DNA of 64,000 bases, from contig NZ_KV813650.1 of NCBI RefSeq assembly GCF_001813675.1, positions 119,373 to 183,372 on the forward strand. The letters run 5' to 3'. Below, one piece after another: positions 1 to 64,000 of this stretch. The notes under the pieces are model-generated. The model did not search any database and was not told the origin of the DNA. It saw only the letters and a program-made list of their open reading frames with translations. Within the stretch, counting starts at the first letter, position 1. Every line of letters starts with the position of its first letter. The stretch is from Streptococcus sp. HMSC078D09 (GTDB lineage Bacteria > Bacillota > Bacilli > Lactobacillales > Streptococcaceae). The position numbers and the translations under genes are program-made.

Positions 1-138
1 CTCAAAGCCTACTTTAACCACTCAAAGACAGACTTTGTCATAGAAAGCGGACAGGCAGATCTGATCAGTCTTGGAAGCATTTCCGATGATCGATTGACCA
101 TTCAGCCAAATGGCTTTGTTATTTATAGAGAAAATTAG
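1..138 (+). CDS. C-terminal 45 codons of an unidentified protein (5' end outside window)
   Basis: Frame 1 is open from the first base to a TAG at 136-138. The fragment ends in a beta-rich stretch (LTIQPNGFVIY followed by REN). Such tails occur on the C-terminal beta domain of alpha-glucosidase-type enzymes, but the piece is too short to assign a family. A strong terminator follows ten bases after the stop, so this is the last gene of its transcript. Confidence 0.55.
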   Translation, partial: LKAYFNHSKTDFVIESGQADLISLGSISDDRLTIQPNGFVIYREN

Positions 139-147
139 CAGAAAGAA

Positions 148-183
148 GAGGCTGGGACAAAAGTCCTAGCCTCTTTATTATTT
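148..183 (+). terminator. Rho-independent terminator
   Basis: The stem GAGGCTGGGAC / GTCCTAGCCTC with an AAAA loop is followed by a T-rich run. It closes the upstream gene and is also the left edge of the dispersed repeat at 148-325. Confidence 0.85.
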
Positions 184-325
184 TTGGATTGTCGATCAAG
201 ACGCAGTGGTTGAGTAGGCTCTACTACGCTGATTTCATCAGCTTTTACAGCCCTACTCAACTGTGCGGAGGTGGGACGACGAAATCGAATTCTAACGAAT
301 GACCGATTTCTGTCTCACTCTCTTT
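148..325. repeat. Dispersed ~178-bp inverted-repeat element, copy A
   Basis: This segment is almost identical to the reverse complement of 9493-9671. It has three parts. The first is the terminator hairpin at 148-173. The second is a central hairpin in which GTTGAGTAGGCT pairs with a later GCCCTACTCAAC and encloses GCTGAT-ttc-ATCAGC. The third is a hairpin in which GTGGGAC and GAAATCG pair with CGATTTC and GTCTCAC. There is no open reading frame. It looks like a small non-autonomous repeat or a bidirectional terminator module. Confidence 0.8.
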
Positions 326-340
326 CCGTTTTATAAATGG

Positions 341-369
341 TTGGTTTATGGTTGTCAGTATAGTATAAT
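341..369 (+). promoter_or_regulatory. Promoter of the RDD-family gene
   Basis: TTGGTT (341-346) and TATAAT (364-369) are separated by 17 bp, and the ribosome-binding site follows at 383-390. Confidence 0.6.
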
Positions 370-398
370 AGTAGCAAATGATAAAGGAGGAGATGGTG

Positions 399-917
399 AT
401 GAAGATGTTAGCAATTAATCCTATTTCGTTTAAAAAAAGAATGATTGAATTACTATTTGATTATCTTTTCATACTAGCTTATTTAGCACTTCTGTTTTTT
501 GGTTCTATGCTTTTTTACATTATTTTTTTTAATGGTATCCCAGAGTTTACAGAAATTCAGTCGCAGTGGATTGCATTTTTCACCTCTGTTTTGCCGATTA
601 CGATCCTTTTCACATTCTTGGATTATGCAAAAAATGGAAGTTTTGGGAAGATAAAAGCGGGATTTGAACTGGTCTATCAGAAAAAAACAGTGCAAGCTAG
701 CTTGATTAGAAACACGATTAAATTTTTACCTTGGCAAATAGGTCATATGGGCACGATTCATGGTGTCTATAGTAATTTTGATGTGTTATCCATTAGCCTC
801 TCTATTTCGGCGACTCTCCTCGCAGTTTTGCTACTGGCAATGACAATGTTTAGAAAAGATAAGAGGCATCTAGGTGACCTGCTAGCCCATACGCAAGTTC
901 AGCAAAAAGGTGCCTAG
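399..917 (+). CDS. RDD-family integral membrane protein
   Basis: A 172-residue membrane protein. The N-terminal motif SFKKRMIELLFDYLF is the diverged Arg/Asp signature of RDD proteins. Hydrophobic segments lie near residues 15-40, 60-75 and 135-155, and the basic C-terminus RKDKRHLGDLLA is also typical. The family is common in Gram-positive membranes. Its general function is unclear, although some members act in Na+ or compatible-solute transport. Upstream in-frame ATGs at 378 and 393 overlap or crowd the AAAGGAGG site (383-390), so ATG 399, 8 nt beyond it, is preferred. The gene has its own promoter and is not tightly coupled to its neighbours. Confidence 0.75.
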   Translation: MKMLAINPISFKKRMIELLFDYLFILAYLALLFFGSMLFYIIFFNGIPEFTEIQSQWIAFFTSVLPITILFTFLDYAKNGSFGKIKAGFELVYQKKTVQASLIRNTIKFLPWQIGHMGTIHGVYSNFDVLSISLSISATLLAVLLLAMTMFRKDKRHLGDLLAHTQVQQKGA

Positions 918-976
918 GATAGAGATTGTCTATTCAGTCCTCAAAGAAAAAATACACATAGTTGGGAAGTGTCTAT

Positions 977-1420
977 ATGAATGAAAACGTTGAATTTACG
1001 AATCTTTGTATGGTAAGAGATGGCGATAGAGTTCTTGTTATTCATCGTAAAAAAGAGGACTGGCCAGGCATTACATTTCCTGGAGGTCATGTCGAAGTGG
1101 GAGAGTCATTTACTGAATCAGTGATCCGTGAAGTGAAGGAAGAAACTGGCTTAAGGATAGTTTCTCCCCAGATTTGTGGAATGAAAGATTGGGTAAAAGA
1201 AGGCATTCGTTATGTAGTTCTCTTTTATAAGACAGAAAAGTTTGACGGAGAATTAATATCCTCTGAAGAGGGGGAAGTCTGGTGGGAGGCCCTGAAAGAA
1301 TTGCCAAAACTAGACCTCTCCTTAGATATGGAGGATATGCTTCGTATTTTCCTTGAAGAAGACCTTTCTGAATTTTTCTACTACCAAGATGGAGAAGACT
1401 GGAAATACGATTTAAAGTAA
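977..1420 (+). CDS. Nudix hydrolase, 8-oxo-dGTP diphosphatase-like
   Basis: A 147-residue Nudix protein. The Nudix box runs from about residue 36 to 59 (GGHVEVGES followed by REVKEETGL) and supplies the Glu ligands for Mg2+ that hydrolyse a nucleoside diphosphate linked to X. The family resembles MutT/MTH1-type enzymes that clean oxidised nucleotides, but the exact substrate cannot be read from the sequence. ATG 977 is chosen over an upstream in-frame TTG at 962 because a GGGAAG stretch lies 7 nt before it. A good terminator follows at 1464. A second Nudix gene, mutX-like, lies at 45556. Confidence 0.8.
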   Translation: MNENVEFTNLCMVRDGDRVLVIHRKKEDWPGITFPGGHVEVGESFTESVIREVKEETGLRIVSPQICGMKDWVKEGIRYVVLFYKTEKFDGELISSEEGEVWWEALKELPKLDLSLDMEDMLRIFLEEDLSEFFYYQDGEDWKYDLK

Positions 1421-1463
1421 ATTTTAATACTAATTCTTCTAAAGATTTAATTTATTTTTTTAA

Positions 1464-1500
1464 GCAGTCAACCGTATGGTTGGCTGTTTTTCTTTTTTTA
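1464..1500 (+). terminator. Rho-independent terminator after the Nudix gene
   Basis: CAGTCAACC-gtat-GGTTGGCTG forms a strong stem and is followed by a long T tract. Confidence 0.9.
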
Positions 1501-1584
1501 TGACTGCTTTATTCGTGGAACCTTGTTATAATAGGAGATGAAAGTGATTAGAAAAATGATCGTCTTCTGTTTATAAGGTGAAGG

Positions 1585-1615
1585 TTGACATGCCCCTTGG
1601 GGACAGGAGTATCAT
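1585..1615 (+). promoter_or_regulatory. MerR-type promoter with operator dyad
   Basis: TTGACA (1585-1590) and TATCAT (1610-1615) are separated by 19 bp instead of the usual 17. The spacer contains the dyad TGCCCC-tt-GGGGACA. A long spacer with a central dyad is the hallmark of promoters that MerR-family proteins untwist. It sits about 25 bp before the MerR-family gene, so autoregulation is the simplest reading. Confidence 0.65.
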
Positions 1616-1638
1616 ATAGATAAAGGGGGTGCAAGATC

Positions 1639-2499
1639 ATGTTAAGAAATGATATTCAAAAAATAACAGGTTTAACTCGAAAAGCACTAGAATACTATGA
1701 AGAAAAAGGTTTTATTCATCCTCGAAGACTAGAAAATGGGTATAGGGAATATTCGGAAAAGGATGTAGAGATTCTGAATAAGATTGCCTTGTTTAAAAAA
1801 TTAGGGCTAACCATAACAGAAATAAAGGACTGTCTGAAGACAGATGGGGCTACTCCATCTAGTATTCTCAGAAGAAAAGAGCAAGAACTAGAAAGTGATG
1901 AGAAACGGAAAGTAGTGTTCGATCTCTATATCAAAGGTGCAGACACGGATATGATCAATGAAAAACTTGCGATCATCGAAGCTGAGGACTCCATTTATAA
2001 GAGACTCGAAAGAGCATTTCCAGGATACTTAGGTCAATGCTTATTTGCTGCCTATCAACCTTTTTTACAAGAGCCCTTGTCAAAAGATGGAGAAGCGGCA
2101 TTTAAGAAATATATTCAATATTTAGATAGCCTTCCAACCTTTGAGTTAAGCAGAGAAGAACAGGATTATGTTGATGAACTGAGTTCTAGTTTTAATATGA
2201 AGACCTTAAAAGAGGTTAATGAAGCTAAGATAGCTGCGGTAGAAAGTTATGAAAAGTGGCATAATGAAAATAAGGACACAATTTCTATTTATGATCGCTA
2301 TTTGAACAGTGATGATTACAAAACAAGTCCAATGAAAATTATTCAAGATCAACTGAAAACATTTTTGATGGACCATCACTACTATGAGGTCGCTATTCCG
2401 CTGATTAGACAATTTAGTAAGAGTTACGATCGTTATTATAAAAAACTAACGGACGCAAGTAACTATTACTTAAAACAAAAAGCAGATGCTCCACAGTAA
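1639..2499 (+). CDS. MerR-family transcriptional regulator with a large C-terminal domain
   Basis: A 286-residue protein. Residues 1-70 are a MerR winged helix-turn-helix: TGLTRKALEYYEEKGFI, then NGYREYSEKDVEILNKIALFKKLGLT. A dimerisation helix follows around residues 75-105. The remaining ~180 residues are charged and helical and match no effector-binding domain I recognise. There are no clustered Cys residues, so metal sensing is unlikely. An AAAGGGGG site precedes ATG 1639, and the MerR-type promoter at 1585-1615 suggests self-control. It is followed by its own terminator, so no target gene can be assigned by operon context. Confidence 0.85.
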   Translation: MLRNDIQKITGLTRKALEYYEEKGFIHPRRLENGYREYSEKDVEILNKIALFKKLGLTITEIKDCLKTDGATPSSILRRKEQELESDEKRKVVFDLYIKGADTDMINEKLAIIEAEDSIYKRLERAFPGYLGQCLFAAYQPFLQEPLSKDGEAAFKKYIQYLDSLPTFELSREEQDYVDELSSSFNMKTLKEVNEAKIAAVESYEKWHNENKDTISIYDRYLNSDDYKTSPMKIIQDQLKTFLMDHHYYEVAIPLIRQFSKSYDRYYKKLTDASNYYLKQKADAPQ

Positions 2500-2540
2500 A
2501 TCGGAAATCAATATACTTCATAAGATTTAACGATTAAGAG

Positions 2541-2576
2541 ATAGAGTGAGGGAAGACATGCCCTTGCTCTATTTTT
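2541..2576 (+). terminator. Rho-independent terminator
   Basis: ATAGAG..AGGG pairs with CCCT..CTCTAT and is followed by TTTTT. It ends the MerR transcript. Confidence 0.8.
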
Positions 2577-2588
2577 CGGTTCCTTTAA

Positions 2589-2617
2589 TTGTACTTTTCC
2601 CTATATAGGTGTATAAT
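2589..2617 (+). promoter_or_regulatory. Promoter for the 103-residue gene
   Basis: TTGTAC (2589-2594), a 17-bp spacer and TATAAT (2612-2617). Confidence 0.65.
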
Positions 2618-2649
2618 GTGTCCTTAGATAAACAAATGAGGAGTTTACT

Positions 2650-2961
2650 ATGGAATTGAAAGATTTTACAGAAAAAGAACAAGAACAAATCAAGCAAGGA
2701 TTGAGTACGGCTGAGATTTCTGATAAGGAAGCGGCGAAGAAATTACTTGCTCTTGTCCCGCAAGAATGGATCAAACGTATTCCTTTCTTTGTCAGGGGGC
2801 ATGCGACGACCAAGACAGTTGAGCGTGTAGCCAAGCAATACCCTGAACTCTATGCCGTGGCGAAACGTCAAGGGGACCTTCCTGAAAAAGAAGGAGAAGA
2901 GCTCCGTAAGATTATGACGGCCATCTTTGAAGAAAAGATGAACAAACACAAGATTAAATAA
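2650..2961 (+). CDS. Small conserved-looking cytoplasmic protein, function unknown
   Basis: A 103-residue soluble, highly charged, mostly helical protein with no signal peptide or membrane segment. A GAGGAG site precedes ATG 2650. It is monocistronic, with its own promoter and a terminator at 3005. I do not recognise a characterised family. The clean expression signals and normal codon use argue that it is a real gene. Confidence 0.75.
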   Translation: MELKDFTEKEQEQIKQGLSTAEISDKEAAKKLLALVPQEWIKRIPFFVRGHATTKTVERVAKQYPELYAVAKRQGDLPEKEGEELRKIMTAIFEEKMNKHKIK

Positions 2962-3004
2962 TCTTATATAATACTTTGTTATTTTTTTATCACACAATTG
3001 AATG

Positions 3005-3037
3005 AGTGATTGCAGTTGAAATGCAGTCACTTTTTTA
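3005..3037 (+). terminator. Rho-independent terminator
   Basis: AGTGATTGCA pairs with TGCAGTCACT (one wobble) and is followed by TTTTTT. Confidence 0.85.
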
Positions 3038-3164
3038 TTTACTAGCATAGAGACTTTTACACTAATAAATAAAAATCAACAATATTTCATGATATAATGC
3101 TAATGAAAGCAGTTCCAGAGGGATGAAAGATTCCATTGAAGAAAAACAAGTAAAGGTAGTCATG

Positions 3165-3902
3165 ATGAAAAAATTTGTTATAATTATTTTTTCGATTTTT
3201 GTATTGTTGATAGGAATGTTCGCTATTATGTATAATGGATATATTAAAGCTTATGAAGAAGCTCATAATCATTCGAGTTATTCATGGTTAAAAGAAACTT
3301 ATCCTGTAGAAAAATACTCTACCTCAAGTGATGGAAATAAGGATGTTTTCGAATCATCAAAACAAGAATACTCTTCTTCAAGTGATAGAAAAAATAAGGA
3401 AGATTTAAAATCATTAATGAATATGTTTATGAAAGGACTATTTCCTCCAACTTTACTAGATCCAGATTATACATATGCATATGAAAAAGCTAAATCTTGG
3501 TCAAAAAAGCATTTATCGCAGCAGCAAATTAAAATTTATCTTACCAAGTATGACAGGTATTCAGAGGATGCTACTCAGTACGCTTTAAATAAGCTTAATG
3601 TAGACTGGAAAGAGCAAGCACTTTTAAAAGCAAAATATTATCAAGAGTTTCATTATTCAAAAGAAAAATTGGTTGAGCAACTTATAAATATTGAAAAATT
3701 TACTCAAGAAGAGGCTGATTATGCCATAGAACAAGGTCATTTCGATTGGAAAGAGGAAGCTGTGAAAAAAGCGGAATTTTATGCGAACAGTGGCAAGATT
3801 ACGAAAGAAAGGTTATTACAAAAACTTGTTGAATATAGAAGATTTACTCAAGAAGAAGCGGAGTACGCAATAGAACATGCAAAAATAGATTGGTTGAATT
3901 AA
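3165..3902 (+). CDS. Ltp-repeat protein anchored by an N-terminal membrane segment
   Basis: A 245-residue protein. Residues 2-22 are one hydrophobic anchor without a lipobox cysteine. A Ser-rich low-complexity linker follows, then three ~47-residue helical repeats. Each repeat carries an acidic/aromatic core (A..YA...., FTQEEADYAIE, FTQEEAEYAIE) and ends in VDWKEQ, FDWKEE or IDWLN. These match the Ltp family (PF07553). Its best-known member is the lipoprotein of Streptococcus thermophilus phage TP-J34, which blocks DNA injection by other phages. ATG 3165 is chosen because AAAGG lies 8 nt upstream. ATG 3162 is possible, and 3123 has no properly spaced site. A phage-exclusion role is inferred from the repeats only. 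Confidence 0.75.
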   Translation: MKKFVIIIFSIFVLLIGMFAIMYNGYIKAYEEAHNHSSYSWLKETYPVEKYSTSSDGNKDVFESSKQEYSSSSDRKNKEDLKSLMNMFMKGLFPPTLLDPDYTYAYEKAKSWSKKHLSQQQIKIYLTKYDRYSEDATQYALNKLNVDWKEQALLKAKYYQEFHYSKEKLVEQLINIEKFTQEEADYAIEQGHFDWKEEAVKKAEFYANSGKITKERLLQKLVEYRRFTQEEAEYAIEHAKIDWLN

Positions 3903-3938
3903 ACAATAATTTTAATTTTGATTTTTGTAACATATTAA

Positions 3939-3967
3939 AGAGCTGGACAGTCTGCCAGCTCTTTTTT
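3939..3967 (+). terminator. Rho-independent terminator
   Basis: GAGCTGG-acagtctg-CCAGCTC followed by TTTTTT. Confidence 0.9.
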
Positions 3968-4103
3968 GTTACTTATAAACTTTTCTCATTTCGTAAAAAA
4001 TAGTTGGAGCAAAGCTAGTTTTAAACTATAATAGAGGAAAAGGATTATCGATATGAAAAATTTATAGAACAAACATTTTAATCAATAGAGAAGGAACCAG
4101 TTT

Positions 4104-4991
4104 ATGAAACCATCTAAAAAATTCATGCTCCTTACTAGCTGTGCCTTGGCGATCTTTGCTTTAGCGGCTTGTAGTAGCAACCAAAAGCAATACAAGGAAA
4201 AGCAGGCAAGTTCCACTGTACAGAAATCTAGTTCAGATAAGGAGCGCTACAAGGGAAGCTACAGCAACCTCAACAGCAAAGCAAGTGTCGAAGAAGTGCG
4301 GAGTCTTTTGTCTGCTTATTTGGATAAGGACAGTGTAGACAAGTTTTTGGGTCTAGTAACGGATTACGATAGCATTGTTGGCTCGGTCGGCTTGACGGGT
4401 GACTTCAGCAAGTTTAAGAAAACAGACTACAATATTGAGAAGATCAGTGACTTGTGGACCAAGAAAAAGGGCGATTTCGTCGGGACCAACTGCCGGATCA
4501 ATAGCTATACTCTTCTGAAGAATCGCATCGAGATTCCTAAGATGAAAGCGGATAGTGAACTTTTATTTGTGGACAATGATGCGATTGACAAAGGGAAGAT
4601 CTTCGGTGAGGCAGACAAGGAAGCCTTTAACATTCTGTATTCACGGGTTCCGACAGAGGCGACAACGGATGTCAAGGTCCATGCCAAGAAGATGGAAGAG
4701 TATTTTTCTCACTTCAAGTTCAATGAAAATGCGCGCATGCTTTCTGTTATCGTTCATGATAACCTAGATGGAAATAGCCTTTTTGTCGGGCACGTCGGTG
4801 TCTTGGTTCCTTCTAAGGACGGCTATCTATTTGTCGAAAAGCTAACCTTCGAAGAGCCCTACCAAGCCATTAAGTTTGCGACCAAGGAAGATGTCTACAA
4901 ATACTTGGAGACCAAGTACCAAGACTACACAGGCGAAGGTCTGGCTAAACCCTTTATCATGGATAATGAAAAATGGGTTGAGATGAAGTAG
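4104..4991 (+). CDS. Surface lipoprotein, DUF4300-like
   Basis: A 295-residue protein with a classical lipoprotein signal (KKF, hydrophobic core, ALAAC with Cys23). A Ser/Lys-rich linker follows, then a ~235-residue globular domain containing a conserved-looking NCRIN segment and a VPTEATTDVKVHAKKMEEYF block. These resemble the streptococcal DUF4300 family, whose function is unknown. It should be lipid-anchored on the outer face of the membrane after Lgt/Lsp processing. The gene starts a cluster with the single-pass protein at 4995, four bases after its stop, and with two CPBP proteases. Confidence 0.7.
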   Translation: MKPSKKFMLLTSCALAIFALAACSSNQKQYKEKQASSTVQKSSSDKERYKGSYSNLNSKASVEEVRSLLSAYLDKDSVDKFLGLVTDYDSIVGSVGLTGDFSKFKKTDYNIEKISDLWTKKKGDFVGTNCRINSYTLLKNRIEIPKMKADSELLFVDNDAIDKGKIFGEADKEAFNILYSRVPTEATTDVKVHAKKMEEYFSHFKFNENARMLSVIVHDNLDGNSLFVGHVGVLVPSKDGYLFVEKLTFEEPYQAIKFATKEDVYKYLETKYQDYTGEGLAKPFIMDNEKWVEMK

Positions 4992-4994
4992 AGG

Positions 4995-5411
4995 ATGAAA
5001 GACGGCGTGTTAGAATTTAGAAAGATAATGGAGTATGCTCCGATTCTATATGTGCTCATTTTCTTGCTCTTTTTCAGTCTTCTCCTTTTCCTGAGAAGAA
5101 GGGCAATCGTGAAACGTAGTGGAGGTCCCTACTTTGCCCCGTTCCATATTAGCCGTGGAATCTTCTATATCCATGTCGCTCTGTGTTTCAGTCGTCGCAG
5201 GATCCCACTGAAAGAGATCAAGCAAATCACCTATGCAATTTTTCGTGGACGATCTGGTGGTGGGGCTCGCTATGCTTTCTATATCGAGCTTAGAAACGGA
5301 AAGACTATTCCCTTCTTTTTTGGAAAAAGTAAGCGGAATGAAGCTCTGGTTGAGAAGCTCAAACGAAATGCAGGCAAGTATGGGTTTAAGGTAGATAGCG
5401 CTGGAAATTAA
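4995..5411 (+). CDS. Single-pass membrane protein with a PH-like cytosolic domain
   Basis: A 138-residue protein. A hydrophobic helix spans about residues 14-33 and is followed by Arg-rich RRR. The soluble part contains strands with the pattern RRRIPLKEIKQITYA ... FYIELRNGKTIPF, which resembles bacterial PH-like domains. The start four bases after the preceding stop implies translational coupling. The ribosome site (GAGG) is very close to ATG 4995, so the in-frame ATG at 5028 is an alternative. No specific function can be given. Confidence 0.65.
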   Translation: MKDGVLEFRKIMEYAPILYVLIFLLFFSLLLFLRRRAIVKRSGGPYFAPFHISRGIFYIHVALCFSRRRIPLKEIKQITYAIFRGRSGGGARYAFYIELRNGKTIPFFFGKSKRNEALVEKLKRNAGKYGFKVDSAGN

Positions 5412-5433
5412 TTGAAAGAAAAAGGAATCGCGA

Positions 5434-6189
5434 ATGAGTAGAAAGCAAGCCCTATCCATGTATTTGATAGGGACCTATGGTCAAGTATTAGGAGTCAGCC
5501 TTCTGGTGTGGTTTTTAAGAGCAGGAGGAGTCAAGGTTGATTTTACATCACCAATGGGGATGATCGCTGTTGTTTTAGGTGGCTTGTCATCAGCTTTGTG
5601 GGGCAGTCTTGCAAGCATTAGTTACCATCAATCTAGTTTCAAACAAGTTCTAAAAGATTTTTTTCAAGTCAAAGACAGTTTGGCAAATTATTGTTTAGTG
5701 CTCTTTTTCTTGTTGCTTGACTTTTTCCCATTTATCTTAGGTGGTAAGATCACCACTCAATCGTTGGTCTTGCCAGTAGTACTCTTTTTTAAGGCTCTTC
5801 TTTTCGGTGGGATTGAAGAAATTGGCTGGCGTTATTTCTTTCAACCAACTTTGCAGGAAAAAATACCTTATTTTTCAGCTACTTTGATCACCTTTTTAGC
5901 TTGGTCTAGTTGGCATCTACTATACTTTTATATCGACGGTTCTTTAGCTGTCATTCATTTGTTTCCGTTTCTAGTAGGTCTGCTAACTAACTGCTTTATC
6001 TTATCGGCCTTGTATCATAAAACGCAAAATTTATGGCTCTGTGTCATGACCCATGCCTGTATCAATTCCTTGTCTCAGATTCTAGTGAATGAAGAGGTAT
6101 GGCTATCTCTAGTCAGTAAAATTCTTATTATTAGTTTAGCAATTATGATTGCAAAAAAGAAGTATGTAACTGTAAAGGAGGAAAAATGA
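5434..6189 (+). CDS. CPBP-family intramembrane protease
   Basis: A 251-residue multi-pass protein with about seven hydrophobic segments. It carries the CPBP (Abi/CAAX protease-like) motifs: GIEEIGWRYF (EExxxR type), a WHLL motif in a later helix, and MTHACIN near the C-terminus. These Glu and His residues form the metal-independent glutamic-protease-type active site of the family. In lactic acid bacteria, CPBP proteins often give self-immunity to bacteriocins, but no bacteriocin gene is seen nearby. The next CPBP gene overlaps this one by four bases. Confidence 0.85.
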   Translation: MSRKQALSMYLIGTYGQVLGVSLLVWFLRAGGVKVDFTSPMGMIAVVLGGLSSALWGSLASISYHQSSFKQVLKDFFQVKDSLANYCLVLFFLLLDFFPFILGGKITTQSLVLPVVLFFKALLFGGIEEIGWRYFFQPTLQEKIPYFSATLITFLAWSSWHLLYFYIDGSLAVIHLFPFLVGLLTNCFILSALYHKTQNLWLCVMTHACINSLSQILVNEEVWLSLVSKILIISLAIMIAKKKYVTVKEEK

Positions 6190-6941
6190 GCAAATTTATT
6201 TCAAAACAATCAGTCGCTATTTGGTATGCACTGACTGCCCTCCTTGCTACATTTCTAGTAGGGCAAGTGATCCTTTGGTTTTTCCCAGATGGGAGGAGTA
6301 TGGGGGCCTCGCTACTGTTTATCCTAATGAACTTGATTCCCATGATTGTGGCGGCTGTTTTTTCTCTGGTGTTGAGTGAAGTCAACTCCTTGGGTGAATT
6401 TTTCAAAAAGGTCTTTCTTCAAAAAGAAAGTCCCCTATCCTGGATCCTAGCATTCTTCATCCCCGTCATTTATTATGGGATTTCCATCCTGCTCATGAAT
6501 GTTCGCTTTACTGGGAACTCCCTCTTGGCCTTCTTCCTTTATTTCCCCTGGACATTATTATATGGCGGTCTAGAAGAAGTCGGTTGGCGTTGGTTTTTAC
6601 AAGATCATCTTTCCTTTAGTAAGCACTTTATACCTAAAATGATGCTTCTTTCCATTGTCTGGTTCCTCTGGCATATTCCTATCTATCAACTCCCTTGGAT
6701 TACAGCAGGTTCGTCCAACTATCTCATCTTTTACCTGATGATTTTAGGGAATACCTTCCTATTTGGAGCGCTCAAGGAGTACTCGAAAGGAGCTGTCCCT
6801 TGTATCCTCGCTCATATGCTAATTGATAGTCTGGCTGTCCTTATGCTGGTTCAGAGCTCTCTTTCTCAGATTATCCTTCTGGTTATTTTCGAAATCCTTG
6901 TATCCTATTGGCTAGTGGCTATACGAAAATTAGAGAAATAG
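6186..6941 (+). CDS. Second CPBP-family intramembrane protease
   Basis: A 251-residue multi-pass protein, a diverged paralogue of the preceding gene and the same length. Its motifs are GGLEEVGWRWF, WHIPIY and CILAHMLIDS. The ATGA overlap with the upstream stop indicates coupled translation, and AAAGGAGG lies just before ATG 6186. Tandem CPBP pairs usually reflect local duplication. The substrate is unknown, and immunity or membrane-protein processing are both possible. Confidence 0.85.
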   Translation: MSKFISKQSVAIWYALTALLATFLVGQVILWFFPDGRSMGASLLFILMNLIPMIVAAVFSLVLSEVNSLGEFFKKVFLQKESPLSWILAFFIPVIYYGISILLMNVRFTGNSLLAFFLYFPWTLLYGGLEEVGWRWFLQDHLSFSKHFIPKMMLLSIVWFLWHIPIYQLPWITAGSSNYLIFYLMILGNTFLFGALKEYSKGAVPCILAHMLIDSLAVLMLVQSSLSQIILLVIFEILVSYWLVAIRKLEK

Positions 6942-7009
6942 AATTGTACCTCTTTTGGTGGGAGTCTGTCATCTTTAGCCTTTAGGACTTCAATGTAGAG
7001 TTCATAAAA

Positions 7010-7018
7010 TGGTATAAT
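7010..7018 (+). promoter_or_regulatory. Extended -10 promoter of the ankyrin gene
   Basis: TGG-TATAAT (7010-7018), an extended -10 element with only a weak -35 (TTCAAT) 18 bp upstream. Confidence 0.5.
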
Positions 7019-7099
7019 CAGTTTAACGAAGATGCTAGATATAGGATCAAAGTATCAACACAGTGTTATTCTTATCTATAATGAGAGAGGGGGAAAACC

Positions 7100-7771
7100 A
7101 TGCAAAAAACCTTTCAGTTGTTGCGAAGAGGAGATCTAGAGGCTATCCGTCAGATATTGGATAAAAAGCCTGAAGAAGTCAATGCTGTTTCGGGTGACAA
7201 ACCTAAAAGAGATCAAGGACAGTCGCTCCTTCAAGTCGCTATTAAATCGGGACATTTAGATATTGCAGATTTACTCATTGATAGAGGGGCAGATCTTAAC
7301 TTTATTGAAGAGCCGACAGAGCTGAATCCATTTTGTCAACCAGTCCTCCAAACAGCGGGTGGACGAGCTGTATTTGACTGCAGGCGCATGATCAAACGTT
7401 GGAATGGCCAATATGAGATGTATTCGTCTAAGGAAAAAGCTGACCAGTCTTTCAAGGTTTTTGAGAAAATGTTGGAACTTGGGGCTGATATCTCTCAGAA
7501 TGACAGCCATGGTGGGACTTTGTTGCAAACTATTTTAATTGAAACCAAGGAAGTTCTGCCATCTTATTATTGGAAAACAAAAGAAACCAGCGATAATGTC
7601 CTCATAACGGATGAATTACGGCATGATTTAAATCGTATTTATGATCTATTGATTCGTTATGGTGTGACTGCGGACGAAATAGCGGTCTATCAGAACATTC
7701 CTCTAAAAGAACTTTACCAAGACAGTCCGACCATGGAGTTTTTAAATCGGTTAGATCAAAGCAAATCTTGA
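7100..7771 (+). CDS. Ankyrin-repeat protein
   Basis: A 223-residue soluble protein with at least three ankyrin-like units: FQLLRRGDLEAIRQILD, then SLLQVAIKSGHLDIADLLIDRGADLN, then FEKMLELGADISQNDSHGGTLLQT. No signal peptide or membrane helix is seen, so it acts in the cytoplasm, probably through protein binding. GAGAGGGGG precedes ATG 7100. It is monocistronic with its own promoter and a hairpin after the stop. The partner is unknown. Confidence 0.8.
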   Translation: MQKTFQLLRRGDLEAIRQILDKKPEEVNAVSGDKPKRDQGQSLLQVAIKSGHLDIADLLIDRGADLNFIEEPTELNPFCQPVLQTAGGRAVFDCRRMIKRWNGQYEMYSSKEKADQSFKVFEKMLELGADISQNDSHGGTLLQTILIETKEVLPSYYWKTKETSDNVLITDELRHDLNRIYDLLIRYGVTADEIAVYQNIPLKELYQDSPTMEFLNRLDQSKS

Positions 7772-7788
7772 TAAGCATTTGAACTACT

Positions 7789-7820
7789 AGTTAAAAGAGT
7801 CTCAGTGCTCTTTTAACTTT
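7789..7820 (+). terminator. Probable terminator after the ankyrin gene
   Basis: Perfect stem AGTTAAAAGAG / CTCTTTTAACT with an 8-nt loop. The trailing T run is short. Confidence 0.65.
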
Positions 7821-7873
7821 GTCTGATAGAGCTAGAAGCAGTAGAAAATGTTAGACCGGATTTTCTTAAAAAA

Positions 7874-7907
7874 ATGGATACAAATCCATGATGAAATAGA
7901 GTATACT
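7874..7907 (+). promoter_or_regulatory. glpK promoter region with dyad
   Basis: The palindrome ATGGAT-acaa-ATCCAT (7874-7889) overlaps the expected -35 position of a TATACT -10 box (7902-7907). The placement fits an operator for a repressor or activator, but no known regulator consensus was recognised. Confidence 0.4.
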
Positions 7908-7933
7908 AGTTTATGAAAGAACAAGATTTTTAA

Positions 7934-9466
<1,533 letters not shown>

Positions 9467-9492
9467 AGGGACCCATCAAATGAATAGTTTAT

Positions 9493-9671
9493 GAGAGAGA
9501 GTGGGACAGAAATCGGTAATTCGTTAGAATTCGATTTCGTCGTCCCACCTCCGCACAGTTGAGTAGGGCTGTAAAAGCTGATGAAATCAGCGTAGTAGAG
9601 CCCACTCAACCACTGCGTCTTGCTCAACAATCCAAAAATAATTGAGAGGCTAGGACTTTAGTCCCAACCTC
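9493..9671. repeat. Dispersed inverted-repeat element, copy B (opposite orientation)
   Basis: The reverse complement of the element at 148-325, with only a few substitutions over ~178 bp, including the hairpin GAGGCTAGGAC / GTCCCAACCTC at the far end (9646-9671). It follows glpK and may terminate transcription in both directions. No coding potential is seen. Confidence 0.8.
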
Positions 9672-9792
9672 ATGTAGTTTTTACAGAATAGAACAGTTAT
9701 CTGTTTTGGTTAAAAGCCATATTCTATTTCACTTATCACTAAATAAAAATATCATATAAATAAACTTTTTTTAAAAAATAACAGGCCAGAGT

Positions 9793-9821
9793 TTGACACT
9801 TTTTTCACAAAGGAGTATACT
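9793..9821 (+). promoter_or_regulatory. Strong promoter of butA
   Basis: TTGACA (9793-9798), a 17-bp spacer and TATACT (9816-9821). The 5' leader to the start codon is about 105 nt long. Confidence 0.8.
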
Positions 9822-9905
9822 GTTAGCATAGTTTTGTCGGATATTTATAAAAGATCCCATCAAAACTAGTTGTCAACCCTTGCTGTTCTGATAGGAACGT
9901 TTGCT

Positions 9906-9928
9906 GGTATCATTGATACCAAGGAGGA
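9906..9928 (+). promoter_or_regulatory. Hairpin abutting the butA ribosome-binding site
   Basis: The perfect hairpin GGTATC-att-GATACC (9906-9920) ends directly against AAGGAGGA (9921-9928). Its position could limit or tune ribosome access, or it could be a DNA operator dyad. Confidence 0.5.
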
Positions 9929-9933
9929 ATCAT

Positions 9934-10698
9934 ATGTCTAAAGTAGCTATTGTCACAGGTGCTGGTCAAGGAATTGGTTTTGCAATCGCAAAACGCTTGG
10001 TGCAAGATGGCTTTAAGGTTGGAGTATTGGACTACAATGCTGAAACAGCTGAAAAAGCAGTTGCTGAGTTGTCCGCAGAAAATGCTTTTGCAGTCGTTGC
10101 CGATGTATCAAAACAAGCAGAAGTGGCTGCAGCTTTCCAGAAAGTTGTTGACCATTTTGGAGATTTGAATGTTGTCGTGAACAATGCAGGTGTTGCGCCA
10201 ACTACACCACTTGATACAATTACAGAAGAACAATTTACACGTACATTTGCTATTAACGTTGGTGGAGTGATTTGGGGTTCTCAAGCTGCACAAGCTCAAT
10301 TCAAAGCGCTTGGCCATGGCGGAAAAATCATCAATGCAACTTCACAAGCAGGGGTTGTCGGAAATCCAAACTTGACTATTTATGGTGGGACCAAGTTTGC
10401 TGTTCGTGGGATTACGCAAACCTTGGCGCGTGACTTGGCAGATTCAGGAATCACTGTCAATGCTTATGCACCAGGTATCGTCAAGACTCCAATGATGTTT
10501 GACATTGCCCATGAAGTTGGTAAGAACGCAGGTAAAGATGACGAATGGGGTATGCAAACATTCGCTAAAGATATCACTTTGAAACGTCTTTCTGAACCAG
10601 AAGATGTAGCAGCGGCTGTCAGCTTCCTTGCTGGACCTGACTCAAACTACATCACAGGTCAAACCATTATCGTGGATGGTGGTATGCAATTCCATTAA
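9934..10698 (+). CDS. butA: Diacetyl/acetoin reductase (SDR family)
   Basis: A 254-residue short-chain dehydrogenase. It has the Rossmann motif TGAGQGIG near residue 8, NNAGVAP in the cofactor region, the catalytic Ser of NATSQAG and the Y-G-G-T-K active-site pair. Overall sequence matches (S)-acetoin-forming diacetyl reductase / butanediol dehydrogenase, which recycles NADH in acetoin metabolism. Start ATG 9934 is fixed by AAGGAGGA; an upstream in-frame TTG at 9901 lies inside the hairpin leader and is not credible. Monocistronic, strong promoter, terminator at 10708. Confidence 0.9.
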
Positions 10699-10707
10699 GA
10701 TGAAAAA

Positions 10708-10742
10708 AGAGGTTGGGATCAAACATCCTAACCTCTTCTTTT
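10708..10742 (+). terminator. Terminator of butA
   Basis: AGAGGTTGGGAT / ATCCTAACCTCT followed by a T-rich run. The stem is related to the GAGGCTGGGAC terminators at 148 and 44793. Confidence 0.85.
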
Positions 10743-10771
10743 GTGCATTCACAATAGAGGAAACAGAGATC

Positions 10772-10800
10772 AAAAAAACCACTCCCGGAAGGGAAGTGGT
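10772..10800 (-). terminator. Terminator of rpmE2
   Basis: On the minus strand, ACCACTTCCC-ttcc-GGGAGTGGT is followed by TTTTTTT. Confidence 0.85.
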
Positions 10801-10813
10801 TCTGTGTTGGTTC

Positions 10814-11056
10814 TTATTTGAGACCGTATTTTTTGTTGAAACGATCCACACGTCCATCTGCTTGAGTGAACTTTTGACGTCCAGTGTAGAATGGGTGTGA
10901 GTCTGATGAAATTTCAACACGGATCAATGGGTAAGTTTCACCTTCGAATTCAACTGTTTCGCTAGAGTACTTAGTTGAACCGCTGAGGAACTTGTAACCA
11001 GTAGTAGTGTCCATGAAGACAACAGGGCGATATTCTGGATGGATATCTTTTTTCAT
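10814..11056 (-). CDS. rpmE2: 50S ribosomal protein L31 type B
   Basis: An 80-residue bL31 protein starting [14 protein letters not shown]. It lacks the CxxC zinc ligands of the type A form, so it is the zinc-independent paralogue. In other Firmicutes such paralogues are induced by zinc limitation. AAAGGA in the minus strand sits ahead of this ATG; earlier in-frame starts would add 14 residues absent from the family. It has its own promoter (11115-11143) and terminator. Confidence 0.96.
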
Positions 11057-11114
11057 TTTGCAATATTTCCTTTCTGCCATGGTCTCTTTCCGAGCCATAG
11101 ATTGTTACTAAGCT

Positions 11115-11143
11115 AGTGTACCAAATTTCCAGGATCTTGACAA
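11115..11143 (-). promoter_or_regulatory. rpmE2 promoter
   Basis: On the minus strand, TTGTCA, a 17-bp spacer and TACACT. Confidence 0.7.
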
Positions 11144-11175
11144 GTATTTTCACTAATTTTATTTAAATTAATGAT

Positions 11176-11208
11176 CAAAAAAATCACCCTGGCTAAGCCA
11201 AGGCGATG
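11176..11208 (-). terminator. Terminator of the four-helix membrane protein gene
   Basis: On the minus strand, ATCGCCTTGGC-tta-GCCAGGGTGAT followed by seven T. Confidence 0.8.
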
Positions 11209-11217
11209 ATGATCTTA

Positions 11218-11790
11218 TTATTGTTCAGATTGATTTGGATCTTTTGGTGCTTCTACTGGTTGGTCAGCTTGTCCTTTAGTGTGTTCGTGTGATTCTTTTT
11301 TGATTTCATCTACAGCAGTTTTAACTGTAGAAGTTGTCACGCGTCCAACTGATTGGGCAAATCCTTTACCAGATTCAGCAAGTTCTTCGAATGTTCCTTT
11401 AGTGATTTTACCACCTGACATCGCCAAGAGACCAGTCACAACAATAGCGATGCTTGCAATCAAAGTAAGGATTAACCCAAAGCCGATTGAAACCAATCCA
11501 CCTAACTCAGAGGTAAACTCACTTCCATTGAAGGTTGCAAGCAATGAAACCATTGTAGAAATAAAACCTGCAACAATGATGATAGTTGAAAAAGTTTTAT
11601 TTAAAGGGGTATTGATGTTATTCAAGCAGGCAAGAACGATAGAGGCAATAGAAAGGACGATTACAATCCATCCGCTATTTTGGATTCCAGAAATGCTAAT
11701 AACTCCAAAGACAGTGGTATACCATGGCAAGAAAGTACCAAGAATTGCTACCGCAGCAGAGATAATGATAAACAATCTATTTTTTTCCAT
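11218..11790 (-). CDS. Four-helix membrane protein with a charged cytosolic tail
   Basis: A 190-residue protein. Hydrophobic helices lie near residues 6-24, 40-56, 68-86 and 98-124. A ~60-residue hydrophilic tail rich in Glu, Lys and His follows. I recognise no named family. AAGGAGA precedes the ATG at 11790. It is monocistronic, with a terminator on each side. The layout suggests a small membrane scaffold or stress protein, but function is unknown. Confidence 0.75.
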   Translation of the reverse strand: MEKNRLFIIISAAVAILGTFLPWYTTVFGVISISGIQNSGWIVIVLSIASIVLACLNNINTPLNKTFSTIIIVAGFISTMVSLLATFNGSEFTSELGGLVSIGFGLILTLIASIAIVVTGLLAMSGGKITKGTFEELAESGKGFAQSVGRVTTSTVKTAVDEIKKESHEHTKGQADQPVEAPKDPNQSEQ

Positions 11791-11864
11791 AATAGGTCTC
11801 CTTAAAAATTGTATTAGCTTTATTTTACCATAAGAAAGATCAAATGAAAACCCCGTGACTAAGA

Positions 11865-11893
11865 TAAAAAGGCTGAGAAACCGTTCTCAGCCT
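11865..11893 (-). terminator. Terminator overlapping the pde2 stop codon
   Basis: On the minus strand, AAGGCTGAGAA / TCTCAGCC followed by TTTTT. The TGA stop of pde2 lies inside the left arm of the stem. Confidence 0.8.
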
Positions 11894-12831
11894 TCGTTCG
11901 TGCGAGCCACTTCTTGTAGCTCTTTGTAGATTTGGTCGTTTTCTTCAAGGGAGTAGGAGTTAGCTCCACTGGCTAGTGGATGGCCACCACCATTATGACG
12001 TTTGGCAATTTCGTTGATCACTTTTCGTTTGCTACGCATCCGGACACGGAAGTGACCGTCGGCCTGCTCGACAAAGATAGCCCAAACAGATACGGTATCA
12101 ATGCGTCCAGGAGCTCCGACGATTGCAGCAGTCTCTGAATCACGTAGATCGAATTTCTTTAAGAGCTCTTGTGTCAAGGTAACACGCGCAGCGCCATGTT
12201 CATCGATCTCAAGATGGTCATAGACATAGCCTTGAAGCTTAGCGGTCTTGAGATTGATCGTATCCATTTGCCGAGCAAGTGCTGTAAAATCAAAGGGAAT
12301 ACTTCGAAGAAAGGCAGCAATCTCAAAAGTCCGAGTCGAAGTGGCAGGATAAAGGAAGCGACCTGTATCGCCGACAATTCCAGCATAGAGGAGACGAGCA
12401 GCACTTACAGGGAGTTCGAGACCCAATTCCTTGGCAAAAAGTACAATCAACTCGCTGGTTGAGCTAGACTCGGTATCGACCCAGAGCAGATCACCATAAG
12501 CATCGTCATTTGGATGGTGGTCAATCTTGATCAGGAAATTCCCTGTCGTATAGCGCTTGTCATCGATGCGGGGAGTATTGGCTGTGTCACAAACGATCAC
12601 CAAAGCCCCCTCATAATCCTCATCCCTAACATCATCCATCTCAGAAAGCCAAGTCAAGGTCGGCTCATCATAGCCAGTCGCCAAGACCCGCTTTTGTGGG
12701 AAATGCGCACGGAGAAGGTCCCGCAAGCCCACTTGGCTACCAATCGCATCTGGATCCGGATTTTGGTGACGGTGGATAATAATCGTGTCATAAGCTTGAA
12801 TCTTTTCAAGAATTTCATTCATTACGTTCAT
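11887..12831 (-). CDS. pde2: DHH/DHHA1 phosphodiesterase, pApA/nanoRNA hydrolase
   Basis: A 314-residue protein. The N-terminal DHH domain has RHQNPDPDAIGSQ (metal-binding Asp residues), CDTA and IDHHPND. The C-terminal DHHA1 domain has the RNA-binding motif NGGGHPLASGA. In Streptococcus pneumoniae this family (Pde2, NrnA-like) degrades pApA and short oligonucleotides to AMP, completing turnover of the second messenger cyclic di-AMP. GAGG lies 6 nt before the ATG. The gene stands alone on the minus strand. Confidence 0.9.
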   Translation of the reverse strand: MNVMNEILEKIQAYDTIIIHRHQNPDPDAIGSQVGLRDLLRAHFPQKRVLATGYDEPTLTWLSEMDDVRDEDYEGALVIVCDTANTPRIDDKRYTTGNFLIKIDHHPNDDAYGDLLWVDTESSSTSELIVLFAKELGLELPVSAARLLYAGIVGDTGRFLYPATSTRTFEIAAFLRSIPFDFTALARQMDTINLKTAKLQGYVYDHLEIDEHGAARVTLTQELLKKFDLRDSETAAIVGAPGRIDTVSVWAIFVEQADGHFRVRMRSKRKVINEIAKRHNGGGHPLASGANSYSLEENDQIYKELQEVARTNEG

Positions 12832-13120
12832 ACATTACCTCATTTTCTCTGTCAATTTTAACATAAGAAAGGCCCATCCAGCAAGCATTTATCACTAATT
12901 AGGAGCTGTGGAAGCGGTTTTACAGAAGATCATTATTTTGGTAGAATGGATGAATATGATGAAAGAAATTAAACAATCAATTAAATGAAAACGAGGGTGA
13001 TTAGGTTGAATCGGTCCAATTTCTTGAAAGGTGTCCCTTCTTTCACCTTATCGGGAAAGGTTTCGTGCAAAATGCTTGAAAAAGTGGTATAATACGGGAA
13101 ATAGCTTTTGGGAGGAAATT
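12832..13120 (+). promoter_or_regulatory. pde2-fld intergenic region: promoter and leader upstream of flavodoxin
   Basis: TTTACA (12919-12924), a 17-bp spacer and TGG-TAGAAT (12942-12947) make a good promoter 174 bp upstream of fld. A degenerate catabolite-responsive-like stretch, GGAAGCGGTT, overlaps its -35. A second extended -10, TGG-TATAAT (13085-13093), lies closer to the gene. Between them AAGGTG pairs with CACCTT (around 13028-13050), and a 12-codon ATG-initiated frame begins near 12950 without a ribosome-binding site, so it is probably not translated. Confidence 0.5.
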
Positions 13121-13564
13121 ATGACTGTAGCGAAGATTGTTTTTGCTAGTATGACTGGAAATACTGAAGAAATTGCGGATATCGTAGCGGACAAATTCCG
13201 TGATCTTGGTGTCGAAGTAGATGTGGATGAGTGTACAACTGTGGATGCGGAGGACTTCCTTGATGCGGATATCGCGGTAGTAGCGACTTATACTTACGGC
13301 GATGGAGAGCTTCCAGATGAGATCCAAGATTTCTACGAAGATTTGGCTGGCCTTGATCTCAAAGGCAAACTTTACGGTGTGGTAGGATCAGGTGATACCT
13401 TCTACGATGAATTCTGTAAAGCAGTTGATGATTTCGACCGTTGCTTCGCTGCGACTGGTGCTGAAAAAGGCTCTGAGTGTGTCAAAGTTGATTTGTCTGC
13501 AGAAGACGAAGACATTGAAAAATTAGAAGCCTTTGCAAAAGAACTCGTAGCAAAAGCAAATTAA
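13121..13564 (+). CDS. fld: Flavodoxin
   Basis: A 147-residue short-chain flavodoxin that carries FMN and shuttles electrons. The phosphate-binding loop SMTGNTEE is at residues 10-17, TYTYGDGELP forms the first isoalloxazine loop and GSGDTFYDEFC the second. The protein is strongly acidic, as usual. GGGAGG precedes ATG 13121; a longer frame from 13031 lacks such a site. In many streptococci fld, chorismate mutase, eriC and rplS are neighbours, as here. Confidence 0.93.
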   Translation: MTVAKIVFASMTGNTEEIADIVADKFRDLGVEVDVDECTTVDAEDFLDADIAVVATYTYGDGELPDEIQDFYEDLAGLDLKGKLYGVVGSGDTFYDEFCKAVDDFDRCFAATGAEKGSECVKVDLSAEDEDIEKLEAFAKELVAKAN

Positions 13565-13627
13565 TGACAATGAGGCTGGATAGATGGATTACAGCCTCGA
13601 TTTATATCCAAAATAAAGAGGAGACAC

Positions 13628-13900
13628 ATGGATTTAGATCAGATTCGTAAGGACATTGACCAGATCGATCAAGAGCTAGTAGCCTTGCTGGAAAGACGGA
13701 TGGTCTGTGTTGGTCAGATTGTAGAATATAAGAAGCAGCAGGGCTTACCTGTGCTCGATCAAGGAAGGGAAAGAGAGGTACTTGAGAAAGTCGGCTCTCT
13801 CGTGACGGATGAGCAGTATCGGGCGACTATTCAAGCTCAGTTTCAAGATATGATGAAGCGCTCGAGAGACTTCCAAGAGGAGGTGAGGGCGCGTGACTAG
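13628..13900 (+). CDS. Chorismate mutase, AroQ class
   Basis: A 90-residue all-helical protein matching the AroQ fold. R6, the R/D cluster at IDQIDQELVALLERRM and the K/E residues around VEYKKQQGLPVLDQGREREVLEK match the catalytic set that converts chorismate to prephenate for Phe/Tyr synthesis. GAGGAG lies before ATG 13628. Its last eight bases overlap the GTG start of the CLC gene, so the two are co-translated, an arrangement recurrent in streptococci. Confidence 0.88.
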   Translation: MDLDQIRKDIDQIDQELVALLERRMVCVGQIVEYKKQQGLPVLDQGREREVLEKVGSLVTDEQYRATIQAQFQDMMKRSRDFQEEVRARD

Positions 13901-15110
13901 TTTATCGATCAAGCAAAAAGCACAACAGTATGTGGTCCTAACAGGGATGGCGCTTTTCATTGGTCTCTTGGTCGGTGCCATTGATATGATTTTTGGTCAA
14001 GGTCTTCTCCTGATTGGAGATTTCCGAAGCCAGCATTGGCCCTTGATTCTTTTTCTGGCCTTAGCGGGGCTTGTCATCGTTTATCTCTATAAACGTTTTG
14101 GTGGCAAGGCTTCAAAAGGGATGGGCCTCATCTTTGATGTCGGACACGCGCGTGAGGAGAAAATCCCCTTGGTCTTGGTGCCTTTGATTATGCTGACGAC
14201 CTGGATGAGCCATCTCTTTGGTGGTTCGGTCGGTCGGGAAGGTGTGGCGGTCCAGATCGGAGCGACCCTTTCGCATCGTTTTGCCCGTCATATCAAGATC
14301 CCGGATGCTTCTCGTATCTTTCTCATGACCGGGATGGCAGCTGGTTTTGCGGGGCTTTTTCAGACGCCGCTGGCTGCGACCTTCTTTGCCCTGGAAGTTC
14401 TGACAGTTGGAGAGTTGCAGTTGATGGCTCTCTATCCTGCCCTTATCGCCTCGATCGTGGCTAGCTTTACCTCTCATGCCCTTGGCTTAGAGAAATTTGC
14501 TGTGCCACTAAAAGAAACGCTAAGCTGGACACCAGAGACCTTGATCAAAGTTGCTCTTCTTGGCCTCGCTTTTGGACTCGCTGGGAAACTCTTTGCTGTT
14601 AGCCTTTCCTGGTTGAAGAAAACAGTCGCGAAAGTCCTGCCTAATCCTTATATCCGGATTGCCCTTATAGGGGCTGGACTTAGCTTGGTCCTCTTGACTC
14701 TCCAGCTGACCAAGGTCGGAACATACAGTGGACTTGGAACCAATCTGATTGATCTGGCTTTTCATCAGGGGAGTGCCCATAGTTATGACTGGATCTTGAA
14801 GCTCCTCTTTACCGTGGTGACCATCTCTGCGGGATACCAAGGAGGAGAAGTGACCCCGCTCTTTGCGATCGGAGCTACGCTTGGAGTCTTTCTTGCTCCT
14901 ATGCTGGGCTTACCAGTCTTAGTCGTGGCTGCTATCGGTTATGCCAGTGTCTTTGGCAGTGCGACCACGACCTTGCTCGCACCGATCTTGATCGGAGGTG
15001 AAGTCTTTGGTTATGCCAATCTTCCTTTCTTTGTAATCGCCTGTGCCATCGCCTATTGCCTGCCAAAAGAGTGGAGCATTTATTCCGGTCAAAAAGTTGC
15101 GAAAAAGTAG
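13893..15110 (+). CDS. eriC: CLC-type fluoride/proton antiporter (EriC, CLC-F)
   Basis: A 405-residue multi-helix CLC protein. GSVGREGVAVQ (residues 111-121) carries the gating Glu116. The selectivity loop reads GLGTNLI rather than the GSGIP of chloride CLCs, which is the pattern of the fluoride-exporting CLC-F clade. Streptococcus mutans eriC genes at the same locus (next to chorismate mutase and rplS) confer fluoride resistance. It should pump F- out of the cell using the proton gradient. The start is a GTG with AGGAGGTGAGG just upstream. Fluoride rather than chloride specificity is inferred from these motifs and synteny. Confidence 0.85.
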   Translation: MTSLSIKQKAQQYVVLTGMALFIGLLVGAIDMIFGQGLLLIGDFRSQHWPLILFLALAGLVIVYLYKRFGGKASKGMGLIFDVGHAREEKIPLVLVPLIMLTTWMSHLFGGSVGREGVAVQIGATLSHRFARHIKIPDASRIFLMTGMAAGFAGLFQTPLAATFFALEVLTVGELQLMALYPALIASIVASFTSHALGLEKFAVPLKETLSWTPETLIKVALLGLAFGLAGKLFAVSLSWLKKTVAKVLPNPYIRIALIGAGLSLVLLTLQLTKVGTYSGLGTNLIDLAFHQGSAHSYDWILKLLFTVVTISAGYQGGEVTPLFAIGATLGVFLAPMLGLPVLVVAAIGYASVFGSATTTLLAPILIGGEVFGYANLPFFVIACAIAYCLPKEWSIYSGQKVAKK

Positions 15111-15120
15111 AGAAAAGAGC

Positions 15121-15149
15121 TTTACAAACCTGAAATTATCTGATATGAT
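15121..15149 (+). promoter_or_regulatory. rplS promoter
   Basis: TTTACA (15121-15126), a 17-bp spacer and TATGAT (15144-15149), with an extended TGA before the -10. Confidence 0.8.
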
Positions 15150-15156
15150 AGTTTCT

Positions 15157-15233
15157 GTGCGTAATGGAAGCACAAAAATACAGTTTATCCGCTGAGGGAG
15201 GTCCCTCAAGATTGACGAAGATAGGAGAATAAA
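15157..15233 (+). ncRNA. Candidate L19 leader RNA
   Basis: The 5' leader of rplS contains the hairpins GTGC-gtaatggaa-GCAC (15157-15173) and TGAGGG-aggt-CCCTCA (15193-15208) before AGGAG. Firmicute rplS leaders are a known autoregulatory class in which L19 binds its own mRNA. Position and structure fit, but I have not matched the consensus. Confidence 0.5.
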
Positions 15234-15581
15234 ATGAATCCATTAATCCAAAGCTTGACTGAAGGTCAACTTCGTACTGATATCCCTGCATTCCGTCCTG
15301 GTGACACTGTTCGTGTACACGCGAAAGTTGTCGAAGGATCTCGTGAACGTATCCAGATCTTTGAAGGCGTTGTTATCGCTCGTAAAGGTCAAGGACACAC
15401 TGAAATGTACACTGTTCGTAAAATCTCTAACGGTGTCGGTGTTGAACGTACATTCCCAGTACACACTCCACGTGTAGAAAAGATTGAAGTTGTACGTTAC
15501 GGTAAAGTACGTCGTGCGAAATTGTACTACCTTCGTGCATTGCAAGGTAAAGCAGCTCGTATTAAAGAAATCCGTCGTTAA
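15234..15581 (+). CDS. rplS: 50S ribosomal protein L19
   Basis: A 115-residue bL19 with the characteristic core [15 protein letters not shown] and [14 protein letters not shown] and the basic end RIKEIRR. It lies at the 30S-50S interface. AGGAG precedes ATG 15234. It has its own promoter and leader. The tRNA-Arg gene follows after a terminator. Confidence 0.98.
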
Positions 15582-15592
15582 GACGAACAAGG

Positions 15593-15622
15593 AGGCGGGA
15601 GTGATCTCGCTTCTTTTTTTAT
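15593..15622 (+). terminator. Terminator of rplS
   Basis: An imperfect stem, GGAGGC..GAG pairing with CTCGCTTC with a small bulge, followed by seven T. Confidence 0.65.
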
Positions 15623-15624
15623 AG

Positions 15625-15696
15625 GTCCCCTTAGTTCAATGGATATAACAACTCCCTCCTAAGGAGTAGTTGCTGGTTCGATTCCGGCAGGGGACA
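15625..15696 (+). tRNA. tRNA-Arg (anticodon CCT)
   Basis: A full cloverleaf. The acceptor arms GTCCCCT and AGGGGAC pair, the anticodon stem ACTCC/GGAGT encloses loop CTCCTAA with anticodon CCT, and the T arm GCTGG-TTCGATT-CCGGC is present. The discriminator is A and CCA is not encoded. It reads AGG codons. tRNA-Arg(CCT) genes are frequent integration sites for genomic islands, and AT-rich accessory DNA follows here. Confidence 0.95.
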
Positions 15697-15701
15697 TAAG
15701 G

Positions 15702-15735
15702 AAAAAGGGAACTCGTACATGCGAGTTCCTTTTTG
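15702..15735 (+). terminator. Terminator after tRNA-Arg
   Basis: GGAACTCG-tacatg-CGAGTTCC followed by TTTTT. Confidence 0.85.
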
Positions 15736-15984
15736 TGTGTAAGAATGAAGTTAAAAATAGATGGAATATCTCCATATAATGAATTGATTTTTGAGGAAGG
15801 AAGGAGTAAAATGTAGTTAATATAATGACTGATTAGGAGTTTTATTATGAATGGTTTAGTTTTGGGTTTATTTACCCTGGAATAGTCCTTTACAATGTTT
15901 GTATATTACTCTTTAATTACACATGTATATGATATAATTAACTTATAAAACTTAGTTTATCTGAGAAGAAACAGGGAGTAATTT
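15736..15984 (+). promoter_or_regulatory. AT-rich region between tRNA-Arg and mod, with mod promoter
   Basis: No gene of convincing size. An extended -10 element, TGA-TATAAT (15930-15938), lies 46 bp before the mod start. A 12-codon frame at about 15847 (MNGLVLGLFTLE) with a GGAG site is probably chance or a decayed remnant. No integrase or tRNA-end duplication is visible. Confidence 0.5.
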
Positions 15985-17892
15985 ATGAAACAAGAATTAG
16001 AGGAACTGCTTTCACAACATAAAAATTTTTTAGTTGAAGGTGTTTTAAACAAAAACAAATTGGCTGAGTTGGCTCGTCGATATGATCCAGAACTCTTAAA
16101 TGTTTTGATGGAGGATGAGAAAGTAGCCAGTCATTTCTTTTCAACATTAGAAACAGGCATCCAAATATTTAAGAAGGATGTTTTTTTGCAGTTTCTTAAT
16201 AATAAAGAGTTCTTACCAGATAGTTTCACAGCGTATAAGACAAAAATTGGCTTAGCAACCGAGAATGGACAGTATTTATCTGAAAACAAAAACGTAGTAT
16301 TGAATTTTCCCTACAAAGACTGTGTACTTGAAGGGGGACAAACAAAGGAGGATTCTAAACGTCAAGAAATATTCTTCAATGAAACGCTCGCACCTACAGA
16401 AATTAATCGCTTATTAGATGATAAAGTATTTACAAATTTTAAGAGATTTGATAAAGATGGAGAACATGAGGTTGAAGATATAAATGATACTGACAACCTA
16501 ATAGTCAAAGGAAATAATTTAATTGCCCTACATAGTTTAAAAAAACGATTTAAAGGTTTGATTAAAGTTATTTATATTGATGTCCCCTATTATTTTAAAA
16601 AGAATGTGGGCGATTCTTTCCAATATAATTCAAATTTTAAAATGTCTACATGGCTTACATTTATAAAAAACCGTTTAGAAATTGCTAAAGAGCTACTTAG
16701 GGAAGATGGTTCGATTTGGATTCATACGGGTGAAGATGGAATGCACTATCTGAAAGTTTTATGTGATTCAATATTTACTCCTAAAAATTTTGTCGGCACA
16801 ATACCACGTAAAACTAGAGATGGAAAATCTGATGTTCCATTCAATTTTTCTCAAGACTTTGATTGGATTTTAGTTTATACAAAGGGAAATGAAGAAGATT
16901 CAATTGTTGGACGAGAAGTCACCCGAAAATATTATGAAACTCCAGATTTTCCCAATCGTCCTTGGCGAACAGCTGATTTGACAAGTCAAAGAACAATTAT
17001 TGAACGTCCTAATTCGAATTTTACAATGATTAATCCAAAAACTGGAAAAGAGTATCCTGTTAATCCAAAGAGATCTTGGGCTGTTACAAAAGATTCATTT
17101 GAGGAATGGTATAGTAAAGGAGGGATTGGGTTCCCAGATGATTATAGTTTTATGAAAGGTAATAGGCCATTCAGGAGAGTATTCAAAGATGAAGATTTAG
17201 ACAAAGAAAAGCCTACATATGTAAGTAGCGATACCTTGCTCAAAGATTTTATATCTGATTTGTTATCAAAAACAAAAAATAAAAATGGCAATGATGAAAT
17301 TACTAAATTATTTAGTAGAGATGATTTTTCATATGCAAAACCTGAAAAATTAATAGAGGATATTCTAAAAATTTCCTCTAAAGAAAATGACATAGTTTTA
17401 GATTTCTTTCTTGGTTCAGGTACAACGGCAGCGGTAGCTCATAAAATGAATCGTCAATATATAGGGATTGAACAAATGGAATATATTGAATCTGTATCAG
17501 TTGAACGATTGAAAAAAGTAATCGCTGGTGAACAGGGAGGGATTTCTAAAGATTTGAACTGGACTGGTGGAGGTTCATTTGTTTATTGTGAATTAAAAAA
17601 TGATGCACAAAAATTTAAAGATGCAATCATCCATGTGGCTTCAACTGATCAACTTTTAACTCTATTTGAACAAGCCAAGAAATCATCATTCCTTTCATAC
17701 CGTGTCGATCCTAAAAAATTAAGAAAGCAAGATTTTGAGAAATTATCATTAGCAGAACAAAAACAAATATTGTCTGAAATCATTGATAATAATAACCTGT
17801 ATGTGAATTATAGTGATATAGATGATGGAGATTATCAAGTTTCAGAGCAGGATAAGAAATTGAATAGATATTTCTATGGGAAGGAGAATTAG
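15985..17892 (+). CDS. mod: Type III restriction-modification methyltransferase (Mod), variant motif IV
   Basis: A 635-residue beta-class adenine methyltransferase: catalytic motif IV precedes the SAM-binding motif I. The SAM motif is DFFLGSGTT (from residue 473). The catalytic motif at residues 199-202 reads DVPY, followed by YF, where family members have DPPY. The first Pro is replaced by Val (codon GTC). The middle region is the target-recognition domain and the C-terminal helices contact Res. Mod normally methylates an asymmetric 5-6-bp site on one strand. A GGGAG site precedes ATG 15985. The res gene begins three bases after the stop. No simple-sequence repeat tract, and so no sign of phase variation, is seen. 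Confidence 0.88.
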   Translation: MKQELEELLSQHKNFLVEGVLNKNKLAELARRYDPELLNVLMEDEKVASHFFSTLETGIQIFKKDVFLQFLNNKEFLPDSFTAYKTKIGLATENGQYLSENKNVVLNFPYKDCVLEGGQTKEDSKRQEIFFNETLAPTEINRLLDDKVFTNFKRFDKDGEHEVEDINDTDNLIVKGNNLIALHSLKKRFKGLIKVIYIDVPYYFKKNVGDSFQYNSNFKMSTWLTFIKNRLEIAKELLREDGSIWIHTGEDGMHYLKVLCDSIFTPKNFVGTIPRKTRDGKSDVPFNFSQDFDWILVYTKGNEEDSIVGREVTRKYYETPDFPNRPWRTADLTSQRTIIERPNSNFTMINPKTGKEYPVNPKRSWAVTKDSFEEWYSKGGIGFPDDYSFMKGNRPFRRVFKDEDLDKEKPTYVSSDTLLKDFISDLLSKTKNKNGNDEITKLFSRDDFSYAKPEKLIEDILKISSKENDIVLDFFLGSGTTAAVAHKMNRQYIGIEQMEYIESVSVERLKKVIAGEQGGISKDLNWTGGGSFVYCELKNDAQKFKDAIIHVASTDQLLTLFEQAKKSSFLSYRVDPKKLRKQDFEKLSLAEQKQILSEIIDNNNLYVNYSDIDDGDYQVSEQDKKLNRYFYGKEN

Positions 17893-17895
17893 GTC

Positions 17896-20532
17896 ATGAC
17901 GTTTATTTATGAAACTTACGACACTGTAAGTCAGTCTGGCTTTATTGATTTTCGCGAAACTATCCCAAGTTACATCATTCAAAATCTAAAGTATCCATTA
18001 CGCCCTTATCAAGAAGAAGCAATTGGTCGATATTTGTATTACAAAACTGATAAAAATCGTACCGTTCCAGAGCAGGTTCTTTATAATATGGCAACAGGTT
18101 CAGGAAAGACGCTCTTAATGGCTGCTGTAATCCTTGAAAAATATAAGCAAGGTGAACGTAATTTTATCTTTTTTGTCAATAATGACAATATTTTGACGAA
18201 AACAAGAGATAACTTTTTAGAAAACAGTTCAGGAAAGTATCTTTTCACTGACAAAATCGTTATCGACAATCAAAATGTAAACATACGAGAAGTTACAGAT
18301 TTCTCTGATAGTCGTGATGATAGCATTAATATTGTGTTTACGACCATTCAGAAACTTCACCTAGATCTCAGTACTCCTCGTGAAAATAGGTTATCCTATG
18401 AACAATTTAAAGATATTTCAGTTGTGATGCTAGCTGATGAAGCACATCATTTGAATGCTGGACTGAGTAAATCTGAAAAAGATGATAATACTAGTTGGAC
18501 TAACACGATTGAAACAATCCAGAAAACTGCTCAAAAATCGAGTATTTTTGAATTTACAGCAACGATTGATTTATCCAATCCTACATTGGCTCAAAAGTAC
18601 GAAAAATCTTTGTTGTTCAAGTATGATTTGAAGGAATTTCGACTAGATAAATATTCGAAAGATGTTCTCTTCCATTTAGTTGATGGAAGTGTGAATAACC
18701 GTATGTTACAGGCAATTTTGATTAGTCAATTCCGAAAAAAGATTGCCTTAAAAAACGGCATCAATCTAAAGCCATTAGTAATGTTTAAATCCCAAAAGAT
18801 TTCTGAGAGTGAAGGTAACTTACATTCATTTTTAGAGCTTTTAAATCGTTTAACGGTGGAAGATATTCAGAATCAACGAACATTAGTCTCTGAAACGGAA
18901 GAACAAAATAATATTTTAAAGAAAGCACTTGAGTATTTTGAGTCAGCAGGAATTTCTGACACTGACTTGATTTCAGAACTCCAAGAAGACTTCCGACAAG
19001 AACGTTTACTTCTAGTAGATGGAAAGAATAAGAATAAAAATAGTCTGTCTTTATTAAACACTTTAGAGCAACCTGAAAATGAGATACGTGCCATTTTTGC
19101 GGTCGATATGTTGAATGAAGGTTGGGATGTTTTGAATCTTTTTGATATTGTCAGACTGTATGATATCCGTGATGGTAAGACAACAAAAACTGGATTTGTA
19201 GCAGGTAAGACAACAAACACAGAAAAACAACTTATTGGTCGTGGAGCACGTTACTATCCCTTTGTGATTGGAAATAACGTAGAAGAAAAATATACTCGTA
19301 AGTTTGATGAAAATGAGAACAATGAACTTCGTGTGATCGAACAACTGCATTATCATTCTGCTAACAATCCACGTTATATTTCTGAGTTGAAGCAAGTTTT
19401 ACGTGAATCAGGTATTTATGATGATCAAGAATTGGAAGAGCGGCAACTTAAATTGAAAGAATCATTCAAGAAAACTCGTACCTATACAGATGGAGTTGTA
19501 TGGATGAATAAACGTCTATCGTATCAAGAATTAGCTGAGGGTCGTCAAGAAAGTCTTTTTGATACATCATTTATTCCAAAATCTTTTGATGTTGTATTAC
19601 CAAGTCAAGGAGTTCATGATATAGACGCATTTGATGAGTCGCTCTATATTTCTGAACCTCTGGCTTCAGTCAGTTTTAAATTTGGTAGAGAAATTGGAAA
19701 CAATATTGTACGAGCAGCAATAAACCGAAATAAGAACTTCACCTTTGATAATCTTCAAAAAGCCTTTTTAGGACTAGGAAGTGTTTCAGGATTCATTACG
19801 ATGCTCTCTGATATAGATGTACGAGTTGAAAGTCAGCATAAGCTTGTTTCAGATTTAACACAGGCAGATAAACTTTATATTACTGAACAATTACTGCACC
19901 ATATTGAGAAGGATTTGATCTCGAAAGAGGAAAGATTCTTTGGTTCAGATACCTTTGAAAAATATCAAATTAAAGATTTGTTTGAGGATAACATTCTTAG
20001 GAAATATACTATTAAGAAGAATAGTCAAGCTGAATTTGGATTATCACAAAAGAATCCAGCTGAGACAAATTACTATGAAGACCTTGATAGTTTTGATTGG
20101 TACGCATATGATGATAACTTTGGTACCGATGAAGAAAAATTACTTGTCCGTTTATTAAAAGATCTAATGTCAGAGTTAGAAGAAAAATGGACAGATATTT
20201 ATCTTCTTAGAAATGAAAAAGCTGTGAGAATTTATAGTTTTGATAAAGGGAAACCATTTGAACCAGATTTTCTAATGTTTGCAAATGATAAGAAGACTGG
20301 TAATGTTTCATGGCAGATTTTCATAGAACCCAAAGGAAGTCAGTTCTTGGATGCAGAAGGTACGTTTGTAAACGGTAAAGAAGGTTGGAAGGAAGAGTTT
20401 TTGCGTCAAATTTCTGAGCGAGATGAAGCGAAAACTCTCATAGATGATGATCGGTACCGAATTGTTGGTTTACCATTCTTTAACGAAGAAGTAAGTAAGG
20501 ATGAAGTTAGGGAAGGATTGAGAGAATTATAA
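17896..20532 (+). CDS. res: Type III restriction endonuclease subunit (Res)
   Basis: An 878-residue superfamily 2 translocase-nuclease. The Walker A motif MATGSGKT is near residue 68, ADEAHHLN is the DEAD-box-like motif II, and later helicase motifs include DMLNEGWDV and QLIGRGARYYPF. The C-terminal PD-(D/E)xK nuclease reads FEPDFLMF, then IEPKGSQ. With Mod it should cut DNA carrying two unmodified, inversely oriented sites. GGAG precedes ATG 17896. All expected catalytic motifs are intact, in contrast to the altered motif IV of its Mod partner. Confidence 0.92.
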   Translation: MTFIYETYDTVSQSGFIDFRETIPSYIIQNLKYPLRPYQEEAIGRYLYYKTDKNRTVPEQVLYNMATGSGKTLLMAAVILEKYKQGERNFIFFVNNDNILTKTRDNFLENSSGKYLFTDKIVIDNQNVNIREVTDFSDSRDDSINIVFTTIQKLHLDLSTPRENRLSYEQFKDISVVMLADEAHHLNAGLSKSEKDDNTSWTNTIETIQKTAQKSSIFEFTATIDLSNPTLAQKYEKSLLFKYDLKEFRLDKYSKDVLFHLVDGSVNNRMLQAILISQFRKKIALKNGINLKPLVMFKSQKISESEGNLHSFLELLNRLTVEDIQNQRTLVSETEEQNNILKKALEYFESAGISDTDLISELQEDFRQERLLLVDGKNKNKNSLSLLNTLEQPENEIRAIFAVDMLNEGWDVLNLFDIVRLYDIRDGKTTKTGFVAGKTTNTEKQLIGRGARYYPFVIGNNVEEKYTRKFDENENNELRVIEQLHYHSANNPRYISELKQVLRESGIYDDQELEERQLKLKESFKKTRTYTDGVVWMNKRLSYQELAEGRQESLFDTSFIPKSFDVVLPSQGVHDIDAFDESLYISEPLASVSFKFGREIGNNIVRAAINRNKNFTFDNLQKAFLGLGSVSGFITMLSDIDVRVESQHKLVSDLTQADKLYITEQLLHHIEKDLISKEERFFGSDTFEKYQIKDLFEDNILRKYTIKKNSQAEFGLSQKNPAETNYYEDLDSFDWYAYDDNFGTDEEKLLVRLLKDLMSELEEKWTDIYLLRNEKAVRIYSFDKGKPFEPDFLMFANDKKTGNVSWQIFIEPKGSQFLDAEGTFVNGKEGWKEEFLRQISERDEAKTLIDDDRYRIVGLPFFNEEVSKDEVREGLREL

Positions 20533-20584
20533 AAACATTGAACACTGGTATAACACAAATAGGGGATAGTTTGGAGATGAAATT

Positions 20585-22219
20585 ATGATGAATTTTTTAA
20601 GAAAAGTTTTTATTACTGAACCAATGAAATGGAATTATAGACTAACTATAGTATTTAGCGTAATTTCTGTACTTTATACCTTTATAAATTCTAATAATTA
20701 TGCCTTTAATTTTTTGTATATTTCTTTTGTTATTTATTTCATTTATAGAGGTTATTCTAACAATAATTTAGGATCTATAAAGGCACAATTAGACAACATT
20801 TCTAAATTAAAATTTAAAAATTTGTGTCTCGTTTTTTTCTATATAGTGTATTATCTTATTATTATTTTTATAATATTAGACCTATCGAAAAATATATCCC
20901 CTTTTTTTAAATTAGTTATTTTCGATAACAATGTTTTTGATTACAATATTTTAAATTATTTTTGGTTAGTGATATTAATTTATCTATTGTTGTCACAAAT
21001 AATGTTTGTTTTATTTAATATTTCTTTACCAATAATAATATTGCTTGTTTTTTTCCCAATTTTATTATTTTCAACAATAGGTATACAAAATGGACTATTA
21101 AATTGGCCATTTATTGCATTATTAATGGGTATAGTTACAAACCAATTAATTAGTCCTGATATGATATTTTTTTTAACACAAACTGATAGAAAAAGATTTA
21201 GGAATAATGAATTATCAGAAATAAGAATAAAAAAGATTAAGTATGCTGTAATTTTATATATACCTTTTCTATATGTTTCTTTAACAATTTCTGAAAATTT
21301 AGTATCATACGATACGTTTTGTTATTTTGTAAATTTGATAACTTCGTCTCATTTAGATAAACAATCTATTAGTAACTCATTTCAATTTTTATTGTTATCA
21401 GGAACATTAAAAATAGTGATAACAATAATAATATCAGTTGTATTCTTACAGTATAAAGATGTGTTTTTGAAATATATTTCTAAACAATTGTTCCTAGGTT
21501 CAAAACGTGATTGTACTTTGAATTATGGTAAATATGTAGAAATAAAAAATGTATTATCTAAAACATTCAAAAGACAGTGGAAATCCTGTGATGGACACTA
21601 TTTCTATATTACAAGACATGATATAACAGAATGGAAGAATAAGAAAAAATTATTCTCTACTAAAATTCCTATTCAGGGTTTTAATCAGAATATTATTGAT
21701 AATAAAAGGTCATTCAAAGTTATCTCTAGAGATATTTTTAAACTTGAAAATGTATATTATGTTAATGAAGAATCCGGTTTGATAAAAAAGATAACTAGTT
21801 CGCAGCAACAGGAAGTCAAAAGTATATTAAAAGAAAATGATCATTCAATTATGTGGCTACCTTTTTACTTTGTGTTATTAATAGGAATTTTTTGTATGTA
21901 TTTAAATTTTAATATGAATTATATGGGGAGAGGAACGTATTATTTAACATATTACGGTGAAAAGAATATTATTAATAAATCGGAAAAAATATTCTTTAAA
22001 GATGATAAAATTACTATAGAACAAACTAGAACCATATATTATAATTCATCTCAGACTATAGGGAATAGTTTTAAGAAAAGATATAATTATCATTATGATA
22101 AAGTAGGTATGTTTTTTAAAAATAGCGAAGGTAAGTATTCCGGTGAATTTAATTCAAATCCTGATACTATAGTCATACAAGATTTGGGGAAATTTAAGCA
22201 TTATTACATTAGAAAATAG
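20585..22219 (+). CDS. Uncharacterised polytopic membrane protein in the R-M island
   Basis: A 544-residue, extremely AT-rich gene. The N-terminal ~310 residues contain roughly seven or eight hydrophobic helices. A ~120-residue soluble region follows, then one more helix around residues 422-440 (WLPFYFVLLIGIFCMYL) and a ~100-residue C-terminal domain rich in Tyr, Asn and Lys. No family is recognised. It lies 52 bp after res and upstream of the DUF6161-like gene. GGAG precedes ATG 20585. The context suggests an accessory or defence role, but this is inference. Confidence 0.7.
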   Translation: MMNFLRKVFITEPMKWNYRLTIVFSVISVLYTFINSNNYAFNFLYISFVIYFIYRGYSNNNLGSIKAQLDNISKLKFKNLCLVFFYIVYYLIIIFIILDLSKNISPFFKLVIFDNNVFDYNILNYFWLVILIYLLLSQIMFVLFNISLPIIILLVFFPILLFSTIGIQNGLLNWPFIALLMGIVTNQLISPDMIFFLTQTDRKRFRNNELSEIRIKKIKYAVILYIPFLYVSLTISENLVSYDTFCYFVNLITSSHLDKQSISNSFQFLLLSGTLKIVITIIISVVFLQYKDVFLKYISKQLFLGSKRDCTLNYGKYVEIKNVLSKTFKRQWKSCDGHYFYITRHDITEWKNKKKLFSTKIPIQGFNQNIIDNKRSFKVISRDIFKLENVYYVNEESGLIKKITSSQQQEVKSILKENDHSIMWLPFYFVLLIGIFCMYLNFNMNYMGRGTYYLTYYGEKNIINKSEKIFFKDDKITIEQTRTIYYNSSQTIGNSFKKRYNYHYDKVGMFFKNSEGKYSGEFNSNPDTIVIQDLGKFKHYYIRK

Positions 22220-22373
22220 AATTAAATGAAATTAACCATATATTTTATAATATAATTATTTTATAATTTATAGGTTAAAAATAACTAAAATAAATGAAAT
22301 TATAGCATAATTACATATGGAAATGATAGACTATAACTTACATAAAGAATATATAATTAGTAACAGGTGATAT

Positions 22374-23660
22374 ATGAGTTATACAAAAATGCAAATATCA
22401 AATTTTCTAAACGATAATATACTTTTTAAATTTTGGATAAGTGATGATTTTATTATTAAATTAAATGAAGATAATAATACATACACATTTGATGAGATTG
22501 AAAATATAATTAAAAAAAATCTTGATTATTGGAATTCTATTAAGAAAATATCTTCAAATAGTTTCCAATATGAATGGCAAGACCTAAGTAATAAAATTAA
22601 ATCAATTAGAACGTACTTCTATGAAATAGAGAACTTAGATTTGGATAATGTAAATAACTACATTTATAACAATCTTTCAAGTAATCGACAATTAATTGAA
22701 CAAGGGAAAACTATTTATTTATTATCAATTTCATCTCCCATCGACAAGGATGAAGAAATTCGAAAAATAAAAAATTTTGTTACTTATTACATAAACAAAA
22801 CGGAAAATAATTTTACAGATGCCGTTAAAAATTTTATCTATCTCTCAAAAAATATAAATTACATAGGTCACTATTTATCAAATCCTAACCAATATTATTT
22901 TTACCCAGCACTCTTTTTACTAAAAAAAGATTTTTCTAAGATTAAGGAAAATATTTCAGATTTTGAAAATAATATTGTAATTCCCTTGTCGAAAAAGTTA
23001 GAGGCGATATCTCAGAATTCTGATGAAATGTTCAGCGAAATTACTGCCTTGGTAGAAACTAAGCATAGTGAAATTAGTCAAAAATTTAATCAAACAGTTT
23101 TAAAGATAGAAGAATTTCAGAACTCAGTAAATGATTGGCAAGACGATAAGAATAATCAACTAAATAATTTAGAGAAAACCTATAAAGAAAAACTGTCGTT
23201 AGAAGCTCCTGAGCAACTTTGGAATAGTCTAGCAAAAGACTATAGGAATCGTGCTGGAATTTGGACTTGTATTTTCATTGTCGCAGTTGTTTTGTTAATT
23301 TTAGCATCTGTACAGTTAGTTCTTGCTATCCATAATTATTCAATAGATGTTATAAAGGAGATTCCTTTTATTTCAGAATCATTTATTTTCGTTTCAGTTA
23401 TCTCATTTTTCATCTATATAATCAGAATATTAATAAAAATTGTCATGTCAAATCATCATTTAGCAGTTGAATATAAACAGAAGGCATCATTAACTAGATT
23501 TTATCAAGCTTTAATTAAATCTGGAACAAATATAGATAAAGAGGAACGTTTAATAATTATTAACTCATTATTTAGTAGAGTTGATACTGGTTTGGTAAAA
23601 ACAGATACTTCAAATGACAATGATTCTATTTGGGCAATACTATCTAAGAATCTAAAATAG
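22374..23660 (+). CDS. DUF6161-like membrane protein with coiled coil, possible defence effector
   Basis: A 428-residue AT-rich gene. Residues 1-190 are an unrecognised helical domain. A coiled-coil stretch covers about 195-275. The C-terminal part reads SLEAPEQLWNSLAKDYRNRA, then two membrane helices (about 292-316 and 333-358). After that come HHLAVEYKQKASLTRFYQAL, EERLIIINSLFSRVDTGLVK and a terminal acidic tail. This last block resembles the DUF6161 family, whose function is undefined. The gene follows the polytopic protein after a 154-bp AT-rich gap and ends the island. A membrane-acting role in phage defence is a hypothesis from context. Confidence 0.7.
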   Translation: MSYTKMQISNFLNDNILFKFWISDDFIIKLNEDNNTYTFDEIENIIKKNLDYWNSIKKISSNSFQYEWQDLSNKIKSIRTYFYEIENLDLDNVNNYIYNNLSSNRQLIEQGKTIYLLSISSPIDKDEEIRKIKNFVTYYINKTENNFTDAVKNFIYLSKNINYIGHYLSNPNQYYFYPALFLLKKDFSKIKENISDFENNIVIPLSKKLEAISQNSDEMFSEITALVETKHSEISQKFNQTVLKIEEFQNSVNDWQDDKNNQLNNLEKTYKEKLSLEAPEQLWNSLAKDYRNRAGIWTCIFIVAVVLLILASVQLVLAIHNYSIDVIKEIPFISESFIFVSVISFFIYIIRILIKIVMSNHHLAVEYKQKASLTRFYQALIKSGTNIDKEERLIIINSLFSRVDTGLVKTDTSNDNDSIWAILSKNLK

Positions 23661-23684
23661 TAGGTATAATGAAGGGAGATTGAT

Positions 23685-24653
23685 ATGAAAAAAGGTTTTG
23701 TGATTGTGCTTTCTGCTTTGGTCTTGGCTTCGTGTGGTCGTCCTCAGAGGACGGTGATGCCTAAGAATTCGGAGACCAAGCAGACCAGCACGTCAGAAAA
23801 GAAACAGTCTGGTATGGATTTAAAAGCGATCAAGGATAAGGACTACTCGAGTATACAAGGAACTTGGATCGATGGTCGTGGCAATGAGCTGGTCTTTGAT
23901 GACAAAGGTTTGGTCAGCGAGGATGTTGAGCTTGATGCATCGTGCTTTAAGCAGAAGGACCAGATCGCTGAGATGACGGTTAGTGCCAAGTCGGGTGTTG
24001 GAGGCTATGGTCTCTTGCTCCTTCCAAAAGGTCAGGAAGCGGGCAAAGACGATGCTTCGGATAAGTCTAAGGATCGGATCTGGGCTGGTCAGTCACCGGA
24101 ATATGGCGATGATGACAATTTCTACTATTGCAAGAAAGAGCAACCGAAAGATCGGGAGCAAGTAGATGCAGACGATAGCAGTAGTACGTCTAAGACGAGT
24201 AAGGCCAAGAAGTGGAATACTCGCTCGGATGGTGAGGTCAAGTCTTCGAAGAAGGCAGACCAGAATGATTATCCAGGCTACACCGCTGCTCAGGTTGAAG
24301 CTGCTCGTGTCTGGGCTTATGTGATCAAGTCTGTACCGACAGAATTGAGTATTAATGAAAAGAGTGCTGGTACAAAAATTTACTTTGGTGGGCTAGGAGT
24401 TGACTATCCTAAAGATGTTCGTCAGTTGTTTACACCTATTTCTGCAGAAGGTCATGTGACTTATGCGTCTAACGGTGATGGGACGGTGACGATCTATCCT
24501 GTACCGAGCCACTGGCAACAGTCTGCGGATGAGCTTAATAGTGAAGAGTTTATGACGCAATTTACCCAAGGAATCTTGGACCATGCAGAGACGGTGACTT
24601 TGCCAGATGGAGATCCTGATTTGATTCGTCAAATTCTTGCCGTACTGAAGTAA
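23685..24653 (+). CDS. Lipoprotein with a DUF6287-like domain
   Basis: A 322-residue protein with a lipoprotein signal ending in LASC (Cys17). The segment MDLKAIKDKDYSSIQGTWID ... ELVFDDKG matches the DUF6287 type found in streptococcal lipoproteins. A Lys/Ser-rich linker and a ~110-residue C-terminal domain follow. Its GC content is clearly higher than the preceding island, marking the island's right boundary. GGGAG lies before ATG 23685. It should be anchored on the outer surface of the membrane; function unknown. Confidence 0.75.
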   Translation: MKKGFVIVLSALVLASCGRPQRTVMPKNSETKQTSTSEKKQSGMDLKAIKDKDYSSIQGTWIDGRGNELVFDDKGLVSEDVELDASCFKQKDQIAEMTVSAKSGVGGYGLLLLPKGQEAGKDDASDKSKDRIWAGQSPEYGDDDNFYYCKKEQPKDREQVDADDSSSTSKTSKAKKWNTRSDGEVKSSKKADQNDYPGYTAAQVEAARVWAYVIKSVPTELSINEKSAGTKIYFGGLGVDYPKDVRQLFTPISAEGHVTYASNGDGTVTIYPVPSHWQQSADELNSEEFMTQFTQGILDHAETVTLPDGDPDLIRQILAVLK

Positions 24654-24827
24654 GAGAGAGATTATGGTAGAATAACATTAAATGATAATTTTTAAACTAT
24701 TAAATATCTAAGTACTTATAAGGTTATAAAATTTAAAATTTTGGAATGTCTTTTACTGGAAACTTTATGTAATTTTGGTCAATTACAGGTCATTTTCGAC
24801 TTGTTAAAAATTAAAAGGAGGCAATCT

Positions 24828-25319
24828 ATGAAAAAAACTATGTTTGCAACAATGGCCATTCTCTCGCTATTTCTGTCGTCGTGCGTGCAAAAAGAAGCGA
24901 AGAATGAAGACAAAAAAGAGCAGTCTACTGAACAGAGTGTAAAAGATTCTACAAAGGAAAGTAAAGAATCAGTGGTCAAAGGAATGGATCAAGCCCCTAC
25001 CTCATTGGTTGGAAATGAAAAACCTAATGTAGTATTTGCTTATATGCTTCAAAATCAAATCAATGGCGAAATTGAGATGGGGAAAGTGTTTTATAATGAA
25101 GAATATCTGGTCCTTGTCTTATCTGCATCAGAAAATATGCTATCTTTAGCAAATATAAATCCAAAAGATTATTGTAAGACGCTTTTTGATTTAAAAGAAG
25201 AGATAGTAAAGCAATACAATGCAACTCAAAAAACACCAAGTAGTATAAAACTTAAAATATATGATAAAGATGAGAAGCTCTTGGCGACGGAGGAAAATGG
25301 AGCTTTGGTGGTTAAGTAA
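24828..25319 (+). CDS. Small lipoprotein of unknown function
   Basis: A 163-residue protein with a lipoprotein signal, LFLSSC (Cys19), and a Lys/Glu/Ser-rich linker. A ~110-residue domain (PNVVFAYMLQNQINGEIEMG onward) follows. AAAGGAGG precedes ATG 24828; an upstream in-frame extension from 24741 lacks such a site. It is the second lipoprotein in a row, but with a separate ribosome site and a 174-bp gap, so independent expression is likely. No family was recognised. Confidence 0.75.
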   Translation: MKKTMFATMAILSLFLSSCVQKEAKNEDKKEQSTEQSVKDSTKESKESVVKGMDQAPTSLVGNEKPNVVFAYMLQNQINGEIEMGKVFYNEEYLVLVLSASENMLSLANINPKDYCKTLFDLKEEIVKQYNATQKTPSSIKLKIYDKDEKLLATEENGALVVK

Positions 25320-25382
25320 CTAAATTCAGTCAACCATCTGTCGGCATCTGCGTTTTACATTCTTCTCACCAATCCACATTTA

Positions 25383-25448
25383 TTGTTTTTTTAAGCTGAT
25401 CCTGTTACAATGATACTACACGGAAAAGACTGGTCTTCCAGCCTTTTT
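25383..25448 (+). promoter_or_regulatory. prsW-like gene promoter followed by a terminator-like hairpin
   Basis: TTGTTT (25383-25388), a 17-bp spacer and TGT-TACAAT (25403-25411) form a promoter. A hairpin of CTGG-tctt-CCAG, with flanking AAAAG / CTTTTT pairing, lies at 25424-25448 and ends in T5, before the gene at 25473. This resembles an attenuator. Confidence 0.45.
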
Positions 25449-25472
25449 CATTTCACTATAGAAAGGTCTTTT

Positions 25473-26285
25473 ATGAAACGCAAATCGATTTTGTTTCTCT
25501 ATATACTCTTGCTAGCGATTGGGCTGGCCTATGAGACCCAGTCACTGACGGAAGGCTGGATGTCTGGAAGCCAGTACGGGATTGTGGGTCTTTCAACCCT
25601 GATCCTCCTGGTCTATGCGATTCCTGCTGTCTGGGCCCTCTTTCATTTCACCAAGAAGTGGAAGTTGTCTTGGGTACCGGTGCTCTTTTCTCTACTAGGT
25701 GGGGGCTTTGTTGCTGGTTGGTTATCTAGCTTTGCCAATACCTATTTCCATGACATGATTCAAGCCATCGCTCCAAATAGCGAATTTTGGAACCAGTACG
25801 AGAGTGCCATCGCTGCGCCACTCTTTGAGGAACCCTTTAAGTTGATTCCCATCTTCTTTGTTCTCTATTTGTTCAGTGTCCGTCGGATCAAGTCGATCTT
25901 CCTCTTAGCTATTGCGTCTGGGCTTGGCTTCCAGATCGTGGAGGACTTTGCCTATATCCGTCAGGATCTGCCAGATGGCTTTTCTTACACGGTGTCAGGG
26001 ATTCTCGGTCGTGTAGCCAATGCGCCCATGTCTCACTGGGTCTACACAGGCCTTGTCATGCTCGGTTTCTACTTGATTGTCCAAGCTAGCAGAGGACGCA
26101 AGGATCTAGCTCTAGCAGGCTGGGGCTATTTAGTAGCTGGGTTTGGACTCCATTTTGTTGGAAATTCACCCTTCTCACAAATCGTGACCGAGCTGCCGAT
26201 TGCGATTCCAGTCTTGAATGCTACTGGTCTCTTCCTGATCTACCTAGCTTATCAAACTGTTGAGCGATTAGAACAAGGAAAATAA
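25473..26285 (+). CDS. PrsW-family intramembrane protease
   Basis: A 270-residue multi-pass protein with the family signatures FEEPFKL (Glu119, Glu120, Lys123), QIVEDFAYI (Glu157) and SHWVYTG, carried on separate helices. PrsW-type glutamic proteases cleave within membranes; the Bacillus member processes anti-sigma factor RsiW. The streptococcal target is not known. ATG 25473, with GAAAGGT upstream, is used. A convergent bidirectional terminator separates it from mnmE. Confidence 0.85.
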   Translation: MKRKSILFLYILLLAIGLAYETQSLTEGWMSGSQYGIVGLSTLILLVYAIPAVWALFHFTKKWKLSWVPVLFSLLGGGFVAGWLSSFANTYFHDMIQAIAPNSEFWNQYESAIAAPLFEEPFKLIPIFFVLYLFSVRRIKSIFLLAIASGLGFQIVEDFAYIRQDLPDGFSYTVSGILGRVANAPMSHWVYTGLVMLGFYLIVQASRGRKDLALAGWGYLVAGFGLHFVGNSPFSQIVTELPIAIPVLNATGLFLIYLAYQTVERLEQGK

Positions 26286-26287
26286 AC

Positions 26288-26328
26288 CAAAAAAAGATGC
26301 GTATGTTTGCACACATACGCATTTTTGT
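26288..26328. terminator. Bidirectional terminator between the prsW-like gene and mnmE
   Basis: Stem ATGCGTATGT / ACATACGCAT with A-rich and T-rich flanks, so it works for both converging genes. Confidence 0.85.
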
Positions 26329-27701
26329 TATTTACCAAGACAGAACTGGCTGAAGAGTTGGGTAATGAGCTCATCTGGAGCAGCATCTCCTGTGATTTCT
26401 CCGAGGATTTCCCAGGTGCGGGTGAGGTCGACTTGAAGCAGGTCAACCGGCATACCTAGAGCCAAGCCTTCGTTGACAGCTTGCAGGGCTTCAACAGCTT
26501 TCTCGATAAGAGAGATGTGACGGGCATTTGAGAGATAAGTCGCATCTTGCTCGACCAGGCCAGCATTCTCGAAGAAGAGGGCGTTGATGCGGTCTTCGAT
26601 TTGGTCAATGTTTTGATTTTTAAGGACAGAGATCTTGATGTGATCTGCAGGGATTTGATCCAACTCGATTTGTTGCGGGAGATCGACCTTGTTGAGGAGA
26701 ATGATGCGGTTGCTATCTTGAGAGATCTCAAGGAGCTGGCGATCTTGATCGGTCAGGGGTTCGCTAGCATTGAGGACCAGGAGGACTAGATCAGCTTCCT
26801 TGAGGGCTTTTTTCGAACGTTCGACACCGATTTGCTCGACGATGTCCTCGGTTTCCCGGATCCCAGCCGTATCGACCAACTTGAGGGGAACCCCGTTGAT
26901 GTTGACGTATTCTTCAATGACGTCCCGGGTGGTTCCTTCGATATCGGTCACGATGGCTTTTTCCTCTCGAAGGAGGTTGTTGAGGAGGCTAGACTTGCCG
27001 ACGTTTGGTCGACCGATGATAGCAGTAGAGATCCCTTCACGCAAGATCTTTCCACGGCGAGCTGTCTTCAGCAAATTGGTCAAGAGGGCTTCAAACTCGG
27101 TGGTCTTTTCACGAATGATCTCGGTGGTAGCTTCCTCGACATCATCGTACTCAGGATAGTCGATGTTGACTTCGACTTGAGCCAGAGTATTGAGGATCTC
27201 TTGACGGGTATTGTTGATCAGTTCAGACAGGGATCCGTCCAACTGTTTGACGGCAATATTCATAGCCTTGTCGGTCTTGGCGCGGATAATATCCATGACT
27301 GCCTCAGCCTGGGTCAAATCAACCCGACCGTTGAGGAAGGCACGCTTGGTAAATTCACCAGGTTCGGCCAAACGAGCTCCCTCACGGATGACCAATTGCA
27401 GAATTTCATTGGTCACTGCAATCCCGCCGTGGGTATTGATCTCGATAATGTCCTCACGGGTGAAGGTCTTAGGTGAGCGCATAGCTCCAACCATGACTTC
27501 ATCGAGGATCTCATTCTTATCTGGATCCACGATGTGGCCGTAGTTAAGGGTATGGCTAGCCACTTTGCTTAAATCTTTTCCCTTAAAGATTTTTTGCGCA
27601 ATGGCAAAGCTGTCTGTCCCGCTTAAGCGGACGATCCCAATAGCTCCCTCACCGAGAGGTGTCGAGATGGCAGCGATGGTATCAAATTCTTTAGTAATCA
27701 T
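26328..27701 (-). CDS. mnmE: tRNA uridine-5-carboxymethylaminomethyl modification GTPase MnmE
   Basis: A 457-residue MnmE. The N-terminal domain starts [13 protein letters not shown] and the long helical domain follows. The inserted GTPase domain has [29 protein letters not shown] and NKVDL. The protein ends in FCLGK, with the C-terminal Cys typical of the family. With MnmG it modifies U34 of tRNAs. The start at 27701 matches the standard family length. The promoter is at 27733-27761 on the minus strand. Confidence 0.97.
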
Positions 27702-27732
27702 GTCAATTCTCTTTTCCTGTAGATTCATCTCT

Positions 27733-27761
27733 ATTCTATCGTAAAGTCCGCAGACGGGCAA
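27733..27761 (-). promoter_or_regulatory. mnmE promoter
   Basis: On the minus strand, TTGCCC, a 17-bp spacer and TAGAAT. Confidence 0.6.
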
Positions 27762-27814
27762 GGTTTTGCTTTTAGAACTAAAAGTTGGAAAGGTTTTCAA
27801 TTAATTAGTGAAAT

Positions 27815-27843
27815 CTCTTACAGAATATGCTATACTGTAAGAG
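27815..27843 (+). promoter_or_regulatory. rpiA promoter and 9-bp inverted-repeat operator
   Basis: CTCTTACAG (27815-27823) and CTGTAAGAG (27835-27843) are perfect inverted repeats separated by 11 bp. They enclose an extended -10, TGC-TATACT (27828-27836), at the head of the nucleoside-salvage operon. A repressor bound here would block RNA polymerase directly. Confidence 0.7.
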
Positions 27844-27863
27844 AATATAAAAGGAGGTCTATG

Positions 27864-28535
27864 ATGGTAAACCTAAAAGAACAGGTAGGAATTAAAGCGG
27901 CTGAGTTTGTCACAGACGGCATGATTGTCGGTCTCGGTACAGGGTCAACTGCTTATTATTTTGTGGCTGAATTGGGTCGTCGCATCAAAGAAGAAGGCTT
28001 GAAGATCACGGCAGTTACGACATCGAGTGTGACCTATGATCAGGCTGAAAGTTTAGGCATCCCGCTCAAGGCCATCGACGATGTCGAAGTGGTCGATGTG
28101 ACAGTAGACGGTGCCGATGAAGTGGATCCTCAATTAAATGGGATCAAAGGTGGCGGTGGTGCTCTCCTCATGGAAAAGATCGTCGCAACCAATTCAAAAG
28201 ATTGCATTTGGATCGTGGATGAATCCAAACAAGTCGCAACTCTTGGGGCTTTCAAACTTCCAGTGGAAGTAGTGCAATACGGAGCTGAAAATCTCTTCCG
28301 TCACTTTGAGCAAAAAGGTTACCATCCTGCTTTCCGTATCGCGGATGACCAACGTTTTGTCACCGACCAAGGCAACTTCATCATTGACTTGGATCTTAAG
28401 GTGATCGAGGATACAGAAGCTCTAGCCAATGAATTGGATCACACCGTAGGCGTCGTAGAGCACGGTTTATTCTTGAACATGATTTCAAAAGTGATTGTAG
28501 GGACACCAGATGGCCCTGTCATCATTGAAAAATAG
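27864..28535 (+). CDS. rpiA: Ribose-5-phosphate isomerase A
   Basis: A 223-residue RpiA that interconverts ribose-5-P and ribulose-5-P, joining nucleoside breakdown to the pentose phosphate pathway. Motifs are VGLGTGSTA near residue 24, DGADEVD and [11 protein letters not shown] with the catalytic acid and Lys. AGGAGG (27852-27857) is better spaced to ATG 27864 than to ATG 27861. It heads the run rpiA-deoB-punA-deoD. Confidence 0.96.
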
Positions 28536-28543
28536 GTTTCTCT

Positions 28544-28596
28544 AAAGAGGAGCCGGATCAAACAACGGCTCTCTTCTTATAGGGATATGGTATAAT
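28544..28596 (+). promoter_or_regulatory. Hairpin and internal promoter between rpiA and deoB
   Basis: AAGAGGAGCCG pairs with CGGCTCTCTT (28544-28575), a weak terminator. It is followed by an extended -10, TGG-TATAAT (28588-28596), so deoB can also be transcribed independently. Confidence 0.55.
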
Positions 28597-28628
28597 ATAG
28601 CTAGTTTAATAAAGGAAAGAGGCAGTAT

Positions 28629-29840
28629 ATGTCAAAATTTAAACGCATGCACTTAGTTGTGCTGGATTCAGTTGGGATCGGTGCTGCACCAGATGCCAAT
28701 AACTTTGTCAATGCAGGTGTTCCAGATGGAGCATCTGATACTTTGGGCCACATCTCTAAAACCGTTGGCTTAAATGTACCAAACATGGCCAAAATCGGTC
28801 TTGGAAATATTCCTCGTGAAGTACCATTGAAGACTGTGCCAGCTGAAAGCAACCCAACTGGGTATGCAACAAAATTGCAAGAAGTCTCTCTTGGGAAAGA
28901 CACCATGACTGGTCACTGGGAAATCATGGGGCTCAACATTACAGAACCTTTTGATACCTTCTGGAATGGTTTCCCTGAAGAAATTATCACAAAGATTGAA
29001 GAGTTCTCAGGCCGTAAGGTCATCCGTGAAGCTAACAAACCTTATTCTGGTACAGCGGTCATCGATGACTTTGGACCACGTCAAATGGAAACTGGCGAGT
29101 TGATCATTTATACATCAGCTGACCCAGTTCTTCAAATCGCAGCTCACGAAGACATCATTCCTTTGGATGAACTCTACCGTATCTGTGAATACGCTCGTTC
29201 CATCACTTTGGAACGTCCAGCTCTTCTTGGGCGTATCATTGCCCGCCCTTATGTTGGGGAACCAGGCAACTTCACACGGACAGCCAACCGTCGTGACTTG
29301 GCTGTTTCACCATTTGCGCCAACTGTTTTGGATAAGTTGAACGAAGCGGGTATCGATACCTATGCAGTTGGTAAGATCAACGATATCTTCAACGGAGCTG
29401 GTATCAACCACGATATGGGCCACAACAAATCAAACAGCCATGGTATGGATACCTTGATTAAGACCATGGGACTTCCTGAATTCCAAGAAGGCTTCTCATT
29501 TACCAACTTGGTAGACTTTGATGCTCTTTACGGTCACCGTCGCAATGCTCACGGCTACCGCGATTGCTTGCATGAATTTGACGAACGCTTGCCAGAAATC
29601 ATTGCAGCCATGCGTGAAGATGACCTCTTGATGATCACTGCAGACCACGGGAATGACCCAACCTATGCTGGTACAGACCATACGCGTGAATACATCCCAT
29701 TCTTGGCTTATAGCCCATCCTTCAAGGGCAATGGTGTGATTCCAGTCGGACATTTCTCTGATATCTCTGCGACAATTGCAGATAACTTTGGTGTTGAAAA
29801 AGCCATGATCGGTGAAAGCTTCTTAGACAAATTGAACTAA
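28629..29840 (+). CDS. deoB: Phosphopentomutase
   Basis: A 403-residue alkaline-phosphatase-superfamily enzyme that converts (deoxy)ribose-1-P to (deoxy)ribose-5-P. The catalytic region is near the N-terminus ([12 protein letters not shown]). Metal ligands come from the C-terminal [21 protein letters not shown] and from INHDMGHN. It passes the product of nucleoside phosphorylases (punA and deoD, downstream) to rpiA and glycolysis. GAAAGAGG precedes ATG 28629. Confidence 0.97.
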
Positions 29841-29841
29841 G

Positions 29842-30387
29842 ATGACACGCTTCGCTCTCCTCGTAAGAGGGATCAATGTTGGCGGGAAAAACAAGGTCGT
29901 GATGGCAGAGCTTCGAGAGGAGCTCCAAACGATCGGGCTGGATGGGGTAGAGACCTACATCAATAGTGGCAATATCTTCTTTGAATCTGCTAGTTCTAAA
30001 GCAGAATTGGTAGATTTGCTGGGACATTTCTTTCGTGATCACTATCCCTTTATCCAGTCTTTTTCTCTCTTTTCAGCTGAGGACTATGCGCAAGATCTCG
30101 CTGCTCTACCAGGATGGTGGCAGGAGGATCTGGCCCGCAAGGATGTTCTCTTTTACACAGAAGGCCTCAATCAGGATGCTGTCTTGGAGCTGGTCTCCTC
30201 TTTTTCGCTCGGTGATGAAATCATCCATCGTGGGAATCTAGGGATCTACTGGGGCAAATACTCAGAAGAAACCTATACAAAGACCGCTTACCACAGACAA
30301 GTCCTCAAGATGCCGGATTACCGTCTGTTGACCATTCGCAATGCCAATACATTTGACAAAATTGGCCAATTTTTAAGGAAATCATAA
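29842..30387 (+). CDS. DUF1697-family protein
   Basis: A 181-residue cytoplasmic protein with the family opening ALLVRGINVGGKNKVVMAELRE and YINSGNIFFES, and the C-terminal NANTFDKIGQFL. Function is unknown. It begins one base after the deoB stop, without its own clear ribosome site, so translation is coupled. Its conserved place between deoB and punA suggests a nucleotide- or sugar-related role, but this is inference. Confidence 0.85.
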   Translation: MTRFALLVRGINVGGKNKVVMAELREELQTIGLDGVETYINSGNIFFESASSKAELVDLLGHFFRDHYPFIQSFSLFSAEDYAQDLAALPGWWQEDLARKDVLFYTEGLNQDAVLELVSSFSLGDEIIHRGNLGIYWGKYSEETYTKTAYHRQVLKMPDYRLLTIRNANTFDKIGQFLRKS

Positions 30388-30399
30388 AGGAGATATGCA

Positions 30400-31209
30400 A
30401 TGACATTATTAGCAAAAATCAATGAAACAGCTGCTTTTTTGAAAGGCAAAGGAATGGAAGCACCTGAGTTTGGCTTGATCCTTGGATCAGGTCTTGGAGA
30501 ACTGGCTGAAGAAATCGAAAATGCCGTCGTAGTAGACTACTCTGAAATTCCAAACTGGGGTCGTTCAACGGTTGTCGGCCATGCTGGTAAATTGGTCTAC
30601 GGTGATCTTGCTGGACGTAAGGTTTTGGCCCTTCAAGGACGTTTCCATTTCTACGAAGGAAACCCATTAGAAGTGGTGACTTTCCCAGTTCGTGTTATGA
30701 AAGTTTTGGGCTGTGAAGGGGTTCTTGTTACCAATGCTGCTGGTGGTATTGGCTTTGGTCCAGGTACTTTGATGGCCATCACAGACCACATCAATATGAC
30801 TGGTCAAAACCCATTGATCGGTGAAAACTTGGATGACTTTGGTCCACGTTTCCCAGATATATCGAAAGCTTACACACCTGAATACCGTGAGACAGCTCAT
30901 CAAGTAGCAGACAAATTGGGTATCAAATTGGATGATGGGGTTTATATCGGTGTGACAGGTCCTACTTATGAAACTCCAGCTGAAATCCGTGCGTTTAAGA
31001 CTCTTGGTGCAGATGCTGTCGGAATGTCAACCGTTCCTGAAGTCATCGTTGCAGCGCATTCTGGCTTGAAGGTTCTTGGTATTTCATGTATTACCAACTT
31101 TGCGGCTGGTTTCCAAGAAGAGCTCAACCACGAAGAAGTAGTGGAAGTGACAGAGCGCGTCAAGGGAGACTTCAAAGGATTGCTAAAAGCGATTCTTGCT
31201 GAACTCTAA
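30400..31209 (+). CDS. punA: Purine nucleoside phosphorylase (trimeric type)
   Basis: A 269-residue phosphorylase that splits (deoxy)guanosine and inosine into base and pentose-1-P. Motifs include LILGSGLGEL (phosphate site), STVVGHAGKLVYG, LQGRFHFYEG, TNAAGGI and GVYIGVTGPTYETPAEIRAFK. AAGGAGA precedes ATG 30400. A second phosphorylase of the hexameric type (deoD) lies downstream, giving complementary substrate ranges. Confidence 0.95.
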   Translation: MTLLAKINETAAFLKGKGMEAPEFGLILGSGLGELAEEIENAVVVDYSEIPNWGRSTVVGHAGKLVYGDLAGRKVLALQGRFHFYEGNPLEVVTFPVRVMKVLGCEGVLVTNAAGGIGFGPGTLMAITDHINMTGQNPLIGENLDDFGPRFPDISKAYTPEYRETAHQVADKLGIKLDDGVYIGVTGPTYETPAEIRAFKTLGADAVGMSTVPEVIVAAHSGLKVLGISCITNFAAGFQEELNHEEVVEVTERVKGDFKGLLKAILAEL

Positions 31210-31213
31210 TCCA

Positions 31214-32449
31214 ATGAAAGTACGACTCCAAAGGCTGCCCTACGGACTGAGGTTGCTTCTAGCCACCTTATCATTAGGGATCGGGACAGGTCTGGTCGGC
31301 ATTGCCTATCATTATCTACTGGAAGGGGTGCAAGGGCTGGCCTTTGGCCAAGATACATCGGATTTGCTCCAGCAATTTCAAGAAGCTGGAGGTCTCCGTA
31401 GATTTTTGGTCTTATGTGTGACTGGGTGCTTGGCAACTGGCTTCTGGTATGTCCTGCAAAAGCGTTATAAGATCCTGTCTATTCGCCAGCAAATTGACTT
31501 AGCTGGAGACAGGGAACCAGCGCCCTTAGCCCACCTCCTTCATGCAGGGATGCAGGTGGCAATTGTTGGAGCAGGCGCATCGGTCGGAAAAGAAGGAGCC
31601 CCACGTGAGGTCGGGGCTCTTCTAGCTGGTCGCTTGGCGAAGGGATTCTCACTAGCCCTCAAAGAGCGAAAAGTCTTGATCGCCTGTGGTGCTGGAGCTG
31701 GTTTGGCTGCGGTCTATCAGGTTCCCTTTGCCAGTAGCTTGTTTGTCTTTGAGACCTTAGGGCTCGCATACAGTTGGCAGAACTTTCTACTGGTTTTGAC
31801 CAGTACTTATCTGGCCACCTGGGTCGCTCAGCCCATCGTTGGTCAGGAGGCCATTTATCAACTGTCCGCTGTCTCATGGTCGGCTAGCAGTTTTTTACAG
31901 GCTATTGTGATTGCTTTCTTGGTCACTCCCTTGGCTCTGGTCTTTGCTTTCCTCGCCAAGCGGGCTAGTCACAAACGGCGGAAGGATAGGACAATTCTTT
32001 GGGCTCTTCCTCTAGCCTTTCTAGTGCTGGGGAGCCTAGTAGCCTTTTTCCCCATCTTTATGGGAAATGGCCAGGTACTAGCACAAGCCCTCTTGTCTAG
32101 CCAGTCGATTCCTTATCTTCCACTGACTCTTGCAGTGAAGGGGCTTCTGGTTTATCTCCTCTTGCGCAATGGTGCCTATGGGGGAACCTTGACACCATCA
32201 TTTGCCTTAGGAGTTGGATTTGGCTACCTAGTGACCTTGCTTTTGACAGTCCTTGGGATTCATCTGGATCCAGCTATAGGGATGTTACTAGGAGCGACCG
32301 TCTTTTTAGGAACGACCTTAAAAGCTCCTCTGACAGCCATTGCCCTGAGCCTTGGATTTACAGGTCAAACTTGGAGTTTGACAATCCCGCTTGTACTTGC
32401 GGCTGGTCTGTCTTACGTGATTCGAAAGAGATGGGAGAAGAAACGATGA
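31214..32449 (+). CDS. CLC-family chloride channel/antiporter
   Basis: A 411-residue CLC protein with about ten or more helices. GASVGKEGAP (residues 121-130) carries the gating-type Glu127, and PFASSLFVFETL and GGTLTPSFALGVG are later conserved helices. It differs from the CLC-F at 13893 and is more likely a chloride/proton transporter. ATG 31214 lies five bases after the punA stop without a visible ribosome site, so coupled translation is likely. A TTG at 31196 would overlap punA. Confidence 0.85.
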   Translation: MKVRLQRLPYGLRLLLATLSLGIGTGLVGIAYHYLLEGVQGLAFGQDTSDLLQQFQEAGGLRRFLVLCVTGCLATGFWYVLQKRYKILSIRQQIDLAGDREPAPLAHLLHAGMQVAIVGAGASVGKEGAPREVGALLAGRLAKGFSLALKERKVLIACGAGAGLAAVYQVPFASSLFVFETLGLAYSWQNFLLVLTSTYLATWVAQPIVGQEAIYQLSAVSWSASSFLQAIVIAFLVTPLALVFAFLAKRASHKRRKDRTILWALPLAFLVLGSLVAFFPIFMGNGQVLAQALLSSQSIPYLPLTLAVKGLLVYLLLRNGAYGGTLTPSFALGVGFGYLVTLLLTVLGIHLDPAIGMLLGATVFLGTTLKAPLTAIALSLGFTGQTWSLTIPLVLAAGLSYVIRKRWEKKR

Positions 32450-33156
32450 AGGTACATTTTGTACTGCATGAAACATTTGAAGTGCCGGGCGCTTATCTAA
32501 AATGGGCACAGGAGCGTGGCCATCAAGTGACCACGACTAAAGTCTATGAGAATGAAGCCCTACCAGAGACAGTGGATGAGATCGACTTTTTGATCGTCAT
32601 GGGAGGACCTCAATCGCCAGATGAAGATCGGGAAACTTTTCCATACTACGATCCTCAGGCAGAGATCGAGTTGATTCAAAAAGCCATGAAGGCAGATCGT
32701 TATATTGTTGGGGTCTGTCTGGGGGCGCAGCTCCTGTCTGTTGCCTATGGTGCGAAGTATGACCACAGTCCGGAACGTGAGATTGGGGTTTATCCTGTGA
32801 CCTTGACGCCTGAAGGACTGACAGATCCACATGTCGGTGAGTTTGGAAAAACTCTTGAAACTGGTCACTGGCATGGTGATATGCCCGGATTGACAGAAGA
32901 TGCTGTTGTTCTTGCGACCAGTCAAGGGTGTCCGCGTCAGATTATTCGCTTTAGTCCGAAACATTATGCCTTCCAAGCCCACTTGGAATTTGATCCAGAA
33001 GCAGTTGATCTCTTGATTGCTGCTGACGGTGAAGAAGTTTTGGAAGAACAAAGTCAAAACCTGACCTTTGTTCAAAAACCTGAAGCCATTCGTGCTTACG
33101 ATTATCGAGAAATGAATACCAAACTCTTTGCGTTTTTGGATTCATTAACAAATTAA
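32446..33156 (+). CDS. Class I glutamine amidotransferase-like protein
   Basis: A 236-residue single-domain GATase-1. Cys91 in GVCLGAQ is the nucleophile and the later AHLEFDPE supplies the His/Glu pair. MGGPQSPDE marks the oxyanion strand. Free-standing members of this family resemble GMP synthase glutaminase domains, and some hydrolyse gamma-glutamyl bonds; the substrate here is unknown. The ATGA overlap with the CLC gene shows translational coupling. Confidence 0.85.
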   Translation: MKVHFVLHETFEVPGAYLKWAQERGHQVTTTKVYENEALPETVDEIDFLIVMGGPQSPDEDRETFPYYDPQAEIELIQKAMKADRYIVGVCLGAQLLSVAYGAKYDHSPEREIGVYPVTLTPEGLTDPHVGEFGKTLETGHWHGDMPGLTEDAVVLATSQGCPRQIIRFSPKHYAFQAHLEFDPEAVDLLIAADGEEVLEEQSQNLTFVQKPEAIRAYDYREMNTKLFAFLDSLTN

Positions 33157-33179
33157 ATAAAAAAGAAAGGATGGGTTTA

Positions 33180-33288
33180 CCGTATTCGCTGAACTGAATA
33201 CGGGCGGAGAACTGTGTAAAAAAGATAAACTGTCTAGCATCTGCGATGCGTCGTCAGTTTCCTATTTTTACTTTGTTCTCTGTCGCCC
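33180..33288 (+). ncRNA. Structured leader of deoD
   Basis: A perfect hairpin, CCGTATTC-8 nt-GAATACGG (33180-33203), is overlapped at its foot by an 87-nt long hairpin (33202-33288). Nested pairs in the long hairpin are GGGCG/CGCCC, AGAAC/GTTCT, GTAAAAA/TTTTTAC, AAACTG/CAGTTT and GCATC/GATGC. A related core occurs before parC at 59726. No known riboswitch class was recognised. Confidence 0.6.
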
Positions 33289-33302
33289 TTTATATCTTAA
33301 TT

Positions 33303-34013
33303 ATGTCTATCCATATTGCTGCTAAGCAAGGTGAAATTGCTGATAAAATTCTTCTTCCTGGGGATCCTCTTCGTGCGAAATTTATTGCTGAGAATTTCCT
33401 TGAAGATGCTGTTTGCTTCAACGAAGTCCGTAACATGTTTGGTTACACAGGTACTTATAAAGGTCACCGTGTTTCTGTCATGGGTACTGGGATGGGGATG
33501 CCATCGATCTCTATCTATGCGCGTGAGTTGATTGTCGACTACGGTGTGAAGAAATTGATCCGTGTGGGAACGGCTGGTTCTTTGAATGAGGATGTGCATG
33601 TTCGTGAATTGGTCTTGGCGCAAGCTGCTGCAACCAACTCAAACATCATCCGCAACGACTGGCCTCAATACGATTTCCCTCAAATCGCTAGCTTTGATCT
33701 TTTAGACAAGGCTTATCACATTGCCAAAGACCTTGGCATGACGACCCACGTTGGCAATGTTTTGTCATCAGATGTTTTCTATTCAAACTATGGTGAAAAG
33801 AACATCGAGCTTGGTAAATGGGGTGTAAAAGCTGTAGAAATGGAAGCAGCGGCTCTTTACTATCTTGCGGCTCAACACCATGTGGATGCCCTTGCTATCA
33901 TGACGATTTCAGACAGTTTAGTTAATCCAGATGAGGACACAACTGCTGAAGAACGTCAAACTACTTTCACAGACATGATGAAAGTTGGTCTTGAGACCTT
34001 GATTGCAGACTAA
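33303..34013 (+). CDS. deoD: Purine nucleoside phosphorylase (DeoD, hexameric type)
   Basis: A 236-residue DeoD, active on adenosine as well as inosine and guanosine. Motifs include [54 protein letters not shown] and [14 protein letters not shown] with the catalytic Asp. ATG 33303 matches the family N-terminus ([15 protein letters not shown]), though no Shine-Dalgarno site is visible before it. An earlier in-frame start at 33246 lies inside the structured leader. The next gene starts at the stop (TAATG). Confidence 0.95.
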
Positions 34014-34780
34014 TGGCAACATTCCTTCATGATGAATGGCTCTACGATCTCCAAAATTATCACTACAGCCGGGCTCTGCGCTCTATTAAGCAACAGGAAG
34101 AAGTACCGGATTTGTTGGTAAGTTTACTGCAGTTAATGGCGGAGCGTCGAGAGCTCAATATCCAACCCGTCATGAATCAAAAGTTGAGAACCGAGTTGCT
34201 AGAGGCGACTGGTTTTCAGCTTTTTTGGCATGAAGATCCAGAAGACGAGCAGTTGGCCAACTACCTTTATGACTTAGAGGCGAAGTTGCGAAATGAGCAG
34301 ATTATTGACTTTGTTCGTGCCGTTAGCCCAGCCATCTATCGGATCTTTATGCGATTGATTCAGTTGAAAATTCCTGATATTACCAACTATATTCATAACT
34401 CCAAAGAATCCAGTTATGACCGTTGGAAATTTGAGAGCCTGCATGCGTCTGACAACCCTATCCTGCAGCAATTCCACAGCGAAAGTGTGGTCAATTCCTC
34501 CAGTTTGACGGAGTTGATTGTGCAGTTGGACTTACCAGATAGCGTCAAAGTTGCGGCCCAACAATTGCGGGAGTTAGAAAAATCAGTTCGCAATCCCCTG
34601 GCCCATTTGATCAAGCCCTTTGATGAAGAAGAGCTCCATCGGACGACGGGTTTCTCTTCTCAGGATTTTATGAAGAATTTGATTGACCTTGCAAGCTACA
34701 CAGGTATTCATTATGATCAAGCTGACTTTTATTTTGATCAGGCCAATGCTGTGATGGAAGAGCTACTAAAGGAGAAGTAG
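34013..34780 (+). CDS. Stand-alone HEPN protein resembling the Csm6 RNase half
   Basis: A 255-residue all-helical soluble protein. Arg193-Asn-Pro-Leu-Ala-His198 is an Rx4-H motif, the catalytic pair of HEPN ribonucleases. The opening LYDLQNYHYSRALRSIKQQ resembles the start of the HEPN region in Csm6, the type III CRISPR accessory RNase. There is no room for a CARF sensor domain: deoD ends one base into this gene (TAATG). The sirtuin gene starts immediately after its stop. No CRISPR array or csm gene is in the window. RNase activity and Csm6 ancestry are inferred from motif and fold pattern. Confidence 0.6.
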   Translation: MATFLHDEWLYDLQNYHYSRALRSIKQQEEVPDLLVSLLQLMAERRELNIQPVMNQKLRTELLEATGFQLFWHEDPEDEQLANYLYDLEAKLRNEQIIDFVRAVSPAIYRIFMRLIQLKIPDITNYIHNSKESSYDRWKFESLHASDNPILQQFHSESVVNSSSLTELIVQLDLPDSVKVAAQQLRELEKSVRNPLAHLIKPFDEEELHRTTGFSSQDFMKNLIDLASYTGIHYDQADFYFDQANAVMEELLKEK

Positions 34781-35512
34781 ATGGATAAGATTGCTCAACT
34801 ACAGGAGATGATTGATCAGAATCAACGGATTGTGTTTTTCGGAGGGGCAGGAGTTTCCACGGAGTCAAATATTCCAGATTTTCGAAGCTCAGACGGTGTC
34901 TATAGTGTTCAGGTAGGGCGGCATTTGACAGCTGAGCAATTGGTCTCCCATACCATGTTTGAGCGCTATCCAGAGGATTTTTTCGACTTTTACAAGAAGT
35001 ACTTGCTCTACCCAGATGCCAAACCCAATGCTGCCCATCGCTATCTGGCTTGGCTTGAAGAGACCGGTAAACTCAAGGCGGTGGTGACACAAAATATTGA
35101 TAGTCTCCATGAAATGGCTGGTTCTAAAAAAGTTTTGAAGCTCCATGGCAGTGCCGACCGCAATTACTGTACGGGTTGCCAGCGATTTTATGATTTGGAG
35201 GCCTTTCTAGCTTTGGAAGGCCCGGTTCCACACTGTCTGGACTGTGGCAAGGTGGTCAAGCCTGATGTGACCCTCTACGAGGAGCCTCTCGATATGGACG
35301 TCTTTTGCCAAGCAGCCCAAGCCATCCAAGAGGCTGATATGCTGATTATCGGTGGAACCTCTCTCGTGGTCTACCCAGCAGCCAGCTTGATCCAGTATTT
35401 CCAAGGGAAGAAGCTGGTTGTCATCAATAAAACCAGTATCCCACAAGACAAGCAAGCAGACCTAGTTATCGAAGGAAAAATTGGCCAAGTATTTTCACAA
35501 TTAAGACCATAA
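34781..35512 (+). CDS. Sirtuin, NAD-dependent protein deacylase
   Basis: A 243-residue Sir2 protein. The NAD-binding motif is GGAGVSTESNIPDFRS (residues 22-37) and TQNIDSLHEMAG follows. HGS carries the catalytic His, and a Cys4 zinc site is formed by CTGC and CLDC. It removes acyl groups from lysines while consuming NAD. AAAGGAG precedes ATG 34781. It directly follows the HEPN gene, with no gap, and ends the salvage operon at a strong terminator. Confidence 0.93.
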   Translation: MDKIAQLQEMIDQNQRIVFFGGAGVSTESNIPDFRSSDGVYSVQVGRHLTAEQLVSHTMFERYPEDFFDFYKKYLLYPDAKPNAAHRYLAWLEETGKLKAVVTQNIDSLHEMAGSKKVLKLHGSADRNYCTGCQRFYDLEAFLALEGPVPHCLDCGKVVKPDVTLYEEPLDMDVFCQAAQAIQEADMLIIGGTSLVVYPAASLIQYFQGKKLVVINKTSIPQDKQADLVIEGKIGQVFSQLRP

Positions 35513-35550
35513 AAAATATCTGAGTGAACATGGATCACTCAGATATTTTT
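35511..35550. terminator. Bidirectional terminator between the sirtuin gene and cpsY
   Basis: Perfect stem AAATATCTGAGTGA / TCACTCAGATATTT with A and T tracts on both sides. Confidence 0.9.
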
Positions 35551-36458
35551 TACTTATCAAACTTCACTTCCTCAAGCAAGTACTCGATGAATTTTTCTCC
35601 CATTTTTGAGAGGGCTGTTTTTTCATGTTTGATGTAGACCAGCTCGATTGGGTCTTCGATATCAAGGGGAATGGAGACGATGTTATTCCCGTTGAGATTG
35701 CTGTTAAGGATCCCGGTCGCAATGGTGTAGCCATCCAGACCAATCAAGAGATTAAAGAGGGTCGCCCGGTCACTGACGACGATGGATTTCTTATGATGCT
35801 CTTGAGAGAGGATCTCTTCTGAGAAGTAGAAGGAGTTGTGGGTTCCTTGGTCATAGCTAAGGTATGGGAAATCTTCCAGATCAGACAAGTGAACGATCTC
35901 TTTCTTGGCAAGGGGATTGGTCTTGCTGACAAAGATATGAGGTTGCGCTGTAAAGAGGTGGGTGGCAATCAGGTGATTATCATCCAGCATCTTAGAGAGG
36001 ACATCTCGGTTGTAGCTATTCAAAAAGAGTACGCCAACTTCGCTTCGGAAATTCTTGACGTCATCGATGATCTCCCAAGTCCGCGTTTCCCGTAGGAAGA
36101 GCTCGTATTTTTCCATGTCGCTTTTCTTCAATAGTGAAACGAATGCCTCAACCACGAAGGCGTAGTGCTGTGAAGAGACACTGAAAAGCTCACGAGAACC
36201 CACAGGATTTTTATAGCGCTCGGACAAGAGGTCGATCTGCTCCACCACCTGGCGGGCATAAGAGAGGAACTCCATCCCATCGCGTGTCAAAGTGATCCCT
36301 TTGGGATTTCGGATAAAGATTTCAATTCCCATCTCATTTTCCAAGTCCTTAACGGCATTGGAAAGGCTAGGTTGCGTGATGAAGAGTTGTTTTGCGGCCT
36401 CATTCATAGAGCCGGTTTCGACGATTTTGATAATGTATTGTAATTGTTGTATTCTCAT
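35550..36458 (-). CDS. cpsY: LysR-family regulator CpsY
   Basis: A 302-residue LysR protein. An N-terminal winged helix (MNEAAKQLFITQPSLSNAVKDLENEMG) is followed by a linker helix and a periplasmic-binding-like co-inducer domain. It closely resembles streptococcal CpsY/MetR-type regulators, which control methionine supply, surface and immune-evasion genes. Product identity is by overall resemblance. The gene is convergent with the sirtuin gene. No divergent target is adjacent, the next gene being 243 bp away on the plus strand. Confidence 0.85.
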   Translation of the reverse strand: MRIQQLQYIIKIVETGSMNEAAKQLFITQPSLSNAVKDLENEMGIEIFIRNPKGITLTRDGMEFLSYARQVVEQIDLLSERYKNPVGSRELFSVSSQHYAFVVEAFVSLLKKSDMEKYELFLRETRTWEIIDDVKNFRSEVGVLFLNSYNRDVLSKMLDDNHLIATHLFTAQPHIFVSKTNPLAKKEIVHLSDLEDFPYLSYDQGTHNSFYFSEEILSQEHHKKSIVVSDRATLFNLLIGLDGYTIATGILNSNLNGNNIVSIPLDIEDPIELVYIKHEKTALSKMGEKFIEYLLEEVKFDK

Positions 36459-36701
36459 GCTTTTATTTTAACATAAAAGAGCGCGTTTTTCCCGTAAAAT
36501 GTGGTCTTTCAAGGACTGTATCAGAGAATAAGACAGGCTGAGGGAGGTAATAGAAAGTAGGCCAGATCAAATATTTAAAAAATAGAAAATTGGGAACAAA
36601 ATCTCCATCTGGGGACTGATTTTGATGGAAAAATACAGTTTTGCCTTGCTGAAAGGGAGATCCGATTGATAGAATGGTAAAAAATTGATTGAGGAGATCT
36701 T

Positions 36702-38138
36702 ATGAAAAAACTAGTTTCCTGGTATAAGAAAAAGGATAAGGAATTGGAAACCCATTTCACAGCCGGTCTGTTGCAGATCAATTTTGTGACCAATGCACTG
36801 ATTCTATTAGCCTTTTACATTTATTTTGTTGTTAGTGAGTCGATCTATGCAATAAAGGATCCATTCGTCCAATTTAGTTTTCTTGCTATAGTGTCCTTTA
36901 CGATGGAGGTTTTGCCCTATGGTGTGACCTTAGCCCTTTTTGTTCCCAATATTTTTGTCATTATCTATGGGATCGGTCGGTGGTCCAGCCTCCAGTTCAA
37001 AGAAGCAGAGGAAGAAGCTCCTAAAGATCCTGATTTGTTTGAAGATAGGGTGCCAAAGGAAGGAGAAGGGACAAGAAAAGATGACGCATTCCTAATGAAA
37101 GAAAAGCAAGAATCACCGAGTCCTAAGCCTATCAAAAAGAAAAAACAACAGCCTACCATTGTTCTTTGGTTTGGTCTCTTTGGTTGCTTTCTAGAAGCGA
37201 TTTTTATTTACATCGTCAAGGATATGACCTTTTACGAATGGAATGAGCCTTTGATCAATTCTCAGAAACATGCCCTGATTTGGTCAGGTGCCTATCCAAC
37301 CTTCTTTACCTTTGCATCTCTTACTTTACTAGCCTTGCTTATCTATTCCTACCGGGATGCGAACTCCCTCTCGCCGCTAGCAAATGTCTTCTGCATCAGT
37401 GGCATTCTAGGAGGAGTGGTTCTTCTTTTAGTTTTCGATAATCAACTGCAGGTAGCAAGTTTTCACACCTTTTTCTTATTGATCTATTCCATTTATCTCT
37501 TGTGGGTTCGCATCAAGGAGTGGCAGGAAGATCGAACAGAGATAAGCTATGAGAATCGTCTGCTTCAATGGCTCCATCAGCTCTTAAACAAGTCGCGAAA
37601 CTGGCCATGGTTAGCAGTTCTTGTTGCCCTTCCAACCCTTGCCCTTGTTGTCCTCGTTCTCATGCTCTTTGGGCAGCAACCGGATTCCATGATCAAGGCC
37701 TGGACCAATACAGCTGACTGGGCCTTCTCACAGAAGATCCCTCCTCAGAATCTCATCATTGATGAGCACTATCTCTGTACGGTTGCGGCTAGTGGTCATG
37801 AAAAAGTTGTCAAACCCCAGCGGATGGGCGTCCGCCACGGTCATCCAGTCGTCGTCAATCGCCAGCTCTGTATCGCCAATGCCTTTGAACAGGTGCTAGA
37901 AGAAAAGACGCCACGTTTCCATCGCTTCTTGCGTCGCAATTATGACCGCTATGGCTATCCCTTTGCCAAACATATCAAGAAGAAATGGGCCATGGACCTG
38001 ATCTACTACCTGATGAAACCTTTGGAATGGCTCTTTTTACTGGTTCTTTATCTAGTCGTTCGCAAGCCTGAAAACCGAATCGCCATGCAATACATTAAAC
38101 CGATCCCAGAAGATTTTGACCCCCGTAAAGTTTCCTGA
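36702..38138 (+). CDS. DUF6688-like membrane protein
   Basis: A 478-residue protein. N-terminal helices lie near residues 28-45 and 60-90, followed by a charged Lys/Glu/Pro-rich loop to about residue 145. Four or five more helices follow, then a soluble region with HYLCTVAASGHEKVVKPQRMGVRHG and VVNRQLCIANAFEQVLEE, resembling DUF6688. A final helix pair precedes the C-terminus. Function unknown. GAGGAG precedes ATG 36702, and TAGAAT at 36669 is a plausible -10. Confidence 0.75.
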   Translation: MKKLVSWYKKKDKELETHFTAGLLQINFVTNALILLAFYIYFVVSESIYAIKDPFVQFSFLAIVSFTMEVLPYGVTLALFVPNIFVIIYGIGRWSSLQFKEAEEEAPKDPDLFEDRVPKEGEGTRKDDAFLMKEKQESPSPKPIKKKKQQPTIVLWFGLFGCFLEAIFIYIVKDMTFYEWNEPLINSQKHALIWSGAYPTFFTFASLTLLALLIYSYRDANSLSPLANVFCISGILGGVVLLLVFDNQLQVASFHTFFLLIYSIYLLWVRIKEWQEDRTEISYENRLLQWLHQLLNKSRNWPWLAVLVALPTLALVVLVLMLFGQQPDSMIKAWTNTADWAFSQKIPPQNLIIDEHYLCTVAASGHEKVVKPQRMGVRHGHPVVVNRQLCIANAFEQVLEEKTPRFHRFLRRNYDRYGYPFAKHIKKKWAMDLIYYLMKPLEWLFLLVLYLVVRKPENRIAMQYIKPIPEDFDPRKVS

Positions 38139-38152
38139 GTTACTGATTTTAC

Positions 38153-38181
38153 TTGACAAGCGACAAGGAGCGCGATATAAT
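38153..38181 (+). promoter_or_regulatory. pyrK-pyrD promoter
   Basis: Consensus TTGACA (38153-38158), a 17-bp spacer and TATAAT (38176-38181). Confidence 0.9.
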
Positions 38182-38194
38182 GAGACAAATTTAA

Positions 38195-38297
38195 CCTTTA
38201 AGAGGTCCAGAGAGGCTTGCAAGGAAAGACAGAAAAAAGATCAGCAGACTGTGTCTAGCTGATCATTTGTAGGGCCTTGCTTTTGCGAGGTCTTTTT
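38195..38297 (+). promoter_or_regulatory. PyrR-binding attenuator upstream of pyrK
   Basis: CCTTTAAGAGGTCCAGAGAGGC...AAGG (38195-38224) is the conserved PyrR anti-antiterminator loop. A hairpin GATCAGC/GCTGATC (38239-38264) follows, and the terminator GGCCTTGC-tttt-GCGAGGTC with six T (38273-38297) ends the leader. With UMP bound, PyrR stabilises the first structure and favours termination, so pyrK-pyrD are repressed when pyrimidines are plentiful. Confidence 0.9.
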
Positions 38298-38322
38298 TGC
38301 TGAAAGAAAGAAGAGGAAATCA

Positions 38323-39129
38323 ATGGTCAGTGACAGTTGTAAAAAACGCTTTGGCAAAATCATGATGGAGGAGATGGAGCTGGTTGCTCAAGAAGAGATC
38401 GCTCCTCGCATCTATTCTATGATCTTAAAAGGGGAAATGGTGGAGCAGATGCTGCCAGGTCAATTCCTTCATATCCGCGTCCCTGATGGATCCAAGCTCC
38501 TTCGCCGTCCGATTTCAATTTCTGAGATTGATCCTGAGACACAGACGTGTCGCTTGATCTACCGCATTGAAGGTGGGGGAACAGCTATCTTTTCCCAATT
38601 GCCAATCGGTAGCAAACTAAGCGTGATGGGGCCTCAGGGAAATGGCTTTGATCTCACCAATCTCGGCCAAGGTCAGAAAGCCTTGATCATCGGTGGCGGG
38701 ATCGGTGTTCCTCCTTTGGTCCAAGTGGCCAAACAACTCCATGAGCAAGGGGTAGAAGTTGAAGTGGTTGTCGGATTTGCGACCAAAGAAGCCGTCATTT
38801 TGGAAGAAGAGCTTTCTCAGGTGGCTCATGTCACTGTAACGACAGACGATGGATCTTATGGTACCAAGGGCTATGTCTCGTCGGTTATTGATCAGATGGA
38901 CCAGGAGTTTGACGCTATCTATTCTTGTGGAGCACCTGGCATGCTCAAATATGTCAATACCAAGTTTCATGACCATCCCCGCGCCTACATTTCCATGGAA
39001 TCCCGTATGGCTTGTGGGATGGGGGCTTGCTACGCCTGTGTGGTGCATCTGGAAAATGAAAGCCAAGCAGCCAATAAGCGCGTGTGTGAAGATGGACCGG
39101 TATTTGAAACCGGTACGATTGTGATGTAG
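38323..39129 (+). CDS. pyrK: Dihydroorotate dehydrogenase electron-transfer subunit PyrK
   Basis: A 268-residue FAD and [2Fe-2S] subunit of class 1B dihydroorotate dehydrogenase. The flavin-binding motif is LRRPISISEI, then GGGIGVPPL and the NAD region. The iron-sulfur ligands are in MACGMGACYACVV plus a later Cys (VCEDGPVF). It passes electrons from PyrD to NAD+. AGAGGAAATC precedes ATG 38323. In-frame ATGs at 38362 and 38365 would give a shorter N-terminus closer to some homologues. Confidence 0.93.
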   Translation: MVSDSCKKRFGKIMMEEMELVAQEEIAPRIYSMILKGEMVEQMLPGQFLHIRVPDGSKLLRRPISISEIDPETQTCRLIYRIEGGGTAIFSQLPIGSKLSVMGPQGNGFDLTNLGQGQKALIIGGGIGVPPLVQVAKQLHEQGVEVEVVVGFATKEAVILEEELSQVAHVTVTTDDGSYGTKGYVSSVIDQMDQEFDAIYSCGAPGMLKYVNTKFHDHPRAYISMESRMACGMGACYACVVHLENESQAANKRVCEDGPVFETGTIVM

Positions 39130-40077
<948 letters not shown>

Positions 40078-40081
40078 ATCC

Positions 40082-40110
40082 TTGACTTTTCCTAAATATC
40101 GTACTACAAT
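40082..40110 (+). promoter_or_regulatory. pyrF promoter
   Basis: TTGACT (40082-40087), a 17-bp spacer and TACAAT (40105-40110). Confidence 0.85.
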
Positions 40111-40118
40111 AAATAAAA

Positions 40119-40221
40119 ACCTTTAAAGCAGTCCAGAGAGGCTCCTAAGGTCTAGACGGTGAATCATGGTAGTTGTTCCTACCTAATTTTCGTGTAACCT
40201 TGCCTCGGGCAAGGTTTTTTT
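40119..40221 (+). promoter_or_regulatory. PyrR-binding attenuator upstream of pyrF
   Basis: ACCTTTAAAGCAGTCCAGAG, AGGCTCC, AAGGT (40119-40151) is a second PyrR-binding loop. The terminator AACCTTGCC-tcg-GGCAAGGTT with a T run follows (40196-40221). It gives pyrF and pyrE their own UMP-responsive control. Confidence 0.9.
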
Positions 40222-40256
40222 GTAGACAAAATGATCAATCAAAAAAGGAGTAATCC

Positions 40257-40949
40257 ATGCGTGAAGAACGTCCTATTATCGCCCTTGACTTCCCAGCTTT
40301 CGAGGATGTCAAAAATTTTTTAGAGCATTTTCCAGAAGACGAAAAATTATTTGTAAAAATCGGAATGGAATTTTTCTATGCAGTTGGTCCTGAAATTGTA
40401 CATTACCTCAAAGGGCTTGGACACAGTATTTTCCTTGATTTAAAATTGCATGATATCCCAAATACAGTCAAATCAGCTATGTCCGTACTGGGGACTTTCG
40501 GAGTAGATATGGTGACGGTCCACGCAGCCGGTGGTGTGGAGATGATGCGCGAAGCTAAGGCAGCTCTTGGTGAAGGAGCTAAATTGGTAGCCGTGACCCA
40601 GTTGACTTCTACCAGTGAAGAAGACATGCGTGATTGCCAAAACATCCAAACAACAGTCCAAGAATCAGTAGTCAATTATGCTCGCAAGGCCCAAGAAGCA
40701 GGCTTGGATGGTGTTGTCTGCTCAGCCCATGAAGTAGCCTTGATCAAAGATGCCACTTCGTCAGACTTTGTCTGTGTCACACCAGGGATTCGTCCTGCTG
40801 GAGCTGAAATCGGCGACCAAAAACGGGTCATGACCCCACAAGAGGCTCATAAAATTGGATCTGACTATATTGTCGTTGGACGCCCAATTATCCAAGCAGA
40901 AAACCCATGGGATGCTTACCATGAAATTAAGAGACAATGGAATAGTTAA
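40257..40949 (+). CDS. pyrF: Orotidine-5'-phosphate decarboxylase
   Basis: A 230-residue TIM-barrel enzyme that forms UMP from OMP. The catalytic motif [13 protein letters not shown] contains the K/D triad; TPGIRP and VGRPI are the phosphate-binding loops. AAGGAG precedes ATG 40257. A 267-bp hairpin-rich spacer separates it from pyrE. Confidence 0.97.
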
Positions 40950-40950
40950 G

Positions 40951-41179
40951 AACGTCTAAGAAGCTGTGCTTCAAGACGTTCTACGGGAAGCCCGATAGGG
41001 CCTTCCCTAAACTATTCACTAGATTATGAGAATAAAAAGTATCGTTTTATTCTCATAATCGTCGGAACACTAATTGCTACTAAAAGTGAAAATTTTGTAG
41101 CTCTACGGGAAGTCCTACTGGACCTTCCCTAACGCGTTCACTAACCTGTAAAGTTGTTGTTTAAATCAATGATTGATTT
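40951..41179 (+). repeat. Hairpin-rich spacer with a 45-bp direct repeat between pyrF and pyrE
   Basis: Five hairpins lie in ~230 bp. They are AACGTCT/AGACGTT (40951-40980), GGGAAG-CCC/GGG-CTTCCC (40985-41007), a perfect 16-bp arm pair GATTATGAGAATAAAA (41022-41060), GGGAAG-TCC/GGA-CTTCCC (41107-41129) and AAATCA/TGATTT (41163-41179). The second and fourth are copies of a ~45-bp unit starting TCTACGGGAAG and ending TTCACTA. Their inner pairs differ but stay complementary. No coding frame is present. Confidence 0.75.
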
Positions 41180-41216
41180 AATTCGTATATGATTAAAATC
41201 GTAAAAAGGAGTCGTC

Positions 41217-41849
41217 ATGTCATTAGCTAAAGATATTGCTAGCCATCTTTTGAAAATCGAAGCGGTTTATTTGAAACCAGAAGAACCGTTCACTTGGGCA
41301 TCTGGGATCAAGTCCCCAATTTATACCGATAACCGTGTAACCCTCGCTTATCCAGAAACTCGTACCTTGATCGAAAATGGATTTGTAGATAAAATCAAGG
41401 AAGCTTTCCCTGAAGTGGAAGTGATTGCAGGTACAGCAACTGCTGGGATTCCTCACGGAGCCATTATTGCGGACAAGATGAATTTGCCATTTGCCTACAT
41501 TCGTAGCAAACCAAAAGACCACGGTGCTGGAAATCAAATTGAAGGCCGTGTACCACAAGGTCAAAAGATGGTCGTAGTGGAAGATTTGATTTCTACTGGT
41601 GGATCTGTCTTGGATGCTGTCGCAGCTGCCAAGCGTGAAGGGGCGGACGTTCTTGGTGTGGTTGCCATCTTCACCTACCAATTGGAGAAAGCCGATAAGA
41701 AATTTGCGGAAGCTGGCGTTCAACTTGAAACCTTGTCTAACTACACAGAATTGATTCATTTAGCAGAAGAACAAGGTTACATCACTTCTGAAGGTTTAGA
41801 GTTGTTACACCGTTTCAAGGAAAACCAAGAAACTTGGCAAGATAAATAA
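41217..41849 (+). CDS. pyrE: Orotate phosphoribosyltransferase
   Basis: A 210-residue type I phosphoribosyltransferase that makes OMP from orotate and PRPP. The PRPP motif [12 protein letters not shown] is near residue 120, with the flexible catalytic loop [15 protein letters not shown] before it. AAAAGGAG precedes ATG 41217. It probably reads from the pyrF promoter through the spacer, and a strong terminator follows. Confidence 0.97.
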
Positions 41850-41854
41850 TAGGA

Positions 41855-41882
41855 CGGAAGCGTTTCTAACGCTTCTTTTTTA
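41855..41882 (+). terminator. Terminator of pyrE
   Basis: GAAGCGTT-tct-AACGCTTC followed by six T. Confidence 0.9.
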
Positions 41883-41909
41883 TACTCTATTCACTAGTTG
41901 GTGATTAAC

Positions 41910-41938
41910 TTGAATCTCAAAGTAAAATCCGGTATGAT
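41910..41938 (+). promoter_or_regulatory. Promoter of the two-helix protein gene
   Basis: TTGAAT (41910-41915), a 17-bp spacer and TATGAT (41933-41938). Confidence 0.6.
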
Positions 41939-41991
41939 AGTAGTAATTGTTTTTATGGATGAAGGAAAAACTATTTTTAAGGGAGAATAAG

Positions 41992-42591
41992 ATGACAAAA
42001 GAACATTATTTGCAAATGAAGAAGGAATTTAAAATTAGATTTACAATTATTATCGTCCTAGGTATAATTGCTAGTGTATTTTATATTCAGATATTGCTTA
42101 GCCACTCTCGTGAAGTGCCCTTTTTTATAACCTGTCTTGGAACTCTCACCTTCATCAATCGGTCATTGATTGCACCTTTCTTTTATGAGAAAAAAGCAGC
42201 TGAGAAGGAACATCCAGAATGGAAGAATTTATCAACAAAAGGAGTAGAAATTCCTCAGGAAGAAATTCAAAAACGAAATGGGATATCGATCCTATCTTTC
42301 ATCATTGTAATTGTTGGATTCTTCATGTTATACCGACCAGCTCCAAAAACGGATGTAGGAACTGAGGTAATAAAAACTAATAGCGAGATCCAGTCTGTGC
42401 CAGAAAGTTCGACAGAAAAAGAATCTAGCACAGTCTCTAATTTAACCCCGAAAGATGTTCAAACTTTACAAGAATTGAAAGAAGAGATTGAATCCAATGC
42501 TCCATCAGATTCAAATTCACTAGATATAAACAAAGCAAAAGATTTTGCAGAAAAAGCGCAGCAACAGAATTGGTTGAAAAGGGGAGAATAA
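41992..42591 (+). CDS. Multi-helix membrane protein, function unknown
   Basis: A 199-residue protein with hydrophobic helices near residues 16-36, 43-58 and 96-112. A ~85-residue Ser/Glu/Thr-rich extracytoplasmic or cytoplasmic tail follows. GGGAGAA precedes ATG 41992; the longer in-frame start at 41947 has no ribosome site. It is followed by a second membrane protein after 55 bp, suggesting a pair. No family was recognised. Confidence 0.65.
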   Translation: MTKEHYLQMKKEFKIRFTIIIVLGIIASVFYIQILLSHSREVPFFITCLGTLTFINRSLIAPFFYEKKAAEKEHPEWKNLSTKGVEIPQEEIQKRNGISILSFIIVIVGFFMLYRPAPKTDVGTEVIKTNSEIQSVPESSTEKESSTVSNLTPKDVQTLQELKEEIESNAPSDSNSLDINKAKDFAEKAQQQNWLKRGE

Positions 42592-42646
42592 AAATTTTTC
42601 AAGGGATTTGAAACCAACTAGTTTATGTGAAAGGGTAAAAAAATCA

Positions 42647-43138
42647 ATGACAGTAACAATATTCTGGCTTAGCTTGGGCATTCTGAGCCTTGTTTTCTTG
42701 ATCATGCTGCTCATCTTTTACACCTTGTATCGTCGTGAAATAAAAGTGAAAACAGAATCAACCGCAAAAGTTCTGGGAGAAGTAGTTGCTTTTGATTCCA
42801 AAAATCAACTGCTTATTTCCCTGCCTGTGGTGGAGTATCAAGTTGGGGGCGAAAGATACCAAAAGACCTTTACCTACGCTTATTTCAGAGAGACTTCTTC
42901 TAAGTCAAGACAAACCAATGTTTTCGATAGAACCTATGTTCTTGGAGCCGGCAAAAATCTGGATTTGCGGATGATATTCCCAATCGGGTCTCCTATGACA
43001 GTCTTTTATAATCCAGTCGACCCACAGATCGGTTTTGTCGAACGATATGCTGGCTTAGTCGGTTTCTATAAAATCGGAATGATTCTAACGGTTGGAATTT
43101 ATCTTGTTTTATTATGTATTCTAATCCTAGTGTTTTAG
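42647..43138 (+). CDS. DUF3592-like membrane protein
   Basis: A 163-residue protein. A helix near residues 5-25 and a C-terminal helix (about 140-162) flank a beta-rich domain with the pattern PVVEYQVGGERYQKTFTYAY ... VFYNPVDPQIG, typical of DUF3592 proteins. Function is unknown. GAAAGGG lies about ten bases before ATG 42647. A TTG at 42608 would add 13 residues without a better site. Confidence 0.65.
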   Translation: MTVTIFWLSLGILSLVFLIMLLIFYTLYRREIKVKTESTAKVLGEVVAFDSKNQLLISLPVVEYQVGGERYQKTFTYAYFRETSSKSRQTNVFDRTYVLGAGKNLDLRMIFPIGSPMTVFYNPVDPQIGFVERYAGLVGFYKIGMILTVGIYLVLLCILILVF

Positions 43139-43220
43139 GTTAGTTAAGGTTAAGAGTTAAAAATTGGTTGGATAAAATGAATGTATCCATAATTACCATT
43201 TTACAGTTGATAGTCACCCC

Positions 43221-43245
43221 AAAACAGCAGAAATGCTGTTTTTTT
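43221..43245 (+). terminator. Terminator before the GT39-like gene
   Basis: AAACAGCA-gaaa-TGCTGTTT followed by T6. Confidence 0.85.
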
Positions 43246-43253
43246 GATATAAT
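43245..43253 (+). promoter_or_regulatory. Extended -10 promoter immediately before the GT39-like gene
   Basis: TGA-TATAAT (43245-43253) ends only six bases before the ATG at 43260, so a transcript starting at the usual distance would begin at or very near the start codon. Confidence 0.6.
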
Positions 43254-43259
43254 GGACCT

Positions 43260-44762
43260 ATGTTATCGAAAAGTAAACGTATTCTATTTGGGATGCTTCA
43301 TGTTGTCATGTTGCTAGTGATGGTCCACTGGTTCTTGATCAGTGTGACCTATCTGAGAGAGATTTCGTGGCTAGCCATTTTAGGTGCTGGATTGCTATTT
43401 CTGCTAGCCTGGCTGAAACGCGATGGGCTAAAGAGTGCCTTTGCTTGGTTGACTCGGCATAAAAAAGGCTTCCTGATTGGAGCGGTTGCCTTTCAGTTGA
43501 TTGTTATGGTCTGTGCGGAGCTCTTTATCCGTCGGGATGCCGCAGTTGTTTTCAAAGGGGCTTTTGATCTCCTTAAGCAATCCTCTATCACCAACTACCT
43601 CAGTCGCAATCCCAATAACATTCCGCTCTTTCTTTACGAGAAGTTTTTCTATGTTTTATTTGGCTCTAGCGGTCTGTGGGTCATGCAGGCTCTCAATATC
43701 CTCTATGTCAATCTGGGTGCAGTCCTCTTGTACAAGCTGTCCCAGAAGCATTTCAATCAAAAAACGGCTGATCTAGTCTATTTCTTCTATGTGAGCTTGA
43801 TCTGTTACTCGCCGTATTTCTATTCCATGTATACGGACATTCCGCCACTTCCTTTGATCGCTCTTCAGTTATGGTGGGCTTTGGATCTATTAAAGGAAGA
43901 TCAAGCAGTCTCCTGGAAGAAGATTGTTGGCTTGGGGATCTTATCTGGCGTATCCATGTTGATCCGTCCAACGACAATTATTGTCATGATTGCCTTTTTG
44001 GCTGTGCTCTTCTTCAGAGGGAATTGGAAGGCCTTTGGAAAGATTGCTACGGTGACGGTCATGATGACGGGCTTTGTCTTTGCAGGATTGAATACAGCGT
44101 TCAATCATCAAAGAGTTGTGCCGATCTTGAAACAAGAAGGGTTGGCTAAAGGACCGCTCTTATTTATCAATCTGGGCTTGACGGATATGGGGCATAACCA
44201 AGAAGATATGAAAGAAGGCTTGTTGGCCTATATCGATGAGGATAAGCGCTCGGATTACAACAATGGCCTCTTTAAAAAAGAAAATGTGATCAAAGAAATC
44301 AAGCGCCGTCTCAAGGAGTACGGACCGTTCGGTTTGATCGGGCATATCTACTACAAGCAATCCTTGACGGTAGCAGAAGGGACCCTAGGTTGGCTTTACC
44401 GAGATGTAGAGTATGAGAAGACGCCTTTTATCAATCCTCTCTATGCACCTCTGACTAAAAATAATGGTTTGGCAAAATGGGTGCGGACTTATTTCCTCAG
44501 CATTGATCGCCCACAGTACAAGTATTATGAATTTGTCAAGCAGCTGATCTGGATCGTCCTATCAGCTGGTTTGGTTGGAGCTTATCTCAAACGTCGAGAT
44601 ACAGATGATTTTAACTTCCTTTCCTTAGCGGTCTTTGGTGGTTTGCTCTTCTTAACCATCTTTGAAGGTGGGAAGACCCGCTACCTCATCCAATTCTTAC
44701 CGCAAATTTTACTAGTTGCTTCGATCGGTCTAGCAGGATTTATCAAGAAAGAAAATACATAA
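43260..44762 (+). CDS. Family 39-like polytopic glycosyltransferase
   Basis: A 500-residue membrane protein with about ten helices. The first lumenal loop contains FKGAFDLLKQ; later helices read YTDIPPLPLIALQLWWALDLL and LIRPTTIIVMI. These resemble GT39/GT-C enzymes that use polyprenyl-phosphate sugars, and the streptococcal group of uncharacterised integral membrane transferases. Acceptor and sugar are unknown. No Shine-Dalgarno site precedes ATG 43260 because the -10 box is six bases away, so the mRNA may be leaderless. The next in-frame ATG, at 43293, is also without a good site. Confidence 0.8.
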   Translation: MLSKSKRILFGMLHVVMLLVMVHWFLISVTYLREISWLAILGAGLLFLLAWLKRDGLKSAFAWLTRHKKGFLIGAVAFQLIVMVCAELFIRRDAAVVFKGAFDLLKQSSITNYLSRNPNNIPLFLYEKFFYVLFGSSGLWVMQALNILYVNLGAVLLYKLSQKHFNQKTADLVYFFYVSLICYSPYFYSMYTDIPPLPLIALQLWWALDLLKEDQAVSWKKIVGLGILSGVSMLIRPTTIIVMIAFLAVLFFRGNWKAFGKIATVTVMMTGFVFAGLNTAFNHQRVVPILKQEGLAKGPLLFINLGLTDMGHNQEDMKEGLLAYIDEDKRSDYNNGLFKKENVIKEIKRRLKEYGPFGLIGHIYYKQSLTVAEGTLGWLYRDVEYEKTPFINPLYAPLTKNNGLAKWVRTYFLSIDRPQYKYYEFVKQLIWIVLSAGLVGAYLKRRDTDDFNFLSLAVFGGLLFLTIFEGGKTRYLIQFLPQILLVASIGLAGFIKKENT

Positions 44763-44792
44763 AAGCTCTCGCTTGTTTGACAGGCAGAAATA

Positions 44793-44824
44793 GAGGCTAG
44801 GACTTTTGTCCCAGCCTCTTTTTT
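44793..44824 (+). terminator. Terminator of the GT39-like gene
   Basis: GAGGCTAGGAC-tttt-GTCCCAGCCTC followed by six T. It shares its stem with the repeat elements at 148 and 9646. Confidence 0.9.
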
Positions 44825-44847
44825 ATCCAGTGGATCTGTGCCAAATG

Positions 44848-44856
44848 TGGTATAAT
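44848..44856 (+). promoter_or_regulatory. ung promoter (extended -10)
   Basis: TGG-TATAAT (44848-44856). Confidence 0.65.
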
Positions 44857-44892
44857 GGAAGGTAAGAATTTATTGGATAGCGGAGAGTTTCC

Positions 44893-45546
44893 ATGCAACA
44901 TTCACCCTGGCATGAAGCCATCAAATCCCATCTTCCAGAAGGGTATTTTCACCAGATCAATGACTTTATGAATGAAGTCTACAGCAAAGGAGTGGTTTAT
45001 CCACCGCGTGACAAGGTCTTTAAGGCCTTGCAGATGACAGAGATGGATCAGGTCAAGGTCTTGATCTTAGGCCAAGATCCCTACCATGGACCGGATCAAG
45101 CGCAGGGCTTAAGTTTCTCTGTTCCAGATCATGTACCAGCGCCGCCTTCTTTGCAAAATATTCTCAAAGAATTGCGCTCAGATATTGGAGAGAAGCGTTC
45201 CCATGATCTGACCTCTTGGGCAGAGCAAGGAGTGCTCTTGCTCAATGCCTGTTTGACGGTGCCTGCTGGTCAGGCCAATGGCCATGCAGGACAAATTTGG
45301 GAGCCTTTCACAGATGCTGTGATCAAGGTGGTCAATGAGTTGGAGGAGCCTGTTGTCTTTATCCTCTGGGGATCTTATGCCCGTAAGAAAAAGCCTCTGA
45401 TTACCCACGATCGACATTTGGTCCTTGAATCAGCTCACCCGAGTCCCTTATCGGCCTACCGAGGATTCTTTGGTTCCCAACCCTTTTCAAAAACCAATGA
45501 GTTTTTGAAAGAGGCGGGACGTGAGCCGATTGATTGGTTAAGATAG
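44893..45546 (+). CDS. ung: Uracil-DNA glycosylase
   Basis: A 217-residue family 1 UDG that removes uracil from DNA. The water-activating motif is GQDPYHG (about residues 60-66) and the minor-groove motif is [10 protein letters not shown] near the C-terminus. CGGAGAG precedes ATG 44893. It starts the transcript ung-mutX-pyrC, an order conserved in streptococci that groups uracil repair, oxidised-nucleotide clean-up and pyrimidine synthesis. Confidence 0.97.
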
Positions 45547-45555
45547 GAGAAAGAA

Positions 45556-46020
45556 ATGCCACAATTAGCAACGATTTGTTACATTGACAATGGGAAAGAA
45601 TTTCTCATGTTGCATCGCAATAAAAAGCCCAATGATGTCCATGAAGGTAAATGGATCGGAGTTGGTGGAAAATTAGAACGCGGGGAAACCCCACAGGAGT
45701 GTGCTGCGCGTGAGATTTTTGAAGAGACAGGCCTTAGAGCCAAGCCAGTCTTAAAAGGGATCATTACCTTTCCGGAGTTCACTCCAGATTTAGACTGGTA
45801 CACCTATGTCTTCAAGGTAACAGATTTTGAAGGAGAACTAATCGAGTGTAACGAAGGCACCTTAGAGTGGGTGCCTTATGATCAAGTCCTCTCAAAACCA
45901 ACCTGGGAAGGGGACCACACCTTTGTCGAGTGGTTGTTGGAGGATAAACCCTTCTTTTCAGCAATGTTTCGCTATGACGGCGACCGCTTGTTAGAGTCGC
46001 ATGTTGATTTTTATGAATAA
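45556..46020 (+). CDS. mutX: 8-oxo-dGTP diphosphatase MutX
   Basis: A 154-residue Nudix hydrolase. The Nudix box [17 protein letters not shown], then EETGL, spans residues 38-60. It hydrolyses 8-oxo-dGTP and so prevents mutations. GGAGAAAG precedes ATG 45556. It lies nine bases after ung and eleven before pyrC, as in Streptococcus pneumoniae, which supports the mutX name. Confidence 0.9.
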
Positions 46021-46031
46021 AGGAGAATGCA

Positions 46032-47300
46032 ATGGTTGTCATTAAAAATGGTCGCGTAATGGATCCCAAGACTGGCTTGGATCAAGTCTGTGATCTTCGC
46101 ATTGAAGGAAAGAAAATTGTAGAGATCGCTGAGAACCTCCCAACGGATGGACAAGAAGTCCTTGATGCTACTGGTCTGGTTGTGGCACCTGGTTTGATCG
46201 ATGTACACGTGCATTTCCGCGAACCCGGTCAAACTCATAAAGAAGACATCCATACGGGTGCCTTAGCCGCAGCTGCTGGTGGTTTTACTCGAGTGGTCAT
46301 GATGGCCAATACCAATCCGACCATTTCAGATATTGCGACCTTAGAGGAAGTCTTAGCTTCTGCAGCCAAGGAAAATCTTCACATTCATACGGTTGCGACG
46401 GTGACTAAGAACTTTGACGGTCAACACCTGACAGATTTTGAAGGCCTGCTTAAGGCTGGTGCAGTAGGATTTTCAGATGATGGGATTCCCCTTCAAAGCA
46501 CTAAGGTTGTCCGTGAAGCTTTGGAAGAAGCTAAACGTCTAGGAACCTTTATTAGTCTGCATGAAGAAGACCCTGAGTTGAATGGCATTCTTGGTTTGAA
46601 TGAAAACATTGCCAAGGAACACTTCCATGTCTGTGGTGCGACGGGTGTAGCTGAATATTCAATGGCTGCGCGTGATGCCATGATTGCCCATGCGACAGGT
46701 GCTCACCTCCATATCCAACACCTTTCCAAGGAAGAAAGTGTCAAGGTGGTGGAATTTGCCCAAGGATTAGGTGCTCATGTGACGGCAGAAGTGGCACCTC
46801 AACACTTTTCGAAAACAGAAAGTCTGCTCTTGACTAAGGGAAGCAATGCTAAGATGAATCCACCTCTTCGCTTGGAATCTGACCGTCTAGCAGTGATTGA
46901 AGGCTTGAAGTCAGGCGTCATCTCCGTGATTGCGACTGACCACGCGCCTCACCATGCAGATGAGAAGAATGTTCCTGATATTACCAAAGCACCATCTGGC
47001 ATGACTGGGCTTGAAACTTCGCTTTCTCTTGGTTTGACCTACTTGGTGCATGCAGGTCATTTAAACCTGATGCAATTGCTTGAAAAGATGTCCTATAATC
47101 CAGCACGTCTCTATGATTTTGATGCTGGCTATATCGCAGTGGATGGACCGGCAGATTTGACCATCTTTGATCCAGAAGCAGATCGTCTGGTATCGGATCA
47201 TTTCGCTTCAAAAGCTGGCAATTCACCATTTGTGGGTGAAACATTAAAAGGGAAAGTTGCTTATACAATCTGTGATGGACAAGTGATTTTTCAAGGATAA
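46032..47300 (+). CDS. pyrC: Dihydroorotase
   Basis: A 422-residue class I dihydroorotase that cyclises carbamoyl-aspartate. The zinc motif [10 protein letters not shown] is near residue 59, with later ligand residues H in HEEDPEL and ATDHAPHH. The dinuclear-site Asp lies in ATDHAP. AAGGAGAATG overlaps the ribosome site before ATG 46032. It has no PyrR attenuator of its own, unlike pyrK and pyrF. Confidence 0.96.
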
Positions 47301-47314
47301 GCGATCGTATTCAT

Positions 47315-48157
47315 ATGAATCTTAAAAAAATGATGCAAGGCTTGGTTTTCTTTTTAACCAGCCTTCTTGTCTTTGTCTTTCTATTTCGTGCTCTGCTACC
47401 AACTGCGTCCCCTCGCATGACCAAGCCCAAAACGGCTACGAAAGAAATCACCTATACTTATGTAGCTCTAGGGGATTCATTGACCGAAGGAGTAGGGGAT
47501 AGCACCAAGCAAGGGGGCTTTGTGCCCATTCTTGCTCAAAGCCTATCCAATGAAAATGACGGCCAGTACCAGCCTGTCAACTATGGAGTAGCTGGAAATA
47601 CAAGCGCTCAGATCTTAGAACGACTCAAGAAGCAAACAGATCTTCAGAAGGATCTCAAACAGGCGCGTGTCATGACCTTAACAGTTGGCGGAAATGATCT
47701 GCGCAAAGTCGTTGTCAATCATCTGAGTGATTTTTCTCTATCAGATATCCAAAAGCCGCTCAAGAGTTATACAGCGAACCTCAAAGAAATTATTACAAAG
47801 GCCAGAAAGGACAATCCCCATCTTCCCATTTATGTAGTGGGGATCTACAATCCTCTTTATCTGAATTTTCCTGAATTAACCAGTATCCAGACGGCTGTCG
47901 ATCGTTGGAATGAGACGACGGAAGAAACCATCGCGCAATTTGATCAGGTCTATTTCGTTCCGATCAATGATCTGCTCTATAAAGGAATTGATGGCAAAAT
48001 GGGCGTATCAGAAATCAGTGACGGGAAGACAACCGTTATCAATGATGCCCTGTATGAAGAGGATAGCTTTCACCCCAACAATACGGGCTATGAAAAGATG
48101 AAACAAGCAATATTGGAGAAAATCAATGCCACGAAGAAAACTTGGAGTCAAAAATAA
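47315..48157 (+). CDS. SGNH/GDSL hydrolase, YpmR-like
   Basis: A 280-residue esterase/lipase. A single N-terminal helix (about residues 8-28) anchors it to the membrane with the domain outside. The SGNH blocks are ALGDSLTEGVGD (catalytic Ser), YGVAGNTSAQ, LTVGGNDLRK and DSFHPNNTGY (Asp/His). It resembles Bacillus YpmR, whose gene sits beside ypmS, and the same pairing is seen here. The substrate is unknown, but cell-envelope lipid or acyl groups are plausible. It overlaps the next gene by 32 bp. Confidence 0.85.
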   Translation: MNLKKMMQGLVFFLTSLLVFVFLFRALLPTASPRMTKPKTATKEITYTYVALGDSLTEGVGDSTKQGGFVPILAQSLSNENDGQYQPVNYGVAGNTSAQILERLKKQTDLQKDLKQARVMTLTVGGNDLRKVVVNHLSDFSLSDIQKPLKSYTANLKEIITKARKDNPHLPIYVVGIYNPLYLNFPELTSIQTAVDRWNETTEETIAQFDQVYFVPINDLLYKGIDGKMGVSEISDGKTTVINDALYEEDSFHPNNTGYEKMKQAILEKINATKKTWSQK

Positions 48158-48758
48158 TCCCATCAAAGAGAAGGTCCCCTTCCTTCAAAAAATCAATATT
48201 TGGAAATGGTTATTTTTAGGTTTAGTCATCCTTCTCTTAGCCTTCGCTTTAGTTGTGCAAGGACGCTTAGCGACGCCAAGAGAAGATGTTAGCCAGCTTC
48301 ATCAATCAGTTGGCACCAAAGATGTCAAAGTTGGAACCATGACAACGACTCGAGATCAACTCAATGACACCATCAAATCGCTTCTGAAAAAATATAAGCT
48401 GTCCGACTACAAGGTCTATGCAGACAATCAGCAAATCCTATTAGAAGGGCAGTTGAGTCTCTTGGGGAAGGATTATCCCTTATACATTTACTTTCAACCA
48501 TCCAAATTGGAAAATGGGAACATTCTCTTGACGGTGAAGGATTTTTCAGTCGGAACCTTTCAAATTCCACAAAGGATGGTTTTGCAGCTTTTGAGCAAGA
48601 ATAAAACTATTCCAGAATTTATCCAAATTTCACCAAAGCAGTCTACCATCACCATTGTATTACCAGAAATTGACAATGACTTTGGAATCTATGTCAAGGC
48701 CAATACCATTGATCTCTATAATGACAAGATCGTTTTTGATTTGTATCAGAAGAAGTAG
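48126..48758 (+). CDS. YpmS/DUF2140-family membrane protein
   Basis: A 210-residue protein. A basic N-terminus precedes a single helix (about residues 26-46). A long extracellular beta-rich domain with LEGQLSLLGKDYPLYIYFQP, FSVGTFQIPQRMVLQLLSKN and FGIYVKANTIDLYNDKI follows. This matches the YpmS (DUF2140) family found next to SGNH hydrolase genes. Its start lies inside the upstream gene, so the two proteins are made together and probably act together at the membrane. Confidence 0.85.
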   Translation: MPRRKLGVKNNPIKEKVPFLQKINIWKWLFLGLVILLLAFALVVQGRLATPREDVSQLHQSVGTKDVKVGTMTTTRDQLNDTIKSLLKKYKLSDYKVYADNQQILLEGQLSLLGKDYPLYIYFQPSKLENGNILLTVKDFSVGTFQIPQRMVLQLLSKNKTIPEFIQISPKQSTITIVLPEIDNDFGIYVKANTIDLYNDKIVFDLYQKK

Positions 48759-48826
48759 GGCGAAAGAGGCTATTCAAATTGAATTCACAATCATCTTAAA
48801 AAATTTCCTTAGGTTCAATAATTCCG

Positions 48827-48860
48827 AGTGCTAGAAACAATAGTGTTTCTAGCACTTTTC
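48827..48860 (+). terminator. Terminator of the YpmR/YpmS-like pair
   Basis: AGTGCTAGAAAC-aatagt-GTTTCTAGCACT followed by TTTT. Confidence 0.9.
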
Positions 48861-48936
48861 TCATGACGGAAAGTTTCTAAGATGACTTTATCTTCAATCT
48901 AACTAGAACTGAAAGCTCTATTTTGTTTCTATTCAA

Positions 48937-48961
48937 AAAATTCAGAATATTGTAGAAAATT
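48937..48961. promoter_or_regulatory. Tandem CodY-type boxes upstream of the leu operon
   Basis: AAAATTCAGAATATT (48937-48951) matches the CodY consensus AATTTTCWGAAAATT at 12 of 15 positions. An overlapping 15-mer at 48947-48961 matches at 11 of 15. Both lie directly before the -35 TTGACA at 48963. Confidence 0.6.
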
Positions 48962-48962
48962 C

Positions 48963-48991
48963 TTGACATTGATTCTTCCCTATGCTAAAAT
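48963..48991 (+). promoter_or_regulatory. leu operon promoter
   Basis: TTGACA (48963-48968), a 17-bp spacer and TGC-TAAAAT (48983-48991). Confidence 0.85.
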
Positions 48992-49027
48992 ACTAAACAA
49001 GACATTGAACAAAGGAGAAAGTCAAAC

Positions 49028-49081
49028 ATGAAAACAGCTAAGTTTATTCAATTTGCTTTGTTGTTGAGGTATAAGGGCTAG
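49028..49081 (+). CDS. leuL: Leucine leader peptide LeuL
   Basis: A 17-codon frame, MKTAKFIQFALLLRYKG, with three consecutive Leu codons (TTG TTG TTG) followed directly by a stop and by attenuator hairpins. AAAGGAGAAAG lies upstream of the ATG. Stalling at the Leu codons when charged tRNA-Leu is scarce would favour the antiterminator. Confidence 0.85.
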   Translation: MKTAKFIQFALLLRYKG

Positions 49082-49157
49082 TGCAGAAGCATTAGTCCTG
49101 TTTGGCTTACCAAGCGGGCAAAAACATCTCGCTTGGTTAACCGAGTGAGATGTTTTT
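49079..49157 (+). promoter_or_regulatory. Leu attenuator (alternative hairpins and terminator)
   Basis: A hairpin CTAGTGC-agaa-GCATTAG overlaps the leader stop. CCAAGCG (49110-49116) can pair with CGCTTGG (49130-49136) as an antiterminator. The terminator is AAACATCTCgCT / AGtGAGATGTTTTT, ending at 49157. Antiterminator and terminator share the CGCTTGG segment, so only one can form. Confidence 0.85.
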
Positions 49158-49191
49158 CTTTATATCCACTACATAGAAATGAGGAGACCCT

Positions 49192-50754
49192 ATGCGTAAA
49201 GTTGAATTTTTAGATACCAGCCTTCGGGATGGTGAACAGACTCCAGGAGTTAATTTTTCTATTAAAGAAAAAATTGCCATTGCTAAACAATTGGAAAAAT
49301 GGGGCATTTCTGCTATTGAAGCAGGTTTTCCTGCAGCTAGTCCTGATTCCTTCACTGCTGTTCAAGAGATTGCCAAGGTCTTGACCAAGACAGCCGTGAC
49401 AGGCTTGGCCCGTTCTGTCAAATCAGATATTGATGCTTGTTATGAAGCCTTGAAGGATGCTAAGTATCCGCAAGTTCACGTCTTTATCGCAACGAGTCCC
49501 ATTCACCGGGAGTTTAAACTCAACAAGACCAAGGAAGAAATTCTAGAAGCGATCAAAGAGCACGTTTCTTACGCTCGCTCAAAATTTGAGATTGTGGAGT
49601 TCTCTCCCGAAGATGCGACCCGGACAGAATTGGATTTCCTCTTGCAAGTTGTCCAGACTGCAGTCGATGCTGGTGCTAGCTACATCAATATTCCTGATAC
49701 AGTCGGTTTCACGACACCAGCGGAGTACGGCGCCATTTTCAAATACTTGATCGACCATGTCAAGACAGACCGCGAGATTATCTATTCCCCTCATTGCCAT
49801 GATGACCTAGGTATGGCGGTGGCGAATAGCCTCGCTGCTGTTAAAAATGGTGCCCGTCGTGTCGAAGGAACCATTAATGGAATCGGGGAGCGGGCTGGAA
49901 ATGCGGCACTTGAAGAAGTAGCGGTCGCTCTTAATATTCGCGAAGACTATTTCCAAGTGGAAAGTCCGATTGTCCTAAATGAAACCATCAACACTTCTGA
50001 GTTGGTCTCTCGTTACTCTGGGATTCCAATTCCTAAAAACAAGGCTGTTGTTGGTGGCAATGCCTTCTCACACGAGTCTGGTATTCACCAAGACGGAGTT
50101 CTTAAAAATCCTCTTACCTACGAAATCATTACCCCTGAGTTGGTGGGTGTTAAGAGCAATAGTCTCCCTCTTGGAAAATTGTCTGGTCGCCATGCCTTTG
50201 TCGAAAAGCTGCATGAGTTGGGACTGGAATTTACAGAAGAAGACATCAAGCCATTGTTTGCTAAGTTCAAATCTCTGGCAGACAAGAAACACGAGATCAC
50301 AGATGCCGATATCCGCGCCCTTGTTGCCGGTACAGCAGTTGAAAATCCAGAAGGATTCCAATTTAACGATCTCCGCTTGACAACCAATGCAGACGAAACG
50401 ATTACAGCAGCGGTTAGCCTCAGCAATGAAGAAGGGGAAGTACTTGAATTCCTTGCCAATGGTCAAGGGTCGGTTGAAGCGATCTTTAATGCGATTGATA
50501 AATTCTTCAACCAAACCGTTCGCTTGACATCTTACAATATCGATGCAGTGACAGATGGGATCGATGCCCAAGCCCGTGTCTTGGTATCCGTAGAAAATGT
50601 CGATACAGATACGATTTTCAATGCATCTGGTTTGGACTTCGACGTATTGAAAGCCTCTGCCATCGCTTATATCAATGCCAACACGCTGGTTCAAAAAGAG
50701 AATGCGGGTGAGATGGGACGAGCTGTCTCCTACCGTGATCTTCCACAAGCCTAA
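49192..50754 (+). CDS. leuA: 2-isopropylmalate synthase
   Basis: A 520-residue enzyme that condenses 2-ketoisovalerate with acetyl-CoA. The TIM barrel begins [17 protein letters not shown] (metal/substrate motif), followed by [12 protein letters not shown]. The C-terminal ~120 residues form the leucine-binding regulatory domain, so feedback inhibition is expected. GAGGAG precedes ATG 49192. It is the first structural gene after the attenuator. Confidence 0.97.
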
Positions 50755-50766
50755 GAGGAAATGAAC

Positions 50767-51804
50767 ATGACAAAGAAAATTGTAACACTTGCAGGAGATG
50801 GGATTGGCCCTGAGATCATGGCTGCTGGACTAGAGGTCCTCGCAGCCGTCGCTCCAAAAATCGGCTTTGATTATAGTCTAGAAGACAAACCTTTTGGGGG
50901 TGCTGGGATTGATGCCGCTGGCCACCCACTTCCCCAAGATACTCTAAAAGCAGCTAAAGGAGCGGATGCTATTCTTCTCGCAGCCATCGGGAGTCCTGAG
51001 TATGACAATGCTCCTGTTCGTCCAGAACAAGGCCTGCTCGCTATTCGCAAGGAATTAAATCTCTTTGCCAATATTCGTCCTGTACGGATTTTTGACGCCT
51101 TGAAACACTTGTCTCCTTTGAAACCAGAGCGTATCGAGGGTGTCGACTTTGTAGTCGTGCGTGAATTGACAGGTGGGATTTACTTTGGAGAGCATATCTT
51201 GAAAGAAGATACAGCGCGTGATATCAATGATTACAGTGCAGAAGAAATCCGTCGGATTATGCGCCAAGCCTTCAAGATCGCGCAAGGACGTGGTAAGAAA
51301 GTGACCAGTATCGATAAGCAAAATGTTCTGGCAACTTCTAAATTGTGGCGCCAAGTGGCAGAAGAAGTTGCCAAAGAATTTCCAGATGTGACCTTAGAGC
51401 ACCAGCTTGTCGATAGTGCGGCCATGATCATGATTACCAATCCAGCCCGCTTTGATGTTGTAGTGACAGAGAATCTATTCGGAGATATCTTATCTGACGA
51501 ATCCAGCGTCCTTCCTGGAACACTAGGCGTGATGCCATCTGCTAGTCATTCTGACCAAGGACCAAGTATGTACGAACCGATTCATGGTTCAGCACCTGAT
51601 ATTGCTGGTCAAGGCATTGCCAATCCGATTTCCATGATCCTGTCCGTTGCCATGATGCTCCGAGACAGTTTTGGAGAAACAGCAGGTGCAGAAATGATCG
51701 AAGAAGCTGTCAATCAAACCTTGAATCAAGGAATCTTGACGCGAGATCTAGGTGGTCAGGCTTCTACTGCTGAGATGACTGCAGCCATTATTGGAAATCT
51801 CTAA
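50767..51804 (+). CDS. leuB: 3-isopropylmalate dehydrogenase
   Basis: A 345-residue NAD enzyme that decarboxylates 3-isopropylmalate. Motifs include GDGIGPEIM near the start, RPEQGLLAIRKELNLFANIRP, VVRELTGGIYFG and GTLGVMPSAS with the metal-binding Asp in FGDILSDE. GAGG lies eight bases before ATG 50767; the in-frame ATG at 50761 is too close to it. The gene follows leuA by 12 bp. Confidence 0.96.
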   Translation: MTKKIVTLAGDGIGPEIMAAGLEVLAAVAPKIGFDYSLEDKPFGGAGIDAAGHPLPQDTLKAAKGADAILLAAIGSPEYDNAPVRPEQGLLAIRKELNLFANIRPVRIFDALKHLSPLKPERIEGVDFVVVRELTGGIYFGEHILKEDTARDINDYSAEEIRRIMRQAFKIAQGRGKKVTSIDKQNVLATSKLWRQVAEEVAKEFPDVTLEHQLVDSAAMIMITNPARFDVVVTENLFGDILSDESSVLPGTLGVMPSASHSDQGPSMYEPIHGSAPDIAGQGIANPISMILSVAMMLRDSFGETAGAEMIEEAVNQTLNQGILTRDLGGQASTAEMTAAIIGNL

Positions 51805-51805
51805 G

Positions 51806-52084
51806 ATGACTTGGAGAGATCGCTGTTTAGTTCTTATTGCTATTTGGAATAGTATCGTATTTCTGACCTATGGTTTAGATAAACGAAAAGCTATCCAAAA
51901 GAGGTGGCGGATTCCTGAAAAGGTCCTGTTACTCGAGAGCTGGCTACTTGGTGGATTTGGAGCTCTACTAGGTGGATATCTTTTTCACCACAAGGTGCGG
52001 AAATGGTATTTTCAAGCCACCTGGTGGGGCAGTAGCCTTCTTTTAGCAGGTGCCCTCTTTCTAATCCTTCGATGGATTTCCTAA
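51806..52084 (+). CDS. DUF1294-family membrane protein inside the leu operon
   Basis: A 92-residue protein with an N-terminal helix, a basic loop (DKRKAIQKRWRIPEKVLLL), and GGFGALLGGYLFHHKVRKWYF, all matching DUF1294. Two or three membrane helices are expected. Function is unknown. The start lies one base after the leuB stop, so translation is coupled. It is placed between leuB and leuC, which suggests a leucine-linked or simply co-regulated role. Confidence 0.8.
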   Translation: MTWRDRCLVLIAIWNSIVFLTYGLDKRKAIQKRWRIPEKVLLLESWLLGGFGALLGGYLFHHKVRKWYFQATWWGSSLLLAGALFLILRWIS

Positions 52085-52108
52085 CAAGAAGATAAATGGA
52101 GAAAGACG

Positions 52109-53491
52109 ATGAGTGGAAAATCTATCTTTGATAAACTTTGGGACCGCCACGTGATTACAGGAGTGGAAGGGCAACCCCAACTCATGTATGTGGACCAACA
52201 CTATATCCACGAAGTGACGAGTCCGCAAGCCTTTCAAGGATTACGGGATGCAGGACGCAAGGTCCGACGACCTGATTTAACCTTTGGAACCTTTGATCAT
52301 AATGTTCCAACGGTCAATATTTTTGATATTCGAGATGTGATTTCAAAAGCCCAGATTGATAAATTAGCTGAGAATGTGGTGGACTTTGGGATTGATCATG
52401 CTGCCCATGGTTCTGCTAAGCAAGGAATCGTTCATATGGTAGGCCCTGAAACCGGTCGGACCCAGCCTGGAAAATTTATTGTCTGTGGAGACAGCCATAC
52501 TGCAACCCACGGAGCCTTCGGTGCCATTGCTTTTGGGATTGGAACCAGTGAAGTGGAGCATGTCTTTGCTACTCAAACCATCTGGCAAGTCAAACCAAAG
52601 AAGATGTTGGTTGAATTCACCGGACCCCCACAAAAAGGGATCTATTCAAAGGATTACATCCTAGCTTTGATAGCGCGCTACGGTGTTGCTTGCGGAGTTG
52701 GCTATGTCGTAGAGTATCGGGGAGAAGCAATTGATCGCTTGACCATGGAAGAACGCATGACCATCTGTAACATGTCGATCGAGTTCGGGTCCAAAATGGG
52801 GATCATGAATCCAGATGAGACGACCTTTGACTACCTCCGGGGACGCGAATGTGTGCCAGATGATTTTGAGGCTGCAGTAGCTGATTGGAAGACTATAGTC
52901 AGCGATGACGATGCCGTTTATGATAAGGTCATCCGTATGGATGTATCTGATCTTGCTCCCATGGTGACTTGGGGGACCAATCCTTCTATGGGAGTGGATT
53001 TCGAGACTCCTTTTCCAGAGATTCGCGACATGAATGATGAACGGGCTTATCATTATATGGATCTAGAACCTGGCCAAAAACCAGCAGACATTGAATTAGG
53101 CTATATCTTTATCGGTTCTTGTACCAATGCACGTCTTAGTGATTTGGAGTTGGCAGCCAAGTTTGTAAAAGGCAAAAAAATTGCGCCAAACTTAACTGCT
53201 ATTGTCGTACCTGGCTCTCGTCCGGTTAAGCAAGCCGCTGAAAAATTAGGTTTGGACAAGATCTTCATGGATGCGGGCTTTGAATGGCGTGATCCAGGAT
53301 GTTCCATGTGTCTAGGAATGAACCCAGACAAGGTTCCAGATGGGGTCCACTGTGCCTCTACTAGCAACCGGAACTTCGAAGACCGCCAAGGATTTGGGGC
53401 TAAAACCCATCTCTGTAGCCCAGCAATGGCTGCAGCAGCAGCAATAGCTGGTCGATTTGTCGACGTGCGCCAAATGGCAGAAGTCGAGTAA
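52109..53491 (+). CDS. leuC: 3-isopropylmalate dehydratase large subunit
   Basis: A 460-residue aconitase-family subunit. The [4Fe-4S] cluster ligands are the Cys in [11 protein letters not shown] and the pair in GCSMCLGMN. It opens with [13 protein letters not shown] and carries FDHNVPT and [12 protein letters not shown]. With LeuD it isomerises 2- to 3-isopropylmalate. AGATAAATGGAG lies before ATG 52109, and leuD follows 11 bp after. Confidence 0.97.
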
Positions 53492-53502
53492 AAGGAGGAA
53501 TC

Positions 53503-54093
53503 ATGGAGAAATTTACCATTTATACGGGAACAACAGTTCCTTTGATGAACGATAATATTGATACCGACCAAATCCTCCCCAAGCAATTCTTAAAGTTGAT
53601 TGATAAAAAAGGCTTTGGGAAATACCTCATGTATGCTTGGCGCTATTTGGATGACCAGTATACTGAGGATCCAGATTTTATCTTTAACAAGCCAGAATAC
53701 CGCAAGGCGACCATTTTGATTACTGGTGACAATTTTGGTGCTGGTTCCTCTCGGGAACACGCAGCCTGGGCTTTAGCTGATTATGGCTTTAAAGTCGTTA
53801 TCGCCGGATCCTTCGGAGATATCCATTACAATAATGAGCTCAATAATGGCATGCTGCCGATTGTCCAACCACTAGAGGTTCGTCAAAAATTGGCAAGTTT
53901 GAAGCCGACAGATCCAGTGACGGTGGATTTGGAAGAGCAGAAGATCATCTCTCCCGTTGGAGAGTTTCACTTTGAGATCGATCAAGATTGGAAGCACAAA
54001 TTGCTCAACGGGTTGGATGATATCGGGATTACGCTTCAGTATGAAGACTTGATTGCAGCTTATGAGAAGAACCGGCCAGCTTACTGGCAATGA
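53503..54093 (+). CDS. leuD: 3-isopropylmalate dehydratase small subunit
   Basis: A 196-residue swivelling-domain subunit. [14 protein letters not shown] is the start, [17 protein letters not shown] the substrate-binding motif, and NNGMLPI is the distal loop. It completes the dehydratase with LeuC. AAAGGAGG precedes ATG 53503. It ends the leu operon; no strong terminator is seen before the next promoter at 54133. Confidence 0.96.
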
Positions 54094-54115
54094 TAAAATT
54101 GTATATCGAATTACG

Positions 54116-54130
54116 AATTTTCTGAAAATA
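54116..54130. promoter_or_regulatory. CodY-type box upstream of the YrdC-family gene
   Basis: AATTTTCTGAAAATA matches the CodY consensus at 14 of 15 positions and lies two bases before the -35 of the next promoter. Confidence 0.75.
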
Positions 54131-54132
54131 TA

Positions 54133-54161
54133 TTGAATTTGAGACTATTTTTTGATACAAT
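54133..54161 (+). promoter_or_regulatory. Promoter of the YrdC-family gene
   Basis: TTGAAT (54133-54138), a 17-bp spacer and TGA-TACAAT (54153-54161). Confidence 0.75.
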
Positions 54162-54191
54162 ACTAAAAAGAATAGAAAAGGAAAGAGACTT

Positions 54192-54977
54192 ATGACAAAA
54201 CACATTCAATGGGACGGACAACTTTCACAAGAAGGATTTGATATTCTTAAAGGAGAGGGTGGCTGTATCGTCTGCCCTACCAAAGTTGGCTACATCATCA
54301 TGACCAGTGACAAGGCTGGCTTGGAACGGAAATTCGAAGCCAAAGAACGCAACCGCAACAAACCAGGTGTGGTTCTCTGCGGAAGCATGGATGAGCTTCG
54401 TGCCCTTGCGCAATTGAATCCTGAAATTGAAGCCTTCTACCAAAAACATTGGGATGAAGATATCTTGCTTGGTTGTATCCTTCCTTGGCGTGAAGATGCC
54501 TATGCAAAATTGCAAGCTTTCGGAGATGGACGTGAAGAACTCATGACAGACGTTCGTGGAACTTCATGCTTTGTCATCAAATTTGGTAAAGCTGGTGAGC
54601 AAATTGCCAAAGAAATGTGGGAAAAAGAAGGCAAGATGGTTTATGCTTCATCTGCTAACCCTTCCGGTAAAGGAAACCGTGGGAAGGTTGAAGGAATCGG
54701 TGAGCGCATCGAAGGTGCCGTGGACTTGGTCATCGAAGCCGATGATTATGTAGCTTCTATCCAACCAGACAAGACCATTGAAACTCGCTATGAACAAGGT
54801 GTGATGGTCTCTATGGTTGATGCCGAAGGAAAACTGATTCCAGAACAAGGAGCAGGTAGCCGTTCTGTCAATACTTGTCCAGTTGTGATCCGTAAAGGAT
54901 TGGATATTGATAAGATCATGATGCACTTATCTGATCATTTCAACTCTTGGAACTACCGCCAAGGGGAATACTATTAA
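54192..54977 (+). CDS. Sua5/YciO/YrdC-family protein
   Basis: A 261-residue cytoplasmic protein with the YrdC fold: CIVCPTKVGYIIMTSDKAG, KERNRNKPGVVLCGSM (nucleotide-binding basic patch) and MVYASSANPSGKGNRG. Family members bind ATP and bicarbonate/threonine to make threonylcarbamoyl-AMP for tRNA t6A37, but YciO-type members have no settled role. Length and the missing C-terminal Sua5 domain fit the shorter group. AAGGAAAGAG precedes ATG 54192. A near-perfect CodY box suggests nutritional control. Confidence 0.85.
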   Translation: MTKHIQWDGQLSQEGFDILKGEGGCIVCPTKVGYIIMTSDKAGLERKFEAKERNRNKPGVVLCGSMDELRALAQLNPEIEAFYQKHWDEDILLGCILPWREDAYAKLQAFGDGREELMTDVRGTSCFVIKFGKAGEQIAKEMWEKEGKMVYASSANPSGKGNRGKVEGIGERIEGAVDLVIEADDYVASIQPDKTIETRYEQGVMVSMVDAEGKLIPEQGAGSRSVNTCPVVIRKGLDIDKIMMHLSDHFNSWNYRQGEYY

Positions 54978-54984
54978 GAAACAG

Positions 54985-55014
54985 AAAAAGCATTCCATTT
55001 GGAATGCTTTTTTT
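54985..55014 (+). terminator. Terminator of the YrdC-family gene
   Basis: AAAGCATTCC-attt-GGAATGCTTTTTTT. Confidence 0.9.
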
Positions 55015-55030
55015 GTAAAAGGTTAAAAGA

Positions 55031-55039
55031 TGGTATAAT
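55031..55039 (+). promoter_or_regulatory. Extended -10 promoter of the tandem paralogues
   Basis: TGG-TATAAT (55031-55039). Confidence 0.6.
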
Positions 55040-55075
55040 AGAGTCAAACGATGTTCCATTAGAAGAGGAGTTAGT

Positions 55076-55441
55076 ATGGTCTCCAGAAAAGCATTTATCG
55101 ATAAAGCCAATCAGGAAGGTTTTTCCTTCAACATCCAAATCCCATGGTGGACGTACAATAACTTCAAGTCATTGGTTTGGAGAAAAAGGCTCTCAGAGGA
55201 GCAACTCTATCAGATCTTTCTTTTACTTTGTAGAGAGGTAGAAGACCGGCAAATGCAGGCTGTAGCGGATAAGAGAAAGTATCAGACCGGATTTTATGTA
55301 GCTACATGCAATGGTCGCGAATTTCGCTTTGAGTTTGCTTTTAAAAAGAACCAACAACTAAGAGTTTATAATCTATTTGAGACAGTCAATGGTCGCAAGA
55401 AACTCACCCTGATGGACCTGCTTGATTACATAATGGATTGA
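55076..55441 (+). CDS. Uncharacterised protein, first of a tandem paralogue pair
   Basis: A 121-residue soluble basic protein. Shared blocks with its neighbour are NQEGFSF, KSLVWRKRLSEEQLYQ, NGREFRFEFAF and FETVNGR. Long helical and beta stretches suggest a compact fold, but I recognise no family. AGAGGAG precedes ATG 55076. The stop lies 56 bp before the next gene, so the pair is probably one transcript from the promoter at 55031. Confidence 0.7.
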   Translation: MVSRKAFIDKANQEGFSFNIQIPWWTYNNFKSLVWRKRLSEEQLYQIFLLLCREVEDRQMQAVADKRKYQTGFYVATCNGREFRFEFAFKKNQQLRVYNLFETVNGRKKLTLMDLLDYIMD

Positions 55442-55497
55442 CTGTGTATAGAAACAATAAGGGTTCACTAAAGATTGATAAAAGAAAGAGTAGTTCT

Positions 55498-55908
55498 ATG
55501 ATTTCAAGAGATGCATTTTTAGAAAGAATCAACCAAGAGGGCTTCTCATTTAGCATTGAAATTCCTCGCAGAAGTTTTTCGGATTTTACATCATTAGTTC
55601 GGAGAAGAAGAATTTCAGAAGAAGACCTCTATCAGTTGTTTTATAACTATTGTCAGGAGCTAGAAAACTGTTTGAAAGAAGCAGGGGAGAAACGACGCTT
55701 GCTCTTCAATAAGTTTCCAGTTAGCCCCGTTCATGATAAATATAAAACGAAATTTGATACAGTGGCACCCAACGGACGCGAATTCCGCTTTGAGTTTGTA
55801 TTTAGCAATGACAATCGTTTAAAAGTTTATCGTCTTATCGAAACGGTTAATGGTCGTAGGAAAAAAACTCCTATGGAAATACTGATGGACCTAGTCGATG
55901 CTTTATAA
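55498..55908 (+). CDS. Uncharacterised protein, second tandem paralogue
   Basis: A 136-residue paralogue of the preceding gene, with NQEGFSFSIEIP, TSLVRRRRISEEDLYQLF, NGREFRFEFVF and ETVNGRRKKTPME. It has an extra ~15-residue insertion (around LLFNKFPVSPVHDKYK). GAAAGAG lies before ATG 55498; a longer frame from TTG 55438 overlaps the previous gene's stop and lacks a site. The pair arose by local duplication; function is unknown. Confidence 0.7.
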   Translation: MISRDAFLERINQEGFSFSIEIPRRSFSDFTSLVRRRRISEEDLYQLFYNYCQELENCLKEAGEKRRLLFNKFPVSPVHDKYKTKFDTVAPNGREFRFEFVFSNDNRLKVYRLIETVNGRRKKTPMEILMDLVDAL

Positions 55909-55943
55909 TGAGGATCTGTTCAAAAGTATAAGGGGGATTCAAT

Positions 55944-55977
55944 CAAAAAAACTAGAGCAAGCGCTCTAGTTTTTTGG
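55944..55977. terminator. Bidirectional terminator between the paralogues and plsY
   Basis: ACTAGAGC-aagc-GCTCTAGT with A and T tracts on both sides. It overlaps the plsY stop codon. Confidence 0.9.
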
Positions 55978-56610
55978 TTGTTGATGGGTGATGTTCTTTC
56001 CCCAAGGGATAAGATTTTCTTTTTTCTCTTTGATCCGTTGAATATTATCCTTGTGACGAAGAATGATCAAGGTCGCTAGGGCCAAGACAATGATTATAAA
56101 AAGTGGATCATAGTTGTGCAAGATCCATCCAGTCAAAGGAAGAAGGAGGACCGATAGAATTGCGAGTAGCGCAACGGTAACACTCGAAAACGAAATCATA
56201 CTGGTTAAATACAGGCTGGCTACAAAATAAACTGCTAAAATGAGTAGCAGGATAGGCGAGAAACCAAGTAAGACACCAGCGCTCGTCGCCACTGCCTTTC
56301 CACCCTTAAATCCAGCAAAAATTGGGAAAGTGTGCCCCAAAACGGCTAAGAGACCAAAGACCATCGGCGAGATCCCCTGAATTCCAAAGAAAGTCGGAAG
56401 GAGAACGGCCAAAGTTCCCTTCAAGAAATCAATCGCAAAGACGATGATCCCAGCTTTCTTCCCTAAAATCCGAAAGGTATTGGTCGTTCCTGTATTGCCC
56501 GAGCCATGTTCCCGTAAATTAATTTGGAAAAAGATTTTCCCAATCCATAATCCCGAAGGAATGGAGCCTAACAGATAGGCTAAAATTAAAACACTTATTT
56601 CTTTTATCAT
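55966..56610 (-). CDS. plsY: Glycerol-3-phosphate acyltransferase PlsY
   Basis: A 214-residue integral membrane enzyme with five or more helices that transfers the acyl group of acyl-phosphate to glycerol-3-phosphate, the first step of phospholipid synthesis with PlsX. Motifs are [14 protein letters not shown] near the start, [14 protein letters not shown] and [20 protein letters not shown], which are the three conserved cytosolic loops. It is divergent from parE. Confidence 0.95.
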
Positions 56611-56616
56611 ACTCTC

Positions 56617-56625
56617 ATTATATCA
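56617..56625 (-). promoter_or_regulatory. plsY promoter (extended -10)
   Basis: On the minus strand, TGA-TATAAT lies only seven bases before the start codon at 56610, so the leader is extremely short. Confidence 0.5.
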
Positions 56626-56739
56626 AAAAGCCATCGATAGAAAAAGCAATTTCTGGAGTTCAAGTGTGACATCTGAAGAAAGTGTCAAGCCGTCATTTTT
56701 TACTGTGATATAGAAATCTCCATATAAAGAGAAAAAATT

Positions 56740-56768
56740 TTGCAAAATTTCCTAAAAAACTGTAATAT
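56740..56768 (+). promoter_or_regulatory. parE promoter
   Basis: TTGCAA (56740-56745), a 17-bp spacer and TAATAT (56763-56768). Confidence 0.6.
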
Positions 56769-56797
56769 AGAAAAGATGAACAAACAGGAGGTTCCTT

Positions 56798-58747
56798 GTG
56801 GCAAAAAAGGAAATCAATATTAATAATTATAATGACGATGCCATTCAGGTACTAGAAGGGTTGGATGCGGTCCGTAAACGTCCAGGGATGTATATCGGAT
56901 CGACCGACGGAAATGGCTTGCATCACATGGTCTGGGAGATCGTGGATAATGCGGTCGATGAAGCCTTGTCTGGCTTTGGCTCACAAATCGATGTAACGAT
57001 TAATAAAGATGGTTCGCTATCGGTAGAAGACCAGGGACGTGGAATGCCGACCGGGATGCATGCTATGGGCAAACCAACAGTTGAGGTCATCTTTACGGTC
57101 CTCCACGCCGGAGGGAAGTTTGGTCAAGGAGGCTATAAGACATCTGGAGGTCTTCACGGAGTGGGATCTTCTGTCGTCAATGCCCTTTCTAGCTGGCTAG
57201 AGGTAGAGATTACCCGTGATGGAGCTGTCTACAAGCAACGTTTTGAAGATGGGGGAAAACCAGTTACGACCCTTGAAAAGATCGGCTCCGCACCCAAGTC
57301 AAAGACAGGGACCAAGGTCACCTTCATGCCAGATCCAACCATTTTTTCAACGACGGATTTCAAATTTAATACCATTGCTGAGCGAATCAAAGAATCAGCC
57401 TTCTTGCTTAAGGATGTGACGCTGACGCTGACCGATCTCCGTAAGGAAGAAGATAACCATGTGGCCTTTCATTATGAAAACGGTGTCCAAGATTTTGTAG
57501 AGTACTTGAACGAAGACAAGGAAACTTTGACACCGGTTCTCTACTTTAGTGGCGAATCAGATGGTTTTCAGGTAGAAGTGGCCATGCAATACAATGATGG
57601 TTACTCAGATAATATCTTGTCCTTCGTTAATAATGTCCGCACTAAAGATGGGGGAACCCATGAGACGGGTCTGAAGACAGCCATTACCAAGGCTATGAAC
57701 GACTATGCAAGAAAGACAGGACTCCTCAAAGAAAAAGACAAGAATTTGGAAGGATCAGACTACCGTGAAGGTTTGTCTGCTGTTCTCTCTATCCTGGTTC
57801 CAGAGGCCCATTTGCAGTTTGAAGGACAAACCAAAGACAAATTAGGAAGTCCCTTGGCTCGTCCAGTCGTCGATAGCATTGTTTCTGATAAATTGACCTT
57901 CTTCCTTATGGAAAATGGGGAGTTGGCTTCTAATCTCATTCGTAAGGCTATTAAAGCCCGGGATGCGCGTGAAGCTGCTCGAAAAGCGCGGGATGAAAGC
58001 CGAAATGGCAAGAAGAGCAAAAAGGACAAAGGACTTTTATCTGGTAAATTAACACCAGCCCAGTCTAAAAATCCTAAGAAAAACGAACTCTATCTGGTCG
58101 AAGGAGACTCAGCCGGCGGTTCTGCCAAACAAGGACGGGACCGGAAGTTCCAAGCGATTCTTCCACTTCGTGGGAAGGTTCTTAATACTGAGAAGGCCAA
58201 TATGAGTGATATCCTCAAGAACGAGGAAATCAACACCATGATCTACACCATCGGTGCTGGAGTCGGGGCAGATTTCTCTGTGGAAGACGCCAACTACGAT
58301 AAGATCATTATCATGACCGACGCGGATACGGATGGTGCCCACATTCAAACCCTCCTCTTAACCTTCTTCTATCGCTATATGCGCCCTTTGGTAGAAGCAG
58401 GGCATGTCTACATTGCACTTCCTCCTCTTTATAAGATGTCGAAAGGCAAAGGCAAGAAAGAAGAAGTAGCCTATGCTTGGACAGATAGCGAATTAGAAGA
58501 GTTGCGTCGGACCTTTGGCCGTGGAGCGACCCTTCAACGGTACAAAGGGTTGGGGGAAATGAATGCGGATCAGCTTTGGGAAACGACCATGAACCCAGAA
58601 ACCCGCACCTTGATCCGTGTCACGATTGATGATTTAGCGCGTGCAGAACGCCGTGTCTCCGTCCTAATGGGCGATAAGGCTGCACCACGTCGTCAATGGA
58701 TCGAAGATAACGTTAAGTTTACCTTGGAAGAAAATACGGTATTTTAA
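56798..58747 (+). CDS. parE: DNA topoisomerase IV subunit B
   Basis: A 649-residue GHKL ATPase subunit that, with ParC, decatenates daughter chromosomes. Motifs are EIVDNAVDEALSG (ATP/Mg), GGLHGVGSSVVNALS, the TOPRIM EGDSAGGSAKQGRDR and DADTDGAHIQTLLLTFFYR, and the C-terminal KGLGEMNADQLWETTMNP. The start is GTG 56798 with CAGGAGG upstream. In this organism parC does not follow directly: an ANT(6)-like gene lies between. Confidence 0.97.
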   Translation: MAKKEININNYNDDAIQVLEGLDAVRKRPGMYIGSTDGNGLHHMVWEIVDNAVDEALSGFGSQIDVTINKDGSLSVEDQGRGMPTGMHAMGKPTVEVIFTVLHAGGKFGQGGYKTSGGLHGVGSSVVNALSSWLEVEITRDGAVYKQRFEDGGKPVTTLEKIGSAPKSKTGTKVTFMPDPTIFSTTDFKFNTIAERIKESAFLLKDVTLTLTDLRKEEDNHVAFHYENGVQDFVEYLNEDKETLTPVLYFSGESDGFQVEVAMQYNDGYSDNILSFVNNVRTKDGGTHETGLKTAITKAMNDYARKTGLLKEKDKNLEGSDYREGLSAVLSILVPEAHLQFEGQTKDKLGSPLARPVVDSIVSDKLTFFLMENGELASNLIRKAIKARDAREAARKARDESRNGKKSKKDKGLLSGKLTPAQSKNPKKNELYLVEGDSAGGSAKQGRDRKFQAILPLRGKVLNTEKANMSDILKNEEINTMIYTIGAGVGADFSVEDANYDKIIIMTDADTDGAHIQTLLLTFFYRYMRPLVEAGHVYIALPPLYKMSKGKGKKEEVAYAWTDSELEELRRTFGRGATLQRYKGLGEMNADQLWETTMNPETRTLIRVTIDDLARAERRVSVLMGDKAAPRRQWIEDNVKFTLEENTVF

Positions 58748-58802
58748 TCACTTTCTACTATAAAGTAAATAAGCTGGGATGTAGAAATGGTAAGGAATCG
58801 AC

Positions 58803-59621
58803 ATGAGAACTGATACAGAAATGATGAATCTGATTTTGCAGATAGCTGAGTCCTTGCAAGTGGAAGCAGTGGCCTTATCCGGTTCGCGAGCCAATCCTCG
58901 GGCACCCAAAGACGAGTTTCAAGATTATGATGTGGTCTATATCGTTGATGATCTAGAAGACCTGATTTCAGATTTATCCTGGTTGGATCAGTACGGAAAT
59001 CGACTCATCGAACAGCACAACCGACTGGGACATCGTCGTCTGTATCTCATGCTCTTTGAAGACGGCAACCGTATCGATTTGACCCTCTGTCCCAAGGAGT
59101 TTATCCAAGAGTGGGTGGACAGCGAAGCAAATTTTGAAGTTATAAAAGACGACAAAGGTTTGTTTGAATCCTATCAGCCTAATTCCAAGCGCTATTGGAC
59201 CGTTCCGCCTACTGAAGAGGAATTTGCAGCATCCTGCAATGAATTTTGGTGGGTATCGGCTTATATCGTCAAGGCCATTCGAAGAAATCAGCTTATCTAT
59301 GCGACCGACCACCTCTATGGCATTTGTCAGCAAGAATTGCTCAAGGTCTTAGCTTGGCAGGTGACAAGCGATAGGGGAGTAGTTGACATTGGAAAGAACT
59401 ACAAGTACCTCTTCCAGTATCTTCCAGCTGAGCAAGAGAAGGAGTTCACAGCTTTGCTTGATTTATCTAGTTTCGATAAAATCACTCAGTCTTTATTTGC
59501 TACCATGGGGCTATTCAATCGAGAAGCTCAAATTCTGGCCCAAAAGATGGGGTTTACTTACGATAAGGAAGTAGCGGAAAAAATGACTTCTTATGCTAAA
59601 GAGAAACTTTCTAATCATTAA
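58803..59621 (+). CDS. Aminoglycoside 6-adenylyltransferase-like nucleotidyltransferase (ANT(6)/AadK family)
   Basis: A 272-residue protein. The nucleotidyltransferase motif GSRANPRAPKDEFQDYDVVY (Gly27-Ser28, then Asp41 and Asp43) is intact. The remaining sequence, including RLYLMLFEDGNRIDLTLCP and EFWWVSAYIVKAIRRNQLIYA, matches the ANT(6)-Ia/AadK family that adenylylates streptomycin at the 6-OH. No mobile element flanks it and composition is normal, so it appears to be a resident chromosomal gene. Activity is unknown. Confidence 0.85.
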   Translation: MRTDTEMMNLILQIAESLQVEAVALSGSRANPRAPKDEFQDYDVVYIVDDLEDLISDLSWLDQYGNRLIEQHNRLGHRRLYLMLFEDGNRIDLTLCPKEFIQEWVDSEANFEVIKDDKGLFESYQPNSKRYWTVPPTEEEFAASCNEFWWVSAYIVKAIRRNQLIYATDHLYGICQQELLKVLAWQVTSDRGVVDIGKNYKYLFQYLPAEQEKEFTALLDLSSFDKITQSLFATMGLFNREAQILAQKMGFTYDKEVAEKMTSYAKEKLSNH

Positions 59622-59725
59622 TGAATCTATTTTAAACATCAGAAAGGAACGTTTGGTTACTTGGTGTGACTGAATTCCTTTTTCTACAAAAGACTACTCA
59701 ACATTCTTTGAAAGGAGTTGAACAC

Positions 59726-59782
59726 GCCCTGAGTGCTGTGTGAAAAGATAAATTTCTAATTTTCACCTTGTATTTTAAGGGC
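59726..59782 (+). promoter_or_regulatory. Long-hairpin leader before parC
   Basis: GCCCT (59726-59730) pairs with AGGGC (59778-59782) and GTGAAAA (59740-59746) with TTTTCAC (59760-59766). The AAGGG that would serve as the parC ribosome site is in the outer stem. The core resembles the deoD leader at 33202. Confidence 0.5.
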
Positions 59783-59792
59783 TTTGTATCTT

Positions 59793-62246
59793 ATGTCTAA
59801 TATTCAAAATATGTCCCTAGAGGACATCATGGGGGAGCGCTTTGGTCGCTACTCCAAATACATTATTCAAGAACGGGCTCTTCCTGATATTCGGGATGGC
59901 TTGAAACCTGTTCAACGGCGGATTCTTTATTCTATGAATAAGGACGGCAATACCCATGACAAGGGCTACCGCAAGTCTGCCAAGTCTGTCGGAAATATCA
60001 TGGGGAATTTCCACCCTCACGGGGACAGTTCTATCTATGATGCCATGGTCCGCATGTCTCAAGACTGGAAGAACCGCGAGATCCTTGTTGAAATGCACGG
60101 AAACAATGGTTCCATGGACGGTGATCCACCAGCGGCTATGCGTTATACCGAGGCTCGCTTGTCTGAAATTGCGGGTTATCTTTTGCAAGATATCGAAAAG
60201 AATACAGTGCCATTTGCCTGGAACTTTGATGATACAGAAAAAGAGCCAACGGTTTTGCCGGCCGCTTTTCCAAATCTCTTGGTCAATGGGGCAACAGGGA
60301 TTTCAGCTGGTTACGCGACAGATATTCCGCCACATAATCTCGCTGAAGTCATCGATGCCGTGGTCTATATGATCGACCATCCATCTGCCAAGGTAGACAA
60401 ACTTATGGAGTTTCTACCTGGACCTGATTTCCCAACGGGTGCCATTATCCAAGGCCGGGATGAGATCAAGAAAGCCTATGAAACAGGTAAGGGACGGGTA
60501 GTTGTCCGCTCTAAAACCGAGATTGAGCAGCTCAAAGGAGGCAAGCAGCAAATCGTGGTCACCGAGATTCCTTATGAGATCAACAAGGCTGTCTTGGTCA
60601 AGAAGATTGACGATGTCCGTGTCAACAACAAGGTGGCCGGTATTGCGGAAGTTCGGGATGAGTCTGACCGGGATGGTCTTCGTATTGCCATTGAGTTGAA
60701 GAAAGATGCCAATGCAGATTTGATCTTGAACTACTTGTTCAAGTATACAGACTTGCAGGTCAACTACAACTTCAATATGGTGGCGATTGACAACTATACC
60801 CCTCGTCAAGTGGGGATCGTGCCGATTCTCTCTAGCTACATTGCACACCGTCGGGATATCATTGTCGCTCGTTCGCGCTTTGATAAGGAAAAGGCAGAAC
60901 GACGGCTCCACATCGTAGAGGGCTTGATCCGCGTCATTTCCATCCTGGATGAAGTCATCGCCTTGATCCGTGCTTCTGATAACAAGGCAGATGCTAAGGA
61001 AAACCTCAAGGTCAGCTACGATTTCACGGAAGAACAAGCAGAAGCTATTGTTACCTTGCAATTGTACCGCTTGACCAATACCGATATCGTGACCTTGGAA
61101 GAAGAACATGCTAGTCTCAAGGAGCAAATCGCGACCTTGGCAGCCATCATTGGGGATGAACGGACTATGTTTAACCTCATGAAGAAGGAATTGCGTGAAG
61201 TCAAGAAACTCTTTGGCAATCCGCGTCGTAGTGAGTTGCAAGACACTGCTAAAACGATTGAGATCGATACAGCCAGTCTCATTGTTGAAGAGGAAACCTT
61301 CGTCAGCGTAACCCGTGCGGGTTACATTAAACGGACCTCGCCTCGTTCCTTCAATGCGTCGACAGTGGAAGAAGTCGGTAAGCGAGACGATGATGAGTTG
61401 ATTTTTGTAGAGCCTGCTAAGACCACTCAGCACCTCTTACTCTTTACCAACTTGGGGAATGCCATTTATCGACCAATTCACGAATTGACAGATACCAAGT
61501 GGAAGGATATCGGAGAGCACCTTAGTCAGACCTTGACCAATTTCGAGCAAGAGGAAGAAATTCTCTTTGCGGAGATTGTGGATCAGTTTGAGGGAGTAAC
61601 CTACTTTGCGGCAACTCAACAAGGACAAATCAAGCGCTTTGAACGCAAGGAATTAAGCCCATGGCGGACTTATCGTTCTAAATCGACTAAGTATGCTAAG
61701 CTAAAAGATCAAGACGACCGTATCGTAGCAGTTGCGCCAGTTGTTCTGGAAGACATCATGATTATTACCAAAAATGGTTATGGCTTGCGCTTCAATATTG
61801 AGGAGGTCCCTGTCGTAGGAGCCAAAGCAGCAGGGGTCAAAGCCATTAACCTCAAAGACGGAGATCAAGTTGCTGCCGCCTTTAAGTCGACGACTCCAAG
61901 CATGTACATTCTGACCCAGCGAGGCAGTCTCAAACGGATGTTACAAGACGATATTCCTGTGACCAGTCGGGCTAAACGGGGACTACAGGTCTTGCGGGAG
62001 TTGAAAAATAAACCACACCGTGTCTTCAAGGCAGGTCCAGTCTTCACTGACCAGGGAGATTTTGATCTCTTTACGAGCCAAGAAGAAGTGGCAGAACAAG
62101 ATCAAATTCTTCAGATCACTTCTACAACAGGTCAGGTAACAGAAGTTGATTTAACACAATTAAGCATTTCTGAAAGAACAAGCAATGGATCCTTTGTCAA
62201 CGATACCATTTCGGATCAAGAAGTTTTTTCAGCTACTATCAAATAA
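59793..62246 (+). CDS. parC: DNA topoisomerase IV subunit A
   Basis: An 817-residue breakage-reunion subunit. The catalytic Tyr lies in PPAAMRYTEARLSE, and the quinolone-resistance region reads HPHGDSSIYDAMVRM, with Ser79 and Asp83 of the susceptible type. The C-terminal beta-pinwheel repeats (RGSLKRM, AKRGLQVLREL) wrap DNA. Start ATG 59793 matches the family (MSNIQNMSLEDIMGERF); the TTG at 59784 is three codons earlier. The likely ribosome site, AAGGG, is partly paired in a hairpin. Confidence 0.97.
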   Translation: MSNIQNMSLEDIMGERFGRYSKYIIQERALPDIRDGLKPVQRRILYSMNKDGNTHDKGYRKSAKSVGNIMGNFHPHGDSSIYDAMVRMSQDWKNREILVEMHGNNGSMDGDPPAAMRYTEARLSEIAGYLLQDIEKNTVPFAWNFDDTEKEPTVLPAAFPNLLVNGATGISAGYATDIPPHNLAEVIDAVVYMIDHPSAKVDKLMEFLPGPDFPTGAIIQGRDEIKKAYETGKGRVVVRSKTEIEQLKGGKQQIVVTEIPYEINKAVLVKKIDDVRVNNKVAGIAEVRDESDRDGLRIAIELKKDANADLILNYLFKYTDLQVNYNFNMVAIDNYTPRQVGIVPILSSYIAHRRDIIVARSRFDKEKAERRLHIVEGLIRVISILDEVIALIRASDNKADAKENLKVSYDFTEEQAEAIVTLQLYRLTNTDIVTLEEEHASLKEQIATLAAIIGDERTMFNLMKKELREVKKLFGNPRRSELQDTAKTIEIDTASLIVEEETFVSVTRAGYIKRTSPRSFNASTVEEVGKRDDDELIFVEPAKTTQHLLLFTNLGNAIYRPIHELTDTKWKDIGEHLSQTLTNFEQEEEILFAEIVDQFEGVTYFAATQQGQIKRFERKELSPWRTYRSKSTKYAKLKDQDDRIVAVAPVVLEDIMIITKNGYGLRFNIEEVPVVGAKAAGVKAINLKDGDQVAAAFKSTTPSMYILTQRGSLKRMLQDDIPVTSRAKRGLQVLRELKNKPHRVFKAGPVFTDQGDFDLFTSQEEVAEQDQILQITSTTGQVTEVDLTQLSISERTSNGSFVNDTISDQEVFSATIK

Positions 62247-62283
62247 AAGAAAGCGTCGGTCCATTCTAGGACTGACTTTCTTT
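62247..62283 (+). terminator. Terminator of parC
   Basis: GAAAGcGTCgGTCC pairs with GGACtGACTTTC and is followed by a T run. Confidence 0.8.
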
Positions 62284-62290
62284 AAAAATA

Positions 62291-62305
62291 AATTTTCTGA
62301 AAATT
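62291..62305. promoter_or_regulatory. Perfect CodY box upstream of ilvE
   Basis: AATTTTCTGAAAATT equals the CodY consensus at all 15 positions. It lies 11 bp before the -35 box of the ilvE promoter. Confidence 0.85.
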
Positions 62306-62316
62306 GAAAATTTCGC

Positions 62317-62344
62317 TTGAAATTCTCATGAAATGGTGTACAAT
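62317..62344 (+). promoter_or_regulatory. ilvE promoter
   Basis: TTGAAA (62317-62322), a 16-bp spacer and TACAAT (62339-62344). GTGTACA occurs twice around the -10. Confidence 0.65.
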
Positions 62345-62421
62345 AGTGTACATAGATTGAGAAACTGAATCGACCTGCATCAGATCGACAAGGAATAGAA
62401 AGAATAAAAAGGAGCACTATC

Positions 62422-63444
62422 ATGACAGTATCACTTGATTGGGAAAACCTTGGCTTTTCATATATGAAATTACCCTATCGCTATTTGGCACATTATCGCA
62501 ATGGAGCTTGGGAAAAAGGAGAATTGACAGAAGATGCGACCTTGCATTTGTCCGAATCTTCTCCAAGTTTGCATTACGGTCAGCAAGCCTTTGAAGGGTT
62601 AAAAGCCTACCGTACAAAAGATGGAAGCGTCCAATTGTTCCGTCCAGATCAAAACGCCAAACGTTTGCAACGCACAGCAGATCGTTTGCTGATGCCTCAA
62701 GTTCCAACGGATATGTTTGTGGATGCTTGTAAGGCAGTTGTAAAAGCAAATGAAGAGTATGTTCCACCGTATGGTACAGGAGCTACTCTATACCTTCGTC
62801 CACTTTTGATTGGGGTTGGTGATATTATCGGTGTGCATCCAGCAGAAGAGTATATCTTTACCATCTTTGCCATGCCTGTCGGTAACTATTTTAAAGGTGG
62901 TTTGGTTCCAACGAACTTCTTGATTCAAGACGAGTACGACCGTGCTGCACCACATGGTACAGGGGCTGCAAAAGTTGGTGGGAACTACGCAGCTAGTATG
63001 TTGCCAGGTAAGATTGCGCATGATCGTAACTTCTCTGACGTGATTTACCTCGATCCAGCGACTCACACCAAGATTGAAGAAGTTGGTTCTGCAAACTTCT
63101 TTGGTATCACTGCTAATAACGAATTTGTGACCCCGCTGAGTCCTTCTATCTTGCCATCGATCACCAAGTACTCTTTACTTTACTTGGCAGAACACCGTCT
63201 TGGTATGACACCAATTGAAGGGGATGTCTTTATCAATGACTTGGATCGCTTCGTAGAAGCAGGAGCTTGTGGTACCGCAGCTGTCATCTCTCCAATCGGA
63301 GGTGTTCAACACGGGGATGACTTCCATGTCTTCTATTCTGAAACAGAGGTAGGTCCTGTCACACGGAAGCTCTATGACGAGTTGACTGGTATCCAATTTG
63401 GTGATGTCGAAGCACCAGAAGGATGGATTTTCAAAGTCGATTAA
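62422..63444 (+). CDS. ilvE: Branched-chain amino acid aminotransferase
   Basis: A 340-residue fold-type IV PLP enzyme that transaminates Leu, Ile and Val. LHYGQQAFEGLKAYR and LFRPDQNAKRL are N-terminal signatures; GAAKVGGNYAAS is the cofactor region and EVGSANFFGI the substrate loop. AAAAGGAG precedes ATG 62422. A perfect CodY box upstream suggests repression when branched-chain amino acids and GTP are plentiful. Followed by a degenerate repeat/terminator. Confidence 0.97.
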   Translation: MTVSLDWENLGFSYMKLPYRYLAHYRNGAWEKGELTEDATLHLSESSPSLHYGQQAFEGLKAYRTKDGSVQLFRPDQNAKRLQRTADRLLMPQVPTDMFVDACKAVVKANEEYVPPYGTGATLYLRPLLIGVGDIIGVHPAEEYIFTIFAMPVGNYFKGGLVPTNFLIQDEYDRAAPHGTGAAKVGGNYAASMLPGKIAHDRNFSDVIYLDPATHTKIEEVGSANFFGITANNEFVTPLSPSILPSITKYSLLYLAEHRLGMTPIEGDVFINDLDRFVEAGACGTAAVISPIGGVQHGDDFHVFYSETEVGPVTRKLYDELTGIQFGDVEAPEGWIFKVD

Positions 63445-63546
63445 ACCGAAAGCATCTGATACAAAAGTGTCCAGGCTTCAATGAGAATAAGTCTTAACTA
63501 AAGGACGCAGTAGCTAATGTTTCTCTTCATTCGCTTTTAGGAATAG

Positions 63547-63624
63547 AAGAGTGCCGAATGACTCTTGCGGGGGTGGGATAAAGAAGGAATTTCTAACTAA
63601 ATTCTTTCTGACCCACTCCCTTTT
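63547..63624. repeat. Hairpin-rich terminator/repeat relative after ilvE
   Basis: AAGAGT-gccgaatg-ACTCTT (63547-63566) is followed by GGGGTGGGATAAAGAAGGAATTT pairing with AAATTCTTTCTGACCCACTCCC, then TTTT. The second hairpin resembles the GTGGGAC/GTCTCAC arm of the element at 148 and 9493 but is diverged. Confidence 0.65.
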
Positions 63625-63627
63625 CTC

Positions 63628-63656
63628 TTGCGTCATCAAGAGAATTTTTGTAAAAT
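63628..63656 (+). promoter_or_regulatory. Promoter of the DUF2969 gene
   Basis: TTGCGT (63628-63633), a 17-bp spacer and TAAAAT (63651-63656). Confidence 0.55.
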
Positions 63657-63680
63657 AGAAAAAGTGAAAAGAGGGTTGAA

Positions 63681-63911
63681 ATGAGTAAAAAAGATAAGAA
63701 AATTGAGATTCAAATCGTTGATAGTAAAGTAACCGTCGGAAAAGACACTTTTGATGGTTTCACTTTGTCCATTGGAAAGAAAACGATTGGTGAAATTGCA
63801 GATATGGCTGGTCAATATGCCATTATCAAAAATGGAAATGTGGATTCTCTTTACAAAAAACTTGAAAAAGCCGTTGAAATTTTGATAGAAAATTATAATT
63901 TGAATAAATAA
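63681..63911 (+). CDS. DUF2969-family small protein
   Basis: A 76-residue basic cytoplasmic protein: KIEIQIVDSKVTVGKDTFDGFTLSIGKKTIGEIADM, then YAIIKNGNVDSLYKKLEKAVEILIENYNL. This resembles the streptococcal DUF2969 family, found downstream of ilvE in related genomes. Function unknown. GAGGG precedes ATG 63681, and the own promoter is at 63628. Confidence 0.8.
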   Translation: MSKKDKKIEIQIVDSKVTVGKDTFDGFTLSIGKKTIGEIADMAGQYAIIKNGNVDSLYKKLEKAVEILIENYNLNK

Positions 63912-63915
63912 GGGC

Positions 63916-63944
63916 TTGCAATCATAATAAATCAATGGTATAAT
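63916..63944 (+). promoter_or_regulatory. tRNA-Tyr promoter
   Basis: TTGCAA (63916-63921), a 17-bp spacer and TGG-TATAAT (63936-63944), a strong promoter. Confidence 0.85.
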
Positions 63945-63963
63945 AGATCCTGTTGATTTATAT

Positions 63964-64000
63964 GGAGAGATAGCGAAGAGGCTAAACGCGGCGGACTGTA
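63964..64000 (+). tRNA. tRNA-Tyr (GTA), 5' part; truncated by the window end
   Basis: GGAGAGA starts the acceptor arm, TAGCGAAGAGGCTAAACGC is the D arm and GCGGACTGTA reaches anticodon GTA at the last base. The 3' half lies outside the window. Confidence 0.85.

Follow-up and report, generated by a model that had tools for sequence, protein, structure and literature searches.

A CARF-less, Csm6-type HEPN protein that adjoins deoD in streptococci and occurs mostly apart from CRISPR

The 6H and HEPN half of Csm6 occurs in streptococci as a separate, conserved protein that carries no CARF domain. This type of protein was already known from a crystal structure (4RGP). What is added here is how widely it occurs: two families of Lactobacillales, streptococci and Aerococcaceae, carry it as a lineage linked to housekeeping genes and mostly independent of CRISPR. 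The gene was found in a window of 64,000 nucleotides (the whole stretch of DNA that was analysed) from Streptococcus sp. HMSC078D09.

The open reading frame at 34013-34780 on the plus strand, coding for 255 residues, was confirmed as real. An earlier note on this DNA described it as locked between deoD and a sirtuin gene, and this can be read directly in the sequence: the A of its ATG (34013-34015) is also the last base of the deoD stop codon, and its own stop codon, TAG (34778-34780), is followed without a gap by the sirtuin ATG, which opens at 34781. The features of the region are:

33246..34013, plus strand: deoD, purine nucleoside phosphorylase (PF01048, E 2.5e-44), with the stop codon TAA at 34011-34013
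34011..34015, plus strand: TAATG, in which the deoD stop codon and the HEPN start codon overlap, without a Shine-Dalgarno-like word ahead (sequence)
34013..34780, plus strand: CARF-less Csm6-type 6H+HEPN protein, 255 residues (domain profiles and structure comparison)
34013..34237, plus strand: N-terminal part of about 75 residues, resembling the 6H helical part of Csm6 (TIGR02672 match starting at residue 13; model against 8pe3)
34238..34771, plus strand: HEPN part, about residues 76-253 (PF09659 covers residues 76-247)
34589..34606, plus strand: R193-N-P-L-A-H198, the HEPN catalytic motif R-x4-6-H (R, N and H invariant in the aligned rows)
34768..34774, plus strand: AAAGGAG, a Shine-Dalgarno-like word for the sirtuin gene, within the 3' end of the HEPN gene (sequence)
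34781..35512, plus strand: sirtuin, NAD-dependent protein deacylase (NF001752, 337.5 bits, cut-off 221)
35509..35553, no strand assigned (scored on the minus strand): terminator-like hairpin of 19 pairs with a T run, where the sirtuin and LysR genes converge
35550..36458, minus strand: LysR-type regulator, the far edge of the deoD-LysR interval (open reading frame; the counterpart in locus L081 scores as LysR-type)

The hairpin is weak by number alone, since shuffled sequences lead one to expect 2.2 terminator-like sites and two were found. The conserved MSIHI start of deoD would fall at 33303; in the leader before it (33160-33303) the frame stays open upstream of that start, and similar residues recur in locus L155. 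No Rfam family scored above its gathering score within 29000-36700.

Profiles and structure comparison agree that the protein holds the 6H+HEPN half of Csm6, as the earlier note had supposed from the letters. PF09659 (Cas_Csm6_HEPN) matches with an E-value of 1.5e-22 and 80.8 bits, passing its gathering cut-off of 23.4. The csm6 model TIGR02672 aligns only at positions 194-433 of 433, the portion after the CARF domain, and its 107.2 bits fall under the equivalog cut-off of 150, so the curated score for Csm6 is not reached. The PADLOC models Csm6 and CARF_HEPN give the same C-terminal type of match. In a structure model with a HEPN fold, residues 1-253 align with 177-386 of 8pe3, in which 6H comprises residues 174-239 (PMC10702470). 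The absence of a CARF domain, likewise proposed beforehand, is borne out, since the bases 5' of the ATG are deoD codons and the N-terminal part of TIGR02672 remains unmatched. The predicted Rx4-H pair, Arg193 and His198, is located in RNPLAH.

The closest solved structure, and the sole close one, is 4RGP, deposited as S. mutans "Csm6_III-A" (E 4.5e-68); a profile built from 40 sequences of streptococci and searched against the PDB by sequence, with E-values up to 0.1 admitted, found nothing beyond it. There is no basic difference between 4RGP and the protein described here. The type III-A role implied by its label is unsupported by the genome contexts read, which were those of loci other than its own. 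SMU_1232c, considered as the same gene, was dropped, as it is called a DUF1697 protein in the accessible text of one paper. In the available portion of their study, which sets 4RGP beside TtCsm6, Niewoehner and Jinek stated that SmCsm6 is without a CARF domain (PMC4748810). The same source describes TtCsm6 as a metal-independent single-stranded RNA endonuclease that is as active without residues 1-190 as at full length, and that loses nearly all activity when Arg415, Asn416, His422 or Glu332 is replaced (PMC4748810). Such a truncation consists of 6H and HEPN alone, like the streptococcal protein; however, the truncation is artificial, whereas the streptococcal protein is its natural, selected equivalent. 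On the other hand, the Csm6 proteins of type III-A systems (StCsm6', EiCsm6, SeCsm6 and TtCsm6) sense cyclic oligoadenylates through a CARF domain and are components of type III systems, whereas the present protein lacks that domain and its genome has no Cas10 match. The HEPN toxins of HEPN-MNT pairs, of which 5yep (SO_3166-SO_3165) is presumably one, differ as well: no nucleotidyltransferase antitoxin occurs among the scanned neighbours, and the genes on either side match PNP_UDP_1 and SIR2.

The catalytic motif is strictly conserved. R193, N194, P195, A197 and H198 are invariant in all 40 streptococcal sequences, and the R, N and H are unchanged throughout two broader sets (74/74 and 73/73 rows), which also contain CARF-size Csm6. 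Neither outcome that the earlier note named as refuting it was therefore seen, as the modelled fold is HEPN and R193 and H198 do not vary in the rows aligned. Beyond the motif, the 40 sequences share conserved patches at ERRELN (44-49), D87, D99-F100, R102 and V104-S105-P106. The ratio dN/dS (Nei-Gojobori) was 0.045-0.175 in 12 of 15 pairs, the other three being saturated and four of the 12 having dS above 1. The gene is under purifying selection.

A PF09659 match was present in 130 of 284 streptococcal genomes (129 above the cut-off), lacking in the other 154, and found in none of 14 control genomes. Csm1/Cas10 exceeded its cut-off in 17 of the 284, with weak matches in nine more. All 17 are among the 130, and thus 113 of the 130 PF09659-positive genomes are without Cas10 above the cut-off. 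The window's own genome is one of these, as the search, which covers type III only, gave no Csm1/Cas10 match in it; for type III, then, the note was right that no CRISPR locus lies nearby. In 10 of the 17 Cas10 genomes, the PF09659 matches listed lie in frames of 309-437 residues, the csm6 of III-A loci, and no CARF-less frame is among them. Some copies of the HEPN gene are broken, with no full frame in L015 and L048, internal stops in G015, G045 and G166, and split frames in G200. The gene is therefore dispensable, given the 154 genomes without a match and these broken copies. A mobile or phage origin was rejected, as phages, plasmids and IMG/VR contigs gave no match at the search sensitivities applied; on plasmids neither the HEPN protein nor a full Csm6 was found, and the IMG/VR contigs were searched with exact peptide patterns only, by which distant relatives would be missed. 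A parallel CARF-less lineage exists in Aerococcaceae, beside murA-rho.

The constant partner of the HEPN gene in streptococci is deoD, and not the sirtuin gene. In all 50 named Streptococcus loci deoD lies upstream, and in 46 of them the HEPN start lies between -14 and +2 bases relative to the deoD stop. The exceptions are L030 and L032, with about 0.8 kb between the two genes, and L015 and L048, which have no start. Among 29 further loci (L052-L080, some perhaps from the same species), 28 fit this spacing and one, L072, has no start. TTG was taken as the HEPN start in 15 loci; except in L042, a nearby ATG would give -8 or +1. A Shine-Dalgarno-like word precedes the HEPN gene in 4 of 39 distinct upstream sequences vs 14 of 15 for the sirtuin gene, a rough test because the MSIHI start of deoD itself has such a word in only 9 of 41. 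A specific tie between the HEPN gene and purine salvage is unsupported, since the CARF-less genes of Aerococcaceae use murA-rho rather than deoD. In S. thermophilus, the exopolysaccharide cluster is reported to adjoin deoD (PMC6951406, PMC5282782, in the parts accessible). In the accessible parts of the literature on Csm6 and HEPN forms, neither a description of the HEPN gene with deoD nor a report of activity for this protein was found.

We consider it somewhat better than an even chance that the protein is a domesticated single-stranded RNA endonuclease whose dose, probably set through translation coupled to deoD, would take the place of the cyclic-oligoadenylate switch. Of the alternatives left by the earlier note, a domesticated RNase or a hidden stress or defence module, the former appears best supported, because the motif is conserved, the gene is under purifying selection and its address is a housekeeping one. 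Two chains would pair through 6H and HEPN, as those of Csm6 do, and form one composite R-N-x-H active site, which would cut single-stranded RNA without a cyclic-oligoadenylate signal. Ribosomes ending deoD may re-initiate at the HEPN gene and so supply a small, constant dose; the amount of protein, rather than a CRISPR signal, would then set the activity. The enzyme might serve the turnover of host RNA, or restrain growth or phage at a low level. The main warning to this mechanism comes from StCsm6', which, as far as the accessible account goes, is off until its activator binds (PMC10702470); a copy without a sensor could therefore be silent.

That warning leads to a rather unlikely alternative, in which the RNase is a defence effector that stays inactive until phage infection, when an unnamed trigger or partner would release it to cause dormancy or abortive infection. 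HEPN RNases and Csm6 do work in defence, and the Csm6 HEPN is included in the list of Anantharaman 2013, so far as these sources could be consulted (PMC3710099, PMC4748810). Furthermore, in 7 of the 284 genomes the HEPN gene precedes a type III-A locus, with the sirtuin gene alone between them. However, an effector of this kind fits poorly with the 113 genomes that have the gene and no Cas10 above the cut-off, with the lack of matches in the phage, plasmid and IMG/VR searches, with deoD as the sole constant neighbour in streptococci, and with a linkage to housekeeping genes in two families together with the low dN/dS. Unlikelier still is a catalytically retired protein, whose fold is kept to bind RNA or a partner and no longer cuts. 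The RNase activity is a prediction from sequence, and the conserved patches off the motif could be binding surfaces; yet no aligned row departs from R, N and H, and the matching residues of TtCsm6 are those whose replacement costs nearly all activity (PMC4748810, as accessible).

The earlier note also raised a defence pairing of the HEPN protein with the sirtuin, which is not sustained. A sirtuin gene follows the HEPN gene in 30 of the 50 named loci; in the other 20, none was found within the stretch examined. These 20 loci cover species that we take to be of the mutans, bovis and pyogenic types. In the HEPN-negative genomes searched, deoD was present in 37 of 37, and 6 of 30 such deoD loci, read for about 1.5 kb downstream, retain a sirtuin gene, about 150-235 bases behind deoD; a lenient tblastn search found no convincing remnant of the HEPN gene between the two in these six. 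Thus the two genes are separable, each being found without the other, and the sirtuin is a neighbour and no obligate partner. Its scores are those of an ordinary NAD-dependent deacylase, and against models of defence sirtuins it matched weakly (best E 3.2e-4). A module in which the two proteins act as a pair is accordingly very improbable and was rejected, despite the zero gap in the window and the 30 adjacent loci, as each gene occurs separately and co-occurrence is not constant.

In eight streptococcal genomes a type III-A locus occupies the deoD-LysR interval and ends in csm6, next to LysR (loci L081-L087 and L095, in G020, G024, G019, G199, G191, G193, G195 and G239, respectively). The order in L081-L087 is deoD, HEPN gene, sirtuin gene, cas1, cas2, cas6, cas10, csm2-csm6 and LysR, the gene families having been checked in L081; in three loci the stretch from cas2 to cas6 was seen to contain repeat arrays. 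In G239 the III-A locus fills the interval, with neither a HEPN gene nor a sirtuin gene. The other nine Cas10 genomes have neither deoD nor LysR within the 11-20 kb examined. In the CRISPR arrays of L081 (from 5706), L085 (from 6200) and L087 (5994-8094), the repeats of a single array differ strongly between copies. At this same site, L087 has csm6 genes in tandem, and its genes from cas10 through csm5 share about 46-61% identity with their L081 counterparts, while its cas1, cas2 and cas6 reach 70-80%, matching L081 as closely as do those of L085 and L086; this looks like a swap of the effector module inside one CRISPR locus. The cargo between the sirtuin or HEPN gene and LysR was mixed in 14 relatives examined, and the interval is therefore a slot of varying content and no clear defence island. 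Judged by eye, the cargo (L002, L007, L012, L015, L024, L026, L032, L040 and L046) includes membrane-anchored proteins, parts of ABC transporters, an IS transposase and a RelB-like antitoxin.

Two trees bear on the descent of the protein, both with long branches and a program warning of long-branch joins. The first (74 rows, 200 columns) held 24 chosen streptococcal CARF-less rows and 17 of 19 from Aerococcaceae, with duplicates dropped. The streptococcal group was supported at 99/98 and the Aerococcaceae group at 100/98; the two were joined at 97/91 in a group including one CARF-bearing Csm6, L145, and this stood apart from 31 other CARF-size Csm6 (100/97). The second (73 rows) gained six Csm6 from other Bacillota and lost seven near-copies. 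Both groups held (99/99 and 100/100) and lay on the same side as these six, the streptococcal one joining L145 (89/92) and the other joining L187 (72/51). A single clade for both was not rejected (AU p 0.34 and 0.285). In a profile comparison, the streptococcal CARF-less set matched that of Aerococcaceae at 98.5% vs 62% for 14 CARF-size Csm6. L145 (551-1888, G505) is matched by TIGR02672 over its whole length with 299.5 bits, and its join to the streptococcal proteins is a long branch; by eye, its neighbours are ribose-transport-like genes, and no csm gene is among the reading frames of the 6 kb read, close to a contig end.

The trees favour descent of the streptococcal protein from a CARF-bearing Csm6 through loss of CARF; the streptococcal and Aerococcaceae forms may go back to one such loss or to two. 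Least credible of all is a relic of III-A, a stump left when one deletion took everything from cas1 through csm5 together with the CARF half of csm6: a single event would indeed yield the observed arrangement from that of the eight genomes, as was proposed before the trees were made, but the streptococcal CARF-less proteins stand apart from those Csm6 (100/97 and 100/100), the profile lies closer to the Aerococcaceae set, and constraining them with the Csm6 of six same-site III-A loci was rejected (AU p 0.00023 and 7.8e-6). On these comparisons, the deoD-LysR interval is a shared landing site, and the HEPN gene did not arise from the III-A locus there.

A wider scenario is put forward tentatively, with a little less than even confidence. 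Csm6 may have been stripped of its sensor in streptococci and Aerococcaceae, perhaps independently, and the bare RNase wired to deoD or to murA-rho as a constitutive cellular enzyme, its dose in streptococci being set by stop-start re-initiation; a CRISPR accessory would thereby have passed into core RNA metabolism. Csm6 is regarded as an RNase kept off until a CRISPR alarm; here, many streptococci, and Aerococcaceae too, conserve a form that naturally lacks CARF, mostly without Cas10 above the cut-off in the streptococci surveyed. Short proteins annotated as "Csm6", the PDB label of 4RGP included, are no evidence of type III CRISPR. Whether the bare HEPN half is active in the cell, and how the cell tolerates such activity, can now be tested, and the lineage offers a natural test case for CRISPR effectors turned into housekeeping enzymes.
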